The notes under the pieces were generated by a model. That model ran no database searches. It was not told the origin of the DNA and saw nothing but the letters and a program-made list of their open reading frames with translations. Shown piece after piece: positions 1-64,000 of a DNA stretch of 64,000 nt. The position numbers were made by a program, and so were the translations under genes. Position 1 is the stretch's first letter. Every line of letters begins with the position of its first letter. Origin of the DNA: Marivita sp. (lineage in GTDB: Bacteria > Pseudomonadota > Alphaproteobacteria > Rhodobacterales > Rhodobacteraceae); NCBI RefSeq assembly GCF_022763305.1, contig NZ_JALEGT010000062.1, positions 1 to 64,000 of the forward strand, in the 5' to 3' direction.

Positions 1-25
1 CACCTCAGCGCCGCCGGTGAAGGGG

Positions 26-54
26 GTTCTACGGTTACTCCGGCGAGTCCGCAA
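26..54 (-). promoter_or_regulatory. Strong promoter-like sequence reading leftwards out of the window
   Basis: On the minus strand TTGCGG (49-54) and TAGAAC (26-31) are separated by exactly 17 nt. They are followed by a C-rich then GC-rich discriminator/leader (about 1-25), and A/T runs lie just upstream (about 58-110). This layout is typical of stable-RNA (rRNA/tRNA operon) promoters in Rhodobacterales, so an RNA operon may begin just left of base 1. The transcript itself is outside the window, so this is inference. Confidence 0.5.
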
Positions 55-217
55 GCGAAAAAATGCAGCTGTCGTCACTTTTTCTTCGGGTTTCTTTTTT
101 CCGCGAAAACAGGTGTTTGGCGCAACAATTGTTCCCGCGGAGGCGATCCCACGCAATTGCAGACAAGGACTGTCCAGATTTAGTGAGTCCCCGTTGCGAG
201 CACGCAAGACCTGCGTG

Positions 218-832
218 TCACGCTTGCCGAAACAGCCGGAGACCGGGCAGACGATCAGCGCGAATCCGGGTGCAGAGGAGGCCGACGATCACTGCCGTGT
301 ACAGGATCGGTTCCCATTGAAACCCCTTCACCAGCAACAGGAAGTGCACAGCCCCCAGGATTGCTGCGGGGTAAATGAGCTTGTGCAGCTTGCGCCACGT
401 CGCAGCACCCAGGCGCCTGAGACTCAGGTCATTGGATGTCAGCGCCAGCGGGACCATCAGAATGAAGGCTGCCATCCCCACAGTGATATACCAGCGCTTG
501 ATGATATCGGCCCAGACATTCTGGAACTGCACATCGAGCACCAGCCACGTCAGGAGATGAGCCGTCAGGTAGAAGAAGGTGATCACGCCGATGGCCCGAC
601 GGAACCGGAGCAGGTTGATCCCGACCCACCGGCGCAGTGGCGTCACGGCGAGACCAGCAATCAGAAGCCACAGGCTCCAGAGGCCCAGTTCGTGCTCGAT
701 CCGCTTGGCAGGGTCGATGCCCAACCCTCCGGTCAGACCGAGATAGAACAGGACCACCACGGGGATGGGCGCCAGAGCGTACAGTGTCCAAGGCGGGAGC
801 CGCCGCAATGTCGTGTTCAGCCCATCAACCAC
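218..832 (-). CDS. msrQ: MsrQ, heme b membrane subunit of the MsrPQ periplasmic methionine sulfoxide reductase
   Basis: A 204-residue polytopic membrane protein of the YedZ/ferric-reductase-like family. It passes electrons from the quinone pool or flavin to MsrP, which repairs oxidised methionines in periplasmic proteins. Hydrophobic segments lie at about 18-37, 48-65, 80-99, 117-132, 152-168 and 175-189. The conserved heme-ligand candidates His92, His150 and His163 are all present. The start is a GTG two bases after the msrP stop codon, so the two are translationally coupled in an msrP-msrQ operon. Length is normal for the family. Identification rests on the gene pair and the histidine pattern and is secure. 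Confidence 0.92.
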   Translation of the reverse strand: MVDGLNTTLRRLPPWTLYALAPIPVVVLFYLGLTGGLGIDPAKRIEHELGLWSLWLLIAGLAVTPLRRWVGINLLRFRRAIGVITFFYLTAHLLTWLVLDVQFQNVWADIIKRWYITVGMAAFILMVPLALTSNDLSLRRLGAATWRKLHKLIYPAAILGAVHFLLLVKGFQWEPILYTAVIVGLLCTRIRADRLPGLRLFRQA

Positions 833-834
833 GG

Positions 835-1740
835 TCAGAAGAACTCCCGCAGGTCCATGCCGTCATAAAGACCGGCCACCTCGTCTTCGTATCCGTTGAA
901 CATCAGGGTCGGTTCGCGCTTGGCGAAGATGCCGCTTCCGATCCGGCGTTCCGTCGCCTGTGACCAGCGCGGATGATCCACTTCGGGATTCACGTTGCTG
1001 TAAAAGCCGTATTCGCGCGGGTTGGCGATGTTCCAACTTGCGGGCGGTTCGTCTTCGACCAACGAGATGCGCACCACTGACTTGATCGACTTGAAGCCGT
1101 ATTTCCATGGCACCACCAAACGCATCGGCGCGCCATTCTGTTTGGGAATGTCGCGTCCGTAAATCCCGGTGGCCATCATGGTCAAAGGATGCATCGCCTC
1201 GTCCAGACGCAGGCCTTCGACATAGGGCCAGTCAAGAACGCGGCTCGAAACGCCGGGCATCTCGTCCGGGCGCAGGACGGTTTCGAAGGCCACATATTTC
1301 GCGCCCGACTGCACGCCGACCCAATCGAGCAGATCGGCAAGTTCGAAGCCGTTCCATGGCACCACCATCGACCAGGCCTCGACGCAGCGGAACCGGTAGA
1401 CTCGCTCCTCGATGGTCATCTGGGACAGGATGTCGGCAAAGCTGTAATCGCCCGGCTTGTCCACAAGGCCGTCAATGCGGACGGTCCAAGGATCAATCGT
1501 CAGCGCCTTGGCGTACCGCGCGGGGTCTTCCTTGCCGGTGCCGAACTCATAGTAGTTGCAGTAGTTGGTGATCTCTTCCCAGGCGTTCGGTTCCAGCGCC
1601 TTCTGCGCACGGGCCCCTGCCGGAAGCGCACCGGCGATGCCACCTGCAGCAAGTCCCGCCATCAGTTGGCGGCGGTTCAGAAAGGCCGCGTAGGGGCTGA
1701 CGTCTTCTGCACTGAGGGTGTTCTTCCAACGATGCGCCAT
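835..1740 (-). CDS. msrP: MsrP, molybdopterin catalytic subunit of periplasmic methionine sulfoxide reductase
   Basis: A 301-residue SUOX-fold molybdoenzyme (YedY family) that reduces protein-bound methionine sulfoxide in the periplasm. A twin-arginine signal (NRRQLMAG, Arg23-Arg24) is followed by a hydrophobic stretch and an Ala-x-Ala cleavage site near residue 45. The molybdenum-ligand cysteine is Cys119 in the RFRCVEAW motif. An upstream extension to 1803 exists, but the ATG at 1740 is preceded by an AGAGGAC ribosome-binding site and puts the Tat motif at the normal distance from the N-terminus, so that start is chosen. It is the first gene of the msrPQ operon. Confidence 0.93.
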   Translation of the reverse strand: MAHRWKNTLSAEDVSPYAAFLNRRQLMAGLAAGGIAGALPAGARAQKALEPNAWEEITNYCNYYEFGTGKEDPARYAKALTIDPWTVRIDGLVDKPGDYSFADILSQMTIEERVYRFRCVEAWSMVVPWNGFELADLLDWVGVQSGAKYVAFETVLRPDEMPGVSSRVLDWPYVEGLRLDEAMHPLTMMATGIYGRDIPKQNGAPMRLVVPWKYGFKSIKSVVRISLVEDEPPASWNIANPREYGFYSNVNPEVDHPRWSQATERRIGSGIFAKREPTLMFNGYEDEVAGLYDGMDLREFF

Positions 1741-1866
1741 GTCTGTCCTCTTTGTCCGTTGTCCCACAAGACATAGAGGCAGATCTTCAAACCACCAAAG
1801 CAAGATGTCTCACGTGTGCGTGGCTATCTTGAAATGTTTGATCACGCTCCGAAGACGGATCGGGCG

Positions 1867-2307
1867 TCAGCCTTCGATCATGTCGACGCGCGTGGCATGC
1901 CGTCCGCCTTCGAACTCCGCCGTCAGGAAGGCATCCACGATATCGAGCGCGAGGCCTTCACCCACGACGCGCGCCCCGAGGGAGAGCATGTTCGCATCGT
2001 TGTGCTGCCGGATCATGCGGGCCGAGAATGTGTCGGAGCAGACCCCGCAGCGGATGCCTTTGACCTTGTTGGCCGCCATCATGATGCCCTGTCCAGTCCC
2101 GCAGAGGATAATGCCAAGACTGCACTCGCCAGACGCCACACGCTCCGCTGCAGCCTGACCATGCTTGGGGTAATGCGTGCTTTCCGTTGTCGTAGGGCCG
2201 ATGTCGACCACGTCCCACCCTTGGACCGCGATATGCCGGGCCACAGCCTGACGCAGGTCAATGGCTGCGTGATCGCTGGAAAGAACGATGCGCTTGGAGT
2301 TGGTCAT
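1867..2307 (-). CDS. rpiB: Ribose-5-phosphate isomerase B (RpiB/LacAB family)
   Basis: A 146-residue cytoplasmic isomerase interconverting ribose 5-phosphate and ribulose 5-phosphate in the pentose phosphate pathway. Family motifs in order: SDHAA at 11-15, the general-base cysteine in CGTGQGI (Cys69), and the RQHNDANMLSLGARV block that closes the phosphate site. Full length. It lies between msrP and a glyoxalase-like gene, all on the minus strand, with about 100 bp on the upstream side, so it probably has its own promoter. RpiB rather than LacA/LacB is assigned by the absence of galactose-6-phosphate genes. Confidence 0.92.
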   Translation of the reverse strand: MTNSKRIVLSSDHAAIDLRQAVARHIAVQGWDVVDIGPTTTESTHYPKHGQAAAERVASGECSLGIILCGTGQGIMMAANKVKGIRCGVCSDTFSARMIRQHNDANMLSLGARVVGEGLALDIVDAFLTAEFEGGRHATRVDMIEG

Positions 2308-2408
2308 GGCAGGCAGTCCCGATCAGATGTGCTTTGTGCGCCTTGGACCAGATGCACGCGGTCGCGTCAATTGCCCCGCGTCACCTCCCCGGTGTGGGCA
2401 TGACCACA

Positions 2409-2837
2409 TTATCCGCTCGTGTTGGGCGAGGCCGCCACCAGTTCAACCGTGTTTCCATCGGGGTCTCGCGTGAACAGACCACGCCAGCCAACCCACTCGA
2501 ACTCCTGGAAACGGGCGGGCAGACCCTGCTCTTCGAGCCACAGCTTCGCGGCGTCCTGTTCCTCCCATGGCAGGCTCAGCGCAAGATGGTGCAGCGCGGA
2601 GGCCTCTGGGATGTCACTGGATGACCCGGGCTCTTCGAAGAGGGCAAGAACCGCCGTGTGCCCGCCAAAGCTTTCGCCCAGATGAAAGAGCGTGATTCTC
2701 TGCGGTGGGCCGGGTCGCCTCCCATCCGGGAGCACCGTGAGGCCCAACACGGATTCGTAGAACGCCACCATTGCTTCGTAGTCGCGGCACCGGATCGCGA
2801 TCTCGCCCAGCGCGCGAGGCGTGAACCCCCGCGTCAT
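2409..2837 (-). CDS. VOC (glyoxalase/bleomycin resistance/dioxygenase fold) protein
   Basis: A 142-residue single vicinal-oxygen-chelate domain protein with paired beta-alpha-beta-beta-beta modules. The N-terminal module carries AFYESVLGL (about 25-33). The C-terminal module ends with FTRDPDGNTVELV, the classic family ending with the metal-ligand glutamate. Histidine candidates occur in LHHLAL (about 83-88). Its ATG overlaps the stop of the upstream flavoprotein gene by four bases (ATGA), so the two are co-translated. The substrate cannot be told from sequence; the family includes lyases, dioxygenases and resistance proteins. Confidence 0.8.
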   Translation of the reverse strand: MTRGFTPRALGEIAIRCRDYEAMVAFYESVLGLTVLPDGRRPGPPQRITLFHLGESFGGHTAVLALFEEPGSSSDIPEASALHHLALSLPWEEQDAAKLWLEEQGLPARFQEFEWVGWRGLFTRDPDGNTVELVAASPNTSG

Positions 2838-4318
2838 GCCTGCACCGTCTGCGGCCAGAGATCGGACATCAGGATGCTGCGCCCATCCGGTTGCACCACG
2901 CGCACGTGGCTGCGCCGCATCAGACGCGGTTCGGCGACGCCGACGGAATGGGCGATGGTCTCCACCTCTTTGATGATCTCTCTGGCATAGGCGGCGACTC
3001 GCAACTCCTTGTCCTCGACCACCAGACCGGACTGGAAGCGCGGATTATGCGTCGTGATCCCGGTGGGACAGGTGTTGCGATTGCACTTGAGCGCCTGGAT
3101 GCAGCCCAGCGCAAACATGAACCCGCGCGCCGAGGTGACGAAATCCGCCCCGGTTGCCAGCGCCCAGGCCACATCACCGGGATTCACCAGCTTGCCGCTG
3201 GCCACCAAGGGAATGCGGTCGCGCAGCCCATGCGCGTTGCGCAGGTTGGCGACTATGGGCAACGCCTCTCGGATGCTCATGCCGACGAGATCGATCAGAG
3301 GCATCGGCGCGGCGCCGGTGCCGCCTTCGCCGCCATCCAGCGTGATGAAATCCGGGGCCAACGCCTCGCCCCGTGCGACGATGGCGTCAAACAATCCGGC
3401 CACACCGTCTTCGGACCCGATACACATCTTTATCCCGGTCGGCTTGCCGGTGATCTCCCGCAAGCGCGCAATCATGTCGAGCAGATCGTTCCAGTCATCG
3501 ACCTCTTCATGACGGTTGGGCGAGATGCTGTCCTGCCCCACGGGGATGCCGCGAACCTGCGCGATCTCCGGCGTCACCTTTTCGCCAGGAAGAATACCAC
3601 CCTTTCCGGGCTTGGCACCTTGGCTCAGCTTTATTTCGAACATGCGCACCGTGTCATGTGCTGCAATCTCGCGCAGCTTGCCCTCGTCCAGCCGACCCTC
3701 GGCATCGCGCACACCATATTTGGCCGTGCCGATCTGAAAGACGATGTCGCACCCGCCTTCAAGGTGATAGGGTGACAACCCGCCTTCGCCGGTGTTCATC
3801 CAGATCCCTGCCCGCTTCGCACCCTTGCTCAGGGCCCGAACGGCAGGTTTCGAAATCGCGCCATAGCTCATGCCGGACAGGTTGAAGAACGATCCGGCGG
3901 TGTAGGGAATGCGCGCACCCGGCCCGATCACCTTTGGCTCAGACTTGGCGAATTGATTGTCGATTGGCGGGAAGGGTGCATTCACGAAGATTGGCGTTCC
4001 GACAATGCCGGTATTGCGGGTCGAGCCGAAAGCCACGGTGTTGCCGTGCCCTTCTGCGGACCGTTTCACCCATTCCCGCTGCGCCCGATTGAACGGAAGC
4101 TCTTCGCGATCCATCGCAAAGAAGTACTGTCTGAAGAATTCTCCCAGAGTCGAAAACAACGACCGGAACCGCCCCAGAACCGGATAATTGCGCCGGATCG
4201 CATCACTGGTCTGCGTCCGGTCGATGATCCCCAGGATCACAGCCGCCAAGACGACCAATCCGATCACACCGACGAACAGCAGCGCCAGGAAATTCAACGC
4301 ATACATGGCGACGCCCAT
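2834..4318 (-). CDS. FMN-binding glutamate synthase family protein (GltB-like synthase domain, membrane-anchored)
   Basis: A 494-residue protein consisting of the synthase (TIM barrel) domain of glutamate synthase without the amidotransferase domain. An N-terminal transmembrane segment (about 8-31) would anchor it to the inner membrane. The barrel shows GGEGG and GGTGAAP loops for FMN and a cysteine cluster, CNRNTCPTG near residue 420, where glutamate synthases bind a 3Fe-4S centre. Stand-alone proteins of this type are common in proteobacteria, but the physiological reaction is not settled, so glutamate synthesis should not be assumed. A VOC gene overlaps its 3' end by four bases, and a divergent DUF302 gene shares the 100-bp upstream region. 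Confidence 0.85.
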   Translation of the reverse strand: MGVAMYALNFLALLFVGVIGLVVLAAVILGIIDRTQTSDAIRRNYPVLGRFRSLFSTLGEFFRQYFFAMDREELPFNRAQREWVKRSAEGHGNTVAFGSTRNTGIVGTPIFVNAPFPPIDNQFAKSEPKVIGPGARIPYTAGSFFNLSGMSYGAISKPAVRALSKGAKRAGIWMNTGEGGLSPYHLEGGCDIVFQIGTAKYGVRDAEGRLDEGKLREIAAHDTVRMFEIKLSQGAKPGKGGILPGEKVTPEIAQVRGIPVGQDSISPNRHEEVDDWNDLLDMIARLREITGKPTGIKMCIGSEDGVAGLFDAIVARGEALAPDFITLDGGEGGTGAAPMPLIDLVGMSIREALPIVANLRNAHGLRDRIPLVASGKLVNPGDVAWALATGADFVTSARGFMFALGCIQALKCNRNTCPTGITTHNPRFQSGLVVEDKELRVAAYAREIIKEVETIAHSVGVAEPRLMRRSHVRVVQPDGRSILMSDLWPQTVQA

Positions 4319-4418
4319 GGCACCCTCACATTCAATTCATTGCATCTATAGCATGGAACAGGTTAAGCTGCCCCAACGGTCCCAGCCTATGACAAGGCTT
4401 GCCACATGAGGAGACCCC

Positions 4419-4862
4419 ATGAAACGCCTGCTTGCTAAACTGCTCCTGACAATCGCGGCATCTTCGGTCTCGGCGGCCGACCTCGTCACCTACGACACGG
4501 ATCAATCCTTTGACGATGTGACCTTCGGGCTGGAAAACGCCATCCTCGATGCAGGGCTGGTGATTGATCATGTCAGCCATACAGGCGACATGCTGGAACG
4601 CACCAAAGGCGATGTCGGGTCGGACATCACACTTTTCCTGCACGCCGATGTCTACAGCTTCTGTTCTGCTAAGCTCTCTCGAGAGGTGATGGAGGCAGAG
4701 CCGATGAACATCGTCTTCTGCCCTTACGACATCTTTGTCATGGTCCGCCCCGAGACACCCGACATCACCACGATCGGATTCCGCACCTTTCCGGATGGCG
4801 CAATGAAGACGATCGAAGCGCTTCTGGATGGCATCGCAAAAGCTGCGATCGGGCTCGAATGA
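4419..4862 (+). CDS. DUF302 domain protein, secreted
   Basis: A 147-residue protein with a cleavable signal peptide (charged start, hydrophobic 5-14, Ser-Ala-Ala site near 19-20), so it is exported to the periplasm. The mature part is one DUF302 domain with the characteristic block FCPYDIFVM near residue 100. DUF302 has no firmly assigned biochemical role. A GAGGAG-type ribosome-binding site precedes the ATG. It is divergent from the FMN protein and upstream of another secreted protein, fasciclin, 187 bp further on. Confidence 0.8.
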   Translation: MKRLLAKLLLTIAASSVSAADLVTYDTDQSFDDVTFGLENAILDAGLVIDHVSHTGDMLERTKGDVGSDITLFLHADVYSFCSAKLSREVMEAEPMNIVFCPYDIFVMVRPETPDITTIGFRTFPDGAMKTIEALLDGIAKAAIGLE

Positions 4863-5049
4863 TGACGGAACGCTGACGCCCGATCACAAGAATTTCAGTT
4901 GAAAAAGCAATGTCTTGCGGCTTAGGCGGCGCCGCGATTTCGTCAAGTCCCATCGGCGGAGATCCCCGCAGATCCAAATCCGTTTGCCCTGCGTTTCAGG
5001 TCCAGATGTGCGTGACACATCGCAACGCATGACAAAAAGGACGACTTAC

Positions 5050-5535
5050 ATGTTTCGCAAGACAACAATCGCCCTCACAACTGCCGCATCGCTGCTGGCA
5101 GGCACCGCCTTCGCCGGAGGTCACTCCAAGGACATCGTCGACACCGCAGTCGAAGCCGGCACGTTCGAAACCCTCGTCGCGGCGGTTCAGGCAGCCGGCC
5201 TTGTCGACACGCTGAAGGGTGAAGGCCCGTTCACCGTGTTCGCACCGACCGACGAAGCCTTCGCCGCTCTGCCGGAAGGCACCGTCGAGAACCTGCTGCT
5301 GCCGGAAAACAAGGATCAGCTGGTGGCGATCCTCACCTATCACGTGGTTCCGGGCAAAGTGATGTCGACCGACCTTATGGACGACATGGAGGCCGAGACC
5401 GTTCAGGGCTCTTCCGTGACCATCGACCTCGACAATGGCGTTATGGTGGAAAACGCATCCGTGACCACCGCTGACATCGAAACCTCGAACGGCGTGATCC
5501 ACGTGATCGACACGGTGATCCTGCCGGAAAGCTGA
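5050..5535 (+). CDS. Fasciclin (FAS1) domain secreted protein
   Basis: A 161-residue protein with an N-terminal signal peptide (hydrophobic [11 protein letters not shown], Ala-Phe-Ala site at about 19-21) followed by one FAS1 domain. The two conserved FAS1 boxes are visible: [11 protein letters not shown] in the first half and a YHVV motif, with a C-terminal [11 protein letters not shown] ending. FAS1 domains mediate adhesion or extracellular interactions; the ligand is unknown. The ATG at 5050 is used because the in-frame extension upstream lacks a signal peptide start. A good intrinsic terminator follows at 5557-5584, so it is probably monocistronic. Confidence 0.9.
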
Positions 5536-5556
5536 GGCTTTCGCGCATATGCGCAA

Positions 5557-5584
5557 CAAAGGGCGGTCTCTGGCCGCCCTTTTT
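5557..5584 (+). terminator. Intrinsic terminator of the fasciclin gene
   Basis: AAAGGGCGG and CCGCCCTTT arms (5558-5566 and 5574-5582) enclose a 7-nt loop and run into five T residues, 22 nt after the stop codon. Confidence 0.9.
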
Positions 5585-5645
5585 CGTGCCCGACGGCCGG
5601 AAAATGGCCCCTTGAGGCATTGACCGAAAGCCGTACTCTGCGGCC

Positions 5646-6380
5646 ATGTTCGAGCACCTTCGCAGCGCTGGATTTGACATCGAAACCCGCAACCATGCGG
5701 GCGCGATCCTGTCGGTCGATTTTCCCGAAATCGCAGGCGAACTTGAGTGCGCTCTGCGAGACCTGACCATCCCCGCCGAAGAGCTCATCGGCTCGGGCGG
5801 TGGCGAAGCGCCTTCAACTCAACGCCTGCGCCGTCGACTCTATGCCCAGCAATGGCCCAAACACAGCTTCGACTTCAGGATGATTGTCGATGGCCGGGAA
5901 ACCGTTGCTCACAGTCACGAGATCGACCATGTCCGCACCACCTCGTTGGGCAAGGTCGCGCTTGAAATCGAGTGGAACAACAAGGACCCGTTCTTTGACC
6001 GCGATCTTGAAAACTTCCAGCGCCTGCACGCGCAATCCGCGATCTCGGTCGGTATTCTGATCACACGGGGGGCCAGCCTTCAGGATGACATGCGCGGCAT
6101 CATTCAGCGCTGCATCGAGAAACACGGGTTCATTGACGAGGCCGAGATGGTCGACAGTTTCGGCATGAAGGACCGCACCAAGCGCCAGCGCGACGCGGTG
6201 CAGCGGTTGATCGACCAGCAGACGCCCTTTGCCGAAGCCTTCGCCAAGCATTTCGTCAGCGACAAGTTCGGTGCCGCCACAACCCATTGGCAAAAGCTGA
6301 AGGACCGCATCGACAGAGGTGTGGGCAACCCCTGTCCTCTTCTGCTGATCGGTTTGCCCGCGCCCATCATTCAGAACTGA
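5646..6380 (+). CDS. BglII/BstYI-like type II restriction endonuclease family protein
   Basis: A 244-residue protein whose central region (about 90-141) reads like the PD-(D/E)xK core of the BglII/BamHI group: EIDH with Asp94, then LEIEWNNKD with Glu107 and Glu109, followed by a helix and a hydrophobic strand (GILITRG). This metal site resembles the Asp...Glu-x-Glu arrangement of BamHI. The methyltransferase gene convergent to it (stops 60 bp apart) would be the cognate partner, making a two-gene restriction-modification system. The recognition site cannot be read from sequence. AGATCT (1781) and GGATCC (7030) both occur in this window, so neither is avoided. No promoter or controller gene was recognised. 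Confidence 0.68.
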   Translation: MFEHLRSAGFDIETRNHAGAILSVDFPEIAGELECALRDLTIPAEELIGSGGGEAPSTQRLRRRLYAQQWPKHSFDFRMIVDGRETVAHSHEIDHVRTTSLGKVALEIEWNNKDPFFDRDLENFQRLHAQSAISVGILITRGASLQDDMRGIIQRCIEKHGFIDEAEMVDSFGMKDRTKRQRDAVQRLIDQQTPFAEAFAKHFVSDKFGAATTHWQKLKDRIDRGVGNPCPLLLIGLPAPIIQN

Positions 6381-6394
6381 CCCCGGTGCGGGGT

Positions 6395-6438
6395 GATGAT
6401 GCATCGAAGCATCATCGCGTTTCGATTGATCGAAACGC
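6395..6438. repeat. Tandem abutting palindromes, 44-nt module (copy A)
   Basis: Two perfect inverted repeats without spacer. 6395-6416 has arms GATGATGC/GCATCATC and loop ATCGAA. 6417-6438 has arms GCGTTTCGAT/ATCGAAACGC and a 2-nt loop. The module starts 14 nt after the nuclease stop and ends one base before the methyltransferase stop. A small CCCC/GGGG stem (6381-6393) precedes it. There is no T-run, so it is not a classic terminator. Loop 1 (ATCGAA) is complementary to TTCGAT in the 5' arm of stem 2. Confidence 0.75.
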
Positions 6439-6439
6439 C

Positions 6440-7096
6440 TTACTCCGCGGCGACACCCGAATTATGTTTATAGGTCTTCCAGGTCGGCTTGTAATCGTCG
6501 CTCGCCTGATTGCCCCAGACGGTCCAGCCGTCCCGTACGCCACGCCCGAACAGTTCCAGATACGGGCCCCAGGAACAGCTTTCGATGATCTTGTACTGCT
6601 CATCCGGTTTGCGCGAATGCTCGCGCTTGCGGGTCTTGAGCACATCACCGTCAGGCTCTTCCGCTTCCATGTAATTCACCTGCGACCGGCCCGGTGGCAG
6701 CGTGCGCACATCCTTGCCCCGTACACCGAACAGCAGAATCTCGGTCACGTTGCGGAAGTAGAAGCCGACACCGCGCCCATCCGGCCCGCCATCCTTGCGG
6801 ACCTTTTCCCAGATGATGTTCGATTTGTATTCAAAGCCCCACGCATTCAGCACCTGAAGCCCTTCGGGCAACAGCGCATTGGGCACCCATAGGTAGCAAT
6901 GCGCGCGGTCTGCCAGATGCTCGGCCACGGGCAGCGCGCAGATTTCGTCCAATTCCATCGTGGGATAGCGCGCCAGGCGCTTATGCTCGGGCGCGACCTT
7001 GCCGGTGCGGTTCTGAAACCGCCACGGGGGATCCGCCATGACACAGCCAAAGCGGTCGTCGCCCAAGAACCCCCGCAGATCGTCCGCCGCTGTCAT
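6440..7096 (-). CDS. MT-A70 family DNA/RNA adenine methyltransferase
   Basis: A 218-residue SAM-dependent N6-adenine methyltransferase of the MT-A70 class, as in M.MunI-type enzymes and eukaryotic METTL3. The catalytic DPPW motif sits at residues 22-25, followed by YLWVPN, FEYKSNIIWEK and EILLFGVRG blocks typical of the family. The chosen ATG at 7096 has a GGAGG ribosome-binding site five bases upstream; the longer frame would need a TTG. It converges on the BglII-like nuclease gene, so protection of host DNA from that nuclease is the likely job. A standalone regulatory methylase is the alternative. A 9-bp inverted repeat lies 16 bp upstream of the start. Confidence 0.85.
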   Translation of the reverse strand: MTAADDLRGFLGDDRFGCVMADPPWRFQNRTGKVAPEHKRLARYPTMELDEICALPVAEHLADRAHCYLWVPNALLPEGLQVLNAWGFEYKSNIIWEKVRKDGGPDGRGVGFYFRNVTEILLFGVRGKDVRTLPPGRSQVNYMEAEEPDGDVLKTRKREHSRKPDEQYKIIESCSWGPYLELFGRGVRDGWTVWGNQASDDYKPTWKTYKHNSGVAAE

Positions 7097-7111
7097 CCAT
7101 GCCTCCAATGG

Positions 7112-7137
7112 TGTTGGCTTTCATGTGTAAGCCAACA
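7112..7137. promoter_or_regulatory. Inverted repeat upstream of the MT-A70 methyltransferase
   Basis: TGTTGGCTT (7112-7120) and AAGCCAACA (7129-7137) form a perfect 9-bp dyad with an 8-nt centre, 16 bp before the ATG and ribosome-binding site on the minus strand. It could be an operator or an mRNA leader hairpin limiting methyltransferase expression. Confidence 0.5.
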
Positions 7138-7221
7138 TCTTGTGTCTGGCAAACGATCATTAACCTCTGTCCACAGCTTATTCCGGGGTGATGAACAAAC
7201 CCATAACAGGAGTGCGGCATG

Positions 7222-7250
7222 AAAAAAGGCGGGGATTTCGCCCCGCCTTT
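7222..7250 (-). terminator. Intrinsic terminator of clpB
   Basis: On the minus strand a GGCGGGG/CCCCGCC stem (7228-7247) flanked by AAA/TTT is followed by a run of six T (7222-7227). It lies 9 nt after the clpB stop. Confidence 0.9.
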
Positions 7251-7258
7251 CCGTTCGT

Positions 7259-9874
7259 TCAGTGCACCACGGCATCATCCGGACGCGGCCGGTTCGATGC
7301 GGCAACGCGGTCCCCGATGATCAGACCATCGGCCCCAGCCGTCACAGGCACCAGATCGCCATCCGCGATGTCCCCCGCAAGCAGCATTTCCGCCAACGGG
7401 TCCTGCAAAGCGCGCTGGATCACCCGCTTGAGCGGACGCGCCCCGAAAACAGGATCGTATCCCTCTTCCGCCAGCCATTTGCGCGCGGCATCGTCCAGCT
7501 GCAGGTCGATCTTGCGCGCGGCAAGCCGCTTGAGCAGACGTGCCATCTGAATGTCCACGATCCCGTTCATATCCTCGCGCTTGAGGCGGTCGAAGATCAC
7601 GGTCTCGTCCAGACGGTTCAGGAACTCGGGGCGGAAATGCGCCCGCACCGCGTCCATCACGTCGCGCTTGGCCTGACCCGAGTCAGAGCCTTCCGGCAGT
7701 TGGCTTAGCGCCTGCGACCCAAGATTCGATGTCAGCACGATCAACGTCTGTTTGAAGTCCACCGTCCGGCCCTGACCATCGGTCAGCACACCATCATCCA
7801 GCACCTGCAAGAGCACGTTGAACACGTCCGGATGCGCCTTTTCGACCTCGTCGAACAGCACGACCTGATAGGGCCGCCGCCGCACGGCTTCGGTCAACAC
7901 ACCGCCTTCGTCATAGCCGACATAGCCCGGAGGCGCACCGATCAGACGGGACACGGCGTGTTTCTCCATGAACTCCGACATGTCGATCCGCACCATGGCG
8001 TTGTCGTCGTCGAACAGAAACTCGGCCACGGCCTTGGTCAGTTCTGTCTTACCCACGCCGGTCGGCCCAAGGAACAGGAAGCTGCCCAAAGGACGATTCT
8101 CGTCGTTGAGGCCCGCCCGCGCACGGCGCACCGCGTTGGCGATGGCACGCACAGCCTGATCCTGGCCGATGACCCGCTTGTGCAGACCTTCTTCCATCCG
8201 CAACAACTTGTCCCGCTCGCCTTCGAGCATCTTGGAGGTCGGTATACCCGTCCAGCGTTCGACCACACCCGCGATCTGCTCGGGGCGCACGGCTTCTTCA
8301 ACCATGACATCGTCATCGTTGCTTTCAGCCTCGGCCAACTGTTTTTCAAGCTGCGGGATCACCCCATAGGACAGCTCTCCGGCCTTGGCGAGGTTGCCTT
8401 CCCGCTTGGCGATCTCCAGCTCGGCCCGCGCGCGGTCGAGTTGCTCTTTGACATCCCGTGCCGACGCCAGCTTGTCGCGCTCCGCCTGCCATTTGGCTGT
8501 CATCTCGGCGGACTGCTCCTGCAGATCGGCAAGATCCTTTTCCAACTTGGCCAGACGGTCTTTCGACGCCTGATCGTCTTCAAGACGCAGGGCCTCAACC
8601 TCAATCTGCTTCTGTAGGATATCGCGGTCCAGCGCGTCGAGTTCCTCGGGCTTGCTGTCCACTTCCATCCGCAAACGCGACGCAGCTTCGTCCATCAGGT
8701 CGATGGCCTTGTCCGGCAGGAACCGGTCGGTGATATAGCGATGCGACAGGGTTGCCGCTGCCACCAAGGCGCTGTCCGAAATCCGCACGCCATGGTGCAA
8801 CTCGTACTTTTCCTTGATGCCGCGCAGAATGCTGATCGTATCCTCGACCGTCGGCTCCTGCACCATCACAGGCTGGAACCGGCGGGCAAGTGCCGCGTCC
8901 TTTTCCACGTGCTTACGGTACTCGTCGAGCGTCGTCGCACCCACGCAGTGCAACTCTCCACGCGCAAGGGCAGGTTTCAGCAGGTTGGACGCATCCATCG
9001 CACCATCCGCCTTACCCGCACCCACCAGCGTGTGCATCTCGTCGATGAAAAGGATAATCTCACCGGCAGCCGCCGTCACTTCGGACAGGATGCCTTTAAG
9101 CCGTTCCTCGAACTCACCGCGATACTTCGCACCGGCGATCAGCGCGCCCATGTCCAAGGCCAACAACCGCTTGTTGCGCAGGGATTCCGGCACATCGCCA
9201 TTGACGATGCGCAGTGCCAGACCTTCGGCAATCGCGGTCTTGCCCACGCCCGGCTCACCGATCAGAACGGGGTTGTTCTTGGTCCGGCGGCTCAGTACCT
9301 GCATGGCACGGCGAATTTCGTCGTCCCGGCCGATGATCGGGTCGATCTTGCCTTCGCGCGCACGTTCGGTCAGGTCGAGCGTGAATTTCTTGAGCGCTTC
9401 GTACTGATCCTCCGCACTGGCACTGTCAGCCGTCCGGCCTTTGCGAATGTCATTGATGGCAGAGTTCAGCGCCTGCGCATTGACCGCTCCTGCTTCCAAT
9501 GCTTCCTGCGCCGGGCTTTTGACCATGGCCAGCGCCATGAGAATCCGCTCGACCGGGACAAAGCTGTCGCCCGCCTTTTTGGCGATCTTTTCCGCCTCAT
9601 CGAGCACCTTGCCCGTTGCACTGTCCAGATAGACTTGTCCGGCATCACCTGACACTTTGGGGATCTTGGCAAGCTTGCCATCCAAAGCCTGAACAACGCG
9701 CTGCGGCGCACCGCCGGCACGTTGAATGAGGTTGGAGGCCAACCCCTGTTCGTCGTCCATCAAGGCTTTGAGGATATGTTCGGGCGCCAGCCGCTGATGG
9801 CTTTCCCGCATGGCAATCGTCTGGGCCGCTTGAATGAAACCGCGCGACCGCTCCGTGAACTTCTCCAAGTTCAT
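7259..9874 (-). CDS. clpB: ATP-dependent chaperone ClpB
   Basis: An 871-residue AAA+ disaggregase that acts with DnaK to recover proteins from aggregates in the cytoplasm. In order: Clp N-domain (1-145), first AAA+ module with Walker A GEPGVGKT at 206-213, the coiled-coil middle domain (about 400-530) that marks ClpB rather than ClpA/ClpC, second AAA+ module with Walker A GPTGVGKT near residue 602, and the C-terminal D2-small domain. Length matches the family. A perfect sigma-32 type promoter (9956-9982) and a terminator flank it, so it is a monocistronic heat-shock gene. Confidence 0.97.
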
Positions 9875-9955
9875 GGCATTCTCCTTTCGTTAAGCACCCC
9901 TTGGTCCGGAACGCCCGCAATCGGCACGTCCCATGGCAGGGCCTTCATGAGGAAA

Positions 9956-9982
9956 ATGGGGACGCGTGCCATGCCGTTCAAG
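9956..9982 (-). promoter_or_regulatory. Sigma-32 (RpoH) heat-shock promoter of clpB
   Basis: On the minus strand CTTGAA (9977-9982) and CCCCAT (9956-9961) are separated by 15 nt, an exact match to the core of the RpoH consensus. The predicted start of transcription lies about 75 nt before the clpB ATG. Confidence 0.85.
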
Positions 9983-10019
9983 AGCCCGTGATCGGCAAGT
10001 AAACATCAGCGTCTTGGCC

Positions 10020-10223
10020 TCACAGACCGTTTGAATCCCGATCAGGAACGTCAGGAGTTTCGAAATTGCCGGTGCCGGCATCTTCCAGATAAGGATTACC
10101 CTGCGCTGGACCGACCGGGTCAAACACCCAGATGACCAGCCCGGCCAAGACGACCGCAGCGGTGATGATCGCGAAAGGGCGCCCGAATCCAGTGCGCCGG
10201 TTGATTACCGTGTTCGAGTTCAT
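10020..10223 (-). CDS. Small single-pass membrane protein of unknown function
   Basis: A 67-residue protein that I do not recognise. After a short basic N-terminus there is one hydrophobic helix (about 17-34), then a polar, acidic C-terminal tail ending in DSNGL. The ATG at 10223 has an AGGAG ribosome-binding site seven bases upstream; the longer frame to 10388 would run into the pyrF region and is rejected. It is divergent from pyrF, with about 105 bp between, and is followed by the clpB upstream region. Confidence 0.6.
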   Translation of the reverse strand: MNSNTVINRRTGFGRPFAIITAAVVLAGLVIWVFDPVGPAQGNPYLEDAGTGNFETPDVPDRDSNGL

Positions 10224-10328
10224 GCTGTTCTCCTGTCTGCGCAAAGAACGCCTGATGCGGGGGGATGTTCCTTGACGCGTCCTCACACGCTTGTAAGACG
10301 GGGCCAGTCTGCAGGAAGGAATACCACC

Positions 10329-11048
10329 ATGGCCGATGACCGCTTGATCGTAGCGCTGGACGTCCCCAACGCGCTTGCTGGACTGCAATTGGCCGAAACA
10401 CTGGGTGATGCGGTGTCCTTCTACAAGATCGGTCTCGGCATGCTGACAGGCGGCGGTCTCGCCCTCGCCAACGAGCTGAAGCAGGAACAGGGCAAGCGCA
10501 TCTTCCTAGACATGAAGCTCTTCGACATCGGTGCAACCGTCGAAGCCGCCGTGCGCGGGCTGGCACAATACGATCTGGATTTTCTGACCGTGCATGGTGA
10601 CCCATACGTCGTCCGCGCCGCGAAGGAAGGGGCGGCCGGTTCGGACCTCAAAATTCTTGCCGTAACAATCCTCACCTCGCTCGAGCGCAGCGACCTCGAC
10701 GGTGCCCTGATCAAGGATGGCACGGTTGCCGATCTCGTGGTCGAACGGGCCGGTCGCGCTTTCGACGCAGGGGCCGATGGCGTCATCGCCTCTCCCAACG
10801 AAGCTGCGCTGATCCGCGCGCTGCCCGAAGCCTCGGGCAGATTGATCGTCACCCCCGGCGTGCGCCCGGCCGGTTCCGATCTCGGGGATCAGAAACGCGT
10901 TGCGACACCGGCGAATGCGGTCAAGAACGGCGTCGATCACATCGTGGTCGGCCGCCCCGTCTGGAAGGCCGCCGACCCACGTGCCGCCGCTCAGGCGATC
11001 GTGGCGGAAATGCAATCGCCTCAGGCGGTTCAGCCCAACAACAGCTGA
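10329..11048 (+). CDS. pyrF: Orotidine 5'-phosphate decarboxylase
   Basis: A 239-residue cytoplasmic enzyme making UMP from OMP, the last step of de novo pyrimidine synthesis. The catalytic tetrad motif DMKLFDIG (Asp61, Lys63, Asp66) is intact, and the C-terminal VTPGVRP and IVVGRP phosphate-binding loops are present. Start at 10329 because of the AGGAAGG ribosome-binding site and because the mature fold begins at DRLIVALD. Its last 19 bases overlap the 3' end of the convergent Nudix gene, so the two transcripts are partly complementary. Confidence 0.96.
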   Translation: MADDRLIVALDVPNALAGLQLAETLGDAVSFYKIGLGMLTGGGLALANELKQEQGKRIFLDMKLFDIGATVEAAVRGLAQYDLDFLTVHGDPYVVRAAKEGAAGSDLKILAVTILTSLERSDLDGALIKDGTVADLVVERAGRAFDAGADGVIASPNEAALIRALPEASGRLIVTPGVRPAGSDLGDQKRVATPANAVKNGVDHIVVGRPVWKAADPRAAAQAIVAEMQSPQAVQPNNS

Positions 11049-11431
11049 TCGAGATAGCGCCGGACCATCTGCGCAAAGTGCGGGATCGCCTCGGGGTGTT
11101 CAACATAGCGATCGGCCGCCATCAGCATCCAACCCTGTCCCTCTGATCCGAACACGATCCTGCGCTCCATCTCGCAAGGAAGATGCGCAGCGAAAAAGAC
11201 GCCACGCTTGTGACGGCCGCGCCAGATCAGATCCTCCGGGCACAGAGCAAGGCCCACCTCTTCGAGCGTCTCGCGCAGGACACAGGCCTCAGCGGTTTCG
11301 TCACCCTCCCGTCCGCCACCCGGCAGGTCGAGCCGACCGGGCCAGGGAATGTCGGGGCGGTCGTCGCGGCGCAGAACGACGATCCGATCCCCGAGAAAGA
11401 GGATAAGCTTCGCCCCGCCGAATGCCTGCAT
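11030..11431 (-). CDS. Nudix hydrolase
   Basis: A 133-residue Nudix-fold pyrophosphohydrolase. The Nudix box is complete: a glycine of the GGG run (about residue 40), then the REGDE acid, RET, and LEE followed by VGL. This gives the metal-binding Glu residues needed for diphosphate cleavage. Substrate unknown; oxidised nucleotides or sugar nucleotides are usual. The ATG at 11431 is chosen over an upstream TTG at 11497 that would run into the dinB start. It shares a 65-bp divergent promoter region with dinB and overlaps pyrF at the 3' end. Confidence 0.85.
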   Translation of the reverse strand: MQAFGGAKLILFLGDRIVVLRRDDRPDIPWPGRLDLPGGGREGDETAEACVLRETLEEVGLALCPEDLIWRGRHKRGVFFAAHLPCEMERRIVFGSEGQGWMLMAADRYVEHPEAIPHFAQMVRRYLDQLLLG

Positions 11432-11496
11432 GATCCAACCTTTCGTCCACCCAAAGCCGGGTGTATCGTCAAACCGCCTGTCCGGATACCCGCCCA

Positions 11497-12750
11497 ATGC
11501 CAGCCCTCTGCCGCGATTGCCTGACCGAATTCGATGCCGGTGCGCGCTGCCCTGCGTGCCGCAGTCCCCGCGTGCTTGAGCATCCCGAACTCTATGACCT
11601 CAGCATTGCACATATGGATTGCGACGCGTTCTACGCGTCGGTGGAAAAGCGCGACAACCCCGATCTGGCCGACAAGCCCGTGATCATCGGCGGCGGGCGG
11701 CGCGGTGTGGTCTCGACCGCCTGCTATGTCGCCCGCATCCGGGGGGTGCGCTCGGCCATGCCGATGTTCAAGGCGCTGCAACTCTGCCCGGACGCCGTGA
11801 TCGTGAAACCCCGGATGGAGGCCTATGTCGAAGCCTCCCGCGCCATCCGGCAGTTGATGGAAGAACTCACACCGTCCATCGAACCCCTGTCTCTGGACGA
11901 GGCGTTCATCGACTTGTCCGGCACGGCGCGGCTGCACGGACACCCACCGGCTGTCATGCTCGCGCGGCTGGTCAAACGCATGCGGGACGAACTTCGCCTG
12001 ACCGGCTCCATCGGGCTCAGCCACAACAAGTTTCTCGCAAAGATCGCCTCGGACCTCGACAAGCCGCGCGGGTTTTCGGTGATCGGCAAGGCAGAAACGC
12101 AAGCCTTCCTGCGGCCAAAACCCGTCCGGTTGATCTGGGGAGTCGGCACCGCGACGCAAGACGCGCTGGACCGCGCAGGCATTCGCACATTCGACGACCT
12201 CCTGCGCTGGGAACTTGACGATCTCACGCATCGCTTCGGGAGCATGGGGCACCGTCTTTACCATCTTGCACGCGGACAGGACCAGCGCCGCGTCTCTGCG
12301 CACAGTCCGACGAAATCCATCTCGAACGAGACCACTTTCCACGAGGACACAAGCGATCCCGACCTGCTGGATGGCCATCTCTGGCGCATGTGTGAAAAAG
12401 TATCCGACCGCGCCAAGGCCAAGGGGCTGGCAGGCCGTGTCGTGACGCTCAAACTCAAGCGGTCGAATTTCACGCTGATCACCAAGCGGACATCGCTCAG
12501 TGATCCGACGCAGATCGCAGACCGCATCTATCGCACCGCCCGCGCCCTGTTCGACCAGGTGGGCGATCAGGGGCCGTATCGCCTCCTCGGTGCCGGGATC
12601 AGCGATCTGGGCCCGGCTGACGCGGCAGACATTTCGGGCGACCTGCTTGATCCACAGGGCATCAAACGCGCCAAGGCCGAACGCGCCACGGATGCGATCC
12701 GGGAACGGTTCGGACCTGACGCGATCCTCAAGGGACGCGCCCTGCGCTGA
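11497..12750 (+). CDS. dinB: DNA polymerase IV (Y-family, DinB) with N-terminal CxxC/CxxC extension
   Basis: A 417-residue translesion polymerase. The palm motif DCDAFYASVEKRDNP and the second acidic motif SLDEAFIDLSG carry the catalytic carboxylates. The fingers/thumb and little-finger domains follow, with SKSISNET-type linker residues. The first 30 residues add CRDC and CPAC pairs that could bind zinc, an extension I associate with Rhodobacterales DinB proteins and not with E. coli DinB. ATG at 11497 is preferred over GTG at 11461 because the cysteine extension begins directly after it. No alphaproteobacterial LexA box (GTTC-N7-GTTC) was found in the 65-bp upstream gap. Confidence 0.93.
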   Translation: MPALCRDCLTEFDAGARCPACRSPRVLEHPELYDLSIAHMDCDAFYASVEKRDNPDLADKPVIIGGGRRGVVSTACYVARIRGVRSAMPMFKALQLCPDAVIVKPRMEAYVEASRAIRQLMEELTPSIEPLSLDEAFIDLSGTARLHGHPPAVMLARLVKRMRDELRLTGSIGLSHNKFLAKIASDLDKPRGFSVIGKAETQAFLRPKPVRLIWGVGTATQDALDRAGIRTFDDLLRWELDDLTHRFGSMGHRLYHLARGQDQRRVSAHSPTKSISNETTFHEDTSDPDLLDGHLWRMCEKVSDRAKAKGLAGRVVTLKLKRSNFTLITKRTSLSDPTQIADRIYRTARALFDQVGDQGPYRLLGAGISDLGPADAADISGDLLDPQGIKRAKAERATDAIRERFGPDAILKGRALR

Positions 12751-12753
12751 CGC

Positions 12754-13071
12754 TCACATCAACTGGTTTTCCTCGTCGATGGCCGAAATCCCAAGCGCGT
12801 CCAACCCAGCCTCAAGGTGATCGGCCAGATGCGGCGTTCCGATCAGATAATCCGCAGTCGGTGTTGTTGCTTCGTTGATCGCAGTCTGGAACGCTTCGTC
12901 CCAGTCTTCGACCTCGAATGCGCCACGCCCGATCCACATGATGGTCACCAGCTCGGCCTGTTCTTCTTCGTCCATGCGGTCGATGAAAGCGCGCATCTCA
13001 CCTTCGGCGCGATCCAACTCGCGGGCCATCACGATGACGGCGGCAACCTTGTTTGCACTGATATGGTTCAT
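12754..13071 (-). CDS. DUF3775-like protein
   Basis: A 105-residue acidic cytoplasmic protein. The N-terminal ISANKVAAVIVMARELD pattern and the following FIDRMDEEEQAELVTIMWIGRG block resemble DUF3775 proteins, which have no known function. No catalytic motif, signal peptide or membrane segment is seen. The ATG at 13071 has a GGGAG ribosome-binding site; the longer TTG-initiated frame is rejected. It is convergent with dinB (stops 3 bp apart) and upstream of, but not clearly co-transcribed with, the SDR gene. Confidence 0.65.
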   Translation of the reverse strand: MNHISANKVAAVIVMARELDRAEGEMRAFIDRMDEEEQAELVTIMWIGRGAFEVEDWDEAFQTAINEATTPTADYLIGTPHLADHLEAGLDALGISAIDEENQLM

Positions 13072-13131
13072 CTCGAATCTCCCATGTGGCCTGTCCAAAC
13101 ATGGAAGAGAAACGAATCTTTCACATTGATC

Positions 13132-13863
13132 TTACGCAAACAGCCGGTAGTAGAGCCAATCTGGCAAGAACTGGCTGCCGCGGAACACCCATGAAAACAG
13201 CGTCGGAAAGCTGCGTTTGAACGCATCCGAATTCATGTGCTCGAAGAATTCGCGCGCCGCGTCCTCGGGCTCCATGATGAAGGGCATGTTGAAATCGTTC
13301 TTGTCGGTCAGGCGTGTCTTGACGAATCCGGGGTTGATCAACTGCACCCGCACATTTGTCTTGTGCAGATCCGCATAGAGCGACTCTGCCAATGTCATCA
13401 CCCCCGCCTTTGACGACGTATAGGCTGCCGCTCCGGGCAAGCCCCGGAAGCCGGACAACGACCCGGTCAGCACGATATGCCCGGCGTCGCGTTCCACGAA
13501 TTTCGGAACGACCGCCCCCATCAATCGCATCGCACCGGTGAAGTTGATGTCCGCCATCATCGTCGCCTGATCGGCATCCCACGCCTTCGCCCCAAAGGGC
13601 CAGTAGACGCCCGCGAGCTGAACGACACCATCGATTTCGCCCACTGCCTCGGAAGCGGCCTTGACCGAGTCTGCGTCGGACACATCGACCGGGACGACAT
13701 CGGATTTACCGGGAAGCTGCGCTGCAAGTTCGTTCAGTTTATCCTCGCTGCGGGCGGACAGGACAAGGTGTACACCGGCCGCGCTCATCTTGTGTGCCAG
13801 CGCGGCGCCCAGACCTTCGCTTGCTCCAACCAGCCAGTACCTTTTGCCCGCCCATTCTCTCAC
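13132..13863 (-). CDS. Short-chain dehydrogenase/reductase, last gene of the RpoE target operon
   Basis: A 243-residue Rossmann-fold SDR with the cofactor loop GASEGLG (13-19), a catalytic Ser in TGSLSG (Ser135) and the YTSSK motif (Tyr148, Lys152). The usual NNAG is replaced by QLAG. It starts with GTG overlapping the stop of the DUF3833 gene (GTGA), so it is translationally coupled. Its place in the five-gene set (amine oxidase, DUF1365, MFS, DUF3833, SDR) matches the sigma-E-dependent RSP_1087-RSP_1091 operon of Rhodobacter sphaeroides, induced by singlet oxygen. Substrate unknown; lipid modification is a reasonable guess. Confidence 0.85.
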   Translation of the reverse strand: MREWAGKRYWLVGASEGLGAALAHKMSAAGVHLVLSARSEDKLNELAAQLPGKSDVVPVDVSDADSVKAASEAVGEIDGVVQLAGVYWPFGAKAWDADQATMMADINFTGAMRLMGAVVPKFVERDAGHIVLTGSLSGFRGLPGAAAYTSSKAGVMTLAESLYADLHKTNVRVQLINPGFVKTRLTDKNDFNMPFIMEPEDAAREFFEHMNSDAFKRSFPTLFSWVFRGSQFLPDWLYYRLFA

Positions 13864-14426
13864 GCTGCTTCCTTCCTGCGCATCGTAGCCACCAGTTCAG
13901 CCACCTTGATTCCGTATTTCCGAAACTGGCTGCGGTTCACGATGGTTCCATTCGGTGCCAGATACATCCAGTCCGTGGTATCCAGAACATGCCCCCCCTG
14001 CGCGTCTGGAAGCTTGTATTTGTAACGCAACTGCACTGTCGGTCCGCTTTGCACGCCCAGGCCTTCCCCCACGACGTCCGCGGCGGTTGCGCGGATGCGC
14101 CCGTCATTGCCAAGCGTCAGGTTCCATTCGCGAAGCACCTCGTCGCCACTGTCGTAGACGAACCGCTCTTTCATCACGCCGGTGTTCCCGGTCCAGACTG
14201 CGTCGAAATCCCCGACAAACCGCGAGGTCACACGGCCCGTCGGACCATAGATCACGCCTTCGCAAATGATTTCCCCATTCAGATGGGTGCGCAGATCGAA
14301 CGCATCGCCGGGGGCGTTCACATAATCATGCGGAGCTTGCCCGACGAACCCGAAATATCGGGTCTTCAGGAAGCCCAGGATCAGCATCAGGCTTGCTCCG
14401 AGAAAAACGAGAAAGACTGTCTCCAT
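13860..14426 (-). CDS. DUF3833 family protein
   Basis: A 188-residue protein with one N-terminal membrane segment (METVFLVFLGASLMLILG) and a beta-rich domain that fits DUF3833, a family found in photooxidative stress operons. The ATG at 14426 follows the MFS stop by 4 nt and has an AAAGGA ribosome-binding site; the in-frame TTG upstream is rejected. Its stop overlaps the SDR start. Function unknown. It would sit at the inner membrane with the beta domain in the periplasm or cytoplasm; orientation cannot be told. Confidence 0.8.
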   Translation of the reverse strand: METVFLVFLGASLMLILGFLKTRYFGFVGQAPHDYVNAPGDAFDLRTHLNGEIICEGVIYGPTGRVTSRFVGDFDAVWTGNTGVMKERFVYDSGDEVLREWNLTLGNDGRIRATAADVVGEGLGVQSGPTVQLRYKYKLPDAQGGHVLDTTDWMYLAPNGTIVNRSQFRKYGIKVAELVATMRRKEAA

Positions 14427-14430
14427 GACG

Positions 14431-15663
14431 TCATTCCTTTCCAAGCGGTGTCGCGATCAGCAGACCGATCGCCACCAGTTTCAAAGCGCAGGGCACGCCT
14501 GCGTAGAGCAAAGTCAACGTCCTCAGCGCGGCCTCGCTGTTTTCCGCGCCCGAGACAAACCCGCTGGCCTCGAGGATCGGCAGCAACGCAATCGCCGCAA
14601 AGGCGAGTGTGAATTTCGACACGAATCCCCAGAGCGCAAACCCTTCGGACGCTTCCGGCGCCACCTGCTCCATCCGCCGGGCAAAGACAGCCGGCAGCAA
14701 GGTCAGATCGGCACCGACTGCGGCCCCCGAGGCCAAGCAGATCAAGGCGAACCAGACCGTGTCGCCGCTGCCCAGCATCATCGCAAAGCTGAAGGCCACA
14801 ATGGCCAAAAGCATCGCCGCAAGAAGCGCGGCCTTGGCACCGATCCGTTCTGCCAGAGCGGCCCAAAGAGGTGCGGCGCCTGCTGCAGCCACGAAGAACA
14901 GGAGCAACAGCGGCCCTTCCCAACCCGGCGCATCCAAACGGCTTTCCACGAAAAACAAAAACAGTGTCGAACTCACGGCGACCGGCGCCGCATTGACCAG
15001 CGCGATCAGCAGCAGGCGCCGCGAGATTTGATCCTTTAGGACAATTCCAAAGCCCTCAGACGGCTCGGCTGTGGCACCGCGCCATTCATTATGCATCGCG
15101 ATCCCTGCGATCAAACAGGCCAGCGCAAATACGGCCGCGTAGGCCACGAATTCCGGCCATGCGATGGCCAGAAAAACCGACGGCATCACCGAAGCCACAC
15201 ACACGCCAAGCAAGGCACCCGTTTCTCGCCAGCGCGCGACTCGCAGATACCCGGTGTCGCCGCCCAGCGCCTGCGCCTTCTGGACGCCGCGTGCGTAGAA
15301 ATTGATGGTCAGGAAACTGAACGCCGAAAACACGAGCGTCAGCATCACGGCGAACCACAGAATCGGGCTGGTCGGTGGTGTCACCGCAAACAGACCCAGC
15401 ATTGCGGCCCCCATGATCGCCAGCGTGACTCCGACAGCCACACCCTGGTACCGGCGGACCGCGACGGCCAGCTTGCCCAAAAGCGGGTCCTGAATGACAT
15501 CGAACAAGCGCAGTCCAAAGAGGACAGAGCCCAAAGCGGCAAGGCTGACGCCGTATTCATCGACATAGAATTTCGGCGCATGGATATATATCGGCAAACC
15601 CGCCGCCGCGAGCACCGCCGCGAACACCGCGTAGGCTCCCAGGTTCTGCCGATCTGCCCTCAT
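14431..15663 (-). CDS. MFS transporter (GPH/MFS_2-like)
   Basis: A 410-residue integral membrane protein with about 12 hydrophobic segments and the RLFDVIQDPLLGKL motif after the second helix, typical of the glycoside-pentoside-hexuronide/MFS_2 group. Substrate not predictable; MFS_2 members also move lysophospholipids, which would suit an operon concerned with membrane lipids. The ATG at 15663 shares one base with the DUF1365 stop (TGATG). It corresponds by position to the MFS gene of the R. sphaeroides sigma-E operon. Confidence 0.85.
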   Translation of the reverse strand: MRADRQNLGAYAVFAAVLAAAGLPIYIHAPKFYVDEYGVSLAALGSVLFGLRLFDVIQDPLLGKLAVAVRRYQGVAVGVTLAIMGAAMLGLFAVTPPTSPILWFAVMLTLVFSAFSFLTINFYARGVQKAQALGGDTGYLRVARWRETGALLGVCVASVMPSVFLAIAWPEFVAYAAVFALACLIAGIAMHNEWRGATAEPSEGFGIVLKDQISRRLLLIALVNAAPVAVSSTLFLFFVESRLDAPGWEGPLLLLFFVAAAGAAPLWAALAERIGAKAALLAAMLLAIVAFSFAMMLGSGDTVWFALICLASGAAVGADLTLLPAVFARRMEQVAPEASEGFALWGFVSKFTLAFAAIALLPILEASGFVSGAENSEAALRTLTLLYAGVPCALKLVAIGLLIATPLGKE

Positions 15664-16418
15664 CACTGGCTGACTTCCTCCAGGGGCGGTTCTGTACGGG
15701 TGCGATAGCGCGAGCCCTTCCACCACAGCTTGAGCGCCTGCCAGTGGATCAGAGCCAATACCCGACGCGAGCCCATCGGGCGGCGTACGAGCGACCGCAG
15801 AATCGACCCATTGCTGATCACCTTGCGCGGACCGGTCAGCGTGGCGATCAAACCTCCGGAGGCCTGCGAATAGTCAATCCAGATCCCGATCTTGTCCGGT
15901 CGGATGTCGAACCTGAACTCGTACCCGCCTTCGACAGGCTGGAAGGGCGAGACATAGAAAATCTTTGTGGCCTGCAATCGGTCCGACGATTTGATCGGCG
16001 AATTGTCAGGCTTGCGGCACAGGTAGGAATGGCGGTCGCCAAAGGTGTTCGTCACCTCCGCAATCACGGCGACGAGGTTGTCGCTCTCATCATGCGCCAG
16101 CCAGAACGACACAGGGTTGAAGACATGGCCCAAGAACCTTGGCTGTGCGAGCAGCAACAACCGCCCCCGCGCCCGCACCTGGTGGGCGTCCAGAACCTCG
16201 CGCGCCCAAACAGCCCCGCGTCCCTCGCCCGGCGTACCTCCGTGATCGATGTCCTGCAGGCTCGCCACGTTGCCCCTGTTGCGCGAGAACAGCCAAGGCG
16301 TTTTAGGCTTGGCCTCGGCATCCAGCATCACGTAGTCGATCGAGTAGCGGAACGCATTGTCCGTGCTGCCTTTGCGACCATGATAGGTGTACCCGACGAT
16401 ATGATCGACAACCCTCAT
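15663..16418 (-). CDS. DUF1365 protein, RpoE-regulon
   Basis: A 251-residue DUF1365 protein. It begins HIVGYTYHGRKG, has the conserved ALLFLAQPRFLGHVFNPVSFWLAHD-like block in the middle (residues about 88-110) and a C-terminal basic region. DUF1365 genes nearly always lie beside a flavin amine-oxidase-like gene, often with a cyclopropane-synthase-like methyltransferase. The pair has been linked to modified (furan or methylated) fatty acids in R. sphaeroides, though the biochemical role of this subunit is not clear. It overlaps the amine oxidase stop by four bases. Confidence 0.88.
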   Translation of the reverse strand: MRVVDHIVGYTYHGRKGSTDNAFRYSIDYVMLDAEAKPKTPWLFSRNRGNVASLQDIDHGGTPGEGRGAVWAREVLDAHQVRARGRLLLLAQPRFLGHVFNPVSFWLAHDESDNLVAVIAEVTNTFGDRHSYLCRKPDNSPIKSSDRLQATKIFYVSPFQPVEGGYEFRFDIRPDKIGIWIDYSQASGGLIATLTGPRKVISNGSILRSLVRRPMGSRRVLALIHWQALKLWWKGSRYRTRTEPPLEEVSQ

Positions 16419-17713
16419 TCCGCGGCCACTGCAACTGCGTTGCGGGCACGGATCGCGTCGACGACATCCACCGCGCTGCCCAATCCGTCTTCATGGAACC
16501 CGTTCTTCATCCATGCGCCACAGAACCACGTCCGTTTCGTTCCGTTCATGTCGCGTACGGTCTCCTGCGCGGCCAGCGCCTCTAGGTCATAGACCGGATG
16601 ACGCAGGGTGCATTCGTCATAGATCAACTCCTCGCGGATCGGACGGGTGGTGTTCAGCGTCACGAAATGCGGGTCATCCTGTGGGATCGGCTGAAGGCTG
16701 TTCATCCAGTAGGTCAGGTCGATGGTGTTCAGTTCTTTGGCTTCGGTCTCGGTGTAATTCCACGAAGACCAGCAAATCCGCTTCTTCGGCATCACACTCG
16801 CATCGGCATGCAACACGACGCGGTTGGGCTGGTACTTGATGGCACCAAGAGCACGCTTTTCCAGTGGTGTCGCATCAGAGAGAAGGCGCAGAGTATCGTC
16901 TGAATGGGTCGCAAAGACGACCTCGTCATAGCGCTCCCACTCGCCGCCATGTGCCTTGATCTCGGCTCCCATCACATCGCGGCGCACCGCATCGATGGGC
17001 GCGCCCAGGCGCAGCGTGACACCACGTTGTTTCAACGACACTTCCAGGCGCCGCACATACTCGATGGAACCATCCTCGACCGTATACCACTGATGCTGGC
17101 CCGATACGGACAACAGCGCATGGTTCTCCATGAACTGCACCAAAGCATGCGCGGGGAAATCCATCACCTTTTCCGTCGGCGTCGACCAGATCGCACCAGT
17201 AAGCGGCAGCAGATAATAGTCCCGGAACCAATCCCCTGTCCCCAGCTGTTCCAGAAACGCCCCAAGATTGAGGCTGCGGTCGCGCGTGGCATCGAGCGCC
17301 CGTTTGTTGAACTTGGCAATGTCTGCCAGCATCCGCAGGAACTTGGGGTTCACGAGGTTCTTTTTCTGCGCGAACACCGACCCAAAAGTCGCCAGCGCGT
17401 ACTCGATCCGCCCGCCATCGAGGCTTGCGCCAAAGCTCATGCTGCTCTTGGTGACCGGCACATCCAACGCGTTGAACAGCCGTGCGAGATGGGGGTAATT
17501 CGCATAGTTGAAAACGATGAAACCGGTATCCACCGGCTGGTCGCCATTCTTGCCCGCAACGATGGTCCGTGCATGCCCTCCAAGACGCGGCTCGGCCTCG
17601 AATAATGTGACGTGATGGTCCTCGGACAGCATGTGCGCGGCCCCCATTCCCGAAATCCCTGCGCCAATCACGGCAATCTTCTTTGGGGCGCTGGCGCGGG
17701 CTTCAAACGGCAT
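16415..17713 (-). CDS. FAD-dependent amine oxidase-like protein, first gene of the RpoE target operon
   Basis: A 432-residue flavoprotein. The N-terminal dinucleotide-binding motif GAGISGMGAAHML (17-29) is followed by the acidic FEAEPRLGGHART segment typical of the amine oxidase/phytoene desaturase superfamily, and a C-terminal FAD loop WFCGAWMKNGFHEDGLGSA. It is the homologue by order of RSP_1091, which is under sigma-E in R. sphaeroides and implicated in fatty-acid modification. A candidate ECF promoter (17745-17774) lies just upstream. It leads an operon with overlaps at every junction. Confidence 0.9.
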   Translation of the reverse strand: MPFEARASAPKKIAVIGAGISGMGAAHMLSEDHHVTLFEAEPRLGGHARTIVAGKNGDQPVDTGFIVFNYANYPHLARLFNALDVPVTKSSMSFGASLDGGRIEYALATFGSVFAQKKNLVNPKFLRMLADIAKFNKRALDATRDRSLNLGAFLEQLGTGDWFRDYYLLPLTGAIWSTPTEKVMDFPAHALVQFMENHALLSVSGQHQWYTVEDGSIEYVRRLEVSLKQRGVTLRLGAPIDAVRRDVMGAEIKAHGGEWERYDEVVFATHSDDTLRLLSDATPLEKRALGAIKYQPNRVVLHADASVMPKKRICWSSWNYTETEAKELNTIDLTYWMNSLQPIPQDDPHFVTLNTTRPIREELIYDECTLRHPVYDLEALAAQETVRDMNGTKRTWFCGAWMKNGFHEDGLGSAVDVVDAIRARNAVAVAAE

Positions 17714-17744
17714 GGCTGTCTCTCTTCTGTGATGTGTCTAGTTT

Positions 17745-17774
17745 TGTTTACGCTCCAAGCCACAGACCGGATGA
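17745..17774 (-). promoter_or_regulatory. Candidate RpoE (ECF) promoter of the amine oxidase operon
   Basis: On the minus strand TCATCC (17769-17774), an 18-nt spacer and TAAACA (17745-17750), giving a short leader before the ATG at 17713. It mirrors the rpoE promoter candidate in element type and spacing. Confidence 0.55.
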
Positions 17775-17795
17775 AAAGAAAAACAAAATATTCTT

Positions 17796-17825
17796 TGATC
17801 CAAACGTGTAGATGCGCCGTATCTT
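17796..17825 (+). promoter_or_regulatory. Candidate RpoE (ECF) autoregulatory promoter of rpoE-chrR
   Basis: TGATCC (17796-17801), an 18-nt spacer and TATCTT (17820-17825). TGATCC is the -35 element known for RpoE/ECF11 sigma factors. Transcription would start near 17832, downstream of the first possible ATG codons, which supports the rpoE start at 17893. Confidence 0.65.
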
Positions 17826-17892
17826 CGGCATGTTCACGACAACCGTGCTTTCGTCGGATTGCCAAGTCTCTCCCGTTGCCAAGGGGATGGAA

Positions 17893-18486
17893 ATGCGCGA
17901 ATCCTGCGCAGAACGCGCGAACGGAACGGATACATTGACTGCAGGAATGCGAAACGACGTCTTACCGTGGGTCGACGACCTGATTGCGGTCCGCGATGCG
18001 CGGGACGAAGCCGCGTTCATCCGGGTGTTCGGACATTTCGGTCCCCGGGTGAAAGCGTTTCTGATGCGGACGGGCATGGACGCAGCGCTGGCCGAGGAAT
18101 GCGCGCAGGAAGTGCTCGTTACCGTTTGGAACAAGGCGCATCTCTACGATGCGAGCCGGGCAAGTCCATCGACATGGATTTTCACCATCGCCCGGAACAA
18201 GAAGATAGATGTGCTGCGAAAACAGCGGCGCCCGGAACCCGAGGATCTTCCCTGGGGGCCGGAAGCAGAGCCCGACCAGGCGGATGTGATCGGGCTGCAA
18301 CAGGAGAGCGAGCAACTGGGTCGTGCCCTGCGCGACCTGCCCGAGAAACAAAGGGAGCTGATTGAAAAGGCCTATTTCGGAGACTTGTCCCACAGCGAAA
18401 TCGCGGATCAGACAGGTCTTCCTCTGGGCACGATCAAATCCCGCATTAGGTTGGCGCTCGAACGCTTGCGCCACTCGATGAAGTGA
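17893..18486 (+). CDS. rpoE: ECF sigma factor RpoE (ECF11, singlet-oxygen response)
   Basis: A 197-residue ECF sigma factor with only sigma regions 2 and 4. Region 2 contains AAFIRVFGHFGPRVKAFL and the CAQEVLVTVW block with the -10 recognition helix; region 4 contains LGRALRDLPEKQRELI and the LPLGTIKSRIRLALERLR helix-turn-helix that reads the -35 element. The acidic linker PEPEDLPWGPEAEPDQAD is characteristic of the RpoE/ChrR group. ATG at 17893 is chosen for its AAGGGG ribosome-binding site and because it lies after the predicted transcription start; 17812, 17887 and 17947 are other candidates. The anti-sigma gene chrR follows after 7 bp. Confidence 0.93.
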   Translation: MRESCAERANGTDTLTAGMRNDVLPWVDDLIAVRDARDEAAFIRVFGHFGPRVKAFLMRTGMDAALAEECAQEVLVTVWNKAHLYDASRASPSTWIFTIARNKKIDVLRKQRRPEPEDLPWGPEAEPDQADVIGLQQESEQLGRALRDLPEKQRELIEKAYFGDLSHSEIADQTGLPLGTIKSRIRLALERLRHSMK

Positions 18487-18493
18487 CACTGAC

Positions 18494-19147
18494 ATGACTG
18501 TAAAACACCACCTCACTGACGATCTCTTGATGGCCTATTCGGCGGGTGATCTGCCCGAGGCCGTCAACCTGATCGTGGCGACACATATCTCGCTGTGCGA
18601 TGAATGCCGGTCTGCCTTGGGCAGCTATGATGCGGTGGGCGGTGCCCTGCTCGACACATGCGACACGGTCGAGTTGTCCGGCAACAGCCTTGCATCGGTG
18701 CTGGACATGATCCACGCCCAAGACAGCGGCATTGAGGAAAACTCCGCACCGATCCGTGTGCAGGACGACATCCTGCCAGCCCCCCTGTGCGATTACGTCG
18801 GTGGCGGGTTGGACAACGTACGCTGGCGTCCGGTCGGCATGGGTGTGAAGCAGGCGATCCTGCCCACCTCAAGCGAAGCAACGGCACGTCTTCTCTATAT
18901 TCCGGCCGGCACCGCGATCCCGGATCACGGGCACCACGGCTTGGAACTGACTCTGGTTCTCAAGGGCGCCTTTCAGGACGAAGGCGGGTATTTCGGCCGG
19001 GGCGAAATCGAAGTTGCCAGCGAAGATCTGAACCACACGCCGGTCGCGGACATCTCCGAGGATTGCATCTGCCTTGCTGTCACAGACGCGCCGCTCAAGT
19101 TCAAGGGTCTGGTGCCACGCATCGCGCAACCGTTCCTCGGCATATAA
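18494..19147 (+). CDS. chrR: ChrR zinc-binding anti-sigma factor
   Basis: A 217-residue two-domain anti-sigma factor that holds RpoE inactive until singlet oxygen or organic hydroperoxides appear. The N-terminal ZAS domain has the zinc ligands His6, His31, Cys35 and Cys38, the same ligand numbers known for R. sphaeroides ChrR. The C-terminal cupin-like domain carries DHGHHGLE (145-151) and His181, which form the second metal site needed for release of the sigma factor. It is co-transcribed with rpoE and followed by a terminator. Identification is firm. Confidence 0.95.
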   Translation: MTVKHHLTDDLLMAYSAGDLPEAVNLIVATHISLCDECRSALGSYDAVGGALLDTCDTVELSGNSLASVLDMIHAQDSGIEENSAPIRVQDDILPAPLCDYVGGGLDNVRWRPVGMGVKQAILPTSSEATARLLYIPAGTAIPDHGHHGLELTLVLKGAFQDEGGYFGRGEIEVASEDLNHTPVADISEDCICLAVTDAPLKFKGLVPRIAQPFLGI

Positions 19148-19165
19148 GCCGACAACCTGACCGAC

Positions 19166-19197
19166 GAAAAAGGGGGCCAACCGGCCCCCTCTTCTTT
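19166..19197. terminator. Bidirectional terminator between chrR and lpd
   Basis: AGGGGGCC (19171-19178) and GGCCCCCT (19183-19190) form an 8-bp stem with a 4-nt loop, flanked by an A-run on the left and a pyrimidine/T-rich stretch on the right. It serves the convergent chrR (+) and lpd (-) genes. Confidence 0.88.
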
Positions 19198-19202
19198 TGC
19201 GT

Positions 19203-20942
19203 TTACGCCTTTTTCTTCTTCGTCGGCATCAGATCGGTGATCGTGCCCTCGAACATCTCGGCGGCAAAGTTCACGGTTTCCGACAGGGTCGGGTGCGGGT
19301 GGATCGTGTGGCCCAGATCAACCGCATCCGCGCCCATCTCGATGGCAAGTGCCACTTCCGAGATCAGATCACCGGCATTGGTGCCGACGATGCAGGCCCC
19401 GATCACGCGGTCATCTTCCGGATCAAAGAGCAGTTTGGTGATCCCCTCGTTGCGTCCATTCGACAGGGACCGCCCGGAAGCCGCCCAAGGGAACACGCCC
19501 TTCTCGTACTTGATCCCCTGCGCCTTGGCTTGCGTTTCGGTCACGCCGCACCACGCCACTTCGGGGTCGGTATAGGCCACCGATGGGATCAACTGCGCAT
19601 CAAAGAACCGCTTGTGTCCGGCGGCAACCTCTGCCGCGACCTTGCCTTCGTGCACGGCCTTGTGCGCCAGCATCGGCTGACCAACCACATCGCCAATCGC
19701 AAAGATATGCGGCACACCCGTGCGCTGCTGGTTGTCCACGGCGATAAAGCCGCGATCATCCACAGCCACACCCGCCTTTTCGGCGTCTATCAGCTTGCCG
19801 TTCGGCTTGCGGCCCACCGCCACCAGCACCTTGTCGAACATATCGTCAAAGGTCTCGCCCTTGTCATTCTCGAACGTGACCTTGAGGCCTTTCTTCTGCG
19901 CCTCGACAGCCGTCACCTTGGTCTTGAGCCAGATGTTTTCGTACCGGCCCTCGATCCGCTTGTGGAGCGGTTTGACGATGTCCTTGTCAGCGCCCGGCAT
20001 CAGCTGATCCATGAACTCCACAACCGAGATCTTCGACCCCAGCGCGTCATAGACACAGGCCATTTCCAGACCGATGATCCCACCGCCCAGAATGAGCATC
20101 CGCTTCGGAATATCCCGCAGCTCCAGCGCCCCGGTCGAGTCGATCACCCGCTCGTCGTCATGTGGAATGAACGGCAGGTTCACCGGCTCGGACCCGGCAG
20201 CGATAATGCATTGATCAAAGCTGACATTGGTCTTGCCGCTGTCACCGATCACTTCGATCATGTTCGGCCCGGTAAAGGTTCCATAGCCTTGGACCACCTG
20301 AACCTTGCGCCCCTTTGCAAGACCGCTCAGACCGCCGGTCAATTGACCAACGACGCGATTCTTGAAGTCGCGCAGTTCATCAAGGTCGATCTTCGGCTTG
20401 CCGAAACTGATCCCGTGCGAGGACATCTCCTCAGCCTCGGTGATCACCTTGGCCACGTGCAGCAAAGCCTTCGACGGGATACAGCCCACGTTCAGACACA
20501 CACCACCCAGTGACGGGTACTTCTCGATCAGGACAACTTTCTTGCCCAGATCCGCCGCCCGGAATGCCGCCGTGTAGCCACCGGGGCCAGAGCCCAGAAC
20601 GACAACCTCGGCATGCACATCGCCCTTGCCGGACGCGGTGCCGGTTGCCGCGACAGATTTCGGCACTTCAGGCGCTGTCTCTGCCGCCTTCGGCGCCTCG
20701 TCCGCTTTGGCGTCCGCGCTTTCCAGAACCATGATCACGGTGCCTTCAGAGACCTTGTCGCCTTCGGCCACCTTGATCTCGGTGATCTTGCCAGCCGCAG
20801 GCGATGGCACTTCCATCGTCGCCTTGTCGGATTCCAGTTCGATCAGCGGGTCTTCTGCTGACACAGTGTCGCCCACGCTGACCAGAACGGTGACAACGGG
20901 TACGTCTTTGAAATCCCCGATATCGGGTACTTTGACATCCAT
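19203..20942 (-). CDS. lpd: Dihydrolipoyl dehydrogenase (E3) with N-terminal lipoyl domain
   Basis: A 579-residue E3 component of the pyruvate dehydrogenase complex. An extra N-terminal lipoyl domain (1-75, lipoylated Lys40 in ESDKATME) and an Ala/Pro/Glu-rich linker precede the flavin disulfide reductase part with GSGPGGYTAAF (118-128) and the redox pair Cys149/Cys154 in GGVCLNVGC. The C-terminal half carries the NAD-binding GGGIIGLE motif and the HPHPT catalytic-His interface motif. It regenerates lipoamide with NAD+ as acceptor. Third gene of aceE-aceF-lpd, 13 nt after aceF. Confidence 0.95.
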   Translation of the reverse strand: MDVKVPDIGDFKDVPVVTVLVSVGDTVSAEDPLIELESDKATMEVPSPAAGKITEIKVAEGDKVSEGTVIMVLESADAKADEAPKAAETAPEVPKSVAATGTASGKGDVHAEVVVLGSGPGGYTAAFRAADLGKKVVLIEKYPSLGGVCLNVGCIPSKALLHVAKVITEAEEMSSHGISFGKPKIDLDELRDFKNRVVGQLTGGLSGLAKGRKVQVVQGYGTFTGPNMIEVIGDSGKTNVSFDQCIIAAGSEPVNLPFIPHDDERVIDSTGALELRDIPKRMLILGGGIIGLEMACVYDALGSKISVVEFMDQLMPGADKDIVKPLHKRIEGRYENIWLKTKVTAVEAQKKGLKVTFENDKGETFDDMFDKVLVAVGRKPNGKLIDAEKAGVAVDDRGFIAVDNQQRTGVPHIFAIGDVVGQPMLAHKAVHEGKVAAEVAAGHKRFFDAQLIPSVAYTDPEVAWCGVTETQAKAQGIKYEKGVFPWAASGRSLSNGRNEGITKLLFDPEDDRVIGACIVGTNAGDLISEVALAIEMGADAVDLGHTIHPHPTLSETVNFAAEMFEGTITDLMPTKKKKA

Positions 20943-20955
20943 CAGATCGTCCCCC

Positions 20956-22215
20956 TTACCACATCAACTTGCGCATATCGCCCAGCAGCGTCTTGAGCGT
21001 CACGCAGAAGCGCGCGGCCAAGGCGCCATCGACGGCACGGTGATCGTAAGACAGCGACAGTGGCTGCATCAGGCGCGGCACGAATTCCTCACCATTCCAG
21101 ACCGGCGCCATCTTGGACCGGGTCAGACCGAGGATCGCCACTTCGGGCGCGTTTACGATGGGGGTAAAGCTGGTGCCCCCGATGCCGCCAAGCGACGAAA
21201 TGGTAAAGGTCGCGCCCTGCATGTCTTTGGACTTGAGATTGCCTTCCCGTGCCGCTTTCGACAGCTCCATCAGCTCCTTGGAAATCTCGACCAGACCCTT
21301 GCGATCCGCATCCTTGATCACCGGAACCATCAGACCGTTCGGCGTATCCGCCGCAAAGCCGATATTGTAGAAGTCCTTTTTGATCAGCTTGTCGCCATCG
21401 GGATGGATCGACGAATTGAACTCCCAATGCTCTTTCAGAGCAGACACCGACGCCTTGATGACAAAGGACAGAAGCGTCACGCGATAGCCGTTGTCCTTGG
21501 CCATCGTGTCCATTTCCTTGCGGTACTTGTCGAGATCCGTGATGTCCGCCTCGTCATTATGCGTGACATGCGGAATGTTGAGCCAGGACCGGTGCAGCGC
21601 CGGGCCAGAGATCTTCTTGATCCGGGGCATCTCGATCTCTTCGATCGGCCCGAACTTGGAAAAGTCCACAGCCGGGATCGGCGGAATCCCCATGCCACCA
21701 GACACAGCGCCACTCGCAGCAGCCGGGGCCGCTGTGGCTTTCAGCGCCTTCATCACGTCTTCCCGCAGGATGCGCCCCTTGCGACCGGTGCCGTTCACCG
21801 TGGCCAGATCGACGTCCACGGTCCGGGCGAAGGCCCGCACCGACGGCGATGCGTGAATCTTGCCAAACCCGGCATCGGTTTTGGCAGGTGCCGGTGCAGG
21901 CGCAGCAGCCGGTGCCGCCGCCTTCGGCGCTTCAGCTTTTGGCTCTTCCTTCGCAGCCTCTTTCGGCGCATCAGCTGCGCCATCAGCCTCGAGGATCAGG
22001 ATCAACGATCCTTCCGACACCTTGTCGCCCTCGGACACCTTGATCTCTTTCACCACGCCGGCGGCAGAGCTTGGCACTTCCATCGTCGCCTTGTCGGACT
22101 CAAGTTCGACAATCGGATCTTCGACGGCAATCGTGTCACCTACACTCACCAGAACGGTGACGATAGGCACATCGGTGAAATCGCCAATGTCGGGTACTTT
22201 AACTTCTACGGTCAT
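20956..22215 (-). CDS. aceF: Dihydrolipoamide acetyltransferase (E2) of pyruvate dehydrogenase
   Basis: A 419-residue E2 core protein. It has a single lipoyl domain (1-77, Lys42), an Ala/Pro-rich flexible linker (about 85-125), a peripheral subunit-binding domain (about 127-165) and a catalytic acetyltransferase domain whose active-site motif SYDHRAVDG is near the C-terminus. It transfers the acetyl group from lipoate to CoA. The single lipoyl domain is compensated by another on E3. Its first 40 residues closely resemble those of lpd, which points to duplication of the lipoyl module within the operon. Confidence 0.95.
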   Translation of the reverse strand: MTVEVKVPDIGDFTDVPIVTVLVSVGDTIAVEDPIVELESDKATMEVPSSAAGVVKEIKVSEGDKVSEGSLILILEADGAADAPKEAAKEEPKAEAPKAAAPAAAPAPAPAKTDAGFGKIHASPSVRAFARTVDVDLATVNGTGRKGRILREDVMKALKATAAPAAASGAVSGGMGIPPIPAVDFSKFGPIEEIEMPRIKKISGPALHRSWLNIPHVTHNDEADITDLDKYRKEMDTMAKDNGYRVTLLSFVIKASVSALKEHWEFNSSIHPDGDKLIKKDFYNIGFAADTPNGLMVPVIKDADRKGLVEISKELMELSKAAREGNLKSKDMQGATFTISSLGGIGGTSFTPIVNAPEVAILGLTRSKMAPVWNGEEFVPRLMQPLSLSYDHRAVDGALAARFCVTLKTLLGDMRKLMW

Positions 22216-22234
22216 AATCTTGGTCTCCTCCCGC

Positions 22235-24895
22235 TCACACCAGACGCGGGTTCGGCTTGTCGCCGTCGATGTCGTATTTCTTCAAAGCCAGTTGCAGGTC
22301 TTTCTCGGTCACCGCGCCCTCGCGGTAGAGATCGACCATCGCAGCGGCGGCGATGTGGTTGGCGTCCACTTCAAAGAACCGGCGCAGGTTCACGCGGCTG
22401 TCCGACCGGCCATAGCCATCGGTGCCCAGAACCGTGAACCGACCCGGCACAAAGGCGCGGATTTGTTCGGCGTAGTTCTTCATGTAGTCCGTTGCGGCAA
22501 TCACCGGACCTTTCGCACCCTCTAGCTGCTGGGTGACATACGGCACTTTCGGCTCGGCCAGCGGGTTCAGACGGTTGTGACGTGCACAATCCTGACCATC
22601 CCGCGCCAACTCGTTCAGCGATGTGGCCGACCAGATGTCCGACGTGACACCGAAGTCTTCCTTGAGCATCTCGGCCGCCTTTAGCGCCTGAACAAGGATC
22701 GTCCCCGACCCCATCAGGTTCACGTGCTTCTTGCCCGGCTTCGCTGTCTTGTGCAGCCGGTAGAGACCTTTGATGATGCCCTCTTCAGCACCCATCGGCA
22801 TCTCCGGGTGGCTGTAGTTCTCGTTCATCAGCGTCAGGTAGAAATACACGTCTTCCTGATCGACAAACATCCGCTGCAAACCGTGCTGCACGATCACCGC
22901 CACTTCATAGCTGAAGGTCGGGTCATAGCTGATGCAGTTCGGAATGGTGCCCGCAAGGATGTGCGAATGCCCGTCCTCGTGCTGCAACCCTTCGCCGTTG
23001 AGCGTGGTCCGCCCGGCAGTCCCACCCAGCATGAAGCCCCGCGCACGGCTGTCCCCCGCGGCCCAGGCCAGATCGCCGATCCGCTGGAAGCCGAACATCG
23101 AGTAATAGATGAAGAACGGGATCATCGGCACGCCGTGGTTGGAATACGACGTTGCCGCCGCGATCCAGTCCGCCATCGCGCCCGCTTCGTTGATGCCTTC
23201 CTGAAGAACCTGACCATCCAGGCTCTCTTTGTAGAACATCATCTGGTCTTTATCCTGCGGGGTGTAGTTCTGCCCCAGCGGGTTGTAGATCCCCGCAGAC
23301 CGGAACAGACCTTCCATCCCGAAGGTGCGGCTTTCATCCGGCACGATCGGCACGATGTTCTTGCCGATCTTCTTGTCACGGAGCAGCGTCGTCAGGATAC
23401 GCACGAATGCCATTGTCGTGGAAATCTCGCGATCCCCCGTCGACTCAAGCTGACCCTTGAACTGCTCCAGTGCCGGGATTTCCAGCTTCGGTGCGTCTTT
23501 CCAATGGCGCACAGGGAACGACCCGCCCAGCTCTTTCCGGCGATCCGCCAGATAGGCCTTCTGTGCGTTGTTCAAACTGACAAACGGCACGTCCTTCTCC
23601 AGCTCTTCATCGGTGACCGGAATCTGGAACCGATCCCGCATCGCCTTGAGCTGGTCGAACTGCATCTTTTTCTGCTGGTGCGTGGTGTTCTGGCCTTCGC
23701 CAGCGGTGCCCATGCCATAGCCTTTGACGGTCTTGACCAGCAGACAGGTCGGCGTGCCCTTGGCCTTGGTCGCCCGCAGGAACGCGTTGTAGACCTTCTT
23801 CGGATCATGCCCGCCCCGGCGCAGCGCCCAGATCTGATCGTCGGTCCAGTCTTCGACCAGAGCGGCCGTCTCGGGGTATTTGCCAAAGAAATGCTCGCGA
23901 ATATACGCGCCATCCTTCGACTTGAATGTCTGGTAATCGCCATCGACGGTTTCATCCATCAACTGGCGCAGCTTGCCGGACGTGTCCCGCTCCAGCAACT
24001 CGTCCCAGCCCCGACCCCACAGCAGTTTGATCACGTCCCAACCGGCACCCCGGAAGTCACCCTCAAGCTCCTGCACGATCTTGCCGTTACCGCGCACCGG
24101 GCCATCAAGACGCTGGAGGTTGCAGTTGATGACGAATATCAGGTTGTCGAGCCCTTCGCGCACGGCCAAATCGATGGCACCCCGGCTTTCCGGCTCGTCC
24201 ATCTCTCCGTCGCCAAGGAAGCACCACACCTTGCGGTCGCCCATGTCGATCAGGCCACGGTTGTGCATATATTTCATGAACCGCGCCTGATAGATCGCCA
24301 TGAGCGGCCCCAGACCCATCGAAACGGTCGGGAACTGCCAGTAATCCGGCATCAGCCACGGGTGCGGATAGGAACTCAGACCACCGCCATCAACCTCGGA
24401 CCGGAACGCCTCAAGCTGTTCGGCGCTGATGCGGCCTTCCATGAACGACCGGGCATAGATGCCGGGAATGACGTGGCCTTGGAAGAACACCAGATCGCCG
24501 CCGTGGATCGCGGATTTCGACCGCCAGAAATGGTTGAGACCAATATCATACAAGGCCGCCGACGATGCGAAGGAGGCGATATGCCCGCCATATTCGCTGC
24601 TGACCTTGTTCCGCTTGACCACGGTCGCCATCGCGTTCCACCGGTTGATGGTGCGGATACGCCATTCCATCTCGGTATCGCCGGGGATGTCGACTTCGTC
24701 ATCCGGCGCGATGGTGTTCTGATAGGGTGTGGTCGCCGAAAACGGCAGCTTCGCGCCCGCAGCGCGTGCCTGCTGCACCGCTTTGTCGAGCAGGAAATGC
24801 GCACGATCCGCGCCATCCCGAAGGATCACGTCTTCAATCGCGTCTTGCCATTCCTGGGATTCGACCGGGTCAATATCTTGGGGGCTGTCTTTCAT
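22235..24895 (-). CDS. aceE: Pyruvate dehydrogenase E1 component, homodimeric type
   Basis: An 886-residue thiamine-diphosphate enzyme that decarboxylates pyruvate and acetylates E2. It is the single-chain AceE type common in gamma-proteobacteria, not the alpha/beta PdhA-PdhB type used by many alphaproteobacteria. The ThDP/Mg motif GDGEMDEPESRG followed by NCNLQRLDGP is near residue 225-260. First gene of the complex operon, preceded by a 186-bp gap after dld that contains a paired inverted repeat and probably the promoter. Length matches E. coli AceE (887). Confidence 0.96.
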   Translation of the reverse strand: MKDSPQDIDPVESQEWQDAIEDVILRDGADRAHFLLDKAVQQARAAGAKLPFSATTPYQNTIAPDDEVDIPGDTEMEWRIRTINRWNAMATVVKRNKVSSEYGGHIASFASSAALYDIGLNHFWRSKSAIHGGDLVFFQGHVIPGIYARSFMEGRISAEQLEAFRSEVDGGGLSSYPHPWLMPDYWQFPTVSMGLGPLMAIYQARFMKYMHNRGLIDMGDRKVWCFLGDGEMDEPESRGAIDLAVREGLDNLIFVINCNLQRLDGPVRGNGKIVQELEGDFRGAGWDVIKLLWGRGWDELLERDTSGKLRQLMDETVDGDYQTFKSKDGAYIREHFFGKYPETAALVEDWTDDQIWALRRGGHDPKKVYNAFLRATKAKGTPTCLLVKTVKGYGMGTAGEGQNTTHQQKKMQFDQLKAMRDRFQIPVTDEELEKDVPFVSLNNAQKAYLADRRKELGGSFPVRHWKDAPKLEIPALEQFKGQLESTGDREISTTMAFVRILTTLLRDKKIGKNIVPIVPDESRTFGMEGLFRSAGIYNPLGQNYTPQDKDQMMFYKESLDGQVLQEGINEAGAMADWIAAATSYSNHGVPMIPFFIYYSMFGFQRIGDLAWAAGDSRARGFMLGGTAGRTTLNGEGLQHEDGHSHILAGTIPNCISYDPTFSYEVAVIVQHGLQRMFVDQEDVYFYLTLMNENYSHPEMPMGAEEGIIKGLYRLHKTAKPGKKHVNLMGSGTILVQALKAAEMLKEDFGVTSDIWSATSLNELARDGQDCARHNRLNPLAEPKVPYVTQQLEGAKGPVIAATDYMKNYAEQIRAFVPGRFTVLGTDGYGRSDSRVNLRRFFEVDANHIAAAAMVDLYREGAVTEKDLQLALKKYDIDGDKPNPRLV

Positions 24896-24939
24896 AATCC
24901 CTCTTCCCTTGGTCTGGCCGTTCTGGCCAATAGTTTATC

Positions 24940-24974
24940 GTTGAACAAATTGCTTGGGCGCAATCTTACTCAAC
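24940..24974. promoter_or_regulatory. Interrupted dyad upstream of aceE
   Basis: Two nested pairs of arms, GTTGA/TCAAC (24940-24944, 24970-24974) and ATTGC/GCAAT (24949-24953, 24960-24964), share one centre 62 bp upstream of the aceE ATG. This is a candidate binding site for a regulator of pyruvate dehydrogenase, or a leader hairpin. Confidence 0.4.
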
Positions 24975-25081
24975 AACCTAACGCGCTCCTAGCATGCCCG
25001 GTTCCCTTGGGGCAGTAAGGCAACGTCATATCATCCATGCATCAGGCGCATGGCAAATTGGTTCACAATTAAACAAATATC

Positions 25082-26764
25082 TCACGCGTAGTGCTTGCAA
25101 CGCGACATCTTGCCGATGCCAGGGTTGAAACTGTTCGTCGGGTCGATGGATTTGTAAAATTCCGCAAGGTCCGGCTTGGCCTTGTAGATATGGCCGACGT
25201 TATGCTCGGCAGGGTATTCCGCCCCGCGCTGGTCCAGCAATTCCAGCATTTCCGCCTTCAGCGCAGCAACATCCACACCCTTCTTCACGATGTAATCCTG
25301 ATGCAGCACGTGGCAGAAGAAGTGGCCATAGTAGAGCCGGTGTACCAGTTTGTCCGAGATATGCGCAGGCAACTGCTCCAGCCATGAGCGCTCGTTCCGC
25401 TTGAGCGCAATATCCAGCGCGAGGATGTCCTCGACCTCGTCACGATGCACATTCTGATAGCGGATCGCAGCACCAGCCGCCGCAAAGCGGTTTAATCCGG
25501 CCAGCTTGTCTTCGCGCGGGGTGCATTCAAAGAAATCGCCCTCGTGCTCGGCGAAGAAAGACTTGAGGAAACCCCGCGCCTCGCGCACACCCCCGTCCCG
25601 CATCTTGAGGATCAGGTGATGCTCGTACCGATCCCGGTATTCGGTCAGCCGCTTCGGCAAAAGCTTCGGCACCATGCGTGACACAAACTGCATGAACCGG
25701 TCCGTGAACCCGCGCGTCAGCGAAAGCTTGTTCAACCGGGCATCGACGGCACCTTTTATCGCAAAGAACATCGGCAGCTTGTCGGTGCCCAGCTTGTCGA
25801 TCATCAAAACCGTGTCTTTGCCGTAGGTCTCTGAAATATCGAAACACTCACGGTGCATGTATTCGCCGGACACCGGCAAACTCTCGAATTGTACAAGGAT
25901 ATGCCGCCGCAGATCGGTCAGCGCATCGGGATCATTCGTCCCGATATAGAAGGTCTGTTCGGTCTCATTGATCGGGTAGGTGTCCAGCCGCACTGCAAAG
26001 ACCGCCAGTTTCCCGGCACACCCAGCCGCCTCGTAAAGCCGCCGCTTGTCCGCGTTGAACCGCGCCGGGCTGTCCGCATCCACGTCGCGCACCAGCCTGT
26101 GGTATTCGGTATCCGAGGCGCGCTTTTTCGTCGGCTCCAGATCGGCCTCGCCAAAGTCGCCCCTCTGCACGCGGGTCAGGATCTCCTCCGGCGTATCTCC
26201 CAGCGCGACCCCCAGATGGTTGACCAACTCCAATTCACCGTCCGCAGTAATCCGCGCAAACAGCGACAGCTCGGTATAGCTCGGCCCCCGTTCGATCAGC
26301 GACCCACCGGAGTTGTTGCAAACGCCGCCGACGATGGACGCGCCGATACAGGACGATCCGATCACCGAATGGGGTTGTCGGCCCAAAGGCTTCAGCAGCT
26401 TTTCCAGGGCAAAGAGCGTCGCCCCGGGAAGGCTCACCACCTGCTCACCACCGCGCAAGGTGTGGATCGCATCCATCCGCCGCGTATTGATCAGAACCAC
26501 ATCGCGGTCATACGACCCCTTCGGCGTCGACCCTTCGGTCAGCCCGGTATTGGCCGCCTGCATAATGACGATCTTGTCCGCCGCCACACAGGCTTGCAGC
26601 ACCTGCCACTGTTCCAGAACCGTCGCAGGTTGCACCACGGCCAGCGCGTCGCCCTCACCCGAGCGGAAGCCCTTGCGGAACCGCTCGGTCTGCTTGGCGC
26701 CGGTCAGGACATGACGTGCCCCGACCACCGCGCGCAGGTCCTTCAGCAAGGATTCGTCCGTCAT
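25082..26764 (-). CDS. dld: Quinone-dependent D-lactate dehydrogenase
   Basis: A 560-residue membrane-associated FAD enzyme of the E. coli Dld type, oxidising D-lactate to pyruvate and reducing ubiquinone. The FAD-binding (VAO/PCMH) half includes MQAANTGLTEGSTP and IGASIVGGVCNNSGGS. The C-terminal Dld-specific membrane-binding domain runs from about residue 270 to the end, with GIGKMS near the C-terminus. The ATG at 26764 has an AAGGAG ribosome-binding site; the upstream extension is rejected. It is 23 bp downstream of the TRAP permease gene and so belongs to that operon. Confidence 0.94.
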   Translation of the reverse strand: MTDESLLKDLRAVVGARHVLTGAKQTERFRKGFRSGEGDALAVVQPATVLEQWQVLQACVAADKIVIMQAANTGLTEGSTPKGSYDRDVVLINTRRMDAIHTLRGGEQVVSLPGATLFALEKLLKPLGRQPHSVIGSSCIGASIVGGVCNNSGGSLIERGPSYTELSLFARITADGELELVNHLGVALGDTPEEILTRVQRGDFGEADLEPTKKRASDTEYHRLVRDVDADSPARFNADKRRLYEAAGCAGKLAVFAVRLDTYPINETEQTFYIGTNDPDALTDLRRHILVQFESLPVSGEYMHRECFDISETYGKDTVLMIDKLGTDKLPMFFAIKGAVDARLNKLSLTRGFTDRFMQFVSRMVPKLLPKRLTEYRDRYEHHLILKMRDGGVREARGFLKSFFAEHEGDFFECTPREDKLAGLNRFAAAGAAIRYQNVHRDEVEDILALDIALKRNERSWLEQLPAHISDKLVHRLYYGHFFCHVLHQDYIVKKGVDVAALKAEMLELLDQRGAEYPAEHNVGHIYKAKPDLAEFYKSIDPTNSFNPGIGKMSRCKHYA

Positions 26765-26787
26765 CGGCCTTCTCCTTCTCGCCCCGT

Positions 26788-28854
26788 TCAGTAAGCCACC
26801 GAAGGCAGCCACGTTGCAAGCCATGGCATGAAAAACACCAACGCCAGTCCGGTCAGCTGAAGAAGAACGAAGGGAACAACGCCCTTGTAGATATGCCCAA
26901 GATTGATTTCAGGCGGGCACACCCCCTTGAGGTAGAAGAGCGCAAATCCAACCGGCGGCGTCAGGAACGACGTCTGCAAGGTGACGGCCACAAGGATCAC
27001 GAACCAGACCAGTGCGGCCTCATCGACAACACCGTAGCCCGGAATATCCAACCCCAGCGCATTGATGATCGGGCGCATCAGCGGCAGCACGATCAGCGTG
27101 ATCTCGATCCAGTCAAGGACAAAGCCCAGCAGGAACACAATTCCAAGGATCACGATCACCGTGCCATTTGGCCCGAACCCGGTGCCAAGGATCATGTCCT
27201 CGATCAGTTGGTCCCCACCCAGTTCGCGCAGCACGTAGGAAAACACTGTGGCCCCAAGGAAGATCGCAAAGATATAGGCCGTGGTATTGAAGGTGGACTT
27301 CAGCACATTCACCAGCTTTTTCAGCGTCAGCTTGCGATACCCCAGCGCAAGCGCCGTCGCTCCAAGGGCCCCGATGCCAGACGCCTCGGTCGGCGTGGTG
27401 ATGCCGGCGAAGATCGACCCGAGAACCGCAAGGATCAAACCAAGCGTCGGCAGGATAGCCATCAGCACATCCTTCACAGCCGCCCAATCCGGGCGCACGG
27501 CGCCTTCAGGGGCCGGAGCGACCGACGGCTTCAGGTAAGAGATGACGAAGATATAGGTCAGGTACAGAACCCCGATCAGAACCCCCGGCAGCATCGCCGC
27601 CATGAAGAGATCCCCCACCGACAGCGCCATCTGGTCTGCCATGATCACCAGCATGATCGACGGCGGGATCAGAATGCCCAGCGTGCCCGAAGCCGCCACC
27701 ACACCAGTGCCCAGCATCGGCGAATATTTCTGCTCCACCATCGACGGCAGCGCCAGCACGCCCAGCAGAACCACGGACGCGCCGATGATCCCGGTCGAGG
27801 CCGCAAGAATGATCCCGATCATCGTCACCGTGATTGCCAGCCCGCCGCGCGTCCGTCCGAACAGGCGCTGCATCGAGGACATCAGCTTCTCGGCCACACC
27901 GGATTCGTCCAGCATCAACCCCATGAAGATGAACATCGGCAAGGCCACCAGAACCGCGTTCGACATGGTCGCATAGACCCGGTTAACGACCGCCCCAAGG
28001 CTCAGGTAATCCAGACCGATGAGGGTCTCCTCAAGCCCGGTCCAGTTCATCATCCCGTTGTCGAAGAGATACGCGACCCCGCAATAGAGCACGCCTGTCC
28101 CAGCCAACACCCAGGCCACCGGAAACCCGGTGAACAACAGCGCGATGAAGGTCAGGAACATGGCGATGACCAGCTTTTCCTCGGTCGTGTGCACAAGGAA
28201 CGTCAGTGACACCGCCAGCGCGGCAAAGCTCACAAGCGCCCACAGGATCAAACGCAGGTCCCGGCCCTGCCGTTCTTCCTCCCCCGCAACGAACAATGCA
28301 TGCACATCATGGATCAACCGCGCCAAAGCCGCGAAGGACAGCAGCACAAACGAGATCGGGATGATCGCCTTGAACGCCCAGCGCGCAGGCAAACCCGTCG
28401 GCGAAGACGACCGCTCGTTCACGCGCCAGCTTTCGTAGAAGTAATCCCACCCCTGATCGACCATCAGATAAAGGAACGGCGCGACAAGCGTCAGGATGCC
28501 CAGCACTTCGATGATCCGCTGCGCCCTGCGGCTCAGTTGCAGGTGCAGAATATCCACCCGCACATGGCTGTCCGTGACCAGCGCATAGGAGATGCCGACC
28601 ATTGTCACCAACCCGTAGAAATGCCACTGGATCTCATCAAGCTTGGGGAAGTTCTGGTTCAGCAGGTAGCGGAACAGCACCTGTGCAACGATGACCGCGA
28701 TCAGCAGGACATTCGCCCACATGACCACATGCCCCACGCCCTTGACCATCCTGTCGATCCCGACAGCCACGGTCTGCGCGTCCTTGTCCTCATGTTCGAG
28801 GATGTGTTCGTAGGTTTCGATCGGGTCTTCCATGGCTTTAAATGTCTCTGACAT
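26788..28854 (-). CDS. TRAP transporter fused permease, DctQ plus DctM
   Basis: A 688-residue integral membrane protein. The N-terminal third is a DctQ-type small subunit (four helices, about 40-220); the rest is a DctM large subunit with about 12 helices and motifs such as GILIPPSIMLVIMAD and ITTPTEASGIGALG. It would drive Na+-coupled uptake of the substrate delivered by the periplasmic DctP protein encoded upstream. ATG at 28854 is preceded by AGGAGG at seven bases. The downstream dld gene suggests lactate or a related 2-hydroxy/2-oxo acid as substrate. Confidence 0.93.
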   Translation of the reverse strand: MSETFKAMEDPIETYEHILEHEDKDAQTVAVGIDRMVKGVGHVVMWANVLLIAVIVAQVLFRYLLNQNFPKLDEIQWHFYGLVTMVGISYALVTDSHVRVDILHLQLSRRAQRIIEVLGILTLVAPFLYLMVDQGWDYFYESWRVNERSSSPTGLPARWAFKAIIPISFVLLSFAALARLIHDVHALFVAGEEERQGRDLRLILWALVSFAALAVSLTFLVHTTEEKLVIAMFLTFIALLFTGFPVAWVLAGTGVLYCGVAYLFDNGMMNWTGLEETLIGLDYLSLGAVVNRVYATMSNAVLVALPMFIFMGLMLDESGVAEKLMSSMQRLFGRTRGGLAITVTMIGIILAASTGIIGASVVLLGVLALPSMVEQKYSPMLGTGVVAASGTLGILIPPSIMLVIMADQMALSVGDLFMAAMLPGVLIGVLYLTYIFVISYLKPSVAPAPEGAVRPDWAAVKDVLMAILPTLGLILAVLGSIFAGITTPTEASGIGALGATALALGYRKLTLKKLVNVLKSTFNTTAYIFAIFLGATVFSYVLRELGGDQLIEDMILGTGFGPNGTVIVILGIVFLLGFVLDWIEITLIVLPLMRPIINALGLDIPGYGVVDEAALVWFVILVAVTLQTSFLTPPVGFALFYLKGVCPPEINLGHIYKGVVPFVLLQLTGLALVFFMPWLATWLPSVAY

Positions 28855-28922
28855 GACGGTGCCTCCTGTCCCTCGCCGGGCAGAAAAGACCCGGCGTCCA
28901 ATTCCGTAAAAAGCGACAAACA

Positions 28923-28956
28923 AATGAAAATGCGGCGTCCCGATCGGGGACGCCGC
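28923..28956 (-). promoter_or_regulatory. Hairpin between dctP and the TRAP permease gene
   Basis: GCGGCGTCCC (28932-28941) and GGGACGCCGC (28947-28956) form a 10-bp stem with a 5-nt loop, 12 nt after the dctP stop, followed on the minus strand by a T-rich but interrupted stretch. It is probably a partial terminator or 3' stabiliser that keeps the binding protein in excess over the permease. Confidence 0.7.
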
Positions 28957-28968
28957 GGCTGCTCACTC

Positions 28969-30021
28969 TTACTTGCGCGGCAGGAAGGCATTCTCTTTCC
29001 AGAGCGTGTAACCGTCCCGGAAATCGTTCATGTCCGCCAGAACCTTGGCAAAGAACTCGTTATTTGCAGCTTCTTCTTCAGCAACGGCGTTCCAGGTCTG
29101 CTCGAACGTATCCAGCATCTCCTGCGACCACTGCTTGATCTCGACACCGTTGTTTTCGACGTTGTCGATCAGCACGGCGTGCTGGATCGCTTCACCTTCG
29201 GCAAAACTGTCGGCCATCGACGCCTTGCACGCGTTTTCAATGATCGCCTTGTGCTGGTCCGAGGCCTCGTTCCAGACGTCCTTGTTGATCATCAACTCGA
29301 ACACGGTCGCCTGCTGGTGCCAGCCGGGGAAGTAGTTGTACTTGACCAGCTTGTGGAACCCGAGCCGCGCGTCGATGGCGGGCATAGAGAACTCGGTCGC
29401 GTCAATCGCGCCCTTTTCCAGTGCCGGGAAAATCTCACCACCCGGCAGAAGCGATGTCGCCACACCCAGCTTCTGCATGACCTTACCACCCAGACCGAAG
29501 AACCGCATCTTCAGCCCCTGCAGATCGGCGGGCGTGTTGATCTCCTTGGCGAACCAGCCCGACGTCTCCGGCGCGATGATCGCGCAGGGCAGAACGTGGA
29601 CGTTATAGCCCGCCTGATCGTACATTTCCTGATACAGGCTCATGCCGTTGCCGTAATAGAGCCACGCCATGTATTCACCCGCCTCGGGGCCGAAGGGCAC
29701 GGCCGAGAACAGCGGCGACGCGGGAATCTTGCCCGCCCAATACCCGGCGGTGGTGTAGCCCGAATTGATCTTCCCGGTGCTGACGGCGTCCAGAATTTCG
29801 AACGGATCGACCAGCTTGCCCGGCTCGTAGACCTTCATCTTGAGCGTCCCGCCCGACATCAGGTCCAACTGGTCCGCCACACGCGGGATCGGCGTGCCCA
29901 GACCCGGCAGCGCGGTCGAGAACGCGATCGGTGTCTTCAGCACAAGCTTGTCGGCGGCATGTGCAGCCGGGGCTGTCAGAACAGCCGCTGCCACGGCCAG
30001 GCTGGTGAGTACGTTTTTCAT
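28969..30021 (-). CDS. TRAP transporter substrate-binding protein (DctP family)
   Basis: A 350-residue periplasmic binding protein with a typical signal peptide (MKNVLTSLAVAAAVLTAPAA, cleavage after AHA at about 22). The family signature runs through the centre, with MRFFGLGGKVMQKLG and the ligand-site GAIDATEFSMP block near residue 205-215. It resembles binding proteins of the lactate/2-oxo acid (TakP-like) group more than C4-dicarboxylate DctP. Position in front of the permease and D-lactate dehydrogenase supports lactate as ligand. First gene of the operon, divergent from the GntR regulator. Confidence 0.9.
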   Translation of the reverse strand: MKNVLTSLAVAAAVLTAPAAHAADKLVLKTPIAFSTALPGLGTPIPRVADQLDLMSGGTLKMKVYEPGKLVDPFEILDAVSTGKINSGYTTAGYWAGKIPASPLFSAVPFGPEAGEYMAWLYYGNGMSLYQEMYDQAGYNVHVLPCAIIAPETSGWFAKEINTPADLQGLKMRFFGLGGKVMQKLGVATSLLPGGEIFPALEKGAIDATEFSMPAIDARLGFHKLVKYNYFPGWHQQATVFELMINKDVWNEASDQHKAIIENACKASMADSFAEGEAIQHAVLIDNVENNGVEIKQWSQEMLDTFEQTWNAVAEEEAANNEFFAKVLADMNDFRDGYTLWKENAFLPRK

Positions 30022-30342
30022 GTTTCCTCCTCGGGGTCGTCCGGTCTGTGCCGGGAAAAATCACCGGGACATCCACCCGGGATGCAGTGGTTCATATTAT
30101 TTACCACCCCTTGAAATCAACGATCTTGTAACCACTGTCCGCCAATCCCATCCGGAATACCGCGGTATGCCACAGCATCACAAAAAATATTTCGAAGAGT
30201 CATATTTCGCCAATTATCTGTTTTTGCTATCATTTGACTGCAACTCAGACCTGCGCCAAACGCATGGCTGCGACATTTTCGTTGCACACCCAAAAGGATC
30301 ACTTATTTTACCACTGAACGATCCAAGACCCTGGGAAGAGCC
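30022..30342. promoter_or_regulatory. Divergent control region of the lactate transporter and its GntR regulator
   Basis: A 321-bp AT-rich gap without a gene. It holds a perfect 12-bp palindrome, ATACCGCGGTAT (30157-30168), of the kind bound by GntR/FCD regulators, and a wider inverted repeat GTGGT/ACCAC (30087-30091, 30103-30107). The A/T-rich stretch 30181-30230 could hold the regulator promoter. No small ORF with a ribosome-binding site was seen. Confidence 0.5.
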
Positions 30343-31131
30343 ATGCCAAACTCCGTCGCAAACCTCTTCGGACCGGTCGGTCACGAATCGGTCGCGGACA
30401 CCATCGTCCACCACATCGAAGAGCTGATCGTCTCCGGTGTGCTCAAGGACGGCACCCGCCTGCCCTCGGAACGCACATTGGCGGACGAGATGAAAGTCTC
30501 GCGCCCCAAGGTGCGCGAGGCGCTCAAACGGCTCGAGGAAAACGGCCTGATCATCGTCCGCCACGGCGAAGGCAATTTCGTTGCCCCGCTCGTGGGGTCA
30601 GCCATGTCGCCCGCGCTTGTCGATCTCTACGCGCGCCATGTCACCGCGTTCGAAGATTATCTCGAATTCCGCCGCGAACAGGAAAGCTTTGCCGCCATGC
30701 TCGCCGCCGAACGCGCCACCGAGGAAGACCGGGACATGCTGAAAAGCATCATTCGCGAACTCGAAGAGGCCCATGCCCAAGGCAAGTCCGAAGCATCACG
30801 CGATGCCGATGTCCGCTTTCACGCGGCCATCGTCGATGCCAGCCACAACTCGCTCATGGTGCACACCATGTCCGCGATCTATCAGCTCATGGCACGCAAC
30901 GTGTTCTACAACCGGGATTTCCTGCGCGCCATCGACGGCACAGGCGAGATGCTGCTGGACCAGCACAAGCGCATCGCGGATGCGATCATCCGCGGCAAGA
31001 CGGACGAAGCGGCAGATGCCGCCGCCGATCACATCGACTTCGTTGCGCGCAGTTTCCGCGTCGGACGCGCGCAGGACCGACGCGAAACCGTCTCGCGCCG
31101 CCGCAAAGCCCTGCTCAACATGCGCGCCTAA
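30343..31131 (+). CDS. GntR-family regulator with FCD ligand domain (LldR/PdhR-like)
   Basis: A 262-residue transcription factor. The winged helix-turn-helix (about 13-80) carries LPSERTLADEMKVSRPKVREALKRLEENG, and the all-alpha FCD effector domain (about 95-235) has the metal-ligand pattern with FHAAIVDASHN and a late HxxI. It is divergent from the TRAP-dld operon and is the natural candidate for its lactate- or pyruvate-responsive regulator. The neighbouring pdh operon could also be a target, as for PdhR. The effector is not shown by sequence. Confidence 0.88.
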   Translation: MPNSVANLFGPVGHESVADTIVHHIEELIVSGVLKDGTRLPSERTLADEMKVSRPKVREALKRLEENGLIIVRHGEGNFVAPLVGSAMSPALVDLYARHVTAFEDYLEFRREQESFAAMLAAERATEEDRDMLKSIIRELEEAHAQGKSEASRDADVRFHAAIVDASHNSLMVHTMSAIYQLMARNVFYNRDFLRAIDGTGEMLLDQHKRIADAIIRGKTDEAADAAADHIDFVARSFRVGRAQDRRETVSRRRKALLNMRA

Positions 31132-31919
31132 GCCGCGCGCGCCAGACGCAGGTCCAGAGGCGTGCGGCTCATCCCCTGATGCGACAGACAGACAAGCCCA
31201 TCCGGCGCAATCGCCGTCCAGACCAGCGTTTCGGCATCGAGCGGCTCTGACGCCAGAATCCAGCCACCCTCCCGCGTTTCCGCAGCATAAAGGCTCGGCG
31301 CGCGGGCATCGCTGGCATGACGGAAGGCATAGATTGCCTCACCATCCGACATGACACAGGTCAGGCGCACGGCCTCTTCGCACCCCTGCCCGTAGCAACT
31401 GTGCGCCTGCAACAGTGCCACCACAGCCTGCACCGCCTTTGCCGGATCGCGCTCCAGCCCATGCGCCATCAATAGAAGGAAAATAAGTTCGGAATCCGTC
31501 GTCCCCCGCCGTGCAAGGTACAACTCATCCGGCAACAGCGCCTCCAACGGACGCCGGATGCGGTCGATGTCGGGCACCTGCCCATTATGCATGAACGACC
31601 AACGCCGATGTGCAAACGGATGACAGTTAAGCCGCGTGGTCTCGCCCGTGGTGGACGCCCGCACATGCGCCAGAAACAGCGGCGACCGGATCATCTTGCA
31701 CAGGCTCAGCAGGTTGCCGTCCGACCATGCGGGCAGGACATCGCGATACAACCCCGGCCCTTCGCCCTCGGCGTACCACGCAAAACCGAACCCATCGCCC
31801 TGCACCGCCAGCTTCGCCTCATTGGCGTGCTGGCTCTGCTCCAGCAGCGAATGCGCCGGGTCCACGACAACATGCGCAATCGGAACCGCAGGCCCCAGAT
31901 AGGCCGCAAGGCGACACAT
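31128..31919 (-). CDS. Class II glutamine amidotransferase (YafJ/EgtC-like)
   Basis: A 263-residue Ntn-hydrolase fold protein. The nucleophile is Cys2, exposed after removal of Met1 (MCRLAAYLG). The glutamine-site motifs HVRASTTGETTRLNCHPF and FMHNGQV (near 87-112) are intact. No synthetase partner domain is present, so the acceptor of the ammonia is unknown; YafJ and EgtC are the closest known types and no ergothioneine genes are nearby. Stop codons overlap the convergent GntR gene by four bases. A small DUF6356-like gene lies two bases upstream in the same operon. Confidence 0.88.
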   Translation of the reverse strand: MCRLAAYLGPAVPIAHVVVDPAHSLLEQSQHANEAKLAVQGDGFGFAWYAEGEGPGLYRDVLPAWSDGNLLSLCKMIRSPLFLAHVRASTTGETTRLNCHPFAHRRWSFMHNGQVPDIDRIRRPLEALLPDELYLARRGTTDSELIFLLLMAHGLERDPAKAVQAVVALLQAHSCYGQGCEEAVRLTCVMSDGEAIYAFRHASDARAPSLYAAETREGGWILASEPLDAETLVWTAIAPDGLVCLSHQGMSRTPLDLRLARAA

Positions 31920-31921
31920 GC

Positions 31922-32176
31922 TCAGTGTCCGGCGCTGGTATGCCGCGCTTCGATCCGCGCGTGCATCTGGCGGATCATCCGGCTGGCCGTGGTCTCGAAC
32001 AGCGGCGGGATCACCGCATGGATCAGCGCCGCCATCGACGCCAGAAACAACCGCCCGGCAAAACCAAACGCAAACCCCGCATGCTGTAGGTAGGTTTCGT
32101 TCACGCTGGCGGGATGGTCGATGAACCCCCGCAGAAAGCCGGGGCGCGCTGCGGTATCGGTGTCTTGAAGGGCCAT
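31922..32176 (-). CDS. Small DUF6356-like protein
   Basis: An 84-residue protein with the HPASVNETYLQHAGFAFGFA pattern, a hydrophobic helix (about 36-62) and a short basic tail. These are features of DUF6356, a small membrane-associated family of unknown function. It ends two bases before the class II amidotransferase start and is likely co-transcribed with it. An ATG start with a weak ribosome-binding site is assumed. Confidence 0.6.
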   Translation of the reverse strand: MALQDTDTAARPGFLRGFIDHPASVNETYLQHAGFAFGFAGRLFLASMAALIHAVIPPLFETTASRMIRQMHARIEARHTSAGH

Positions 32177-32233
32177 GAGATGCTCCGTGTTTCCTTGCCT
32201 GTCACCAGAGTGCCAAACAATTACAGAGCGTGC

Positions 32234-32271
32234 TTCCCAATTTTCACCTGCTGAAAATCCTAAATTGGGAA
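32234..32271. repeat. Long inverted repeat downstream of xth
   Basis: TTCCCAATTT (32234-32243) and AAATTGGGAA (32262-32271) pair over 10 bp. A nested stem TTTTCA/TGAAAA occupies the centre and competes with it. It lies 52 nt beyond the xth stop on the minus strand and may end or stabilise that transcript; a weaker AAGGTG/CACCTT stem lies between. Confidence 0.55.
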
Positions 32272-32323
32272 ATCTGCACGAAATACGCGAGGAAGGTGAG
32301 AAATCATCACACCTTTGCGGGTA

Positions 32324-33112
32324 TCACAGATCAAACGTCGCAAACACCGGAGCATGATCGCTGGGCTGGTCCCACCCCCGCGCATCCCGCAGGATCCGGC
32401 TGGAATGCGCCGCGTTGGAAATGTCCGGCGTCGCCCAAACGTGGTCCAACCGCCGTCCCTTGTCAGCCGCATCCCAATCCTTCGCGCGGTAGCTCCACCA
32501 GGAATACAGCAATCCTTCCGGAATATCCTGACGGGTCACATCCACCCAACGCCCCGCATCCTGCGTTTCGCCGAAATGCACAACCTCGATGGGCGTATGG
32601 CTCACCACCTTGAGGAGTTGCTTGTGCGACCAGACATCATCCTCGCGCGGCGCGATGTTGAGATCCCCCACCAGAATGGCCTTCTCCGGCCGTTCCGCAT
32701 GGAACCAGTCCCGCATCTCGGTCAGGTAATCCAGCTTCTGCCCAAACTTCTCGTTCACCTCCCGGTCCGGCACATCGCCGCCAGCAGGCACGTAAAAATT
32801 GTGGATCGTCACCCCGTTCTCAAGCCGTCCCGCCACATGCCGCGCATGGCCAAGGCCCGCAAAATCCTTGTCACCCACATCCTCGATCGGAAGCTTCGAC
32901 AGGATGGCAACGCCATTATACCCCTTCTGCCCCCGCGCGATCATGTGGCCATAGCCCAGTGCCTGGAATTGCTCCATCGGGATCTTCTCGACCGGGCTCT
33001 TGCACTCCTGCAGGCACAGCACATCCGGCGCTTCCTCAGCCATCAGCTTGGCCACCAGCCCTTCGCGCAGACGGACCGAATTGATGTTCCAGGTGGCAAG
33101 GGTGAAGGGCAT
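32324..33112 (-). CDS. xth: Exodeoxyribonuclease III family AP endonuclease
   Basis: A 262-residue EEP-fold nuclease of the ExoIII/APE type, cleaving DNA at abasic sites. Motifs in order: TWNINSVRLR at the N-terminus, LQECK (metal-binding Glu), YNGVAIL, LVGDLNIAP (catalytic Asp/Asn), RRLDHVWAT and the terminal SDHAPVF with the catalytic His. ATG at 33112 is selected since the fold begins at once and GGAG is nine bases upstream; the long in-frame extension to 33502 lies over the LysR gene and is rejected. Confidence 0.93.
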   Translation of the reverse strand: MPFTLATWNINSVRLREGLVAKLMAEEAPDVLCLQECKSPVEKIPMEQFQALGYGHMIARGQKGYNGVAILSKLPIEDVGDKDFAGLGHARHVAGRLENGVTIHNFYVPAGGDVPDREVNEKFGQKLDYLTEMRDWFHAERPEKAILVGDLNIAPREDDVWSHKQLLKVVSHTPIEVVHFGETQDAGRWVDVTRQDIPEGLLYSWWSYRAKDWDAADKGRRLDHVWATPDISNAAHSSRILRDARGWDQPSDHAPVFATFDL

Positions 33113-33193
33113 GAGCGGCATCTCCGGCACAGGGGTTGAGGTCGCCAGACACTGCCCCCGCACGGCTCGGGTCGCAACCCGGAAACCACCACG

Positions 33194-33225
33194 AAAAAAC
33201 GCCCCGGCTATGGCATCCGGGGCGT
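33194..33225 (-). terminator. Intrinsic terminator of the LysR gene
   Basis: On the minus strand a 9-bp stem (ACGCCCCGG at 33199-33207 with CCGGGGCGT at 33217-33225) is followed by a T-run (33194-33199), 36 nt after the LysR stop. Confidence 0.9.
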
Positions 33226-33260
33226 CAAGGTGGTCTGCGAACAGACGAGGGAGGATCGGA

Positions 33261-34166
33261 TTACCAGTCCTTCGGACCTTTGTCGGCAAATTGATGCACA
33301 AGGAAATCGATGAAGGCGCGCACCTTGGGCTGGGTGAACCGGCCCGGCGGATACACCGCGTAGATGCCCTGCGTGTCGATGGGCAGATCCGGGATCGCAT
33401 CCTCGACCAGCCCCTTGTCCATCGCATCGGCATAAAGGAACGACGGCAGATAGGCGATGCCCAGACCCGCCACGCAGGCATTGAGCAGGGATTGCCCGTC
33501 ATTCACCGAAAGCCAGCCCGCCGTGCGGATCTGGCGCTTCTCGCCAGAGGGCGCCGTCACCTTCCATACATTACCGCTCGACTGGTTCGAGTAGTGCAAA
33601 AGCTTGTGTTCGTTCAGATCGTCGATCCGGCGCGGGCGGCCGTATTTCTCGAAATAGGACGGTGCCGCGATCATCCGTTTCGTGGTCTCGGTCAGCTTCC
33701 GCGCGCGCAGCGTGCTATCTTCCAGCTCGCCGATCCGCACCGCCATGTCGAAGCCCTCGGAAATCAGCTCAACATACCGGTTGTTCAGAACCATGTTCAC
33801 GGTGATGTCCGGGAAATCCGACAGGAATTCACCCAGCACAGGCGACAGATGGTTCACACCGAAATCGGTCGCCACACTGATCCGCAGCAGCCCGGACGGT
33901 GCCGATTGCATCGACGTCACCAGCGCGTCAGCCTCGCCTGCATCGTTCAGCACCCGTCGCGCCCGGTCGTAATATGCCAGACCGATCTCGGTCGGGCTGA
34001 CACGGCGTGTCGTCCGGTTCAGCAGACGTGCCCCAAGACGGGCCTCGAGCGCGGAGACATGCTTCGAGACAGCGGACTTGGAAATCCCCATCTTCTTGGC
34101 CGCGTCGGTAAAGCCGCCTTGATCCACAACCGTGGCAAAGGCCTCCATTTCGGTAAGACGGTCCAT
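33261..34166 (-). CDS. LysR-family transcriptional regulator
   Basis: A 301-residue LysR regulator. The N-terminal winged helix (1-60) includes FTDAAKKMGISKSAVSKHVSALEARLG, and the effector domain (about 90-295) starts with LLRISVATDFGVNHL. The target is unknown. It is divergent from a DUF4399 gene, with a 214-bp shared upstream region carrying an 18-bp dyad (34297-34314). LysR proteins of this close type often control a nearby oxidoreductase or pirin gene, but no direct neighbour fits. Confidence 0.9.
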   Translation of the reverse strand: MDRLTEMEAFATVVDQGGFTDAAKKMGISKSAVSKHVSALEARLGARLLNRTTRRVSPTEIGLAYYDRARRVLNDAGEADALVTSMQSAPSGLLRISVATDFGVNHLSPVLGEFLSDFPDITVNMVLNNRYVELISEGFDMAVRIGELEDSTLRARKLTETTKRMIAAPSYFEKYGRPRRIDDLNEHKLLHYSNQSSGNVWKVTAPSGEKRQIRTAGWLSVNDGQSLLNACVAGLGIAYLPSFLYADAMDKGLVEDAIPDLPIDTQGIYAVYPPGRFTQPKVRAFIDFLVHQFADKGPKDW

Positions 34167-34296
34167 ACGTGTTCCTCGTGTTTCGTCAAACCGGGTATGG
34201 CGGTCAAATCAGGCGCGACTTGGGCACTCTGCAGACAATATCTGGGTTTTGTTGGGCAATGTCGTGCAGACGGAAACGGCTTTTGCCACGCCCTGC

Positions 34297-34314
34297 GCAC
34301 AACCGTGATTGTGC
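34297..34314. promoter_or_regulatory. Dyad in the LysR/DUF4399 divergent region
   Basis: GCACAA (34297-34302) and TTGTGC (34309-34314) with a 6-nt centre: a candidate operator, possibly of the LysR protein, placed upstream of the DUF4399 gene. Confidence 0.4.
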
Positions 34315-34345
34315 AAACCGACACGCGCGCCCTATCTTTGACGCA

Positions 34346-34364
34346 GGGGAAGGCACCCTTCCCC
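34346..34364 (+). promoter_or_regulatory. Leader hairpin before the DUF4399 gene
   Basis: GGGGAAGG (34346-34353) and CCTTCCCC (34357-34364) form an 8-bp stem with a 3-nt loop, ending a few bases before the GGGAGG ribosome-binding site of the gene starting at 34381. It may influence mRNA stability or translation. Confidence 0.55.
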
Positions 34365-34380
34365 ATCAGGGAGGACATTC

Positions 34381-34824
34381 ATGTATCGCTTTATCTTCGC
34401 GGCCGCCTTGGCCATCTCGACAGCAAGTTTCGCCCACGCGGGCGACACGCCGTCAAACCCGGAATCGATGGCCTATGTCGTCAATCTGGAAAACGGCACA
34501 ACCGTTCAGTCGCCCGTCACCGTGATCTTCGGGTTGGCCGGCATGGGTGTCGCCCCTGCAGGTGTCGAAAAGGAAGGCACGGGCCATCACCATATTCTGC
34601 TCAACCGCGCCGCTTTTGGTGAAGGGGCCGACGATGCCGAGATGATCGCCAACGGCATCCCCGCAGATGAGAACCACATCCACTTCGGCGGCGGCCAGAC
34701 TCAGACCACGCTCGACCTGCCACCCGGAGAGCACACGATCCAGCTGGTGCTGGGCGACCATTTCCATGTCCCGCACACTCCGCCAGTGGTCAGCGAGGTC
34801 ATCACCTTCACCGTCACCGAATGA
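34381..34824 (+). CDS. DUF4399 protein, secreted
   Basis: A 147-residue exported protein with a signal peptide (hydrophobic 5-17, cleavage after AHA near 20) and one DUF4399 domain. The domain shows histidine-rich loops, GTGHHHILL near residue 63-70 and NHIHFGGGQT near 98-107, which may bind metal. The beta-rich fold ends in VITFTVTE. Function unknown; the family occurs widely in proteobacterial periplasms. Good ribosome-binding site (GGGAGG). A shared terminator separates it from the convergent PfpI gene. Confidence 0.8.
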   Translation: MYRFIFAAALAISTASFAHAGDTPSNPESMAYVVNLENGTTVQSPVTVIFGLAGMGVAPAGVEKEGTGHHHILLNRAAFGEGADDAEMIANGIPADENHIHFGGGQTQTTLDLPPGEHTIQLVLGDHFHVPHTPPVVSEVITFTVTE

Positions 34825-34825
34825 C

Positions 34826-34852
34826 AAAAAGCCGGGCACATCGCCCGGCTTT
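34826..34852. terminator. Bidirectional terminator between DUF4399 and PfpI genes
   Basis: GCCGGGC (34831-34837) and GCCCGGC (34843-34849) with a 5-nt loop, A5 on the left and TTT on the right. Confidence 0.85.
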
Positions 34853-34875
34853 CCATCCGATCTTCCAGACAGGCG

Positions 34876-35436
34876 TCACGCAGCCTTGCGCTGGTGTCGA
34901 CCTTCTTCGATCTCTTCCACGATCTTCGACACGAAGGCCTTGAGATCATCCGGCTGACGGCTGGTGATGATGCCTTGGTCGACCACCACCGCTTCATCCT
35001 TCCAATGCGCCCCGGCATTGATCACATCCGTTTTGATAGAATGGTACGAGGTCGCCTCGCGCCCCTTCAGGATACCGGCCTCGACCAGCACCCACGGCGC
35101 ATGACAGACAGCGGCAATCGTCTTGCCCTGATCGTGAAAGGCTTTCACCAGTTCCAGCACGTCTTCGTCGACGCGCAGCAGGTCCGGGTTGATCTGACCG
35201 CCGGGAATGACCAGCGCGTCGTAATCCTCGACCGACACGTCCACGATTCTGGCATCCGCCTCGGCCTCGCGCCCCCAGTCGCTGCCCTCCCAGCCTTTGA
35301 TCGCGTTACCGTCGGGCGTGGCGACATGCAGCTTGGCCCCCTTGGCGCGCAGTTGATCGCGTGGGAATTCCAGTTCGGATTGCTCGAACCCATGGGTCGA
35401 AATGAGCAGGATTTTTGCGTCACTGATTGCAGGCAT
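34876..35436 (-). CDS. PfpI/DJ-1 family type 1 glutamine amidotransferase-like protein
   Basis: A 186-residue DJ-1/PfpI fold protein. The nucleophile elbow AAVCHAPW near residue 110 holds the reactive Cys with an adjacent His, and the conserved acid lies in the SELEFPRDQL region. Members act as deglycases, holding chaperones or proteases, so the exact activity is open. The chosen ATG at 35436 has AGGAGG seven bases upstream; the extension to 35592 is rejected. It is followed by the shared terminator at 34826-34852. Confidence 0.88.
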   Translation of the reverse strand: MPAISDAKILLISTHGFEQSELEFPRDQLRAKGAKLHVATPDGNAIKGWEGSDWGREAEADARIVDVSVEDYDALVIPGGQINPDLLRVDEDVLELVKAFHDQGKTIAAVCHAPWVLVEAGILKGREATSYHSIKTDVINAGAHWKDEAVVVDQGIITSRQPDDLKAFVSKIVEEIEEGRHQRKAA

Positions 35437-35524
35437 TATGGGCCTCCTGATGTGTTGAATGTCCAAGCGGGGCCGGATGCCCCGCTGTCTGACATCCCAA
35501 CGCATCGCGCGCCCCAGCCGTTCC

Positions 35525-37573
<2,049 letters not shown>

Positions 37574-37578
37574 TCACC

Positions 37579-37603
37579 TGACACGGGGCAAGTTGACGTG
37601 TCA
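37579..37603. promoter_or_regulatory. Dyad upstream of fadH
   Basis: TGACACG (37579-37585) and CGTGTCA (37597-37603) with an 11-nt centre, 27 bp upstream of the fadH ATG on the minus strand: a possible operator. Confidence 0.4.
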
Positions 37604-37618
37604 CGCCCCAACGTCACG

Positions 37619-38800
37619 TCACAGTCGGTCGTATTCCGCCGCGTGACGCCCCGCCCAAAGCCCAGTCGCGAAACAGGCGGTCAGCAGATACCCCCCCGTC
37701 GGCGCATCCCAGTCGAGCATCTCGCCCGCGCAGAACGTCCCGGGTCGGTCCTTGAGCATAAGCGTGTCGTCCAGCGCGTCGAAGGACACGCCTCCAGCCG
37801 TCGAGATCGCCTCGTCCATCGGGCGCAAGCCCGCGTGACGAATGGGAACGGCCTTGATCATCTTTGCCAAGGCAGTTGGATGATCCGGCAAGGGATGCAC
37901 AAACTCCCGCAGGATGGCCTGCGCCGCCGGGGACAGTTTCAGAACCCGGCGCAGATGGTTTGACAGGCTGGCCTTGCCTTTGGGTTTTGCCAGACGGTCA
38001 GCCACCGCCTCAAGCGTCAGGTCGGGCAACAGGTCCAAGGTCAGCTCGGCCCCTTCGCGCAGGGACGGGGCCAAGGGATAGACGCCGCCGCCTTCCAGCC
38101 CGCGTTTCGAGATCACCACCTCGCCGCGGGACATCTGATCGCCCGCGTGCAGGGCGATGCCCTTCAACGGCGCACCGAAATGGCGGGTCATGTGATCAGA
38201 CCAGTCCACCATCAGCCCGACATTCGACGGTTGGAACGGCACGACCTTGATCCCGTTCGCCGCGAAACCTTCTGCCCAGTGTCCGTCAGAACCCAGCCGC
38301 GCCCAGCTTGCGCCGCCCAGCGCAAAGACCGTCACGCGAGGCGCCAGAACACGCGCGCCCTCGGGTGTCTCAAAGTGGTGCATGTTCCGTTCCAAATCGA
38401 CCCAACGCCAGCGGGTGTGCCGCTCAAGCCCCAACCCGTCCAATCGTGCCAGCCACGCGCGCAACAGGGGTGACGCTTTCATTGCATCGGGAAACAACCG
38501 ACCGGTCGATCCGGTGAAGGTGGTCTGGCCCAAGCCTTCGGTCCAGGCTTTCACCTCGTCGGGTCCAAACGCTTTGAGACAGGCCCGCATTGTCGGATGC
38601 AGACCTGCGCCGTAGGAGGCGAGGAACGGTCCGAAGGCCTGCATCTTGGTCAGGTTCAACCCCGACTTTCCCGCCATCAGGAACTTGCGGCCAATCGACG
38701 GTTTCGCCTCGACCAGCGTCACGGCCCGCCCTGCCACCAACAGCGCCTCGGCCGCCATCAGGCCCGCAGGCCCGCCTCCGATGACGAGCGCGTCGGTCAC
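37619..38800 (-). CDS. TIGR03862-type flavoprotein (HI0933/BaiN-like)
   Basis: A 393-residue NAD(P)/FAD-dependent oxidoreductase-like protein. It starts with the Rossmann motif GGGPAGLMAAEALL (8-21), has the KFLMAGKSGLNLTKM segment typical of HI0933 relatives, and the C-terminal AGEMLDWDAPTGGYLL FAD loop. Biochemical role not assigned. It begins with GTG overlapping the stop of the MscS gene (GTGA), so the two are translationally coupled. Confidence 0.85.
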   Translation of the reverse strand: MTDALVIGGGPAGLMAAEALLVAGRAVTLVEAKPSIGRKFLMAGKSGLNLTKMQAFGPFLASYGAGLHPTMRACLKAFGPDEVKAWTEGLGQTTFTGSTGRLFPDAMKASPLLRAWLARLDGLGLERHTRWRWVDLERNMHHFETPEGARVLAPRVTVFALGGASWARLGSDGHWAEGFAANGIKVVPFQPSNVGLMVDWSDHMTRHFGAPLKGIALHAGDQMSRGEVVISKRGLEGGGVYPLAPSLREGAELTLDLLPDLTLEAVADRLAKPKGKASLSNHLRRVLKLSPAAQAILREFVHPLPDHPTALAKMIKAVPIRHAGLRPMDEAISTAGGVSFDALDDTLMLKDRPGTFCAGEMLDWDAPTGGYLLTACFATGLWAGRHAAEYDRL

Positions 38801-40125
38801 TCTGCCGATGGCGCATTGCGCAGTTCGACAACGCGGTGGGGATAGGGGATTTCGATATTGTGCTCCTTGAGCGCTTTCCAGATCAGAAACAGCACATCCG
38901 AGGCGTACTTGTTCTTGCCGTCGTCAATACCGTTCACCCAGAACTCTACCCCGAAGTCGATGCCGCTGTCACCGAAGCCGCGCAGCTCTACATCGGGCGG
39001 TTCGGGCGATTGCAGCACGCCGGGATGCTTGGACACGGCGTCTACGATGATGTCCGGCACAAGATTGATGTCGGTGTCATAGCTGACCGAAAACGCCACT
39101 TCGAGCCGGTTGGCGCTGCCCTGATCCGAGTAGTTGATGATCCGCGTTGTGATGAAATCCTCATTCGGCACCACGATCCAGCGTCCATCGAAGGTTTCAA
39201 GGATCATCGCGCGCGCAGTTGTCTTGACGATGGTGCCCGCCTGTCCGTTGTCGAGTTCGACATAGTCGCCGACGGTCGCCTGCCCTTCAAGAAGCAGGAT
39301 CACACCCGAGATGTAGTTCGATGCGATTTTCTGCAAACCAAAACCCAAACCCACACCAATCGCACCGCCCAACACCGCCAGTGAGGTGAGCGGGATGCCC
39401 ATGATGTTCATCAGCAGAATAAAGGCGAGGCCGAAGATCATGAGCTCCGCCGCCTTCGCCGCAAGCTGGCGCGTGGCGGGGCGCATCTCTTCCTGCTTGT
39501 TGATGTAGGCGGCGGATTGATCGTTCGACCAGCGCCCCAGCCAGAACAGAAGCGACCCGGCGATCACCCCGCGCAACAGCGACATCACCGAGAACGAGAT
39601 GTTTCCAAGCGAAACAATCGTGTTGTCCAACCGCTCGGTCAGGAGGTCGAGCAGCCCCACGGCATAAAGCGCCACGACGGGCAGCAATACATAGCGGCCC
39701 AGCAGTTTCAGGAACGGATCGCTGATTATGTCGCGCACCAGCACGCGCGCGGCGAGGAAGAGGAACACCCCCTTGCCGAAGGCGATTACCGTGCCGGTTC
39801 CGAACACGCTCCGCGTGACCTGCTCACCGATTGCGGCGAAGACATAGGCGAGAACCGGCAACACCAGAGGAACCGCCAGCAGCAGACCGCGACGCATGCG
39901 CGACAGAAGCGACTGGCTGTCCGCCGGAGGCGTGAAGAGGCGGGTCAGAAACGGTCGAAGGCGCCGTGCAACGATCACGGCCGCAAGATAGGCCAGGATC
40001 AGCAGCGCGAACTGAGACCAGGCGGCTGGAGACAGCAACCAGACCAGGGCGATTTCATAGCCCTGAAGCGCAAGAGCCGCCGCGTTCTGGACGATGGGCG
40101 GTTGCGCCGAGAGGTCCCAATCCAT
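38797..40125 (-). CDS. MscS-family mechanosensitive channel
   Basis: A 442-residue inner-membrane channel. Several helices (about 22-42, 75-100, 110-130, 145-170, 185-205) lead to the pore helix GGAIGVGLGFGLQKIASNYISGVILL near 255-280. This is followed by the MscS beta domain (QATVGDYVELDNGQAGTIV...VPNEDF) and a C-terminal alpha/beta domain. It would open on membrane tension during hypo-osmotic shock. The ATG at 40125 has AAGGG seven bases upstream. It is upstream of and overlaps the TIGR03862 gene, and is divergent from the HNH gene. Confidence 0.9.
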   Translation of the reverse strand: MDWDLSAQPPIVQNAAALALQGYEIALVWLLSPAAWSQFALLILAYLAAVIVARRLRPFLTRLFTPPADSQSLLSRMRRGLLLAVPLVLPVLAYVFAAIGEQVTRSVFGTGTVIAFGKGVFLFLAARVLVRDIISDPFLKLLGRYVLLPVVALYAVGLLDLLTERLDNTIVSLGNISFSVMSLLRGVIAGSLLFWLGRWSNDQSAAYINKQEEMRPATRQLAAKAAELMIFGLAFILLMNIMGIPLTSLAVLGGAIGVGLGFGLQKIASNYISGVILLLEGQATVGDYVELDNGQAGTIVKTTARAMILETFDGRWIVVPNEDFITTRIINYSDQGSANRLEVAFSVSYDTDINLVPDIIVDAVSKHPGVLQSPEPPDVELRGFGDSGIDFGVEFWVNGIDDGKNKYASDVLFLIWKALKEHNIEIPYPHRVVELRNAPSAE

Positions 40126-40216
40126 GCCGATTCCCTTGAAATTTCGTCCCCTTGTTTCAATTAGATGCCTTGAGCCACGCTCCAGCACAAGCCTCGCGCA
40201 TCGGAGACATGCTGCT

Positions 40217-40537
40217 TTGGTCGAGACCGATCCGATCTGCCCCTTATGCCTGCGCCCAATCCCGCCGGGGGTGCGGCAAAGCCTGCATCACCTGATCCCG
40301 AAACTGAAAGGCGGCAAGGGCGGCCCGACAATCCTTGTGCACCATATCTGTCACCAGGAAATCCATGCGACCCTGAGCGAAGCCGAGTTGGCGCGCGCGT
40401 TCAACACACCCGAAGCGCTGAGGGCGCATCCGCATCTTGCTGCGTTCTTCGACTGGGTGTCGAAACGGCCGCCAGATTTCCACGCACGGGGGCGCAGCAG
40501 TCTGCGCAAGCAGCGGTCGCGCCGAAGAAAGAGATAG
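40217..40537 (+). CDS. HNH endonuclease-like protein
   Basis: A 106-residue protein with an HNH-type zinc/metal motif: CPLC near the N-terminus, LHHLIPKLKGGKGG and then HHICHQEIH. The C-terminus is rich in Arg/Lys. No ATG lies near the conserved N-terminus; the TTG at 40217, preceded by GGAG at 11 bases, gives the length I expect. An ATG at 40124 would add a poorly conserved extension. Proteins of this size are frequent in roseobacters as single genes of unknown role, so restriction activity should not be assumed. Confidence 0.7.
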   Translation: MVETDPICPLCLRPIPPGVRQSLHHLIPKLKGGKGGPTILVHHICHQEIHATLSEAELARAFNTPEALRAHPHLAAFFDWVSKRPPDFHARGRSSLRKQRSRRRKR

Positions 40538-40631
40538 GTCCGATCTGGTCCTGATGTTTCGCACGCGAAACAATGGAGCCGGAACGGTCCTTTTAACCTT
40601 CGAGTAATCCGTCAGAGGGAGCTGCATGTTT

Positions 40632-40695
40632 TGTGCAAATTCGCGCAAATATTGCGCTAATGACTTTTATTGCGCATTTTTGCAAAAACTCTATC
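40632..40695 (+). promoter_or_regulatory. Cluster of TTGYGCAA-like boxes upstream of the pirin gene
   Basis: TTGTGCAAA (from 40631), a near-perfect dyad GCGCAA-ATA-TTGCGC (40643-40657) and a further TTGCGC (40670-40675) lie within 50 bp, about 70 bp before the pirin start. TTGCGC with TATCTT 16 bp later could be the promoter itself, the other copies being operator sites. Confidence 0.45.
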
Positions 40696-40726
40696 TTCAG
40701 CTTCATCACACAAAAGGAGCACCGCC

Positions 40727-41665
40727 ATGAGCTGGAATCCCGCCCTTGATCCGCATTGCCCGACCGGGGATGACGTGGACGCCATCGAAACCGTTATCAT
40801 CCCGCGCGCCCGCGATCTGGGTGGCTTCGAAGTCCGTCGTGCCCTGCCCGCGCCGCGTCGGCAGATGGTGGGACCGTTCATTTTCTTCGACCAGATGGGA
40901 CCGGCCGAGTTCCTGCCGACCAAGGGTCTGGACGTACGGCCGCATCCGCATATCGGGCTGGCGACGATTTCGTACCTCTTTCGGGGTCGGATGCACCACC
41001 GGGACAGTCTGGGCACCGATGCGTGGATCGAACCGGGTGCGGTGAACTGGATGGTGGCGGGGCATGGGATCACCCATTCCGAACGCACCGACGACGACAC
41101 GCAGACCGATCCGATGCCGTTTTTCGGGATTCAGACCTGGGTCGCCTTGCCCAAGGATCACGAGGACCGCGCGCCCGAGTTCGAACATGCGCCGGTGGAG
41201 GCGCTGCCGTTCCTTGAGGGCGAGGGCAAATCCGTGCGGCTGATCCTTGGCGATGCGTGGGGCGAACGCGCGCCAGTCAAGACCGCGTCCGAGATGTTCT
41301 ATGCCGATGCTGTGCTAGAAGCAGGTGCTGCGATCCCACTGCCCGACAATCACGAGGATCGGGGCGTGTACGTGGTGGAAGGGTCGGTGACGGTAGCAGG
41401 AGAGACCTATGAGGCGGGGCGGATGATGGTGTTCCGTCCGGGGGATCGGTTGTCCCTGCAGGCCGGGCCGATGGGCGCGCGGGTGATGCTTTTGGGCGGG
41501 GAAACGCTGGAAGGGTCGCGGTATATCTGGTGGAACTTCGTTGCATCGTCGAAAGAGCGGATCGAAGAGGCCAAGGAAGCTTGGCGCGCCGGGGATTGGG
41601 CCTCGGGTCGGTTCCAGTTGCCGCCGGGGGACGATGCGGAGTTCATCCCGCTGCCGGATCGGTGA
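40727..41665 (+). CDS. Pirin family protein
   Basis: A 312-residue bicupin protein. The N-terminal cupin has the metal ligands in RPHPHIGLATISYLF (His64, His66 region) and the later HGITHSER motif; the C-terminal cupin holds the usual pirin LLGGE segment. Family members show quercetin 2,3-dioxygenase activity or act as redox-sensitive cofactors, so function is open. The ATG at 40727 has AAAGGAG six bases upstream. Its stop is two bases from that of the convergent SH3 gene. Confidence 0.92.
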   Translation: MSWNPALDPHCPTGDDVDAIETVIIPRARDLGGFEVRRALPAPRRQMVGPFIFFDQMGPAEFLPTKGLDVRPHPHIGLATISYLFRGRMHHRDSLGTDAWIEPGAVNWMVAGHGITHSERTDDDTQTDPMPFFGIQTWVALPKDHEDRAPEFEHAPVEALPFLEGEGKSVRLILGDAWGERAPVKTASEMFYADAVLEAGAAIPLPDNHEDRGVYVVEGSVTVAGETYEAGRMMVFRPGDRLSLQAGPMGARVMLLGGETLEGSRYIWWNFVASSKERIEEAKEAWRAGDWASGRFQLPPGDDAEFIPLPDR

Positions 41666-41667
41666 CC

Positions 41668-42276
41668 CTATTGGATGTCGGCGGGACAGGTGCTGAAAAC
41701 ACCGGGAAGATCGGCGTTCAAGCTGCACATGATGCCGCCCCAGTGAAAGCCGCGCTGGCCACCCGTGTCTTCGATTTCGAACCATTCGTAGCCGTCGAAG
41801 ATCACACCGGTTGCGGTCAGGATCGACAGGGGCGCGCCATAGCCCAAACTGCCGGATCGGGCAAAGTCGATGCCCGGTCCGCTGCGGACATTGCCGCCGA
41901 GTGACGCCGCCTTGGGGTATGTCGCGGTGTCTGGCGCTTCAAACCCCGCTGGAAGAACGCAGAGTTTCGGGTCCTGATCATCAACAAAGAGCATGACTTC
42001 GCTGCCTTTGCCGCGCACAAGAAAATGCCCGAGAGGCAGGACGATGTCGTAGCCAAAGCCCGACCCCACCGGAACCGGTGCCATTTCGAGCGCTTCGCTG
42101 TCCAGCATCAGCGTCGCTGTGCCATCGGGGCGCGGAGGAATGACCACCTGTATGGCGGGAGAGGTGGCGCTGCCTTCGTCGCAGACGAACACCGTGCCGG
42201 GCGGGACATCGCCCTCTGCAAAAACGGGGCTGCCCAGAAGGGCCACGCCAAGAGCCAGTATACGTGTCGCTGTCAT
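41668..42276 (-). CDS. Secreted protein with C-terminal SH3-like domain
   Basis: A 202-residue exported protein with a signal peptide (LALGVALLGSPVFA, cleavage near 20). I do not recognise the N-terminal half, which has a CDEG...CVLP cysteine pair. From about residue 125 to the end there is a bacterial SH3 domain: GGNVRSGPGIDFARSGSL, then WFEIED and the closing WGGIMC. Such domains bind cell-wall or protein ligands in the periplasm. It is the third of three envelope genes (OmpA, coiled-coil, SH3) in one direction, 30 bp after the coiled-coil gene. Confidence 0.75.
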   Translation of the reverse strand: MTATRILALGVALLGSPVFAEGDVPPGTVFVCDEGSATSPAIQVVIPPRPDGTATLMLDSEALEMAPVPVGSGFGYDIVLPLGHFLVRGKGSEVMLFVDDQDPKLCVLPAGFEAPDTATYPKAASLGGNVRSGPGIDFARSGSLGYGAPLSILTATGVIFDGYEWFEIEDTGGQRGFHWGGIMCSLNADLPGVFSTCPADIQ

Positions 42277-42306
42277 GGCAAAGCCCCTTTACATGATATC
42301 GGATCG

Positions 42307-42636
42307 TCAGCGGGTAGCGGTCACACGTTCGAGATAGACGCGAAGTTCTTCGGCCTCATGACGGGCATCGCGCAGGCCTTCCATTGCGGCGGCAAGTTCA
42401 GCTTCGGTCTGGGCCAGCTGGTTGGTCAGTTCGGCTTCGCGCTGCTGAAGGTAGGTGATCGCCTGATCGCGGGTTTCTTCGGCCTCATGCAGTTCCTGGC
42501 TCATGCGCTCCAGCTGATCCATGTCCGCCTGGCTGACACGGGTGAACCGGTGCACGAGCCAATTGGCAAACCATCCAAGACAGAATGCAACAAAAAGGAT
42601 GATCGCTGTCGTGATGACAAACTCAGTTCTGTCCAT
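42307..42636 (-). CDS. Membrane-anchored coiled-coil protein
   Basis: A 109-residue protein with one N-terminal membrane helix (about 7-28) and a long heptad-like Glu/Gln/Ala/Leu segment (38-105) predicted to be a coiled coil. No enzyme motif. It starts within the last 14 bases of the OmpA-domain gene, so translation is coupled, and may tether or space an envelope complex with it. The ATG at 42636 is chosen; the longer frame would lie in the OmpA gene. Confidence 0.75.
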   Translation of the reverse strand: MDRTEFVITTAIILFVAFCLGWFANWLVHRFTRVSQADMDQLERMSQELHEAEETRDQAITYLQQREAELTNQLAQTEAELAAAMEGLRDARHEAEELRVYLERVTATR

Positions 42637-44539
42637 CGCTGGTGCCCTCTGCGCCGTCGCTTGCAGATGTTTCGTCTGTTGGCGCGGAATCTTCAATACT
42701 TTCCAGCGTGGTTTCTGACTCTTCGACCGGTTCGGGGCGGCGCAACTTGAATTCGATGCGGCGGTTGGCCTCGCGGCCATCCTCGGTGTCGTTGCTGGCG
42801 ATGGGTTGTTCTTCGCCATAGCCGCGGACTTCGTAGCTGGCGGTCAGGACGCGGCGCTGGCGCAGCGCGTCGACAACGGCCTGGGCGCGGTCCTGGCTCA
42901 GCTGCTGGTTCATTTCTTCCCGACCCTGACTGTCGGTGTGGCCCGCAATCACCAGAGGAATGTCGCCACAGAGTTTCAGCAGCTCTGCGATCTCGTCCAT
43001 GATGTCCTGCGTCGCAAGATCGAGTGTGGCCGAGCCCGGCTCAAAGGTGATCTTGCGGTCGCCGATGATCTCGACGATCTGGGCCTCACATTCCTCGGGC
43101 GTCGGAATGCCCAGCAGGGGATCGAGTTTCTCCTGATAGGTGATGTCGATCTCGAAATGCTCGCTTTCGCCCAGCTTGTCCGCAAGCAGACCCGCGATTT
43201 CGGAACTGGCGTTCTGGTTGCCGGTGTTGCCCGTAATGGTCAGCGCGTCGGGTGTTACGGTGACGGCACCGTTGGACAGCCGCGACAGTGCTTCGAGACC
43301 AGCCAGAACGCGGCTGGACCATGTGGCAGGCAGGGCTTCATCGACCCGCGCGGTTGTCCGCACGGTGGCAGAGCCAAAGGCGGCGCGGGCAAAGCTGTCG
43401 GCGGTGGTGCGGGCGATTTCGCTGTTGATGCGACCGCGCAACTGCACCTCGCCTTCCGGGCTGCGGGTTGCGACGAATTCGGGGATGCCTTCCGGCGCGG
43501 CTTCGGGCGGTATGGGCAGTGTTGCATTGACCACGAACACGTCCGGCAGGTCGGTTTCAAGAGCGCCTACAACCCGGTCGAACAGGGATTGATCGGTGCC
43601 TTCGAGCGCAAAGAGTGTCACATCGGCATCGGCAAAGGTGATGCTGCCACCACCCAGCGCGTCGATGGCACGGATGCCCATGGCTGTGGCAGTTCCCCAG
43701 TCATTGGTCGGCGTGCCAAGACCCAGACGGCAATCGAGCTTTCCGGTCAGACCAACCTCGGCCGCGGCCTTGAGGATTTCGGCGCGATCGTCTTCGGTCG
43801 GGGCGGCGCAGGCATCAAAGCGGACGCCCTCGGCGTCCTTGATGAAGCGCAGCGTGAAAGGCGAGATCACGGGACGGGGTGCAGTGATGTCGAGTGCAAG
43901 GCGCAGATTGTCTTCGGCGCGGCGCGCAAGATCTGCCTCGACCCGGCGGCGGGCGTCTTCGTTTTCGACGGCACCCTTGATCGCGACGCGCCCCGCCTCG
44001 ATCGAGATCTTTGATCGGTCCAGAACCCGCAGCACGGACACGGCATAGGTCAGCGCGTCTTCAAGCCCGTCCGGGACAGGGTATTCCGCGACTTCCAGCA
44101 GATCGGCCACGGGTACATCCGGCACCGCGCGGGTGATGTCCGCGACCAGTTGCTCGCGGTCCAACGCAGCCGGCAAGAGACCGATCATGGACACACCGCT
44201 GTCGTTGCGCAAGAGTTCGACCGAGAAGCGGGGCGGCGTGATGCCATCGCTGTCGACAATATCGATCTGGTCGATGACACGGGCGGAATCGACCACGCGA
44301 CCGGCGGCGCTGAGCGCCTGGAACCGGGCGGCTTCGGTTGGGGCGGTGCCGATCAGGAAGACCAGCAATCCGTTTGTGTCCACATCGGCCCAGGTCAGCG
44401 CGTCGCGGTCAAGCTCTGTGCGCACAGCCCGTTCCGAGCTTTCCTCGACTGCTCCAGCCGCCACCCATGCGGCCCCGATGCTGAGGACCGCTGCCGTGGC
44501 GAAGGCACAGAAGAGGATGAAAACAGAAGACAGGCGCAT
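42623..44539 (-). CDS. OmpA-domain envelope protein with BON-like repeats
   Basis: A 638-residue secreted protein. An N-terminal signal or anchor (hydrophobic 7-29) is followed by several repeated alpha-beta modules resembling BON domains (about 50-480) and a C-terminal OmpA peptidoglycan-binding domain (about 490-605) with IAGHTDSQGREEMNQQLSQ and VRGYGEEQPIASNDTEDGREANRR. The last 35 residues are acidic and disordered. It probably bridges membrane and cell wall. First gene of a three-gene envelope operon. Such long BON/OmpA proteins occur in Rhodobacterales; their function is not established. Confidence 0.85.
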   Translation of the reverse strand: MRLSSVFILFCAFATAAVLSIGAAWVAAGAVEESSERAVRTELDRDALTWADVDTNGLLVFLIGTAPTEAARFQALSAAGRVVDSARVIDQIDIVDSDGITPPRFSVELLRNDSGVSMIGLLPAALDREQLVADITRAVPDVPVADLLEVAEYPVPDGLEDALTYAVSVLRVLDRSKISIEAGRVAIKGAVENEDARRRVEADLARRAEDNLRLALDITAPRPVISPFTLRFIKDAEGVRFDACAAPTEDDRAEILKAAAEVGLTGKLDCRLGLGTPTNDWGTATAMGIRAIDALGGGSITFADADVTLFALEGTDQSLFDRVVGALETDLPDVFVVNATLPIPPEAAPEGIPEFVATRSPEGEVQLRGRINSEIARTTADSFARAAFGSATVRTTARVDEALPATWSSRVLAGLEALSRLSNGAVTVTPDALTITGNTGNQNASSEIAGLLADKLGESEHFEIDITYQEKLDPLLGIPTPEECEAQIVEIIGDRKITFEPGSATLDLATQDIMDEIAELLKLCGDIPLVIAGHTDSQGREEMNQQLSQDRAQAVVDALRQRRVLTASYEVRGYGEEQPIASNDTEDGREANRRIEFKLRRPEPVEESETTLESIEDSAPTDETSASDGAEGTSDGQN

Positions 44540-44598
44540 GCACAGTCCGCGTCAGTTGAACTCGGCAAAGCGATACGCTGCACCGCTCCGGATGGCAA

Positions 44599-45564
44599 TC
44601 ACGCGAAAAGGGCAGTGGCGAAAAACAGCACAGGGATCAGACCGGCATCCCGGTTGGACCGGAAGAGATGCAGCAGCCGGTCCATGTCATCCAGCTTGAG
44701 GCGCCGCATCTGCCACATCATGTGCCAGCCCATCGCCCAAGGTCCGCCCAACGCGAGCACCAGGGCGAGGATCTCGCCACGCGGAGCCGCGAGGATGATG
44801 GCATAGCCCATCAGCGCAACGGTCAGGACGAGGAACCATGCAAGGTATTTGGGGGTCGCCTCACCAAAAAGGCGAGCGGTGGATTTGACGCCGATCAGCG
44901 CATCGTCTTCCTTGTCCTGATGGGCGTAGATTGTGTCATAGAACAGTGTCCACGCCATGCCGGCCAGGTAGAGGCACACCGCAGGCCATTGCAGTTCGCC
45001 CGTATGGGCCGTCCATGCAAGCAGCGCACCCCAGTTGAAGGCGATGCCGAGAAAGATTTGCGGCCACCACGTGAAGCGTTTGGCGAAGGGATAGATCGCA
45101 ACGGGCAACAGCGCGATGATGCCCAGCAGGATCGCCTGAACCGGGAAGGTGATCAGGATACAGAACGCGATAAGGGATTGGATCACGGCCCAGCTCAGCG
45201 CCTGTTTCACCGTGACCTGACCGGACGGGATGGGTCGCGAGGCGGTACGGGCAACGCTGCCGTCGAAGTCGCGGTCGGTGATGTCGTTCCATGTGCAGCC
45301 TGCGCCACGCATCAGGAAGGCGCCAATGCCGCAGCCCAGGATGATCCACGCATCAAAGAGCCGCGCCTCTCCGGTGTGGAACATCGCAAGTAGCGCACCC
45401 CAGACGCAGGGCAGATAGAGCAGCCATGTGCCGATGGGACGATCCGCGCGGCTTAATCGCAGGTACGGGCGAGACCATGCCGGGGCGAGCGTGTCGACCC
45501 AGTTGCCCGTGACGGCATCGGCAACCTGACCGCTCTGGTCTGGTGAAATCTGCGGGCCGGGCAT
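44599..45564 (-). CDS. ubiA: 4-hydroxybenzoate polyprenyltransferase
   Basis: A 321-residue inner-membrane prenyltransferase of ubiquinone synthesis, attaching the polyprenyl tail to 4-hydroxybenzoate. It has about nine hydrophobic helices and the two aspartate-rich Mg-diphosphate motifs: NDITDRDFDG near residue 93 and DKEDD near 220. The ATG at 45564 (GGAG nine bases upstream) matches the usual N-terminal length; the upstream extension overlaps rsmE and is rejected. It is head-to-head with rsmE with almost no gap, so their promoters overlap or lie inside each other's genes. Confidence 0.94.
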   Translation of the reverse strand: MPGPQISPDQSGQVADAVTGNWVDTLAPAWSRPYLRLSRADRPIGTWLLYLPCVWGALLAMFHTGEARLFDAWIILGCGIGAFLMRGAGCTWNDITDRDFDGSVARTASRPIPSGQVTVKQALSWAVIQSLIAFCILITFPVQAILLGIIALLPVAIYPFAKRFTWWPQIFLGIAFNWGALLAWTAHTGELQWPAVCLYLAGMAWTLFYDTIYAHQDKEDDALIGVKSTARLFGEATPKYLAWFLVLTVALMGYAIILAAPRGEILALVLALGGPWAMGWHMMWQMRRLKLDDMDRLLHLFRSNRDAGLIPVLFFATALFA

Positions 45565-45576
45565 ATGTGTTGCTCC

Positions 45577-46308
45577 ATGAATTCGAAGATGCGTGCGAAA
45601 GTCAGGCTTTTTGTAGAGCAGCCGCTTGGGGCGGTACAACCGGTTCCTCTGACGCGGGAGCAGGCGCATTACCTGTTTGGCGTGATGCGGATGGCGGTTG
45701 GCGACCCTGTGGCGCTGTTCAACGGGCGCGATGGCGAGTGGCAGGCCGAGGTCGCCGAGGCGGGCAAGCGCGGTGGCATCCTTGTGTGCCGGGAGCCGTC
45801 GCAGCCGCAGGTGATGCCGCCGGATGTCTGGCTGATGTTCGCGCCGATCAAGAAGGCGCGCACGGATTTCATCGTGGAAAAGGCGGTGGAGATGGGCGTG
45901 CGGCGGGTGATGCCCGTGCAGACCGCGCACACCAATTCCGAGCGCATCCGGCAGGACCGGTTGCAGGCCCATGCGGTCGAGGCGGCCGAGCAATGCGGCG
46001 GGGTCTTCGTTCCCGAGGTGACTGATCTCGCACGGTTGGATCGGGTGTTGGGCAAGTGGGACCCGTCGCGGCGGATCGCATTTTGCGACGAGGCGCTGGC
46101 GGGAGAGAGCGGGCGACTGCCGGATGCGCCGGGGCCGTGGGCGATCCTGATCGGACCCGAAGGCGGATTTTCCGAGGACGAGCGCAGGCGGCTGCGGGGG
46201 ATGGACTGCGCCAGCCCCATCAGCCTCGGGCCACGTATCCTGCGGGCCGATACGGCTGCGGTGGCGGCGTTGACGCTGTGGCAAAGCACGCTGGGGGACT
46301 GGGCGTGA
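45577..46308 (+). CDS. rsmE: 16S rRNA m3U1498 methyltransferase RsmE
   Basis: A 243-residue SPOUT-class methyltransferase. The PUA-like N-domain (LTREQAHYLFGVMRM) and the C-terminal knot with ILIGPEGGFSEDE and SLGPRILRADTAAVAAL form the SAM pocket. Start uncertain: ATG at 45565, 45577 and 45589 are all in frame; 45577 is chosen by expected length, without a clear ribosome-binding site. It is followed within two bases by a tandem palindrome module (46311-46354) and then a small membrane protein gene. Confidence 0.9.
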   Translation: MNSKMRAKVRLFVEQPLGAVQPVPLTREQAHYLFGVMRMAVGDPVALFNGRDGEWQAEVAEAGKRGGILVCREPSQPQVMPPDVWLMFAPIKKARTDFIVEKAVEMGVRRVMPVQTAHTNSERIRQDRLQAHAVEAAEQCGGVFVPEVTDLARLDRVLGKWDPSRRIAFCDEALAGESGRLPDAPGPWAILIGPEGGFSEDERRRLRGMDCASPISLGPRILRADTAAVAALTLWQSTLGDWA

Positions 46309-46310
46309 CG

Positions 46311-46354
46311 GATTTTCGGTCGACCGAAAATCGCACATCCGTCGACGGATGTGC
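46311..46354. repeat. Tandem abutting palindromes, 44-nt module (copy B)
   Basis: Two perfect 22-bp palindromes side by side: 46311-46332 (arms GATTTTCGGTC/GACCGAAAATC) and 46333-46354 (arms GCACATCCGTC/GACGGATGTGC). Both have GTCGAC at the exact centre but otherwise unrelated sequence. The module begins two bases after the rsmE stop and ends 18 bp before the next start. No T-run follows. Confidence 0.85.
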
Positions 46355-46372
46355 GGCTCCCGGTGGCCCGCG

Positions 46373-46903
46373 ATGAGCTTTATCCGTCCCGAAGTAAGCG
46401 CGACGATCCTGCGTTGGCGCGAGGCGTTGATCGGGGCTGCGGTGCTGCTGCTTGGGGTCTATTGGGTCGTGGGCGTCAGGCCCGGCCTTCTTACTTGGAT
46501 CGGCTATCTGGCCCTGTTTCTGGGGGCGGCGCTGTTCTTTGCCGGGCTGCAGCGCGGACGCGCGCGGATGGGTGGCGGCGGGCCGGGCGTGGTGCAGGTG
46601 GTGGAACGGCGGATCGGCTATTTCGGGCCGCTGAATGGCGGGTTGGTGGATCTGGACGCCATGACGTCGCTCAGCCTCGACCCGACGGAACACCCGCGCC
46701 ATTGGATCATCACGCACGAGGGCGGACCGGCGCTGCACATTCCCGTGAACGCGGAAGGCGCGGATGTCCTGTTCGATGCCTTTGCCAGCCTGCCGGGGCT
46801 GAGCCCGGGCCGTGTGGCGGCGACCTTGAAACACGAGGGCACCGGGCCAATTGTGCTCTGGCGCAGGGCTGACCTTCAAAAACGGATCCAGAGCCTGCAT
46901 TGA
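46373..46903 (+). CDS. Membrane protein of unknown function
   Basis: A 176-residue protein that I do not recognise. Two adjacent hydrophobic segments (about 18-36 and 41-58) are followed by a soluble domain with VVQVVERRIGYFGPLNGG and a Leu/Pro-rich end. No catalytic motif. The ATG at 46373 starts just after the palindrome module. It lies between rsmE and gshA, probably co-transcribed with one or both, with the soluble part on the cytoplasmic side if the two helices form a hairpin. Confidence 0.7.
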   Translation: MSFIRPEVSATILRWREALIGAAVLLLGVYWVVGVRPGLLTWIGYLALFLGAALFFAGLQRGRARMGGGGPGVVQVVERRIGYFGPLNGGLVDLDAMTSLSLDPTEHPRHWIITHEGGPALHIPVNAEGADVLFDAFASLPGLSPGRVAATLKHEGTGPIVLWRRADLQKRIQSLH

Positions 46904-46966
46904 CAGCCCCGGGAAATCAGCCCAAGGCTGACCCCGATTGACGAGCAGACAGACCGGAGACGCGCC

Positions 46967-48337
46967 ATGTCCATCCCCCAATCCGGCGGCGGGCCCATCG
47001 AACACCACGACCAGCTGGCCGAATATCTGGCCTCGGGGTGCAAGCCCAAGGATGACTGGCGCATCGGCACCGAGCACGAGAAGTTCGGCTATTGCAAGGA
47101 TACGTTGCGCCCCCTGCCCTATGAAGGCGAACGTTCGATCCTTGCCGTCCTGCAGGGTCTGCGTGACGCGCATGGCTGGGACCCCGTGATGGAAGGCGCA
47201 AACCTGATCGGTCTGGTGAAGGATGGCGCGAACATCTCGCTCGAGCCCGGTGGGCAGTTGGAACTGTCCGGTGCGCCATTGGAGACGATCCACCAGACCT
47301 GCGACGAGGTGAACGACCACCTGCGCGACGTGAAAGACATTGCCGACAAGATCGGTGTGGGGTTCATCGGGCTGGGTGCTGCGCCGATCTGGCGGCACGA
47401 GGACATGCCGCTGATGCCCAAGGGGCGCTACAAGCTGATGGACAGCTACATGGAAAAAGTCGGCACCGCTGGCACGACCATGATGCGGCGCACCTGCACG
47501 GTTCAGGTGAACCTCGACTTTTCGTCCGAGGCAGACATGGTGCAGAAGCTGCGCGTCGCATTGGCGTTGCAGCCGGTGGCCAACGCGCTCTTTGCCACAT
47601 CGCCGTTCTTCGAAGGCAAGCTGAACGGACACAAAAGCTGGCGCGGGCGGGTCTGGCGGCATCTGGACGATGCACGCACAGGGATGCTGCCTTTCGTGTT
47701 CGAGGACGGTTTCGGGTTCGAGGCGTGGGTGCAATACGCGCTCGATGTGCCGATGTATTTCGTCTACCGCGATGGGGTTTATCACAACGCGCTGGGGCAG
47801 TCGTTCCGCGATTTCCTCAAGGGTGAATTGCCCGCAATGCCGGGAGAAATGCCGACCCTGTCGGATTGGGCGGATCACCTGACGACGATCTTCCCCGAAG
47901 CGCGGGTGAAGAAATACATCGAGATGCGTGGTGCCGATGGTGGCCCGTGGCGACGGCTGTGCGCGCTGCCTGCGTTCTGGGTCGGTCTGACCTATGACCA
48001 GTCGGCGCTGGATGCGGCGTGGGATCTGGTCAAGGACTGGGATGCCGAAACCCGCGAGGGGCTGCGTGTGGCCGCGTCGGTGGACGGGCTTCAGGCCGAG
48101 GTGAACGGGATCAGGATGCACGATCTTGCGCGCGAAGCGTTGAAGATTTCCGAGGCCGGTCTGGTGGCGCGGGCGCGTCCCGGTGCGGGCGGTCTGGTGC
48201 CGGACGAGACCCATTTCCTGAACGCGCTGAAGGACAGCGTGGAGACCGGCAAGACCATGGCGGACGAACTGATCGACCATTACAACGGCGACTGGAACGG
48301 CGACATCAGCCGGATTTACGGCGAGTACAGTTACTGA
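46967..48337 (+). CDS. gshA: Glutamate-cysteine ligase (proteobacterial/plant type)
   Basis: A 456-residue ligase forming gamma-glutamylcysteine, the first step of glutathione synthesis. Motifs of the alphaproteobacterial/plant class are present: RIGTEHEKFGY (about 32-42), SLEPGGQLELSG (about 91-102), MRRTCTVQVNLDF and EMRGADGGPW. It differs in sequence from E. coli GshA. ATG with a CGGAGA ribosome-binding site. The convergent gene is ggt, which degrades extracellular glutathione, and the two 3' ends are separated by a palindrome module. Confidence 0.95.
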   Translation: MSIPQSGGGPIEHHDQLAEYLASGCKPKDDWRIGTEHEKFGYCKDTLRPLPYEGERSILAVLQGLRDAHGWDPVMEGANLIGLVKDGANISLEPGGQLELSGAPLETIHQTCDEVNDHLRDVKDIADKIGVGFIGLGAAPIWRHEDMPLMPKGRYKLMDSYMEKVGTAGTTMMRRTCTVQVNLDFSSEADMVQKLRVALALQPVANALFATSPFFEGKLNGHKSWRGRVWRHLDDARTGMLPFVFEDGFGFEAWVQYALDVPMYFVYRDGVYHNALGQSFRDFLKGELPAMPGEMPTLSDWADHLTTIFPEARVKKYIEMRGADGGPWRRLCALPAFWVGLTYDQSALDAAWDLVKDWDAETREGLRVAASVDGLQAEVNGIRMHDLAREALKISEAGLVARARPGAGGLVPDETHFLNALKDSVETGKTMADELIDHYNGDWNGDISRIYGEYSY

Positions 48338-48343
48338 GGCGGT

Positions 48344-48387
48344 GCAACCCTTCGACGGGTTGCGCCCGGCTTTTCGAAAAGCCGGGC
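48344..48387. repeat. Tandem abutting palindromes, 44-nt module (copy C)
   Basis: 48344-48363 has arms GCAACCC/GGGTTGC with loop TTCGAC. 48364-48387 is a perfect 24-bp palindrome with arm GCCCGGCTTT and centre TCGA. Together exactly 44 nt, abutting, between the gshA stop (6 nt) and the ggt stop (8 nt). No T-run on either side. Confidence 0.85.
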
Positions 48388-48395
48388 ACCGTTGA

Positions 48396-49973
48396 TCAAT
48401 ATCCGATCGCGCAGCCGTCCTTGCGCGGATCCGATGCCCCTTCCAGAACGCCATGGTCGTGGATCAGGATCGCCTGGGCGCCCCCGATGGCAACCTCTGG
48501 GGTTTCCACCTCGTGCCCCAAGTCCACAAGCTGCGCCCGGACCGCGTCGGAATAGCCGCGTTCCACCATCAGCTTGCCGTTCTCGGCAAAACAGCGCGGC
48601 GCATCGAGCGCCTCCTGCGGGGCCAGTCCGAAATCGGTCATGTTGGTGACGGCACGGGCATGGCCGCAGGACTGGTACTGACCGCCCATGACGCCGAACG
48701 GCATGGCGACACGGCCTGCGTCGCGGATCATGCCCGGAATGATCGTGTGCATCGGCCGCTTGCCGCCGCCATATTCGTTGGAATGGCCTTCCTGAAGGGT
48801 GAACCCTGCACCCCGGTTCTGGAACAGGATGCCGAATTTCTCGGACGCAATGCCCGAGCCGAAGCTGTGGAAGACCGAATAGATCAGCGACACGACCATG
48901 CGGTCCTTGTCGACAACGGTGATGTAGATCGTGTCCTTGTGCACCGCTTCGCTGAGCGCTGCGGGACCTGCCATCGCCTTTTTCGGGTCGATCAGAGTGG
49001 CCAGTTTCTGCGCCGTCTCCATCGACAGCATGTGATCCAGCTTGGTCATATGCTCGGTATCGGCCACGAAACGGTTGCGCGCGTCATAGGCCAGCTTCGT
49101 TGCCTCGGCTTCGATATGCGCACGCTCTGCGCCGAAGGGATCGAGAGAGGCGATGTCGAACTGCGACAGGATGTTGAGCAGCAGGATCGCCGTCGCGCCC
49201 TGCCCGTTTGGCGGATGCTCGAGCAGCTCGCGCCCCTGATAGGTGCCACTGATCGGCGCGCCGATGGTGGTGGCGGCGTTGGTGAAATCGGCCTCGGTGT
49301 GCACGCCGCCCAGCGCGTTGAGCGTGGCGAGCATGTCTTCGGCAACTTCGCCTTTGTAGAACCCGTCACGCCCGTCTTTTGCGATGCGGCGGAGGACCTC
49401 GGCGTTTCCGGGCAGGCGGAAGACCTGACCGCGTTGCGGGTTGGCGCCTTGCAGGAGGTAATGCGTACGCGCGTGCCCCTGAAGCAGATGCGCATTTTTC
49501 GCCCAATCCCACGCCACACGTTCGGCCACAGGCAGGCCGTTTTCCATATAGTCGATGGCGGGTGCGAGGCTGTCCGCGATGCCAAGCCGCCCCCAACGCT
49601 CGGACATTGTGCAGAAGGCGTCGATCGCGCCCGGCACCGTCACCGCCTCGGGGCCGTAGAGTGGCACTGTTGCCTCACCCCGGTTGCGCAGGTCATCGGC
49701 TTTGGCTCCGGCAGGTGCGCGCCCGGATCCGTTGACCGCGATCACTTCGTCCCCGCCTGCGGGAGAGATCAGGGCAAAGCAATCGCCTCCGATGCCGGTC
49801 ATCGCCGGTTCGGCCTGACCGAGAATCACCGCACCCGCGATGGCGGCGTCCACGGCATTGCCACCGCGCTTGAGGATGTCGACGGCGGCCTGAGCTGCCA
49901 GAGGATGCGACGTGGCGCACATCCCGTTTGTCGCCATCACCGCAGAGCGGCCCGGCATCTGAAAATCGCGCAT
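48396..49973 (-). CDS. ggt: Gamma-glutamyltransferase family protein
   Basis: A 525-residue Ntn-hydrolase precursor that autocleaves before a catalytic threonine. GGNAVDAAIA and GGDCFALI in the large subunit, and the DTIYITVVDKD motif (nucleophile Thr near residue 347), are present, with a GGGKRPMHTI block later. The usual TTHFSV around the nucleophile is changed to TIYITV, so activity may be toward other gamma-glutamyl or acyl compounds. No signal peptide is visible, unlike E. coli Ggt. ATG at 49973 with GGAGGG ten bases upstream. Confidence 0.85.
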   Translation of the reverse strand: MRDFQMPGRSAVMATNGMCATSHPLAAQAAVDILKRGGNAVDAAIAGAVILGQAEPAMTGIGGDCFALISPAGGDEVIAVNGSGRAPAGAKADDLRNRGEATVPLYGPEAVTVPGAIDAFCTMSERWGRLGIADSLAPAIDYMENGLPVAERVAWDWAKNAHLLQGHARTHYLLQGANPQRGQVFRLPGNAEVLRRIAKDGRDGFYKGEVAEDMLATLNALGGVHTEADFTNAATTIGAPISGTYQGRELLEHPPNGQGATAILLLNILSQFDIASLDPFGAERAHIEAEATKLAYDARNRFVADTEHMTKLDHMLSMETAQKLATLIDPKKAMAGPAALSEAVHKDTIYITVVDKDRMVVSLIYSVFHSFGSGIASEKFGILFQNRGAGFTLQEGHSNEYGGGKRPMHTIIPGMIRDAGRVAMPFGVMGGQYQSCGHARAVTNMTDFGLAPQEALDAPRCFAENGKLMVERGYSDAVRAQLVDLGHEVETPEVAIGGAQAILIHDHGVLEGASDPRKDGCAIGY

Positions 49974-50279
49974 AGGATTTGTCCCTCCCTTGTTGCGGTG
50001 CAACATAGGCAGACGCAGGGTCAGGTCAATCAGGTGATGTCCGGGGGGAAGTACCTCGACGCCGCACACTGGGTGGGGGCTGTTAACGGTGCGACGCCGA
50101 GGTGAAGCTTTCAGCAGCTACAGTCTCTGTTTGACGTCAGACCAAGGCCAGATTTCGCTGGGATTGGGGCCATTTCTGGGCATCGTTTTCAGAAATCGTT
50201 AGAATTTATCCCTTGTTTTCATGACTATTTCCGAAACGGGAACAATACCCGTAAATGTGGCGAAACCGTGTCGGCCAAT
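49974..50279. other. Intergenic stretch between ggt and the RsbW-like gene
   Basis: 306 bp with no gene I can support. It should contain the ggt promoter on the minus strand. A weak ACGGG/CCCGT stem with a 7-nt loop (about 50236-50252) lies downstream of the RsbW-like stop and may end that transcript. The right half is AT-richer than the rest. Confidence 0.5.
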
Positions 50280-50735
50280 CTACGCCATCGGCAGATCGAT
50301 TCTCATCAAAAGGCGGTTTTCCGCGCCGACCCTGACGTGCTGGGTCTCGGATGTCAGGCTGCGAATCAGGAACCAGCCATAGCCGCCTTCGCTGAGCAGT
50401 GTAGGATCAGGGCGTCCTTCGCAGAGCGCCAGATCGGGAACAGGACGCCCCCAATCGGTCAGGGTGATTTCGAGCGCCGTCGCCAGTACAGAAACCGAGA
50501 CAGCAACAGCCCCGAATCCTGACCCTGTATAGGCATGTTCCACGACATTGTTGATCGCTTCGGCAAGCACGATCTGCGTGTCGTCCCGCAGCGATGCGGC
50601 TGGCGTGCCGTCCAGCGCGTGATCGACACGGCGCAAGAGATGGGGTGTGACGACATCCAGTGCAGGCAGACATAGGGCAAGCAGATGCGATGCCTCAGTC
50701 CTTGACGGTGGCAATGACCTGATCCGCGTCATCAT
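50280..50735 (-). CDS. RsbW-like anti-sigma factor / serine kinase (HATPase_c)
   Basis: A 151-residue GHKL ATP-binding domain protein. The N-box ALIVLAEAINNVVEHAY-type helix is visible as IVLAEAINNVVEHAY (about 55-69), followed by LTDWGRPVPD (G1) and the GGYGWFLIRSL (G2) motif. Members bind or phosphorylate a STAS partner and release or hold a sigma factor. It starts inside the last 41 bases of the STAS gene, so the pair is translationally coupled. No sigma factor, PP2C phosphatase or sensor gene lies in the window next to it. Confidence 0.85.
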   Translation of the reverse strand: MMTRIRSLPPSRTEASHLLALCLPALDVVTPHLLRRVDHALDGTPAASLRDDTQIVLAEAINNVVEHAYTGSGFGAVAVSVSVLATALEITLTDWGRPVPDLALCEGRPDPTLLSEGGYGWFLIRSLTSETQHVRVGAENRLLMRIDLPMA

Positions 50736-51033
50736 GAATGGCAAAGATCGAATCCATCCGCGTCAGGCGGAACACCTTGTCCACGATGGGCTGCAATGCC
50801 GCGAGCTCAAGACTTTGCCCCGGGCGGAGCTGTTTCATTGCGGCGACGACCGCACCCAGTCCGCTGGAGTCGATGAAGTCGACCTTTTGCAGATCGAGGA
50901 TGAACCGCCCATCCTGCCGCCCGGTGAGCGTGCGCATCTCTTCCTTGAACTGAAGCGCGTTGGGCGCGTCGATCCGGCTGGCATTGACACGGATCAGCGT
51001 GGCGGCGGGGTGGTGTTCGGCAATCAGTTCCAT
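50695..51033 (-). CDS. STAS-domain anti-anti-sigma factor (RsbV/SpoIIAA-like)
   Basis: A 112-residue single STAS domain. The phosphorylatable serine lies in DFIDSSGLG (about residues 53-61; Ser57 or Ser58). With the RsbW-like protein encoded next, it would form a partner switch: the unphosphorylated STAS protein binds the kinase and frees its target. Start at ATG 51033. It is divergent from the thiolase gene, with a 90-bp gap between. Confidence 0.88.
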   Translation of the reverse strand: MELIAEHHPAATLIRVNASRIDAPNALQFKEEMRTLTGRQDGRFILDLQKVDFIDSSGLGAVVAAMKQLRPGQSLELAALQPIVDKVFRLTRMDSIFAIHDDADQVIATVKD

Positions 51034-51123
51034 GTGTCCTCGTCCTGTGATCTGAGGACACCCTAGACGCCAATCCTTACCATCCGGTATGCAAGGCACG
51101 ACCAGTCGAACAGGGGGCAGAGG

Positions 51124-52287
51124 ATGACGGACGTTGTGATTACCGGTGCGGCGCGCACCGCGATGGGCGGGTTCCAGGGCGCTTTCTCGGAAGTGACCGC
51201 GGCCGATCTCGGTGGGGCTGCCATCCGCGCGGCGCTGGCGCAGTCTGGTGCATCTGCCGTGGACGAGGTGCTGATGGGCTGCGTTCTGCCTGCTGGTCAG
51301 GGGCAGGCCCCCGCGCGGCAGGCAGGGTTCGCCGCCGGTCTGGGGGAGGAGGTGCCGGCGACCACGCTCAACAAAATGTGCGGCTCCGGCATGAAAGCCG
51401 CAATGATGGCCTTCGACGCCATCGCCCTTGGGCGTGCCACCACCATCGTCGCGGGCGGGATGGAATCCATGACCAATGCGCCTTACCTGCTGCCCAAGAT
51501 GCGCGGAGGGGCGCGGATCGGCCATGGGCAGGTCATCGACCACATGTTCCTCGACGGTCTGGAAGATGCCTATGACAAGGGTCGCCTGATGGGCACCTTC
51601 GCAGAGGAATGCGCCGAGGCGTTCCAGTTCACCCGCGAGGCTCAGGACAACTACGCGCTGCGGTCGCTGTCCAACGCGCTGGATGCGCAGGCATCCGGCG
51701 CTTTCGAACACGAGATCACGCCGGTTACCATCTCGACCCGCAAGGGAGAGGTGGTGGTCTCCGAGGACGAACAGCCCGGCTCGGCTCGGCCCGAAAAGAT
51801 CCCGACATTGAAACCCGCCTTCCGCAAGGACGGCACGGTCACACCCGCCAACAGCTCGTCCATCTCTGACGGCGCGGCGGCCCTGGTTCTGACGACAGCA
51901 GAGGCGGCCGGGACCGCTGCCCGCGCTCGGATCGTGGGGCATGCAAGCCATGCGCAGGCACCTGGCCTTTTCACCACGGCCCCGGTGCCCGCTGCGCAAA
52001 AGCTGCTGGACCGGATTGGCTGGAGCAAGGACGATGTCGATCTCTGGGAAGTGAACGAAGCCTTCGCCGTGGTGCCGATGGCGTTCATGCATGAAATGGG
52101 CCTGAGCCGGGACATCGTGAACGTGAACGGTGGCGCCTGTGCGCTGGGCCATCCCATCGGCGCATCCGGTGCGCGGATCATGGTGACGCTGCTCAACGCG
52201 CTGGAAAAGCGTGGGCTGAAGCGGGGTGTGGCAGCGATCTGCATCGGTGGTGGCGAAGGCACGGCCATCGCGATTGAACGCATCTAA
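51124..52287 (+). CDS. Acetyl-CoA C-acetyltransferase (thiolase)
   Basis: A 387-residue biosynthetic-type thiolase that interconverts acetyl-CoA and acetoacetyl-CoA. The acyl-accepting Cys86 (NKMCGSGMKA) and the C-terminal GHPIGASG (His343) and CIGGGEG (Cys373) motifs are all intact, and length matches AtoB/PhaA. Without phaB or ketogenesis genes next to it, the pathway (PHB synthesis, ethylmalonyl-CoA route or degradation) cannot be told. Good ribosome-binding site (AGAGG). A roseobacter-type interspersed repeat follows the stop. Confidence 0.93.
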   Translation: MTDVVITGAARTAMGGFQGAFSEVTAADLGGAAIRAALAQSGASAVDEVLMGCVLPAGQGQAPARQAGFAAGLGEEVPATTLNKMCGSGMKAAMMAFDAIALGRATTIVAGGMESMTNAPYLLPKMRGGARIGHGQVIDHMFLDGLEDAYDKGRLMGTFAEECAEAFQFTREAQDNYALRSLSNALDAQASGAFEHEITPVTISTRKGEVVVSEDEQPGSARPEKIPTLKPAFRKDGTVTPANSSSISDGAAALVLTTAEAAGTAARARIVGHASHAQAPGLFTTAPVPAAQKLLDRIGWSKDDVDLWEVNEAFAVVPMAFMHEMGLSRDIVNVNGGACALGHPIGASGARIMVTLLNALEKRGLKRGVAAICIGGGEGTAIAIERI

Positions 52288-52296
52288 GTTTCTTTG

Positions 52297-52333
52297 AGCT
52301 GCAAATACCTCGGGGGTGTGGGGGCTGGCCCCT
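52297..52333. repeat. Roseobacter-type interspersed repeat remnant
   Basis: A CAAATACCTCGGGGG-type core (from 52301) followed by a GGGGCTGGCCCC hairpin (52321-52332). I recall this arrangement recurring between genes in Roseobacter-group genomes, but only this copy was found in the window, so the assignment rests on memory. Confidence 0.45.
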
Positions 52334-52344
52334 ACTGACATGAC

Positions 52345-52800
52345 ATGGCCGATTACACGACGCTTGCCAAAACCATCGCCGCGCTGACCGAAGGCGAAAC
52401 CGATACGGTCAGCCTGATGGCCACAATCGCCTGCGAGGTGCATCACGCAGACGACCGCTTTGACTGGACGGGGTTCTACCGTGTCGCAGGGCCGGAGTTG
52501 CTCAAGATCGGGCCGTATCAGGGTGGGCACGGCTGCTTGGCCATCCCGTTCTCACGCGGTGTTTGCGGCGCTGCGGCCCGCACCGGAGAGGTTCAGCTTG
52601 TGCCCGATGTAGACGCGTTCCCCGGGCACATCGCCTGTGCGTCCTCGACCAGGTCTGAACTCGTGCTGCCGGTCTGGAACGGCAAGGGCCGCTTGTTGGG
52701 GGTCTTCGACATTGACAGCGACCAGCCGGATGCGTTCACGCAAGAGGACGCGGATGCTCTGGCGGGCATCCTCAAGGAAAGCTTTGCAGCCGTGCAGTAG
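52345..52800 (+). CDS. msrC: Free methionine-(R)-sulfoxide reductase (GAF domain, fRMsr)
   Basis: A 151-residue GAF-fold enzyme reducing free methionine-R-sulfoxide. The three family cysteines are present at Cys64 (GHGCLAI), Cys74 (GVCGAAA) and Cys98 (HIACASS), with the same 10- and 24-residue spacing as Cys84/94/118 in known fRMsr proteins. Also conserved are FDWTGFY and DSDQPDAF. Cytosolic; it complements MsrPQ, encoded at the left end, which repairs periplasmic proteins. It follows the thiolase gene after 57 bp. Confidence 0.92.
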   Translation: MADYTTLAKTIAALTEGETDTVSLMATIACEVHHADDRFDWTGFYRVAGPELLKIGPYQGGHGCLAIPFSRGVCGAAARTGEVQLVPDVDAFPGHIACASSTRSELVLPVWNGKGRLLGVFDIDSDQPDAFTQEDADALAGILKESFAAVQ

Positions 52801-52802
52801 GC

Positions 52803-52877
52803 TCAGGCGATGCCGATAAAGGACAGGATCGCAAGGACGATCACGATCAGTCCGACAACATAGATGATGCGGTTCAT
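52803..52877 (-). CDS. Very small membrane protein (24 residues)
   Basis: A 24-residue peptide starting MNRIIYVVG and ending ILSFIGIA: one membrane helix with almost no tails. ATG at 52877 with a GAGG ribosome-binding site about ten bases upstream. It is convergent with msrC (stops two bases apart) and divergent from the XRE gene. Peptides of this type appear beside stress genes in roseobacters, but function is unknown. The intact frame and ribosome-binding site are the only evidence. Confidence 0.55.
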   Translation of the reverse strand: MNRIIYVVGLIVIVLAILSFIGIA

Positions 52878-52980
52878 GGGAGTGGTCCTCGACTTGGGTT
52901 GCTTACCTTTCAAACCAGCAGTCTCGCGGTTTGGTTCCAAACAGTTGGGATGCAATGGCCTTGGCGACCGCGTCGCCATG

Positions 52981-53041
52981 ATGAAAATTCCTTTTGAATT
53001 TTCACCAAACCATGCCATGAAATTCCGGACGGAATTTTCAT
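52981..53041. promoter_or_regulatory. Double dyad with four related half-sites before the XRE-cupin gene
   Basis: Dyad 1: TGAAAATTC/GAATTTTCA (52982-52990, 52996-53004). Dyad 2: CATGAAATTCCG/CGGAATTTTCATG (53016-53027, 53030-53042) with one bulged base. The outermost arms, ATGAAAATTCC (52981-52991) and GGAATTTTCAT (53031-53041), also pair over 11 bp, so one long hairpin or two local ones can form. It ends about ten bases before the GTG start. Likely an operator of the XRE protein, a translational switch, or both. Confidence 0.6.
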
Positions 53042-53050
53042 GGGCGAGTC

Positions 53051-53623
53051 GTGCAGCACGATCCGGTTCTTCACAGCAAGACGCTAGGCGCGGACCTTCG
53101 GGCGCTGCGCAAGGCGCGCGGGCTGACCTTGCAGGACATGGCGGATCGGCTGGGGCGGTCTGTTGGCTGGGTCAGCCAGATCGAACGCGATCTTTCCGCG
53201 CCGTCCATCACCGACCTGCGCCATATCGCCAAGCTGTTCGATGTCCCTGTCTCGCTACTGTTCGGCACGCCTCAGGCGGCGGCGGACGAGGCCGGGTATG
53301 TCGTGCGCGCCGGTGCGCGACGGCCCATCGGGAGCGGGGACAGCGGGTTGGTGGAGGAATTGCTTTCGCCCGACCTGTCCGACGATTTCGAGGTGGTGCA
53401 TTCCACCTTCCAGCCGCACAGCCGCATAGGCGAAGTCGTCACACGCCCAACGCAGGAGGTCGGTTACATCCTGTCGGGCAAGCTCGACCTCGTCATCAGT
53501 GATCGCCGCTTCACCCTGACACCGGGCGACAGTTTCCGGATCAAGGCCGAGCCGTTCGAGTGGATCAACCCTTATGATGAGCCCGCCGTTGCGATCTGGG
53601 TCATTGCCCCGCCGGTGTATTGA
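53051..53623 (+). CDS. XRE-family regulator with C-terminal cupin
   Basis: A 190-residue transcription factor. The N-terminal helix-turn-helix (about 15-70) has LTLQDMADRLGRSVGWVSQIERDLSAPS; a cupin_2 sensor domain follows (about 110-185) with QEVGYILSGKLDLVI and LTPGDSFRI. Such proteins usually sense a small molecule and control amine or sulfur metabolism genes. The start is GTG. It is first in a run of tightly spaced genes (GFA, LysE, two GcvT-oxidoreductases, homocysteine methyltransferase), which it probably regulates together with its own gene through the dyads at 52981-53041. Confidence 0.88.
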   Translation: MQHDPVLHSKTLGADLRALRKARGLTLQDMADRLGRSVGWVSQIERDLSAPSITDLRHIAKLFDVPVSLLFGTPQAAADEAGYVVRAGARRPIGSGDSGLVEELLSPDLSDDFEVVHSTFQPHSRIGEVVTRPTQEVGYILSGKLDLVISDRRFTLTPGDSFRIKAEPFEWINPYDEPAVAIWVIAPPVY

Positions 53624-54027
53624 TGAGCGATGTCGTGCAGCCCGGGCCGATGATGCTGAAGGGGAGCTGCCTGTGCGGCGCAGTCACCTATACGGCCCAT
53701 GGTGAGGCCGGAGCACCGGCGGCCTGTCATTGCACCCAATGCCGCAAGCAGTCGGGGCATGTCTGGGCCTCGTCCTACGTTCCGAACGGCACGCTCGAAA
53801 TCACCGGCGAGGTGCGCTGGTTCCAGTCGTCCGAAAAAGCCCGGCGCGGGTTCTGTCCCATATGCGGATCGGCGCTGTTCTGGGACCACGAGGACGATCC
53901 GTTCATCTGTTTCTCCACCGGCTCCATCGACGGACCGACCGGCCTGACCCTGCGCGGTCATATCCATACGCGCAGCAAGGGCGATTACTACACAATCAAC
54001 CCCACCGATCCGCAGCGCGAGGACTGA
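53623..54027 (+). CDS. GFA family protein (glutathione-dependent formaldehyde-activating-like)
   Basis: A 134-residue zinc protein of the GFA/CENP-V fold. CLCGAVTY near residue 17, CHCTQCRKQSG near 36 and FCPICGS near 77 provide the zinc-binding cysteines. The founding member speeds up condensation of formaldehyde with glutathione, although most relatives are uncharacterised. Here formaldehyde would be a product of the downstream dimethylglycine-dehydrogenase-type enzymes, which makes the role plausible. The ATG shares one base with the XRE stop (TGATG). Confidence 0.85.
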   Translation: MSDVVQPGPMMLKGSCLCGAVTYTAHGEAGAPAACHCTQCRKQSGHVWASSYVPNGTLEITGEVRWFQSSEKARRGFCPICGSALFWDHEDDPFICFSTGSIDGPTGLTLRGHIHTRSKGDYYTINPTDPQRED

Positions 54028-54030
54028 GAC

Positions 54031-54654
54031 GTGCTGGAGCTTGCCCTTTCCATTCCGCTTTGGACCTACATCACTTTCATGGGGGCGGCGCTGATCCTGT
54101 ATATCACCCCCGGTGCGGACATGATGTTCACGCTGGCCAGCGGTATGCGCGGTGGCGCTCGGTCTGGCATGGCGGCTGCAGCGGGCATCGGTCTGGGAGT
54201 GATGGGCCATGTCGCGATTGCCGCGGCAGGTCTGGCCGTCCTGCTGATCACCTATCCCATCGCCTATGACGCGCTGCGCTATGCCGGAGCGGCTTATTTG
54301 CTCTGGCTCGCCTGGCACACCTGGCGCGACACGTCCGACCCCGCCCGCCGCGAGGGACGCAGCGACACGTGGCGCGCATTCCGGCGTGGCTTTCTGACCA
54401 ACATCCTGAACCCCAAGGTGGGGCTTTTCGTGCTCGCCTTCCTGCCGCAATTCGCCGATCCGGCCATTGGCCCAGTGTGGCAGCAGATCCTGATCCTCGG
54501 CACGCTTCTCGCGTTCGGGGAACTTGCCACCTACTGCCTGCTGGGCGGCTTTGCCGGACTTGCTGCGGCCCGCATCCAGCGCGCCTCGGGCTGGCTGGGA
54601 AAACTGTCCGCAATTGTCTTTGGCGGGCTTGCGCTCCGCCTTGCCTGGAACTGA
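54031..54654 (+). CDS. LysE family translocator
   Basis: A 207-residue membrane protein with about six hydrophobic helices, the ITPGADMMFTLASG motif in the first helices and the FRRGFLTNILNPKVGLFVLAF-type block near residue 118-140. LysE/RhtB proteins export amino acids or related amines. GTG start three bases after the GFA stop, so co-transcribed with the regulator. It may export an amino-acid intermediate such as sarcosine or glycine, which is inference. Confidence 0.9.
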   Translation: MLELALSIPLWTYITFMGAALILYITPGADMMFTLASGMRGGARSGMAAAAGIGLGVMGHVAIAAAGLAVLLITYPIAYDALRYAGAAYLLWLAWHTWRDTSDPARREGRSDTWRAFRRGFLTNILNPKVGLFVLAFLPQFADPAIGPVWQQILILGTLLAFGELATYCLLGGFAGLAAARIQRASGWLGKLSAIVFGGLALRLAWN

Positions 54655-54665
54655 GGAGACCACCC

Positions 54666-57104
54666 ATGTCCGATTTCCCCACAACCACCCGTGTCGTCAT
54701 CATCGGCGGTGGCGTCGTTGGTGCGTCCTGTGCCTATCACATCGCCAAGGCCGGATGGGACTGCGTGCTGCTGGAGAAGAACGAACTGACAGCCGGCTCC
54801 ACTTGGCACGCGGCGGGGAACTGCCCGTCTTTCAGCACAAGCTGGGCCGTGATGAACATGCAGCGCTATTCGCTGTCGCTCTACCGGACACTGGCCGACG
54901 AGGTCGATTACCCGATGAACTACCACGTCACCGGGTCGATCCGTCTGGGCCACAGCAAGGAGCGGATGCAGGAATTCGAACGCGCCCGGTCGATGGGGCG
55001 CTATCAGGGCATGAACCTCGAGATGATGGCCGTGGGCGACATCAAGGACCGCTATCCGTTCATCGAAACCCACGATCTGGCGGGCGCTTTGTATGACCCC
55101 GACGACGGTGACATCGACCCGGCGCAGCTCACGCAGGCGCTTGCCAAAGGCGCGCGGATGATGGGGGCGAAGATCGAACGGTTCTGTCCCGCGACGGGCG
55201 TCAGCCGAAAAGGCGACGAATGGATCGTGCACACGGACAAGGGCGACATCACTTGCGAAAAAGTGGTGAACGCGGCGGGCTACTATGCCCAGCGCGTCGG
55301 CGAATGGTTCAAGCCATATGGCGGGCGCACGGTGCCGATGACGGTGATGAGCCACCAGTATTTCCTGACCGAACCGGTGGCCGAACTGGAAGCGTGGTCG
55401 AAGGAGAACGGCAAGCTGCCGCTCTTGCGCGATGTGGACAGCTCCTACTACCTGCGGCAGGAAAAGTACGGTCTGAACCTTGGACCGTACGAACGGAACT
55501 GCAAGGCGCATTGGGTCACGCCGGACGATCCCATGCCCGACGATTTCAGCTTCCAGCTTTACCCGGACGATCTGGAACGGCTCGAGTGGTATATCGAGGA
55601 TGCAATGGCGCGTGTGCCCATCCTTGGAGCGTCCGGTGTGGGCCGGGTCATCAATGGCCCGATCCCCTATGCGCCGGATGGTCTGCCGCTGATCGGGCCG
55701 ATGCCGGGTGTGCCCAACGCGTTCGAGGCCTGTGTGTTCACCTTCGGCATCACGCAGGGCGGTGGCGCGGGCAAGGTGCTGGCGGAATGGGTGACCGAGG
55801 GCCAGACCGAATGGGATATGTGGGCGGTCGATCCGCGCCGCTACACCGATTACGCCGATCAGGACTATTCCGACCAGAAGGCGATCGAGGTCTACGGCCA
55901 CGAATACGCCATGCATTTCCCGCGTCACGCGTGGCCTGCGGGGCGGGACAAGAAGCTGTCGGCGGTGCATGACAGGATCCTCGCGGCGGGCGGCGTGATG
56001 GGGGCCTATAACGGCTGGGAACGGGCGAACTGGTTTGCGCAGCCGGGCGATGACACGTCGGAAGAGGCAACCCAGACCTGGGCGCGGAAAGGCCCGTGGC
56101 AGCAACGGATCAAGGAAGAATGTGAAGCGGTGCGCGACGCGGCTGGCGTGATCGCCATTTCCGGCTTCACCCGTCTGGCGGTCGAGGGCCCGGGTGCGCG
56201 CGCGCATGTCGATGCGCTGACCTGTTCGGTGCTGCCGAAGCCCGGACGCGTGGGCCTCGCCTATTTCCCGGATGACCGGGGCCGCATCCTGACCGAGATG
56301 TCGGTGATCCCGCAAAGCGACGAGGCGATCTGGCTGATCACGGCTGCCGTTGCGCAATGGCACGACCGCGATGTCCTGCTGCGCAATCTGCCCGAGGGGC
56401 TGACCGTGCAGGACCGCACGACGAAATATGAGTGTTTCCTCGTGACCGGGCCGAAATCGCGCGAGATGCTGGCGCCTTTGACGGATGCAGATTTGACCCT
56501 GCCCTGGCTGTCCTTCCAGGAAGCAAATGTCTGCGGCAAACCCTGTGTGCTGCTGCGCGTGTCCTTCGCTGGTGAACTCGGATGGGAGGTGCACTGCCTG
56601 ACTGAAGATGCGCCAGAGATCTACGACGCCATTCTGGGTGCAGGGGCCAAGCCCTTTGGCATGTATGCGCTTAATGCGCTGCGGATCGAAAAGGGCTACC
56701 GCGCATGGAAGGGCGATCTCTCCACCGACTACACCATGCTGCAGGGTGGGCTGGACCGCTTCGTCAAACTCGACAAGCCGCAGGATTTCCCCGGCAAGGC
56801 CGCGCTTTTGGCTGAAAAGCAGCAAGGCGTGGCCAAACGCTTTGTGACGCTGGTCGTCGATGCGGGCGACTACGACGCGCCCTATATGTCGACGCTTTGG
56901 CATGACGGGCAGGTCGTGGGTGAGACCACCAGCGGCGACTGGGGCTACCGGGTGAACGCCTCCATCGCGCTGGGTATGGTGCGGGCCGACCTGGCGGTGC
57001 CCAGTACGGAACTTGAGATCGACATTTTCGGCGAGATGCGCAAAGCGGTCGTGCAGAGGGACGAACCCCTCTGGGATCCGCAAAACGAAAGGCTGCGCGC
57101 ATGA
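54666..57104 (+). CDS. FAD-dependent oxidoreductase/GcvT fusion (dimethylglycine dehydrogenase type), first copy
   Basis: An 812-residue bimodular enzyme. The N-terminal DAO flavin part has GGGVVGASCAYH (14-25) and the TWHAAG motif (His48), the position of covalent FAD attachment in known dimethylglycine dehydrogenases. The C-terminal GcvT/aminomethyltransferase part (from about 440) takes up the one-carbon unit on tetrahydrofolate. The loop after His48 (AAGNCPSFSTSW) differs from the second copy (AAGLIGQLRASS), which suggests different substrates. Dimethylglycine, sarcosine or another N-methyl compound is likely. Overlaps the next gene by four bases. Confidence 0.88.
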   Translation: MSDFPTTTRVVIIGGGVVGASCAYHIAKAGWDCVLLEKNELTAGSTWHAAGNCPSFSTSWAVMNMQRYSLSLYRTLADEVDYPMNYHVTGSIRLGHSKERMQEFERARSMGRYQGMNLEMMAVGDIKDRYPFIETHDLAGALYDPDDGDIDPAQLTQALAKGARMMGAKIERFCPATGVSRKGDEWIVHTDKGDITCEKVVNAAGYYAQRVGEWFKPYGGRTVPMTVMSHQYFLTEPVAELEAWSKENGKLPLLRDVDSSYYLRQEKYGLNLGPYERNCKAHWVTPDDPMPDDFSFQLYPDDLERLEWYIEDAMARVPILGASGVGRVINGPIPYAPDGLPLIGPMPGVPNAFEACVFTFGITQGGGAGKVLAEWVTEGQTEWDMWAVDPRRYTDYADQDYSDQKAIEVYGHEYAMHFPRHAWPAGRDKKLSAVHDRILAAGGVMGAYNGWERANWFAQPGDDTSEEATQTWARKGPWQQRIKEECEAVRDAAGVIAISGFTRLAVEGPGARAHVDALTCSVLPKPGRVGLAYFPDDRGRILTEMSVIPQSDEAIWLITAAVAQWHDRDVLLRNLPEGLTVQDRTTKYECFLVTGPKSREMLAPLTDADLTLPWLSFQEANVCGKPCVLLRVSFAGELGWEVHCLTEDAPEIYDAILGAGAKPFGMYALNALRIEKGYRAWKGDLSTDYTMLQGGLDRFVKLDKPQDFPGKAALLAEKQQGVAKRFVTLVVDAGDYDAPYMSTLWHDGQVVGETTSGDWGYRVNASIALGMVRADLAVPSTELEIDIFGEMRKAVVQRDEPLWDPQNERLRA

Positions 57105-57973
57105 CAATCACCCTACTGGACGGCGGAATGGGGCAGGAACTCATCCACCGTTCGGGCACTCCTCCAACGCCGCTCTGGTCCACTCAGGTGATGATCGACA
57201 TGCCGCATCTCGTGCGCGAGATTCATGCCGACTACTTTGCCGCTGGGGCGGAGATTGCCACGACCAACACCTATGCGATCCACCGCGACCGGCTGGCGGG
57301 AACCGAGCACGAAAGCCGGTTTGAAGACCTGCATCATATCGCACTCGACATGGCTTTGGCCGCACGTGACGCGCATGGATCGGGGCGGGTTGCCGGGAGT
57401 ATCGGCCCGCTTGGTGCATCCTACCGTGCCGATCTGCAACCGCCGCACGAGATCGCGGTCGAGCTGATGGCCGAGGTTGCGGGTCTCCTTGCACCTGCCT
57501 GCGATATTCTGCTGTTCGAAACGGTGATTTCCGCCGCCCAGACCCGCGCAGCACTGGAAGCGGTGCAAGGGCTCGGCAAACCGGTCTGGATTGCGTTCTC
57601 GGTTGATGACGAGGATGGCAGCCTCCTGCGCTCCGGCGAACCGTTGGCCGATGCGGTCGCTCTGTGTGACGACGCGGCCGCTTTGCTCGCCAACTGTTCC
57701 GCGCCCGAAGCGATGCCGGCGGCAATTGACGTGCTCAACGCGAGTGGCAAACCGGTTGGCGCTTATGCCAATGCCTTCACCCAGATCACCAAAGAGTTCC
57801 TTGCTGACAAGCCCACGGTCGATGCGCTGACCGCGCGGCGCGACATGGGGCCTGAGGCGTATGCCGATCAGGCCGCGACATGGGTCGATCACGGGGCGAC
57901 GATCCTTGGTGGTTGCTGCGAAACCACCCCGGCCCATATCGCTGAAATCGCCCGGCGGTTCGCGAAGGGCTGA
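57101..57973 (+). CDS. Betaine/homocysteine S-methyltransferase-like protein
   Basis: A 290-residue zinc-dependent TIM-barrel methyltransferase. It begins LLDGGMGQELI and has the zinc ligands ANCSAPEAM (near residue 197) and GGCCETTP (Cys272, Cys273). With dimethylglycine-type enzymes on both sides, the best guess is transfer of a methyl group from glycine betaine, DMSP or S-methylmethionine to homocysteine, producing dimethylglycine and methionine in the first case. The start overlaps the upstream stop (ATGA). Methyl donor not proven. Confidence 0.85.
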   Translation: MTITLLDGGMGQELIHRSGTPPTPLWSTQVMIDMPHLVREIHADYFAAGAEIATTNTYAIHRDRLAGTEHESRFEDLHHIALDMALAARDAHGSGRVAGSIGPLGASYRADLQPPHEIAVELMAEVAGLLAPACDILLFETVISAAQTRAALEAVQGLGKPVWIAFSVDDEDGSLLRSGEPLADAVALCDDAAALLANCSAPEAMPAAIDVLNASGKPVGAYANAFTQITKEFLADKPTVDALTARRDMGPEAYADQAATWVDHGATILGGCCETTPAHIAEIARRFAKG

Positions 57974-58040
57974 CAGATATGAACCGCAGGCGGTCAAACG
58001 CCCCCCATCAAAAAAGCATGACCCATTCAGGAGTTTCGTC

Positions 58041-60485
58041 ATGACCGTTCCCACCCATGCCCGCGCCGTCATCATCGGCGGCGGTGTTGTCGGCTGTTCC
58101 GTCGCCTATCACCTGACCAAGCTGGGCTGGACGGATGTGGTGCTGCTGGAACGCAAGCAGCTTACCTCGGGCACGACATGGCATGCGGCGGGGCTGATCG
58201 GGCAGTTGCGGGCCTCGTCCAACATGACGAAGCTGGCGAAATACACCGCCGATCTTTATTCGACCATCGAGGAAGAAACAGGCGTCGCCACCGGGTTCCG
58301 CAAGGTCGGGTCCATCTCGGTCGCGCTGACCAAGGAACGGCACGAGGAGTTGCGTCGGACAGCGGCAATGGCGCGGGCTTTTGGCGTTCCGGTCGAGGAA
58401 ATCGATACGTCCGAGATCAAGAACAAGTACCCCCATCTCAACACCAGCGATGTGGTCGGCGGCGTCTATCTGCCGAGCGACGGACAGGGCGATCCGGCCA
58501 ATATCGCGCTCGCGATGGCAAAGGGCGCACGGCAGCGCGGGGCGCAGATTTTCGAGCGCACAAAGGCGACGGGCGTCAATCGCGACGGGCGGCGGATCAT
58601 TTCGGTCGATTGGGCGTCGGAGGATGGCAGCAGCGGCACCGTCACCTGCGATCACGTGGTGAACTGCGCCGGGATGTGGGGTCGCGAGGTGGGGCAGATG
58701 CTGGGGGTCAACGTGCCTCTGCATGCCTGTGAACATTTCTATATCGTCTCCGAACCCATCGCGGGGTTGGAGGCCTTGCCCGTGCTGCGGGTGCCGGATG
58801 AATGCGCTTACTACAAAGAAGACGCGGGCAAGATGATGCTGGGGGCGTTCGAGCCGAAATCAAAACCCTGGGGTATGAATGGCATTTCCGACAGCTTCGA
58901 GTTCGACCAGTTGCCCGAGGATTTCGACCATTTCGAGCCGATCCTGGAGGCGGCGGTGAACCGGATGCCGATGCTGGCCGAGGCGGGGATTCACACGTTC
59001 TTCAACGGGCCGGAGAGCTTTACCCCAGACAACGCCTATTACCTTGGGCAAGCGCGCGAGATGGACAATGTCTGGGTGGCGGCCGGGTTCAACTCCATCG
59101 GTATCCAATCGGCGGGTGGCGCGGGCATGGCACTGGCGCAATGGATGGAGGACGGCGCGAAACCGTTCGATCTGGGCGATGTGGACATTGCCCGTGCACA
59201 GCCGTTCCAGCGCAACCGGCGTTACCTGAAGGAGCGGGTGACGGAAACGCTGGGTCTGCTCTATGCCGACCACTACCCCTACCGGCAGAAAGCCACCGCA
59301 CGCGGTGTGCGGCGGACGCCGTTCCACCGGCACCTTCTGGAGCGCGGCGCCGTGACGGGCGAAATCGCGGGTTGGGAACGCGCCAACTGGTATGCGACCG
59401 AAGGCCAGACGCCGGAATACGCCTATAGCTGGAAGCGGCAGAATTTCTTCGACAACGTCGCCCGCGAACACAAGGCGATCCGCGAGAATGTGGGCATGTA
59501 CGACATGTCCTCCTTCGGCAAGCTTCGGGTCGAAGGGCCGGACGCCGAGACGTTCCTGAACCATGTCTGCGGGGCCGACATGTCGGTGCCTGTGGGCAAG
59601 ATCGTCTACACCCAGTTCCTGAACACGCGCGGCGGGATCGAGGCGGATGTGACCGTGACGCGCCTGTCGGAGACCTGTTATCTGGTGGTGACCCCTGCCG
59701 CGACGCGGGCTGCGGATCAGACATGGCTGCAGCGCCATGTGGGCGACCGCCGGGTGGTCATCACTGATGTGACAGCGGCCGAAGCTGTGCTTGCTGTGAT
59801 GGGACCGAATGCGCGGAAGATCATGCAGGCGGTGTCGCCGGATGATTTCTCGAACGAGGCCAACCCGTTTGGCACGGCCCAGGAGATCGAGATCGGCCTC
59901 GGCACTGCACGGGTGCATCGCGTGTCCTATGTCGGGGAGCTGGGGTGGGAGATCTACGTCTCAGCCGATCAGGCGGGGCATGTGTTCGAAACGCTCTGGG
60001 AGGCAGGGCAGGATCACGGGCTGTCGCTCTGCGGGATGCATGCGATGGACACCTGCCGGATCGAAAAGGCGTTCCGGCATTTCGGCCATGACATCACTTG
60101 CGAGGATCACGTTCTGGAAGCCGGTTTGGGTTTTGCCGTCAAAACCGCAAAACCGGATTTCATCGGGCGTGACGCCGTTTTGCAAAAGCGCGAGGCGGGT
60201 TTGCAAACCCGGATGGTGCAGTTCCAACTGACTGATCCGGAACCGCTGCTCTATCACCACGAGCCGATCCTGCGGGACGGGGTGATCGTGGGCTATCTGA
60301 GTTCGGGTGCCTACGGACATCATCTGGGTGGGGCCATCGGCATGGGTTACGTGCCCTGCGCCGGGGAAAGCGCAGAGCAGGTGCTGGCCTCGACCTACGA
60401 GATCGACGTGGCCGGCACACGGGTGAAGGCGGAGGCGTCGCTCAAGCCGATGTATGATCCGACGTCAGAACGGGTGCGGGGCTAA
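58041..60485 (+). CDS. FAD-dependent oxidoreductase/GcvT fusion (dimethylglycine dehydrogenase type), second copy
   Basis: An 814-residue enzyme with the same layout as the first copy: GGGVVGCSVAYH (13-24), TWHAAG with His48, FAD domain to about 430, and GcvT domain with YVGELGWEIYVS near residue 630. The two copies clearly share a common ancestor but diverge in the loops around the flavin. An AGGAG ribosome-binding site precedes the ATG, 67 bp after the methyltransferase gene. It would take the product of the first demethylation (for example sarcosine) or a different methylamine. No separate electron-transfer flavoprotein gene is nearby. Confidence 0.9.
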   Translation: MTVPTHARAVIIGGGVVGCSVAYHLTKLGWTDVVLLERKQLTSGTTWHAAGLIGQLRASSNMTKLAKYTADLYSTIEEETGVATGFRKVGSISVALTKERHEELRRTAAMARAFGVPVEEIDTSEIKNKYPHLNTSDVVGGVYLPSDGQGDPANIALAMAKGARQRGAQIFERTKATGVNRDGRRIISVDWASEDGSSGTVTCDHVVNCAGMWGREVGQMLGVNVPLHACEHFYIVSEPIAGLEALPVLRVPDECAYYKEDAGKMMLGAFEPKSKPWGMNGISDSFEFDQLPEDFDHFEPILEAAVNRMPMLAEAGIHTFFNGPESFTPDNAYYLGQAREMDNVWVAAGFNSIGIQSAGGAGMALAQWMEDGAKPFDLGDVDIARAQPFQRNRRYLKERVTETLGLLYADHYPYRQKATARGVRRTPFHRHLLERGAVTGEIAGWERANWYATEGQTPEYAYSWKRQNFFDNVAREHKAIRENVGMYDMSSFGKLRVEGPDAETFLNHVCGADMSVPVGKIVYTQFLNTRGGIEADVTVTRLSETCYLVVTPAATRAADQTWLQRHVGDRRVVITDVTAAEAVLAVMGPNARKIMQAVSPDDFSNEANPFGTAQEIEIGLGTARVHRVSYVGELGWEIYVSADQAGHVFETLWEAGQDHGLSLCGMHAMDTCRIEKAFRHFGHDITCEDHVLEAGLGFAVKTAKPDFIGRDAVLQKREAGLQTRMVQFQLTDPEPLLYHHEPILRDGVIVGYLSSGAYGHHLGGAIGMGYVPCAGESAEQVLASTYEIDVAGTRVKAEASLKPMYDPTSERVRG

Positions 60486-60492
60486 GCCGGGG

Positions 60493-61029
60493 TCAGCGCA
60501 TCCCGATCACGGCATAGCCCCATTTCTTGCCCTTGGTCGGGCAGCCAGCCGCTTTGGTTTTTTCCGCCACACCTGCATCGCGCAGTTCGTTGCAATACCG
60601 GGCGACAGCGGCCGGGGTCCAGATCGTTTGGTGTGCCAGAGTGAACCGCTTCCACTTTGCGACGTCTTTCTTGTGGCCCCCGGCATTCAGGATGCGGGCC
60701 ACGAGCGTAGAGCAGTTCTTCTTGAACATGTCGTAATGTGCGGCGGGCTTGTTCCGCGAGGCATCCCAGACGGTCTTCATCACATCGATATCGCCGCCAT
60801 AGACCTTGTAGACCACGTGGGGCACGCCACCTTCCCCGGACCAATCGCCCGACAATGTATTGCAGCTCCGTGCCTCGTTAAACACGCTGTTTCCTTCGGG
60901 CCACCAACTGACATACCATTCCGTGTCGTTGCGTTCTGTGTGGGCGCCGATATGCATTGATGCATGTCCGACCTGTCCACCATGCGGATACCAGATATAT
61001 ACCGTGCCTGAATGATGACCTGTTGGCAT
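60493..61029 (-). CDS. Putative permuted papain-like (NlpC/P60-type) protein of unknown role
   Basis: A 178-residue protein that I could not place in a named family. It contains VGHASMHIG (His22), YVSWWPEG (39-46) and KKNCSTLVARIL (Cys106). His before Cys, each in such a context, is the arrangement of circularly permuted papain-fold enzymes (LRAT/YaeF-like), and small effectors and toxins of this fold look similar. No signal peptide. The ATG at 61029 has GGGAG eight bases upstream. Convergent with the GcvT enzyme (stops 8 bp apart). Peptidase, acyltransferase or toxin activity is speculative. Confidence 0.5.
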   Translation of the reverse strand: MPTGHHSGTVYIWYPHGGQVGHASMHIGAHTERNDTEWYVSWWPEGNSVFNEARSCNTLSGDWSGEGGVPHVVYKVYGGDIDVMKTVWDASRNKPAAHYDMFKKNCSTLVARILNAGGHKKDVAKWKRFTLAHQTIWTPAAVARYCNELRDAGVAEKTKAAGCPTKGKKWGYAVIGMR

Positions 61030-61185
61030 GGCCGTTTCTCCCTTGTCACGCAGAAAACTCGTTTTTGTGAAAGCGGCCAAGGCATTGGCCTGAAAAACGC
61101 TAGGCCGAAAAACTGGAAACGCAAAGCAGAATCAATGGTTCGCTCCGGGCTTTTTGACGGCGCTGGGGCGTGATACAGGGCGCCG

Positions 61186-61833
61186 ATGGACATCAGATAT
61201 GCCCCTCCCGATACGCCCTTGGACATCCTGCATGAAGACCACGAGATCCTCGTGGTCAACAAACCGGCGGGATTGCTGTCGGTCCCCGGAAAAGGGCCGG
61301 ACCTTGCCGATTGTCTGATCGCGCGGCTGGAGGCGGTGTATCCGCAGGTGCTTCTGGTGCACCGGCTGGATCGGGACACCTCGGGTGTGATGGTTTTCGG
61401 CCTGACGCCCCATGCGCAGCGGCATCTGGGGCTGCAATTCGAGAAGCGGCAGACGAAGAAAACCTACCTGGCCCGCGTGGTCGGGCGGCTGGAGCCGAAG
61501 ACCGGGACGGTGGACCTGCCGCTGATCGTCGATTGGCCGAACCGTCCGCTGCAGAAAGTGGATCACGAGACCGGGAAACCGGCGGTGACAGACTGGCGGG
61601 TGATGAAAGCGACGGACGACGAGAGCCGGGTGAAACTCTATCCCCAGACCGGGCGGAGCCACCAGCTTCGGGTGCATATGCTGGCTCTGGGCCATCCGAT
61701 CCTGGGCGATCCGCTCTATGCGCCCGAAACGGCGGATCAGTATCCACGCATGATGCTACATGCCGAGGAGTTGAGACTTCGGCATCCCGATGGCGGGGAA
61801 GGTGTGAAATTTCGGGTGGCCGCGCCGTTTTGA
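61186..61833 (+). CDS. RluA-family pseudouridine synthase
   Basis: A 215-residue synthase with the catalytic motif HRLDRDTSG (nucleophile Asp62) and the later GRSHQLRVH and HPILGDPLYA blocks. There is no S4 RNA-binding domain, as in RluA itself, which modifies 23S rRNA U746 and tRNA U32; the target here is not certain. ATG at 61186 without a strong ribosome-binding site. Followed by paired hairpins and the terminator of the convergent aldehyde dehydrogenase. Confidence 0.9.
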   Translation: MDIRYAPPDTPLDILHEDHEILVVNKPAGLLSVPGKGPDLADCLIARLEAVYPQVLLVHRLDRDTSGVMVFGLTPHAQRHLGLQFEKRQTKKTYLARVVGRLEPKTGTVDLPLIVDWPNRPLQKVDHETGKPAVTDWRVMKATDDESRVKLYPQTGRSHQLRVHMLALGHPILGDPLYAPETADQYPRMMLHAEELRLRHPDGGEGVKFRVAAPF

Positions 61834-61861
61834 GGTGCTTCGGAGGCTGGAGCGTCCGACC

Positions 61862-61899
61862 TGCGCAGCCTTCGGCTGCACAATTTGCATAATTGCAAA
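61862..61899. repeat. Paired hairpins downstream of the rluA-type gene
   Basis: GCAGCC/GGCTGC (61865-61870, 61874-61879) and TTTGCA/TGCAAA (61884-61889, 61894-61899) stand 4 nt apart, 30-65 nt after the stop. The first extends by two further pairs across one mismatch (61862-61882). The layout recalls the 44-nt modules but is looser and lacks central TCGA. Confidence 0.5.
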
Positions 61900-61929
61900 A
61901 AAACGAAGCAGGGGACCTGTGCCCCCTGC
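61897..61929 (-). terminator. Intrinsic terminator of the aldehyde dehydrogenase gene
   Basis: On the minus strand a GCAGGGG/CCCCTGC stem (61908-61914, 61923-61929) with an 8-nt loop is followed, four bases on, by seven T (61897-61903). Confidence 0.85.
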
Positions 61930-61941
61930 CCCAAGTCGGCT

Positions 61942-63381
61942 TTATTCGGCAGCCCAGCCGGAGACCGCTTTAACTTCGAGGAAGTCCTCGATCCCCCAGA
62001 CACCGCCTTCGCGCCCGTTGCCGGACTGCTTCATCCCACCGAAAGGCGAGCCAGCAGAGCGGCCGACGCCGTTCATTTCCACCATGCCCGAGCGAAGCTG
62101 GCGGGCCAGCCGGTTGCGGCGCGCGCCATCCTGGCTTTGGACATAGTTGGTCAGGCCGTAGACCGTGTCATTGGCGACCTGCACGGCCTCTTCCTCGGCC
62201 TCGAACTTCATGATCGACAGGACCGGACCAAAGATTTCCTCGCGGGCGATGGTCATGTCGTTGGTGACATCGGCGAAGACCGTGGGGCGCACGTAAAAGC
62301 CCTTGTTCAGGCCTTCCGGGCGACCTGTGCCGCCGGTGACAAGGCGCGCACCTTCGTCGATGCCTTTCTGGATCAGGTCCTGGATTTTCTGCCATTGGGT
62401 CGCGTTCACGACCGGGCCGATATGGCGGCCTTCGGCGGAAGCCGGGCCGACGCTGACCTTGGACGCGATTTCGCCCGCCTCTTCGACGACCCGGTCGTAG
62501 ATCGGGGCTTCGACCATCATGCGGGACGGCGCATTACACGACTGGCCGGTGTTCTGCATCATGTGCAGCACGCTGCGCTTGACCGCCTTTTCATCGGCAT
62601 CGGCAAAGATCAAATTGGCACCCTTGCCGCCGAGTTCCAGATGAACCCGCTTGAGCGTGTCGGCGGCGGCCTTGGAAATCAGTTTGCCTGCACGGCTGGA
62701 GCCGGTGAAGCTGACCATGTCGATGTCGGGATGTGCGGACAGCTGGCTGCCGACGCCGACACCGTCACCGTTCACGAGGTTGAACACGCCCGGCGGGAAG
62801 CCGGCCTCGTGCATCATCTCGGCAAAGAGCATGGCGTTGAGCGGGCTTTCCTCGGACGGTTTCAGAACCATCGTGCAGCCCGCGATGGCAGCGGCACCCA
62901 CCTTGAGGGTGACCTGGTTCATCGGCCAGTTCCACGGGGTGATCAGCGCGCAGACGCCAACGGCTTCGTAGATGATCCGGTCCTGAGGGCTGTGATCATT
63001 CAGCTGGCGATCGAAGTCGAACGACTTTGCCGCTTCGATGAAATTCTGCAGGTGCCATGTGCCCGCGCCAACCTGGCTGGCGCGCGACATATCGATGGGC
63101 GCACCCATCTCGAGGCTCATGGCCTGGGCCATTTCCTCGCCGCGTAACTGGTAGATCTCGAGCAGTTTTTCTACCAATGCGATGCGGTCGGCGGGGGGCA
63201 TTGCCATCCATGACGGGAACGCATCCTTGGCGGCGGCAACGGCGGCATCGGTGTCGGCCTGCCCGCCCAGTGAGATCACCGCGCAGGGATCTTCCGTCGA
63301 CGGGTCGATGACATGATGATCGCGCCCTTCGATGGGATCGACCCATGCTCCGTTGATGTAGAACTGGCGTTTCTCGATCAT
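61942..63381 (-). CDS. NAD(P)-dependent aldehyde dehydrogenase
   Basis: A 479-residue ALDH-superfamily enzyme. The cofactor site LITPWNWPMNQ, the Glu motif LELGGKGANLIF and the catalytic-Cys motif NTGQSCNAPSR (near residue 290) are intact, with C-terminal EEIFGPVLS. Substrate not predictable; betaine aldehyde, succinate semialdehyde and other aldehydes are all possible. The ATG at 63381 has a GGGAG ribosome-binding site eight bases upstream; the 14-residue extension is rejected. It is divergent from the peroxiredoxin gene. Confidence 0.92.
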   Translation of the reverse strand: MIEKRQFYINGAWVDPIEGRDHHVIDPSTEDPCAVISLGGQADTDAAVAAAKDAFPSWMAMPPADRIALVEKLLEIYQLRGEEMAQAMSLEMGAPIDMSRASQVGAGTWHLQNFIEAAKSFDFDRQLNDHSPQDRIIYEAVGVCALITPWNWPMNQVTLKVGAAAIAGCTMVLKPSEESPLNAMLFAEMMHEAGFPPGVFNLVNGDGVGVGSQLSAHPDIDMVSFTGSSRAGKLISKAAADTLKRVHLELGGKGANLIFADADEKAVKRSVLHMMQNTGQSCNAPSRMMVEAPIYDRVVEEAGEIASKVSVGPASAEGRHIGPVVNATQWQKIQDLIQKGIDEGARLVTGGTGRPEGLNKGFYVRPTVFADVTNDMTIAREEIFGPVLSIMKFEAEEEAVQVANDTVYGLTNYVQSQDGARRNRLARQLRSGMVEMNGVGRSAGSPFGGMKQSGNGREGGVWGIEDFLEVKAVSGWAAE

Positions 63382-63509
63382 CTGATTGTCTCCCTCAGAG
63401 TGTTGCAGACGACACTGTGTCACCCCGGCCTTTCCCTCGCAAGGGGGTGTAACTGCGCCGCAGATTTCCTATGTAGCGGTCTGACTGATGAACCTGAAAG
63501 GAGGCAAAC

Positions 63510-64000
63510 ATGGGCCTGCGCATCAATGATGAAATCCCGAACCTGACCGTGGAAACCGACCAGGGCACGATCACCCTGCATGACTGGATCGGTGACAGCT
63601 GGGCGATCCTGTTTTCGCATCCCAAGGACTTCACCCCTGTCTGCACCACCGAGTTCGGCGCGGTCGCCCAGCTTGCCGAGGAATGGGAAAAGCGCGGCAC
63701 CAAGGTGATGGGCATTTCCGTCGATGGGGTCGAGGACCACAAGAAATGGAAGGGCGATATCGAGTCGACCTCGGGCGCGAAAGCAGGTTTCCCGATCATC
63801 GCGGATGAAGACCTGACCGTGGCCAAGGCGTTCGACATGCTGCCTGCGGAATACGTACTGCCCGACGGCCGCACCCCGGCGGACAGCGCCACGGTCCGCG
63901 TGGTGTTCATCATCGGGCCGGACAAGAAGCTGAAGCTGTCGATGACCTATCCGATGACCGTCGGGCGCAACTTCGCGGAAGTGCTGCGTGCGCTTGATGC
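63510..64000 (+). CDS. Peroxiredoxin, 1-Cys/Prx6 type (partial, runs off the right edge)
   Basis: The first 163 residues of a thiol peroxidase that should be about 215 long. The peroxidatic motif DFTPVCTTE has Cys45, the position and context of Prx6/AhpC-like enzymes, followed by KVMGISVDGVEDHKKW and FPIIADED. It destroys hydrogen peroxide and organic hydroperoxides in the cytoplasm. The ATG has a perfect AAAGGAGG ribosome-binding site five bases upstream. The C-terminal arm is outside the window, so 1-Cys versus 2-Cys type is judged only from the N-terminal part. Confidence 0.92.
   Translation, partial: MGLRINDEIPNLTVETDQGTITLHDWIGDSWAILFSHPKDFTPVCTTEFGAVAQLAEEWEKRGTKVMGISVDGVEDHKKWKGDIESTSGAKAGFPIIADEDLTVAKAFDMLPAEYVLPDGRTPADSATVRVVFIIGPDKKLKLSMTYPMTVGRNFAEVLRALD

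Follow-up and report, generated by a model that had tools for sequence, protein, structure and literature searches.

The window analysed here is a 64,000-nucleotide stretch of a Marivita sp. genome (NZ_JALEGT010000062.1, positions 1 to 64,000), which carries three short palindromic modules beside gene ends. Copy A is flanked by two convergent genes whose stop codons face it: it starts 14 nt past that of a BglII-type endonuclease gene, and its far edge is 1 nt from that of an MT-A70 family gene. Copy B begins 2 nt past the stop of an rsmE-like RNA methyltransferase gene and is followed, on the same strand, by a gene that has no Pfam match and itself lies ahead of gshA; the second palindrome of B lies 23 nt from the stop and 17-18 nt ahead of the likely ATG (46373) of that next gene. 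Copy C begins 6 nt past the gshA stop, and its second palindrome is 8 nt ahead of the stop of a convergent gamma-glutamyltranspeptidase gene. The gene map comes from our own gene finder, with one call in the window (44599-45669, minus strand) replaced by the RNA methyltransferase open reading frame and the start of the gene 3' of copy B set to 46373. The six palindromes are as follows.

Copy A, hairpin 1, 6395..6416: stem GATGATGC..GCATCATC, the second class II palindrome in minus-strand reading
Copy A, hairpin 2, 6417..6438: stem GCGTTTCGAT..ATCGAAACGC, the first class II palindrome in minus-strand reading
Copy B, palindrome 1, 46311..46332: GATTTTCGGTCGACCGAAAATC, the first class II palindrome
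Copy B, palindrome 2, 46333..46354: GCACATCCGTCGACGGATGTGC, the second class II palindrome
Copy C, palindrome 1, 48344..48363: GCAACCCTTCGACGGGTTGC, class I type in the wide sense
Copy C, palindrome 2, 48364..48387: GCCCGGCTTTTCGAAAAGCCGGGC, class I type in the wide sense

The description of these modules in an earlier note on this DNA was accurate in its geometry: copies A (6395-6438), B (46311-46354) and C (48344-48387) are each a pair of abutting inverted repeats with no spacer and a total of 44 nt, they start 14, 2 and 6 nt past a stop codon without a T-run (by eye), and TCGA forms the central four letters of five of the six dyads, with TTGA in the sixth. Counting Watson-Crick pairs in the DNA, copy A consists of two adjoining hairpins, the first of 8 bp around a 6-nt loop and the second of 10 bp around a 2-nt loop, copy B has 11 bp and 11 (12) bp with no loop, its second palindrome at full length spanning 46332-46355 and overlapping the first by 1 nt, and copy C has 7 bp with a 6-nt loop and then 12 bp. 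Both strands of all three copies are predicted to fold as RNA into two hairpins (z -4.2 to -5.6); in the predicted fold of copy C an extra outer stem closes both hairpins, and one of 200 plus-strand shuffles folded as well.

The copies are not unrelated palindromes that have geometry alone in common, a reading that we ruled out on finding cores common to copies. Instead there are two kinds of element, class I and class II, each with a conserved core. Class II joins a TTTC-SG-TCRA-CS-GAAA-like palindrome to a GATGCGTCGACGCATC-like palindrome, and copies A (minus strand) and B are members. It had been stated that the stem sequences differ completely between copies; in fact, one covariance model, built on alignment A4 (5 of the 20 rows of alignment A3 were dropped), matches A on the minus strand, B and 23 more copies in the same genome. 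The genome thus holds at least 25 full-length class II copies, a lower bound because the best 25 candidates per genome were scored under stricter filters, while a looser search gave 77 matches, a total that overstates the number of copies as it includes opposite-strand partial matches of the same copy. The model also finds matches in all 17 Marivita genomes. Outside the genus there are at least five weak matches in 4 of 247 other genera (best E 3.7e-7), where further weak matches may be missed with the best 25 candidates per genome scored, and the model found none in 73 non-Marivita gshA neighbourhoods (1.41 Mb). Plasmid records gave no match to copy B, and Rfam gave none at gathering threshold across the window, the region 46200-48500 showing two matches far under the gathering score (E 0.37 and 0.56).

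The 25 copies of this genome are 42-44 nt long with 21 or 22 nt from centre to centre. A fixed 44-nt total, considered as a separate constraint, proved superfluous: class II spacing is 21-22 nt and that of class I arrays 21-25 nt, approximately the sum of two half-palindromes. None of the 50 flanks of these copies contains four or more T in 8 nt, a density found at 13 of 53 other intergenic hairpins. The stronger hairpins found over 1.81 Mb of Marivita sequence have as their central tetranucleotide TCGA (68), TCAA (14), CGCG (11), TTGA (10) or GTAC (9), counts that are not independent because the set includes orthologous stretches. An unpaired C-rich right flank (approximately CGCCC) follows the GATGCG hairpin, for example at L039:296-300, in which 17 of the 25 copies have C at the first position, 20 at the third and 18 at the fourth; it is possibly an asymmetric tag. 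A repeat like CTTCGGGGTTTGGGGCAGAGCCCCA directly adjoins three class II copies (L249:2455-2479, L256:2443-2467 and L258:2571-2595), and further repeats with CTTCTTCT are found behind gshA in L102, L110 (reverse strand) and L140.

Class I palindromes have a TTCGAA centre and are grouped in arrays with two to four members, whose centres lie 21-25 nt apart as compiled by hand from Marivita sequence. Copy C belongs here in the wide sense, joined by its TTCGA(A) centre alone, and does not match the one sub-type used for searching (AAG-N4-TTCGAA-N4-CTT, with the reversed pattern as control). This sub-pattern occurs 35 times in the genome of the window and 5 to 80 times per genome across 17 Marivita genomes, against 0-1 for the reversed pattern. 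Of 248 Rhodobacteraceae genera, 61 have at least one match, 30 of them a single one; the control also gives one or two matches in 30 of the 248 genomes (counted by hand), so lone matches are no evidence and we rely solely on the 20 genera with five or more copies (control maximum 2). Five genera (G018, G041, G051, G158 and G202) carry 50 to 99 matches. All four free pairs of the sub-pattern are complementary in 52 of the 60 listed copies of G001-G004 and in 13 of 13 copies in the Marivita stretches examined. Arrays of four palindromes with a period of about 24 nt, the third unit with a TTGCAA core, were seen at L316:1501-1591 (G051) and L315:1501-1592 (G041).

In G051, which is another genus, class I palindromes also occur in a spaced form, one at each end of a non-homologous stretch of about 100 nt (L304 and L320-L339; L320:1106-1262 is an example). 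Among 22 such pairs, picked by spacing from the list of pattern matches, the two 20-nt palindromes are identical in 21 and differ between loci; they lie 105-152 nt apart from start to start, and their interiors share only 15-23 nt matches. By predicted genes 8 pairs are convergent, 10 same-strand, 4 unclear and none divergent, mostly at gene 3' ends, and in 6 of the 8 convergent pairs a palindrome lies within 27 nt of each stop. These pairs widen the question beyond abutting palindromes. The window has two further palindromes. The fixed palindrome TGTTTCG(CGCG or CACG)CGAAACA, at 40555-40572 and in 10 other places in the genome of the window, G000 (reversed pattern, 0), has the look of a protein-binding site and may be parS-like. 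An A-T rich palindrome, TGAAAATTCCTTTTGAATTTTCA, lies at 52982-53004, and a similar one is found in Marivita cryptomonadis beside another hairpin (L094:16046-16091).

Abutting palindromes of this kind are not expected by chance. In an own-genome intergenic sample of 329 stretches (66.5 kb) there are 17 abutting pairs with stems of at least 8 bp, whereas 200 Markov shuffles gave 0.02 on average and never more than 1. The 39 intergenic stretches of the window contain 2 such pairs against none in 1000 shuffles, copy C being outside these counts as its 7-bp stem is below the threshold of 8. A first scan of a 624 kb own-genome sample gave 18 pairs against none in one shuffle, and two congeners, at 200 kb each, gave 6 and 3 against none shuffled. 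The density in shuffled intergenic sequence had been named beforehand in the earlier note as the comparison on which its claim would turn; shuffles yield almost no abutting pairs, which does not refute the claim.

The elements are also strongly placed with respect to genes. In the 624 kb sample, the 7.7 kb of DNA between convergent genes contains 20 TCGA-centred palindromes, the 36.9 kb between same-strand genes 10 and the 12.6 kb between divergent genes none; the 558 kb of predicted coding DNA contains five, of which four are chance-like and one adjoins an array, with one more at an edge. If the palindrome at a contig edge is set aside, all intergenic arrays and single TCGA palindromes of the sample come to within 10 nt of a stop at one of their ends. 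Of the two congener samples, that of G010 had 4 between convergent genes, 1 between tandem genes and 3 within predicted coding DNA, that of G015 had 3 convergent and 1 tandem, and neither had any between divergent genes. The 25 class II copies divide into 11 convergent, 13 tandem, none divergent and one overlapping a predicted gene, and 22 of them lie within 22 nt of a stop, the rest at 65, 83 and 265 nt. Tandem copies are found in mixed orientation relative to the upstream gene, as expected for a symmetric element. Of the convergent gaps of at least 15 nt in the own-genome sample, palindromes are present in 10 of 43 and a T-run hairpin in 5. A separate U-tract hairpin, counted with hairpins overlapping the palindromes excluded, is present in 0 of 27 convergent or tandem intergenic regions with palindromes and in 35 other regions, although mutual exclusion is not significant (p = 0.11 for convergent, p = 1 for tandem).

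Comparison of copies shows that the pairing of these elements is under selection. In the 25 class II copies of this genome, each of the pairs at positions 3 to 10, counted from the centre, obeys Watson-Crick rules in 96-100% of copies, also at positions with four alternating pair types; the outer pairs are variable and covary, while the innermost position is complementary in 9 of 25 copies for the first hairpin and 22 of 25 for the second. The B site, aligned from 16 genomes, has 95.6% of cells paired with double changes at 9 of 18 pairs; none of 500 shuffles reaches the observed double changes, and sliding one column reduces pairing to 47% or less. The C site is 96.5% paired with double changes at 7 of 18 pairs in 11 of the 17 genomes (alignment A2), five others (G003, G009, G004, G007 and G008) having other structures there and G010 not being retrieved. 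In 46 orthologous class II elements, mostly picked from model matches, which over-represents conserved copies, stems differ at 88 of 1472 sites (6.0%), loops at 46 of 368 (12.5%) and the flanks, largely coding, at 13.2% (mean identity 86.8%). Class II stems thus diverge half as fast as loops and flanks. Of the 29 double-changed pairs 25 are Watson-Crick, and 30 pairs are single-changed. This comparison excludes eight pairs without an alignable element and locus L264 (G013:C26), a second and more distant B-locus copy within one assembly, with flanks 83-86% identical, which is probably contamination.

Mismatches show no preference for G.U over A.C: the two are equally frequent in orthologous class II elements (8 and 8), and on the sense strand of tandem genes the mismatches, 3 and 2, are too few to show a preference. 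As G.U is no commoner than A.C, pairing specific to the RNA of one strand lacks support. Pairing at orthologous loci was the other test set beforehand, and the pairing is conserved there with many double changes. The suggestion of a family kept palindromic by compensatory change is supported by these double changes, mostly Watson-Crick. Selection on structure is supported as well, but conserved geometry without conserved sequence is not, as the cores are conserved.

The occupants of the three sites differ among relatives. At the A site, inspected by eye, the double element is present in G000, G006, G011, G012, G013, G015 and G016; G001 and G004 keep it in half-decayed form, and it is missing from G003, G005, G007, G008, G010 and G014; the neighbouring MT-A70 gene was not found in G002 or G009. 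At the B site, G003 lacks the element, and hardly any sequence separates the two genes. As regards the MITE hallmarks of target-site duplication and clean empty sites, this one empty site shows no clear duplication by eye. B is found on both sides of the genus in the gshA tree, a single-gene tree with some low support, so loss in G003 is the simpler reading. At the C site, a U-tract hairpin takes the place of the module in G004 and G007, a single different hairpin is found in G003 and G009, and a different double palindrome in G008. Around the region of the window, every class II match above 40 bits in 14 relatives is at site A or B, and a related double palindrome (30.6 bits, L207:6268-6311) was found in G009 alone among the stretches searched.

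For these families, with their conserved pairing and their position behind genes, we infer a function in RNA. Judged from sequence, the elements may be REP-like dispersed palindromes that act as strand-symmetric double hairpins in 3' untranslated RNA, a reading to which we would give an even chance. The RNA of each element would fold into two abutting hairpins of 8-10 bp; the polymerase would stop further downstream, probably through Rho or by pausing, and the hairpins would then halt 3'-to-5' exonucleases and set the mature 3' end. Since either strand reads as a near-perfect palindrome, this could happen in both directions, so that two convergent genes could share a single element. Ordinary U-tract terminators are found in comparable positions, and two relatives have a U-tract hairpin in place of the module at C. 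In E. coli, Rho-terminated transcripts are processed by 3'-to-5' exonucleases (PMC7815308). In the alphaproteobacterium Z. mobilis, one study reports that predicted intrinsic terminators account for 617 of 2,040 mapped ends and that convergent-gene terminators are over-represented among the mapped intrinsic ones (PMC7566282), which by analogy makes ends without a U-tract plausible in Alphaproteobacteria. Four points count against this explanation: G.U mismatches are no commoner than A.C ones; the same-strand genes flanking B may form one operon, with palindrome 2 nearer the start than the stop; a tolerated mobile repeat would also survive at a 3' location; and the shared cores need more than structure as an explanation.

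That mobile repeat is the substance of one alternative, in which a selfish REP- or REPIN-like element is moved by a transposase in trans, its palindromy either helps mobilisation or is renewed through template switching, and its 3' location reflects tolerance. That copies are dispersed yet share their cores and the C-rich flank on the right would fit this, as would the near-restriction of class II to one genus, the missing B in G003, the double palindrome seen in G009 alone among the stretches searched, and the lack of a G.U preference; compensatory change is described in REPIN hairpins too (PMC3116915). However, the genome has no match to the Y1 transposase family PF01797, all matches above 40 bits around the window's region in 14 relatives sit at A or B, G003 most simply lost its copy, and stems evolve more slowly than flanks, and we consider this account unlikely. 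The hairpins might instead be V-shaped intrinsic terminators that need no U-tract, the abutting pair alone stopping and releasing RNA polymerase without Rho and in both directions between convergent genes. Position and abutting geometry are the same under this account, the class II flanks are devoid of T-runs (0 of 50), and hairpin clusters have been proposed to terminate transcription (PMC8355165). Against this, V shapes make up 0.1% in a survey of 1060 genomes according to the same source, which also cites a study, by its title, on a mycobacterial polymerase requiring a U-tract, and this genome does have T-run hairpins (13 of 53 other intergenic hairpins); Rho-free termination of this kind seems to us likewise unlikely.

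A role at the level of DNA, through cruciform extrusion or a dimeric DNA-binding or nucleoid protein, for instance in absorbing supercoils between convergent genes, would account for near-perfect palindromes on both strands, loop letters that are largely TCGA, the 21 or 22 nt between centres and the enrichment between convergent genes. A protein site, though, would not allow the free choice of letters seen in the outer arms, where only pairing is kept and a position can show up to four pair types, and a DNA dyad would not have a non-complementary innermost position in 16 of 25 first hairpins, so we regard such a role as very improbable.

If the reading as double hairpins in 3' untranslated RNA is right, predictors that look for a U-tract miss a considerable fraction of the transcript ends of these marine bacteria. 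The families also offer a natural experiment on the upkeep of pairing in palindromes of changing sequence. A broader and more speculative idea, which we think rather unlikely, is that Rhodobacteraceae have a U-less, strand-symmetric 3'-end system in which pairing is inherited over sequence, built from abutting arrays in Marivita and from spaced identical palindromes in G051. If true, this would be an unrecognised way of both ending and protecting transcripts, with its own upkeep, matching arms and, in G051, even separate palindromes.

The earlier note knew of no named element answering this description, yet relatives exist: in broad terms the elements agree with a published REP definition, and geometrically with V-shaped (abutting) hairpin terminators. 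In the literature searched, which leaves most subscription journals outside, we found no description combining abutting self-palindromes, covarying arms and 3' placement, nor, among the results listed, a paper on such elements in Rhodobacterales. Broadly defined, REPs are extragenic, palindromic, multicopy sequences with units of about 14-40 nt, a common consensus and no T-rich tail (PMC12306157). The Marivita elements are likewise short, extragenic and palindromic with a consensus, at least 25 class II copies and 35 class I pattern matches, and class II flanks lack a T-rich tail; unlike REPs as described in those sources, their palindromes abut, are near-perfect and are placed beside stops. 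CGTC-tagged REPs, which according to PMC3733652 predominate in Alphaproteobacteria, have 8-9 bp heterogeneous stems with 4-5 nt loops and form dimers without transposase association. Class II differs in having CGTC at the hairpin tip rather than a terminal tag; only 2 of 25 copies have CGTC or GACG in the 8 nt that adjoin the element on the outside. REPINs resemble the Marivita elements as palindrome doublets that form hairpins with compensatory changes, but in PMC3116915 they are inverted REPs with a spacer and associated RAYTs, whereas here two different self-palindromes abut and the REP-associated Y1 transposase family PF01797 has no match in the genome (four candidates scored, assembly 99.72% complete; the control search was positive in 5 of 14 genomes).

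Among terminators, the canonical Rho-independent form of hairpin plus T-run is found at none of the 25 class II copies, nor by eye at A, B or C. The uptake-signal terminators of Neisseria and Pasteurellaceae are similar in being a repeated hairpin sequence enriched between convergent genes, but as presented in PMC1852404 they are Rho-independent with a fixed uptake-sequence stem, while class II arms vary and have no T tail. The closest geometry is in the WebGeSTer scheme (PMC8355165), where class I denotes a hairpin without a poly-U trail and class V consecutive I hairpins with no separation. The Marivita elements share the two unseparated hairpins right after a stop, in classes that are defined without a U-trail, and may by position also terminate transcription; those classes, however, are defined per site by structure, whereas the Marivita sites are sequence families with covarying arms. 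The elements are REP-like by broad definition and V-shaped hairpin pairs by geometry.
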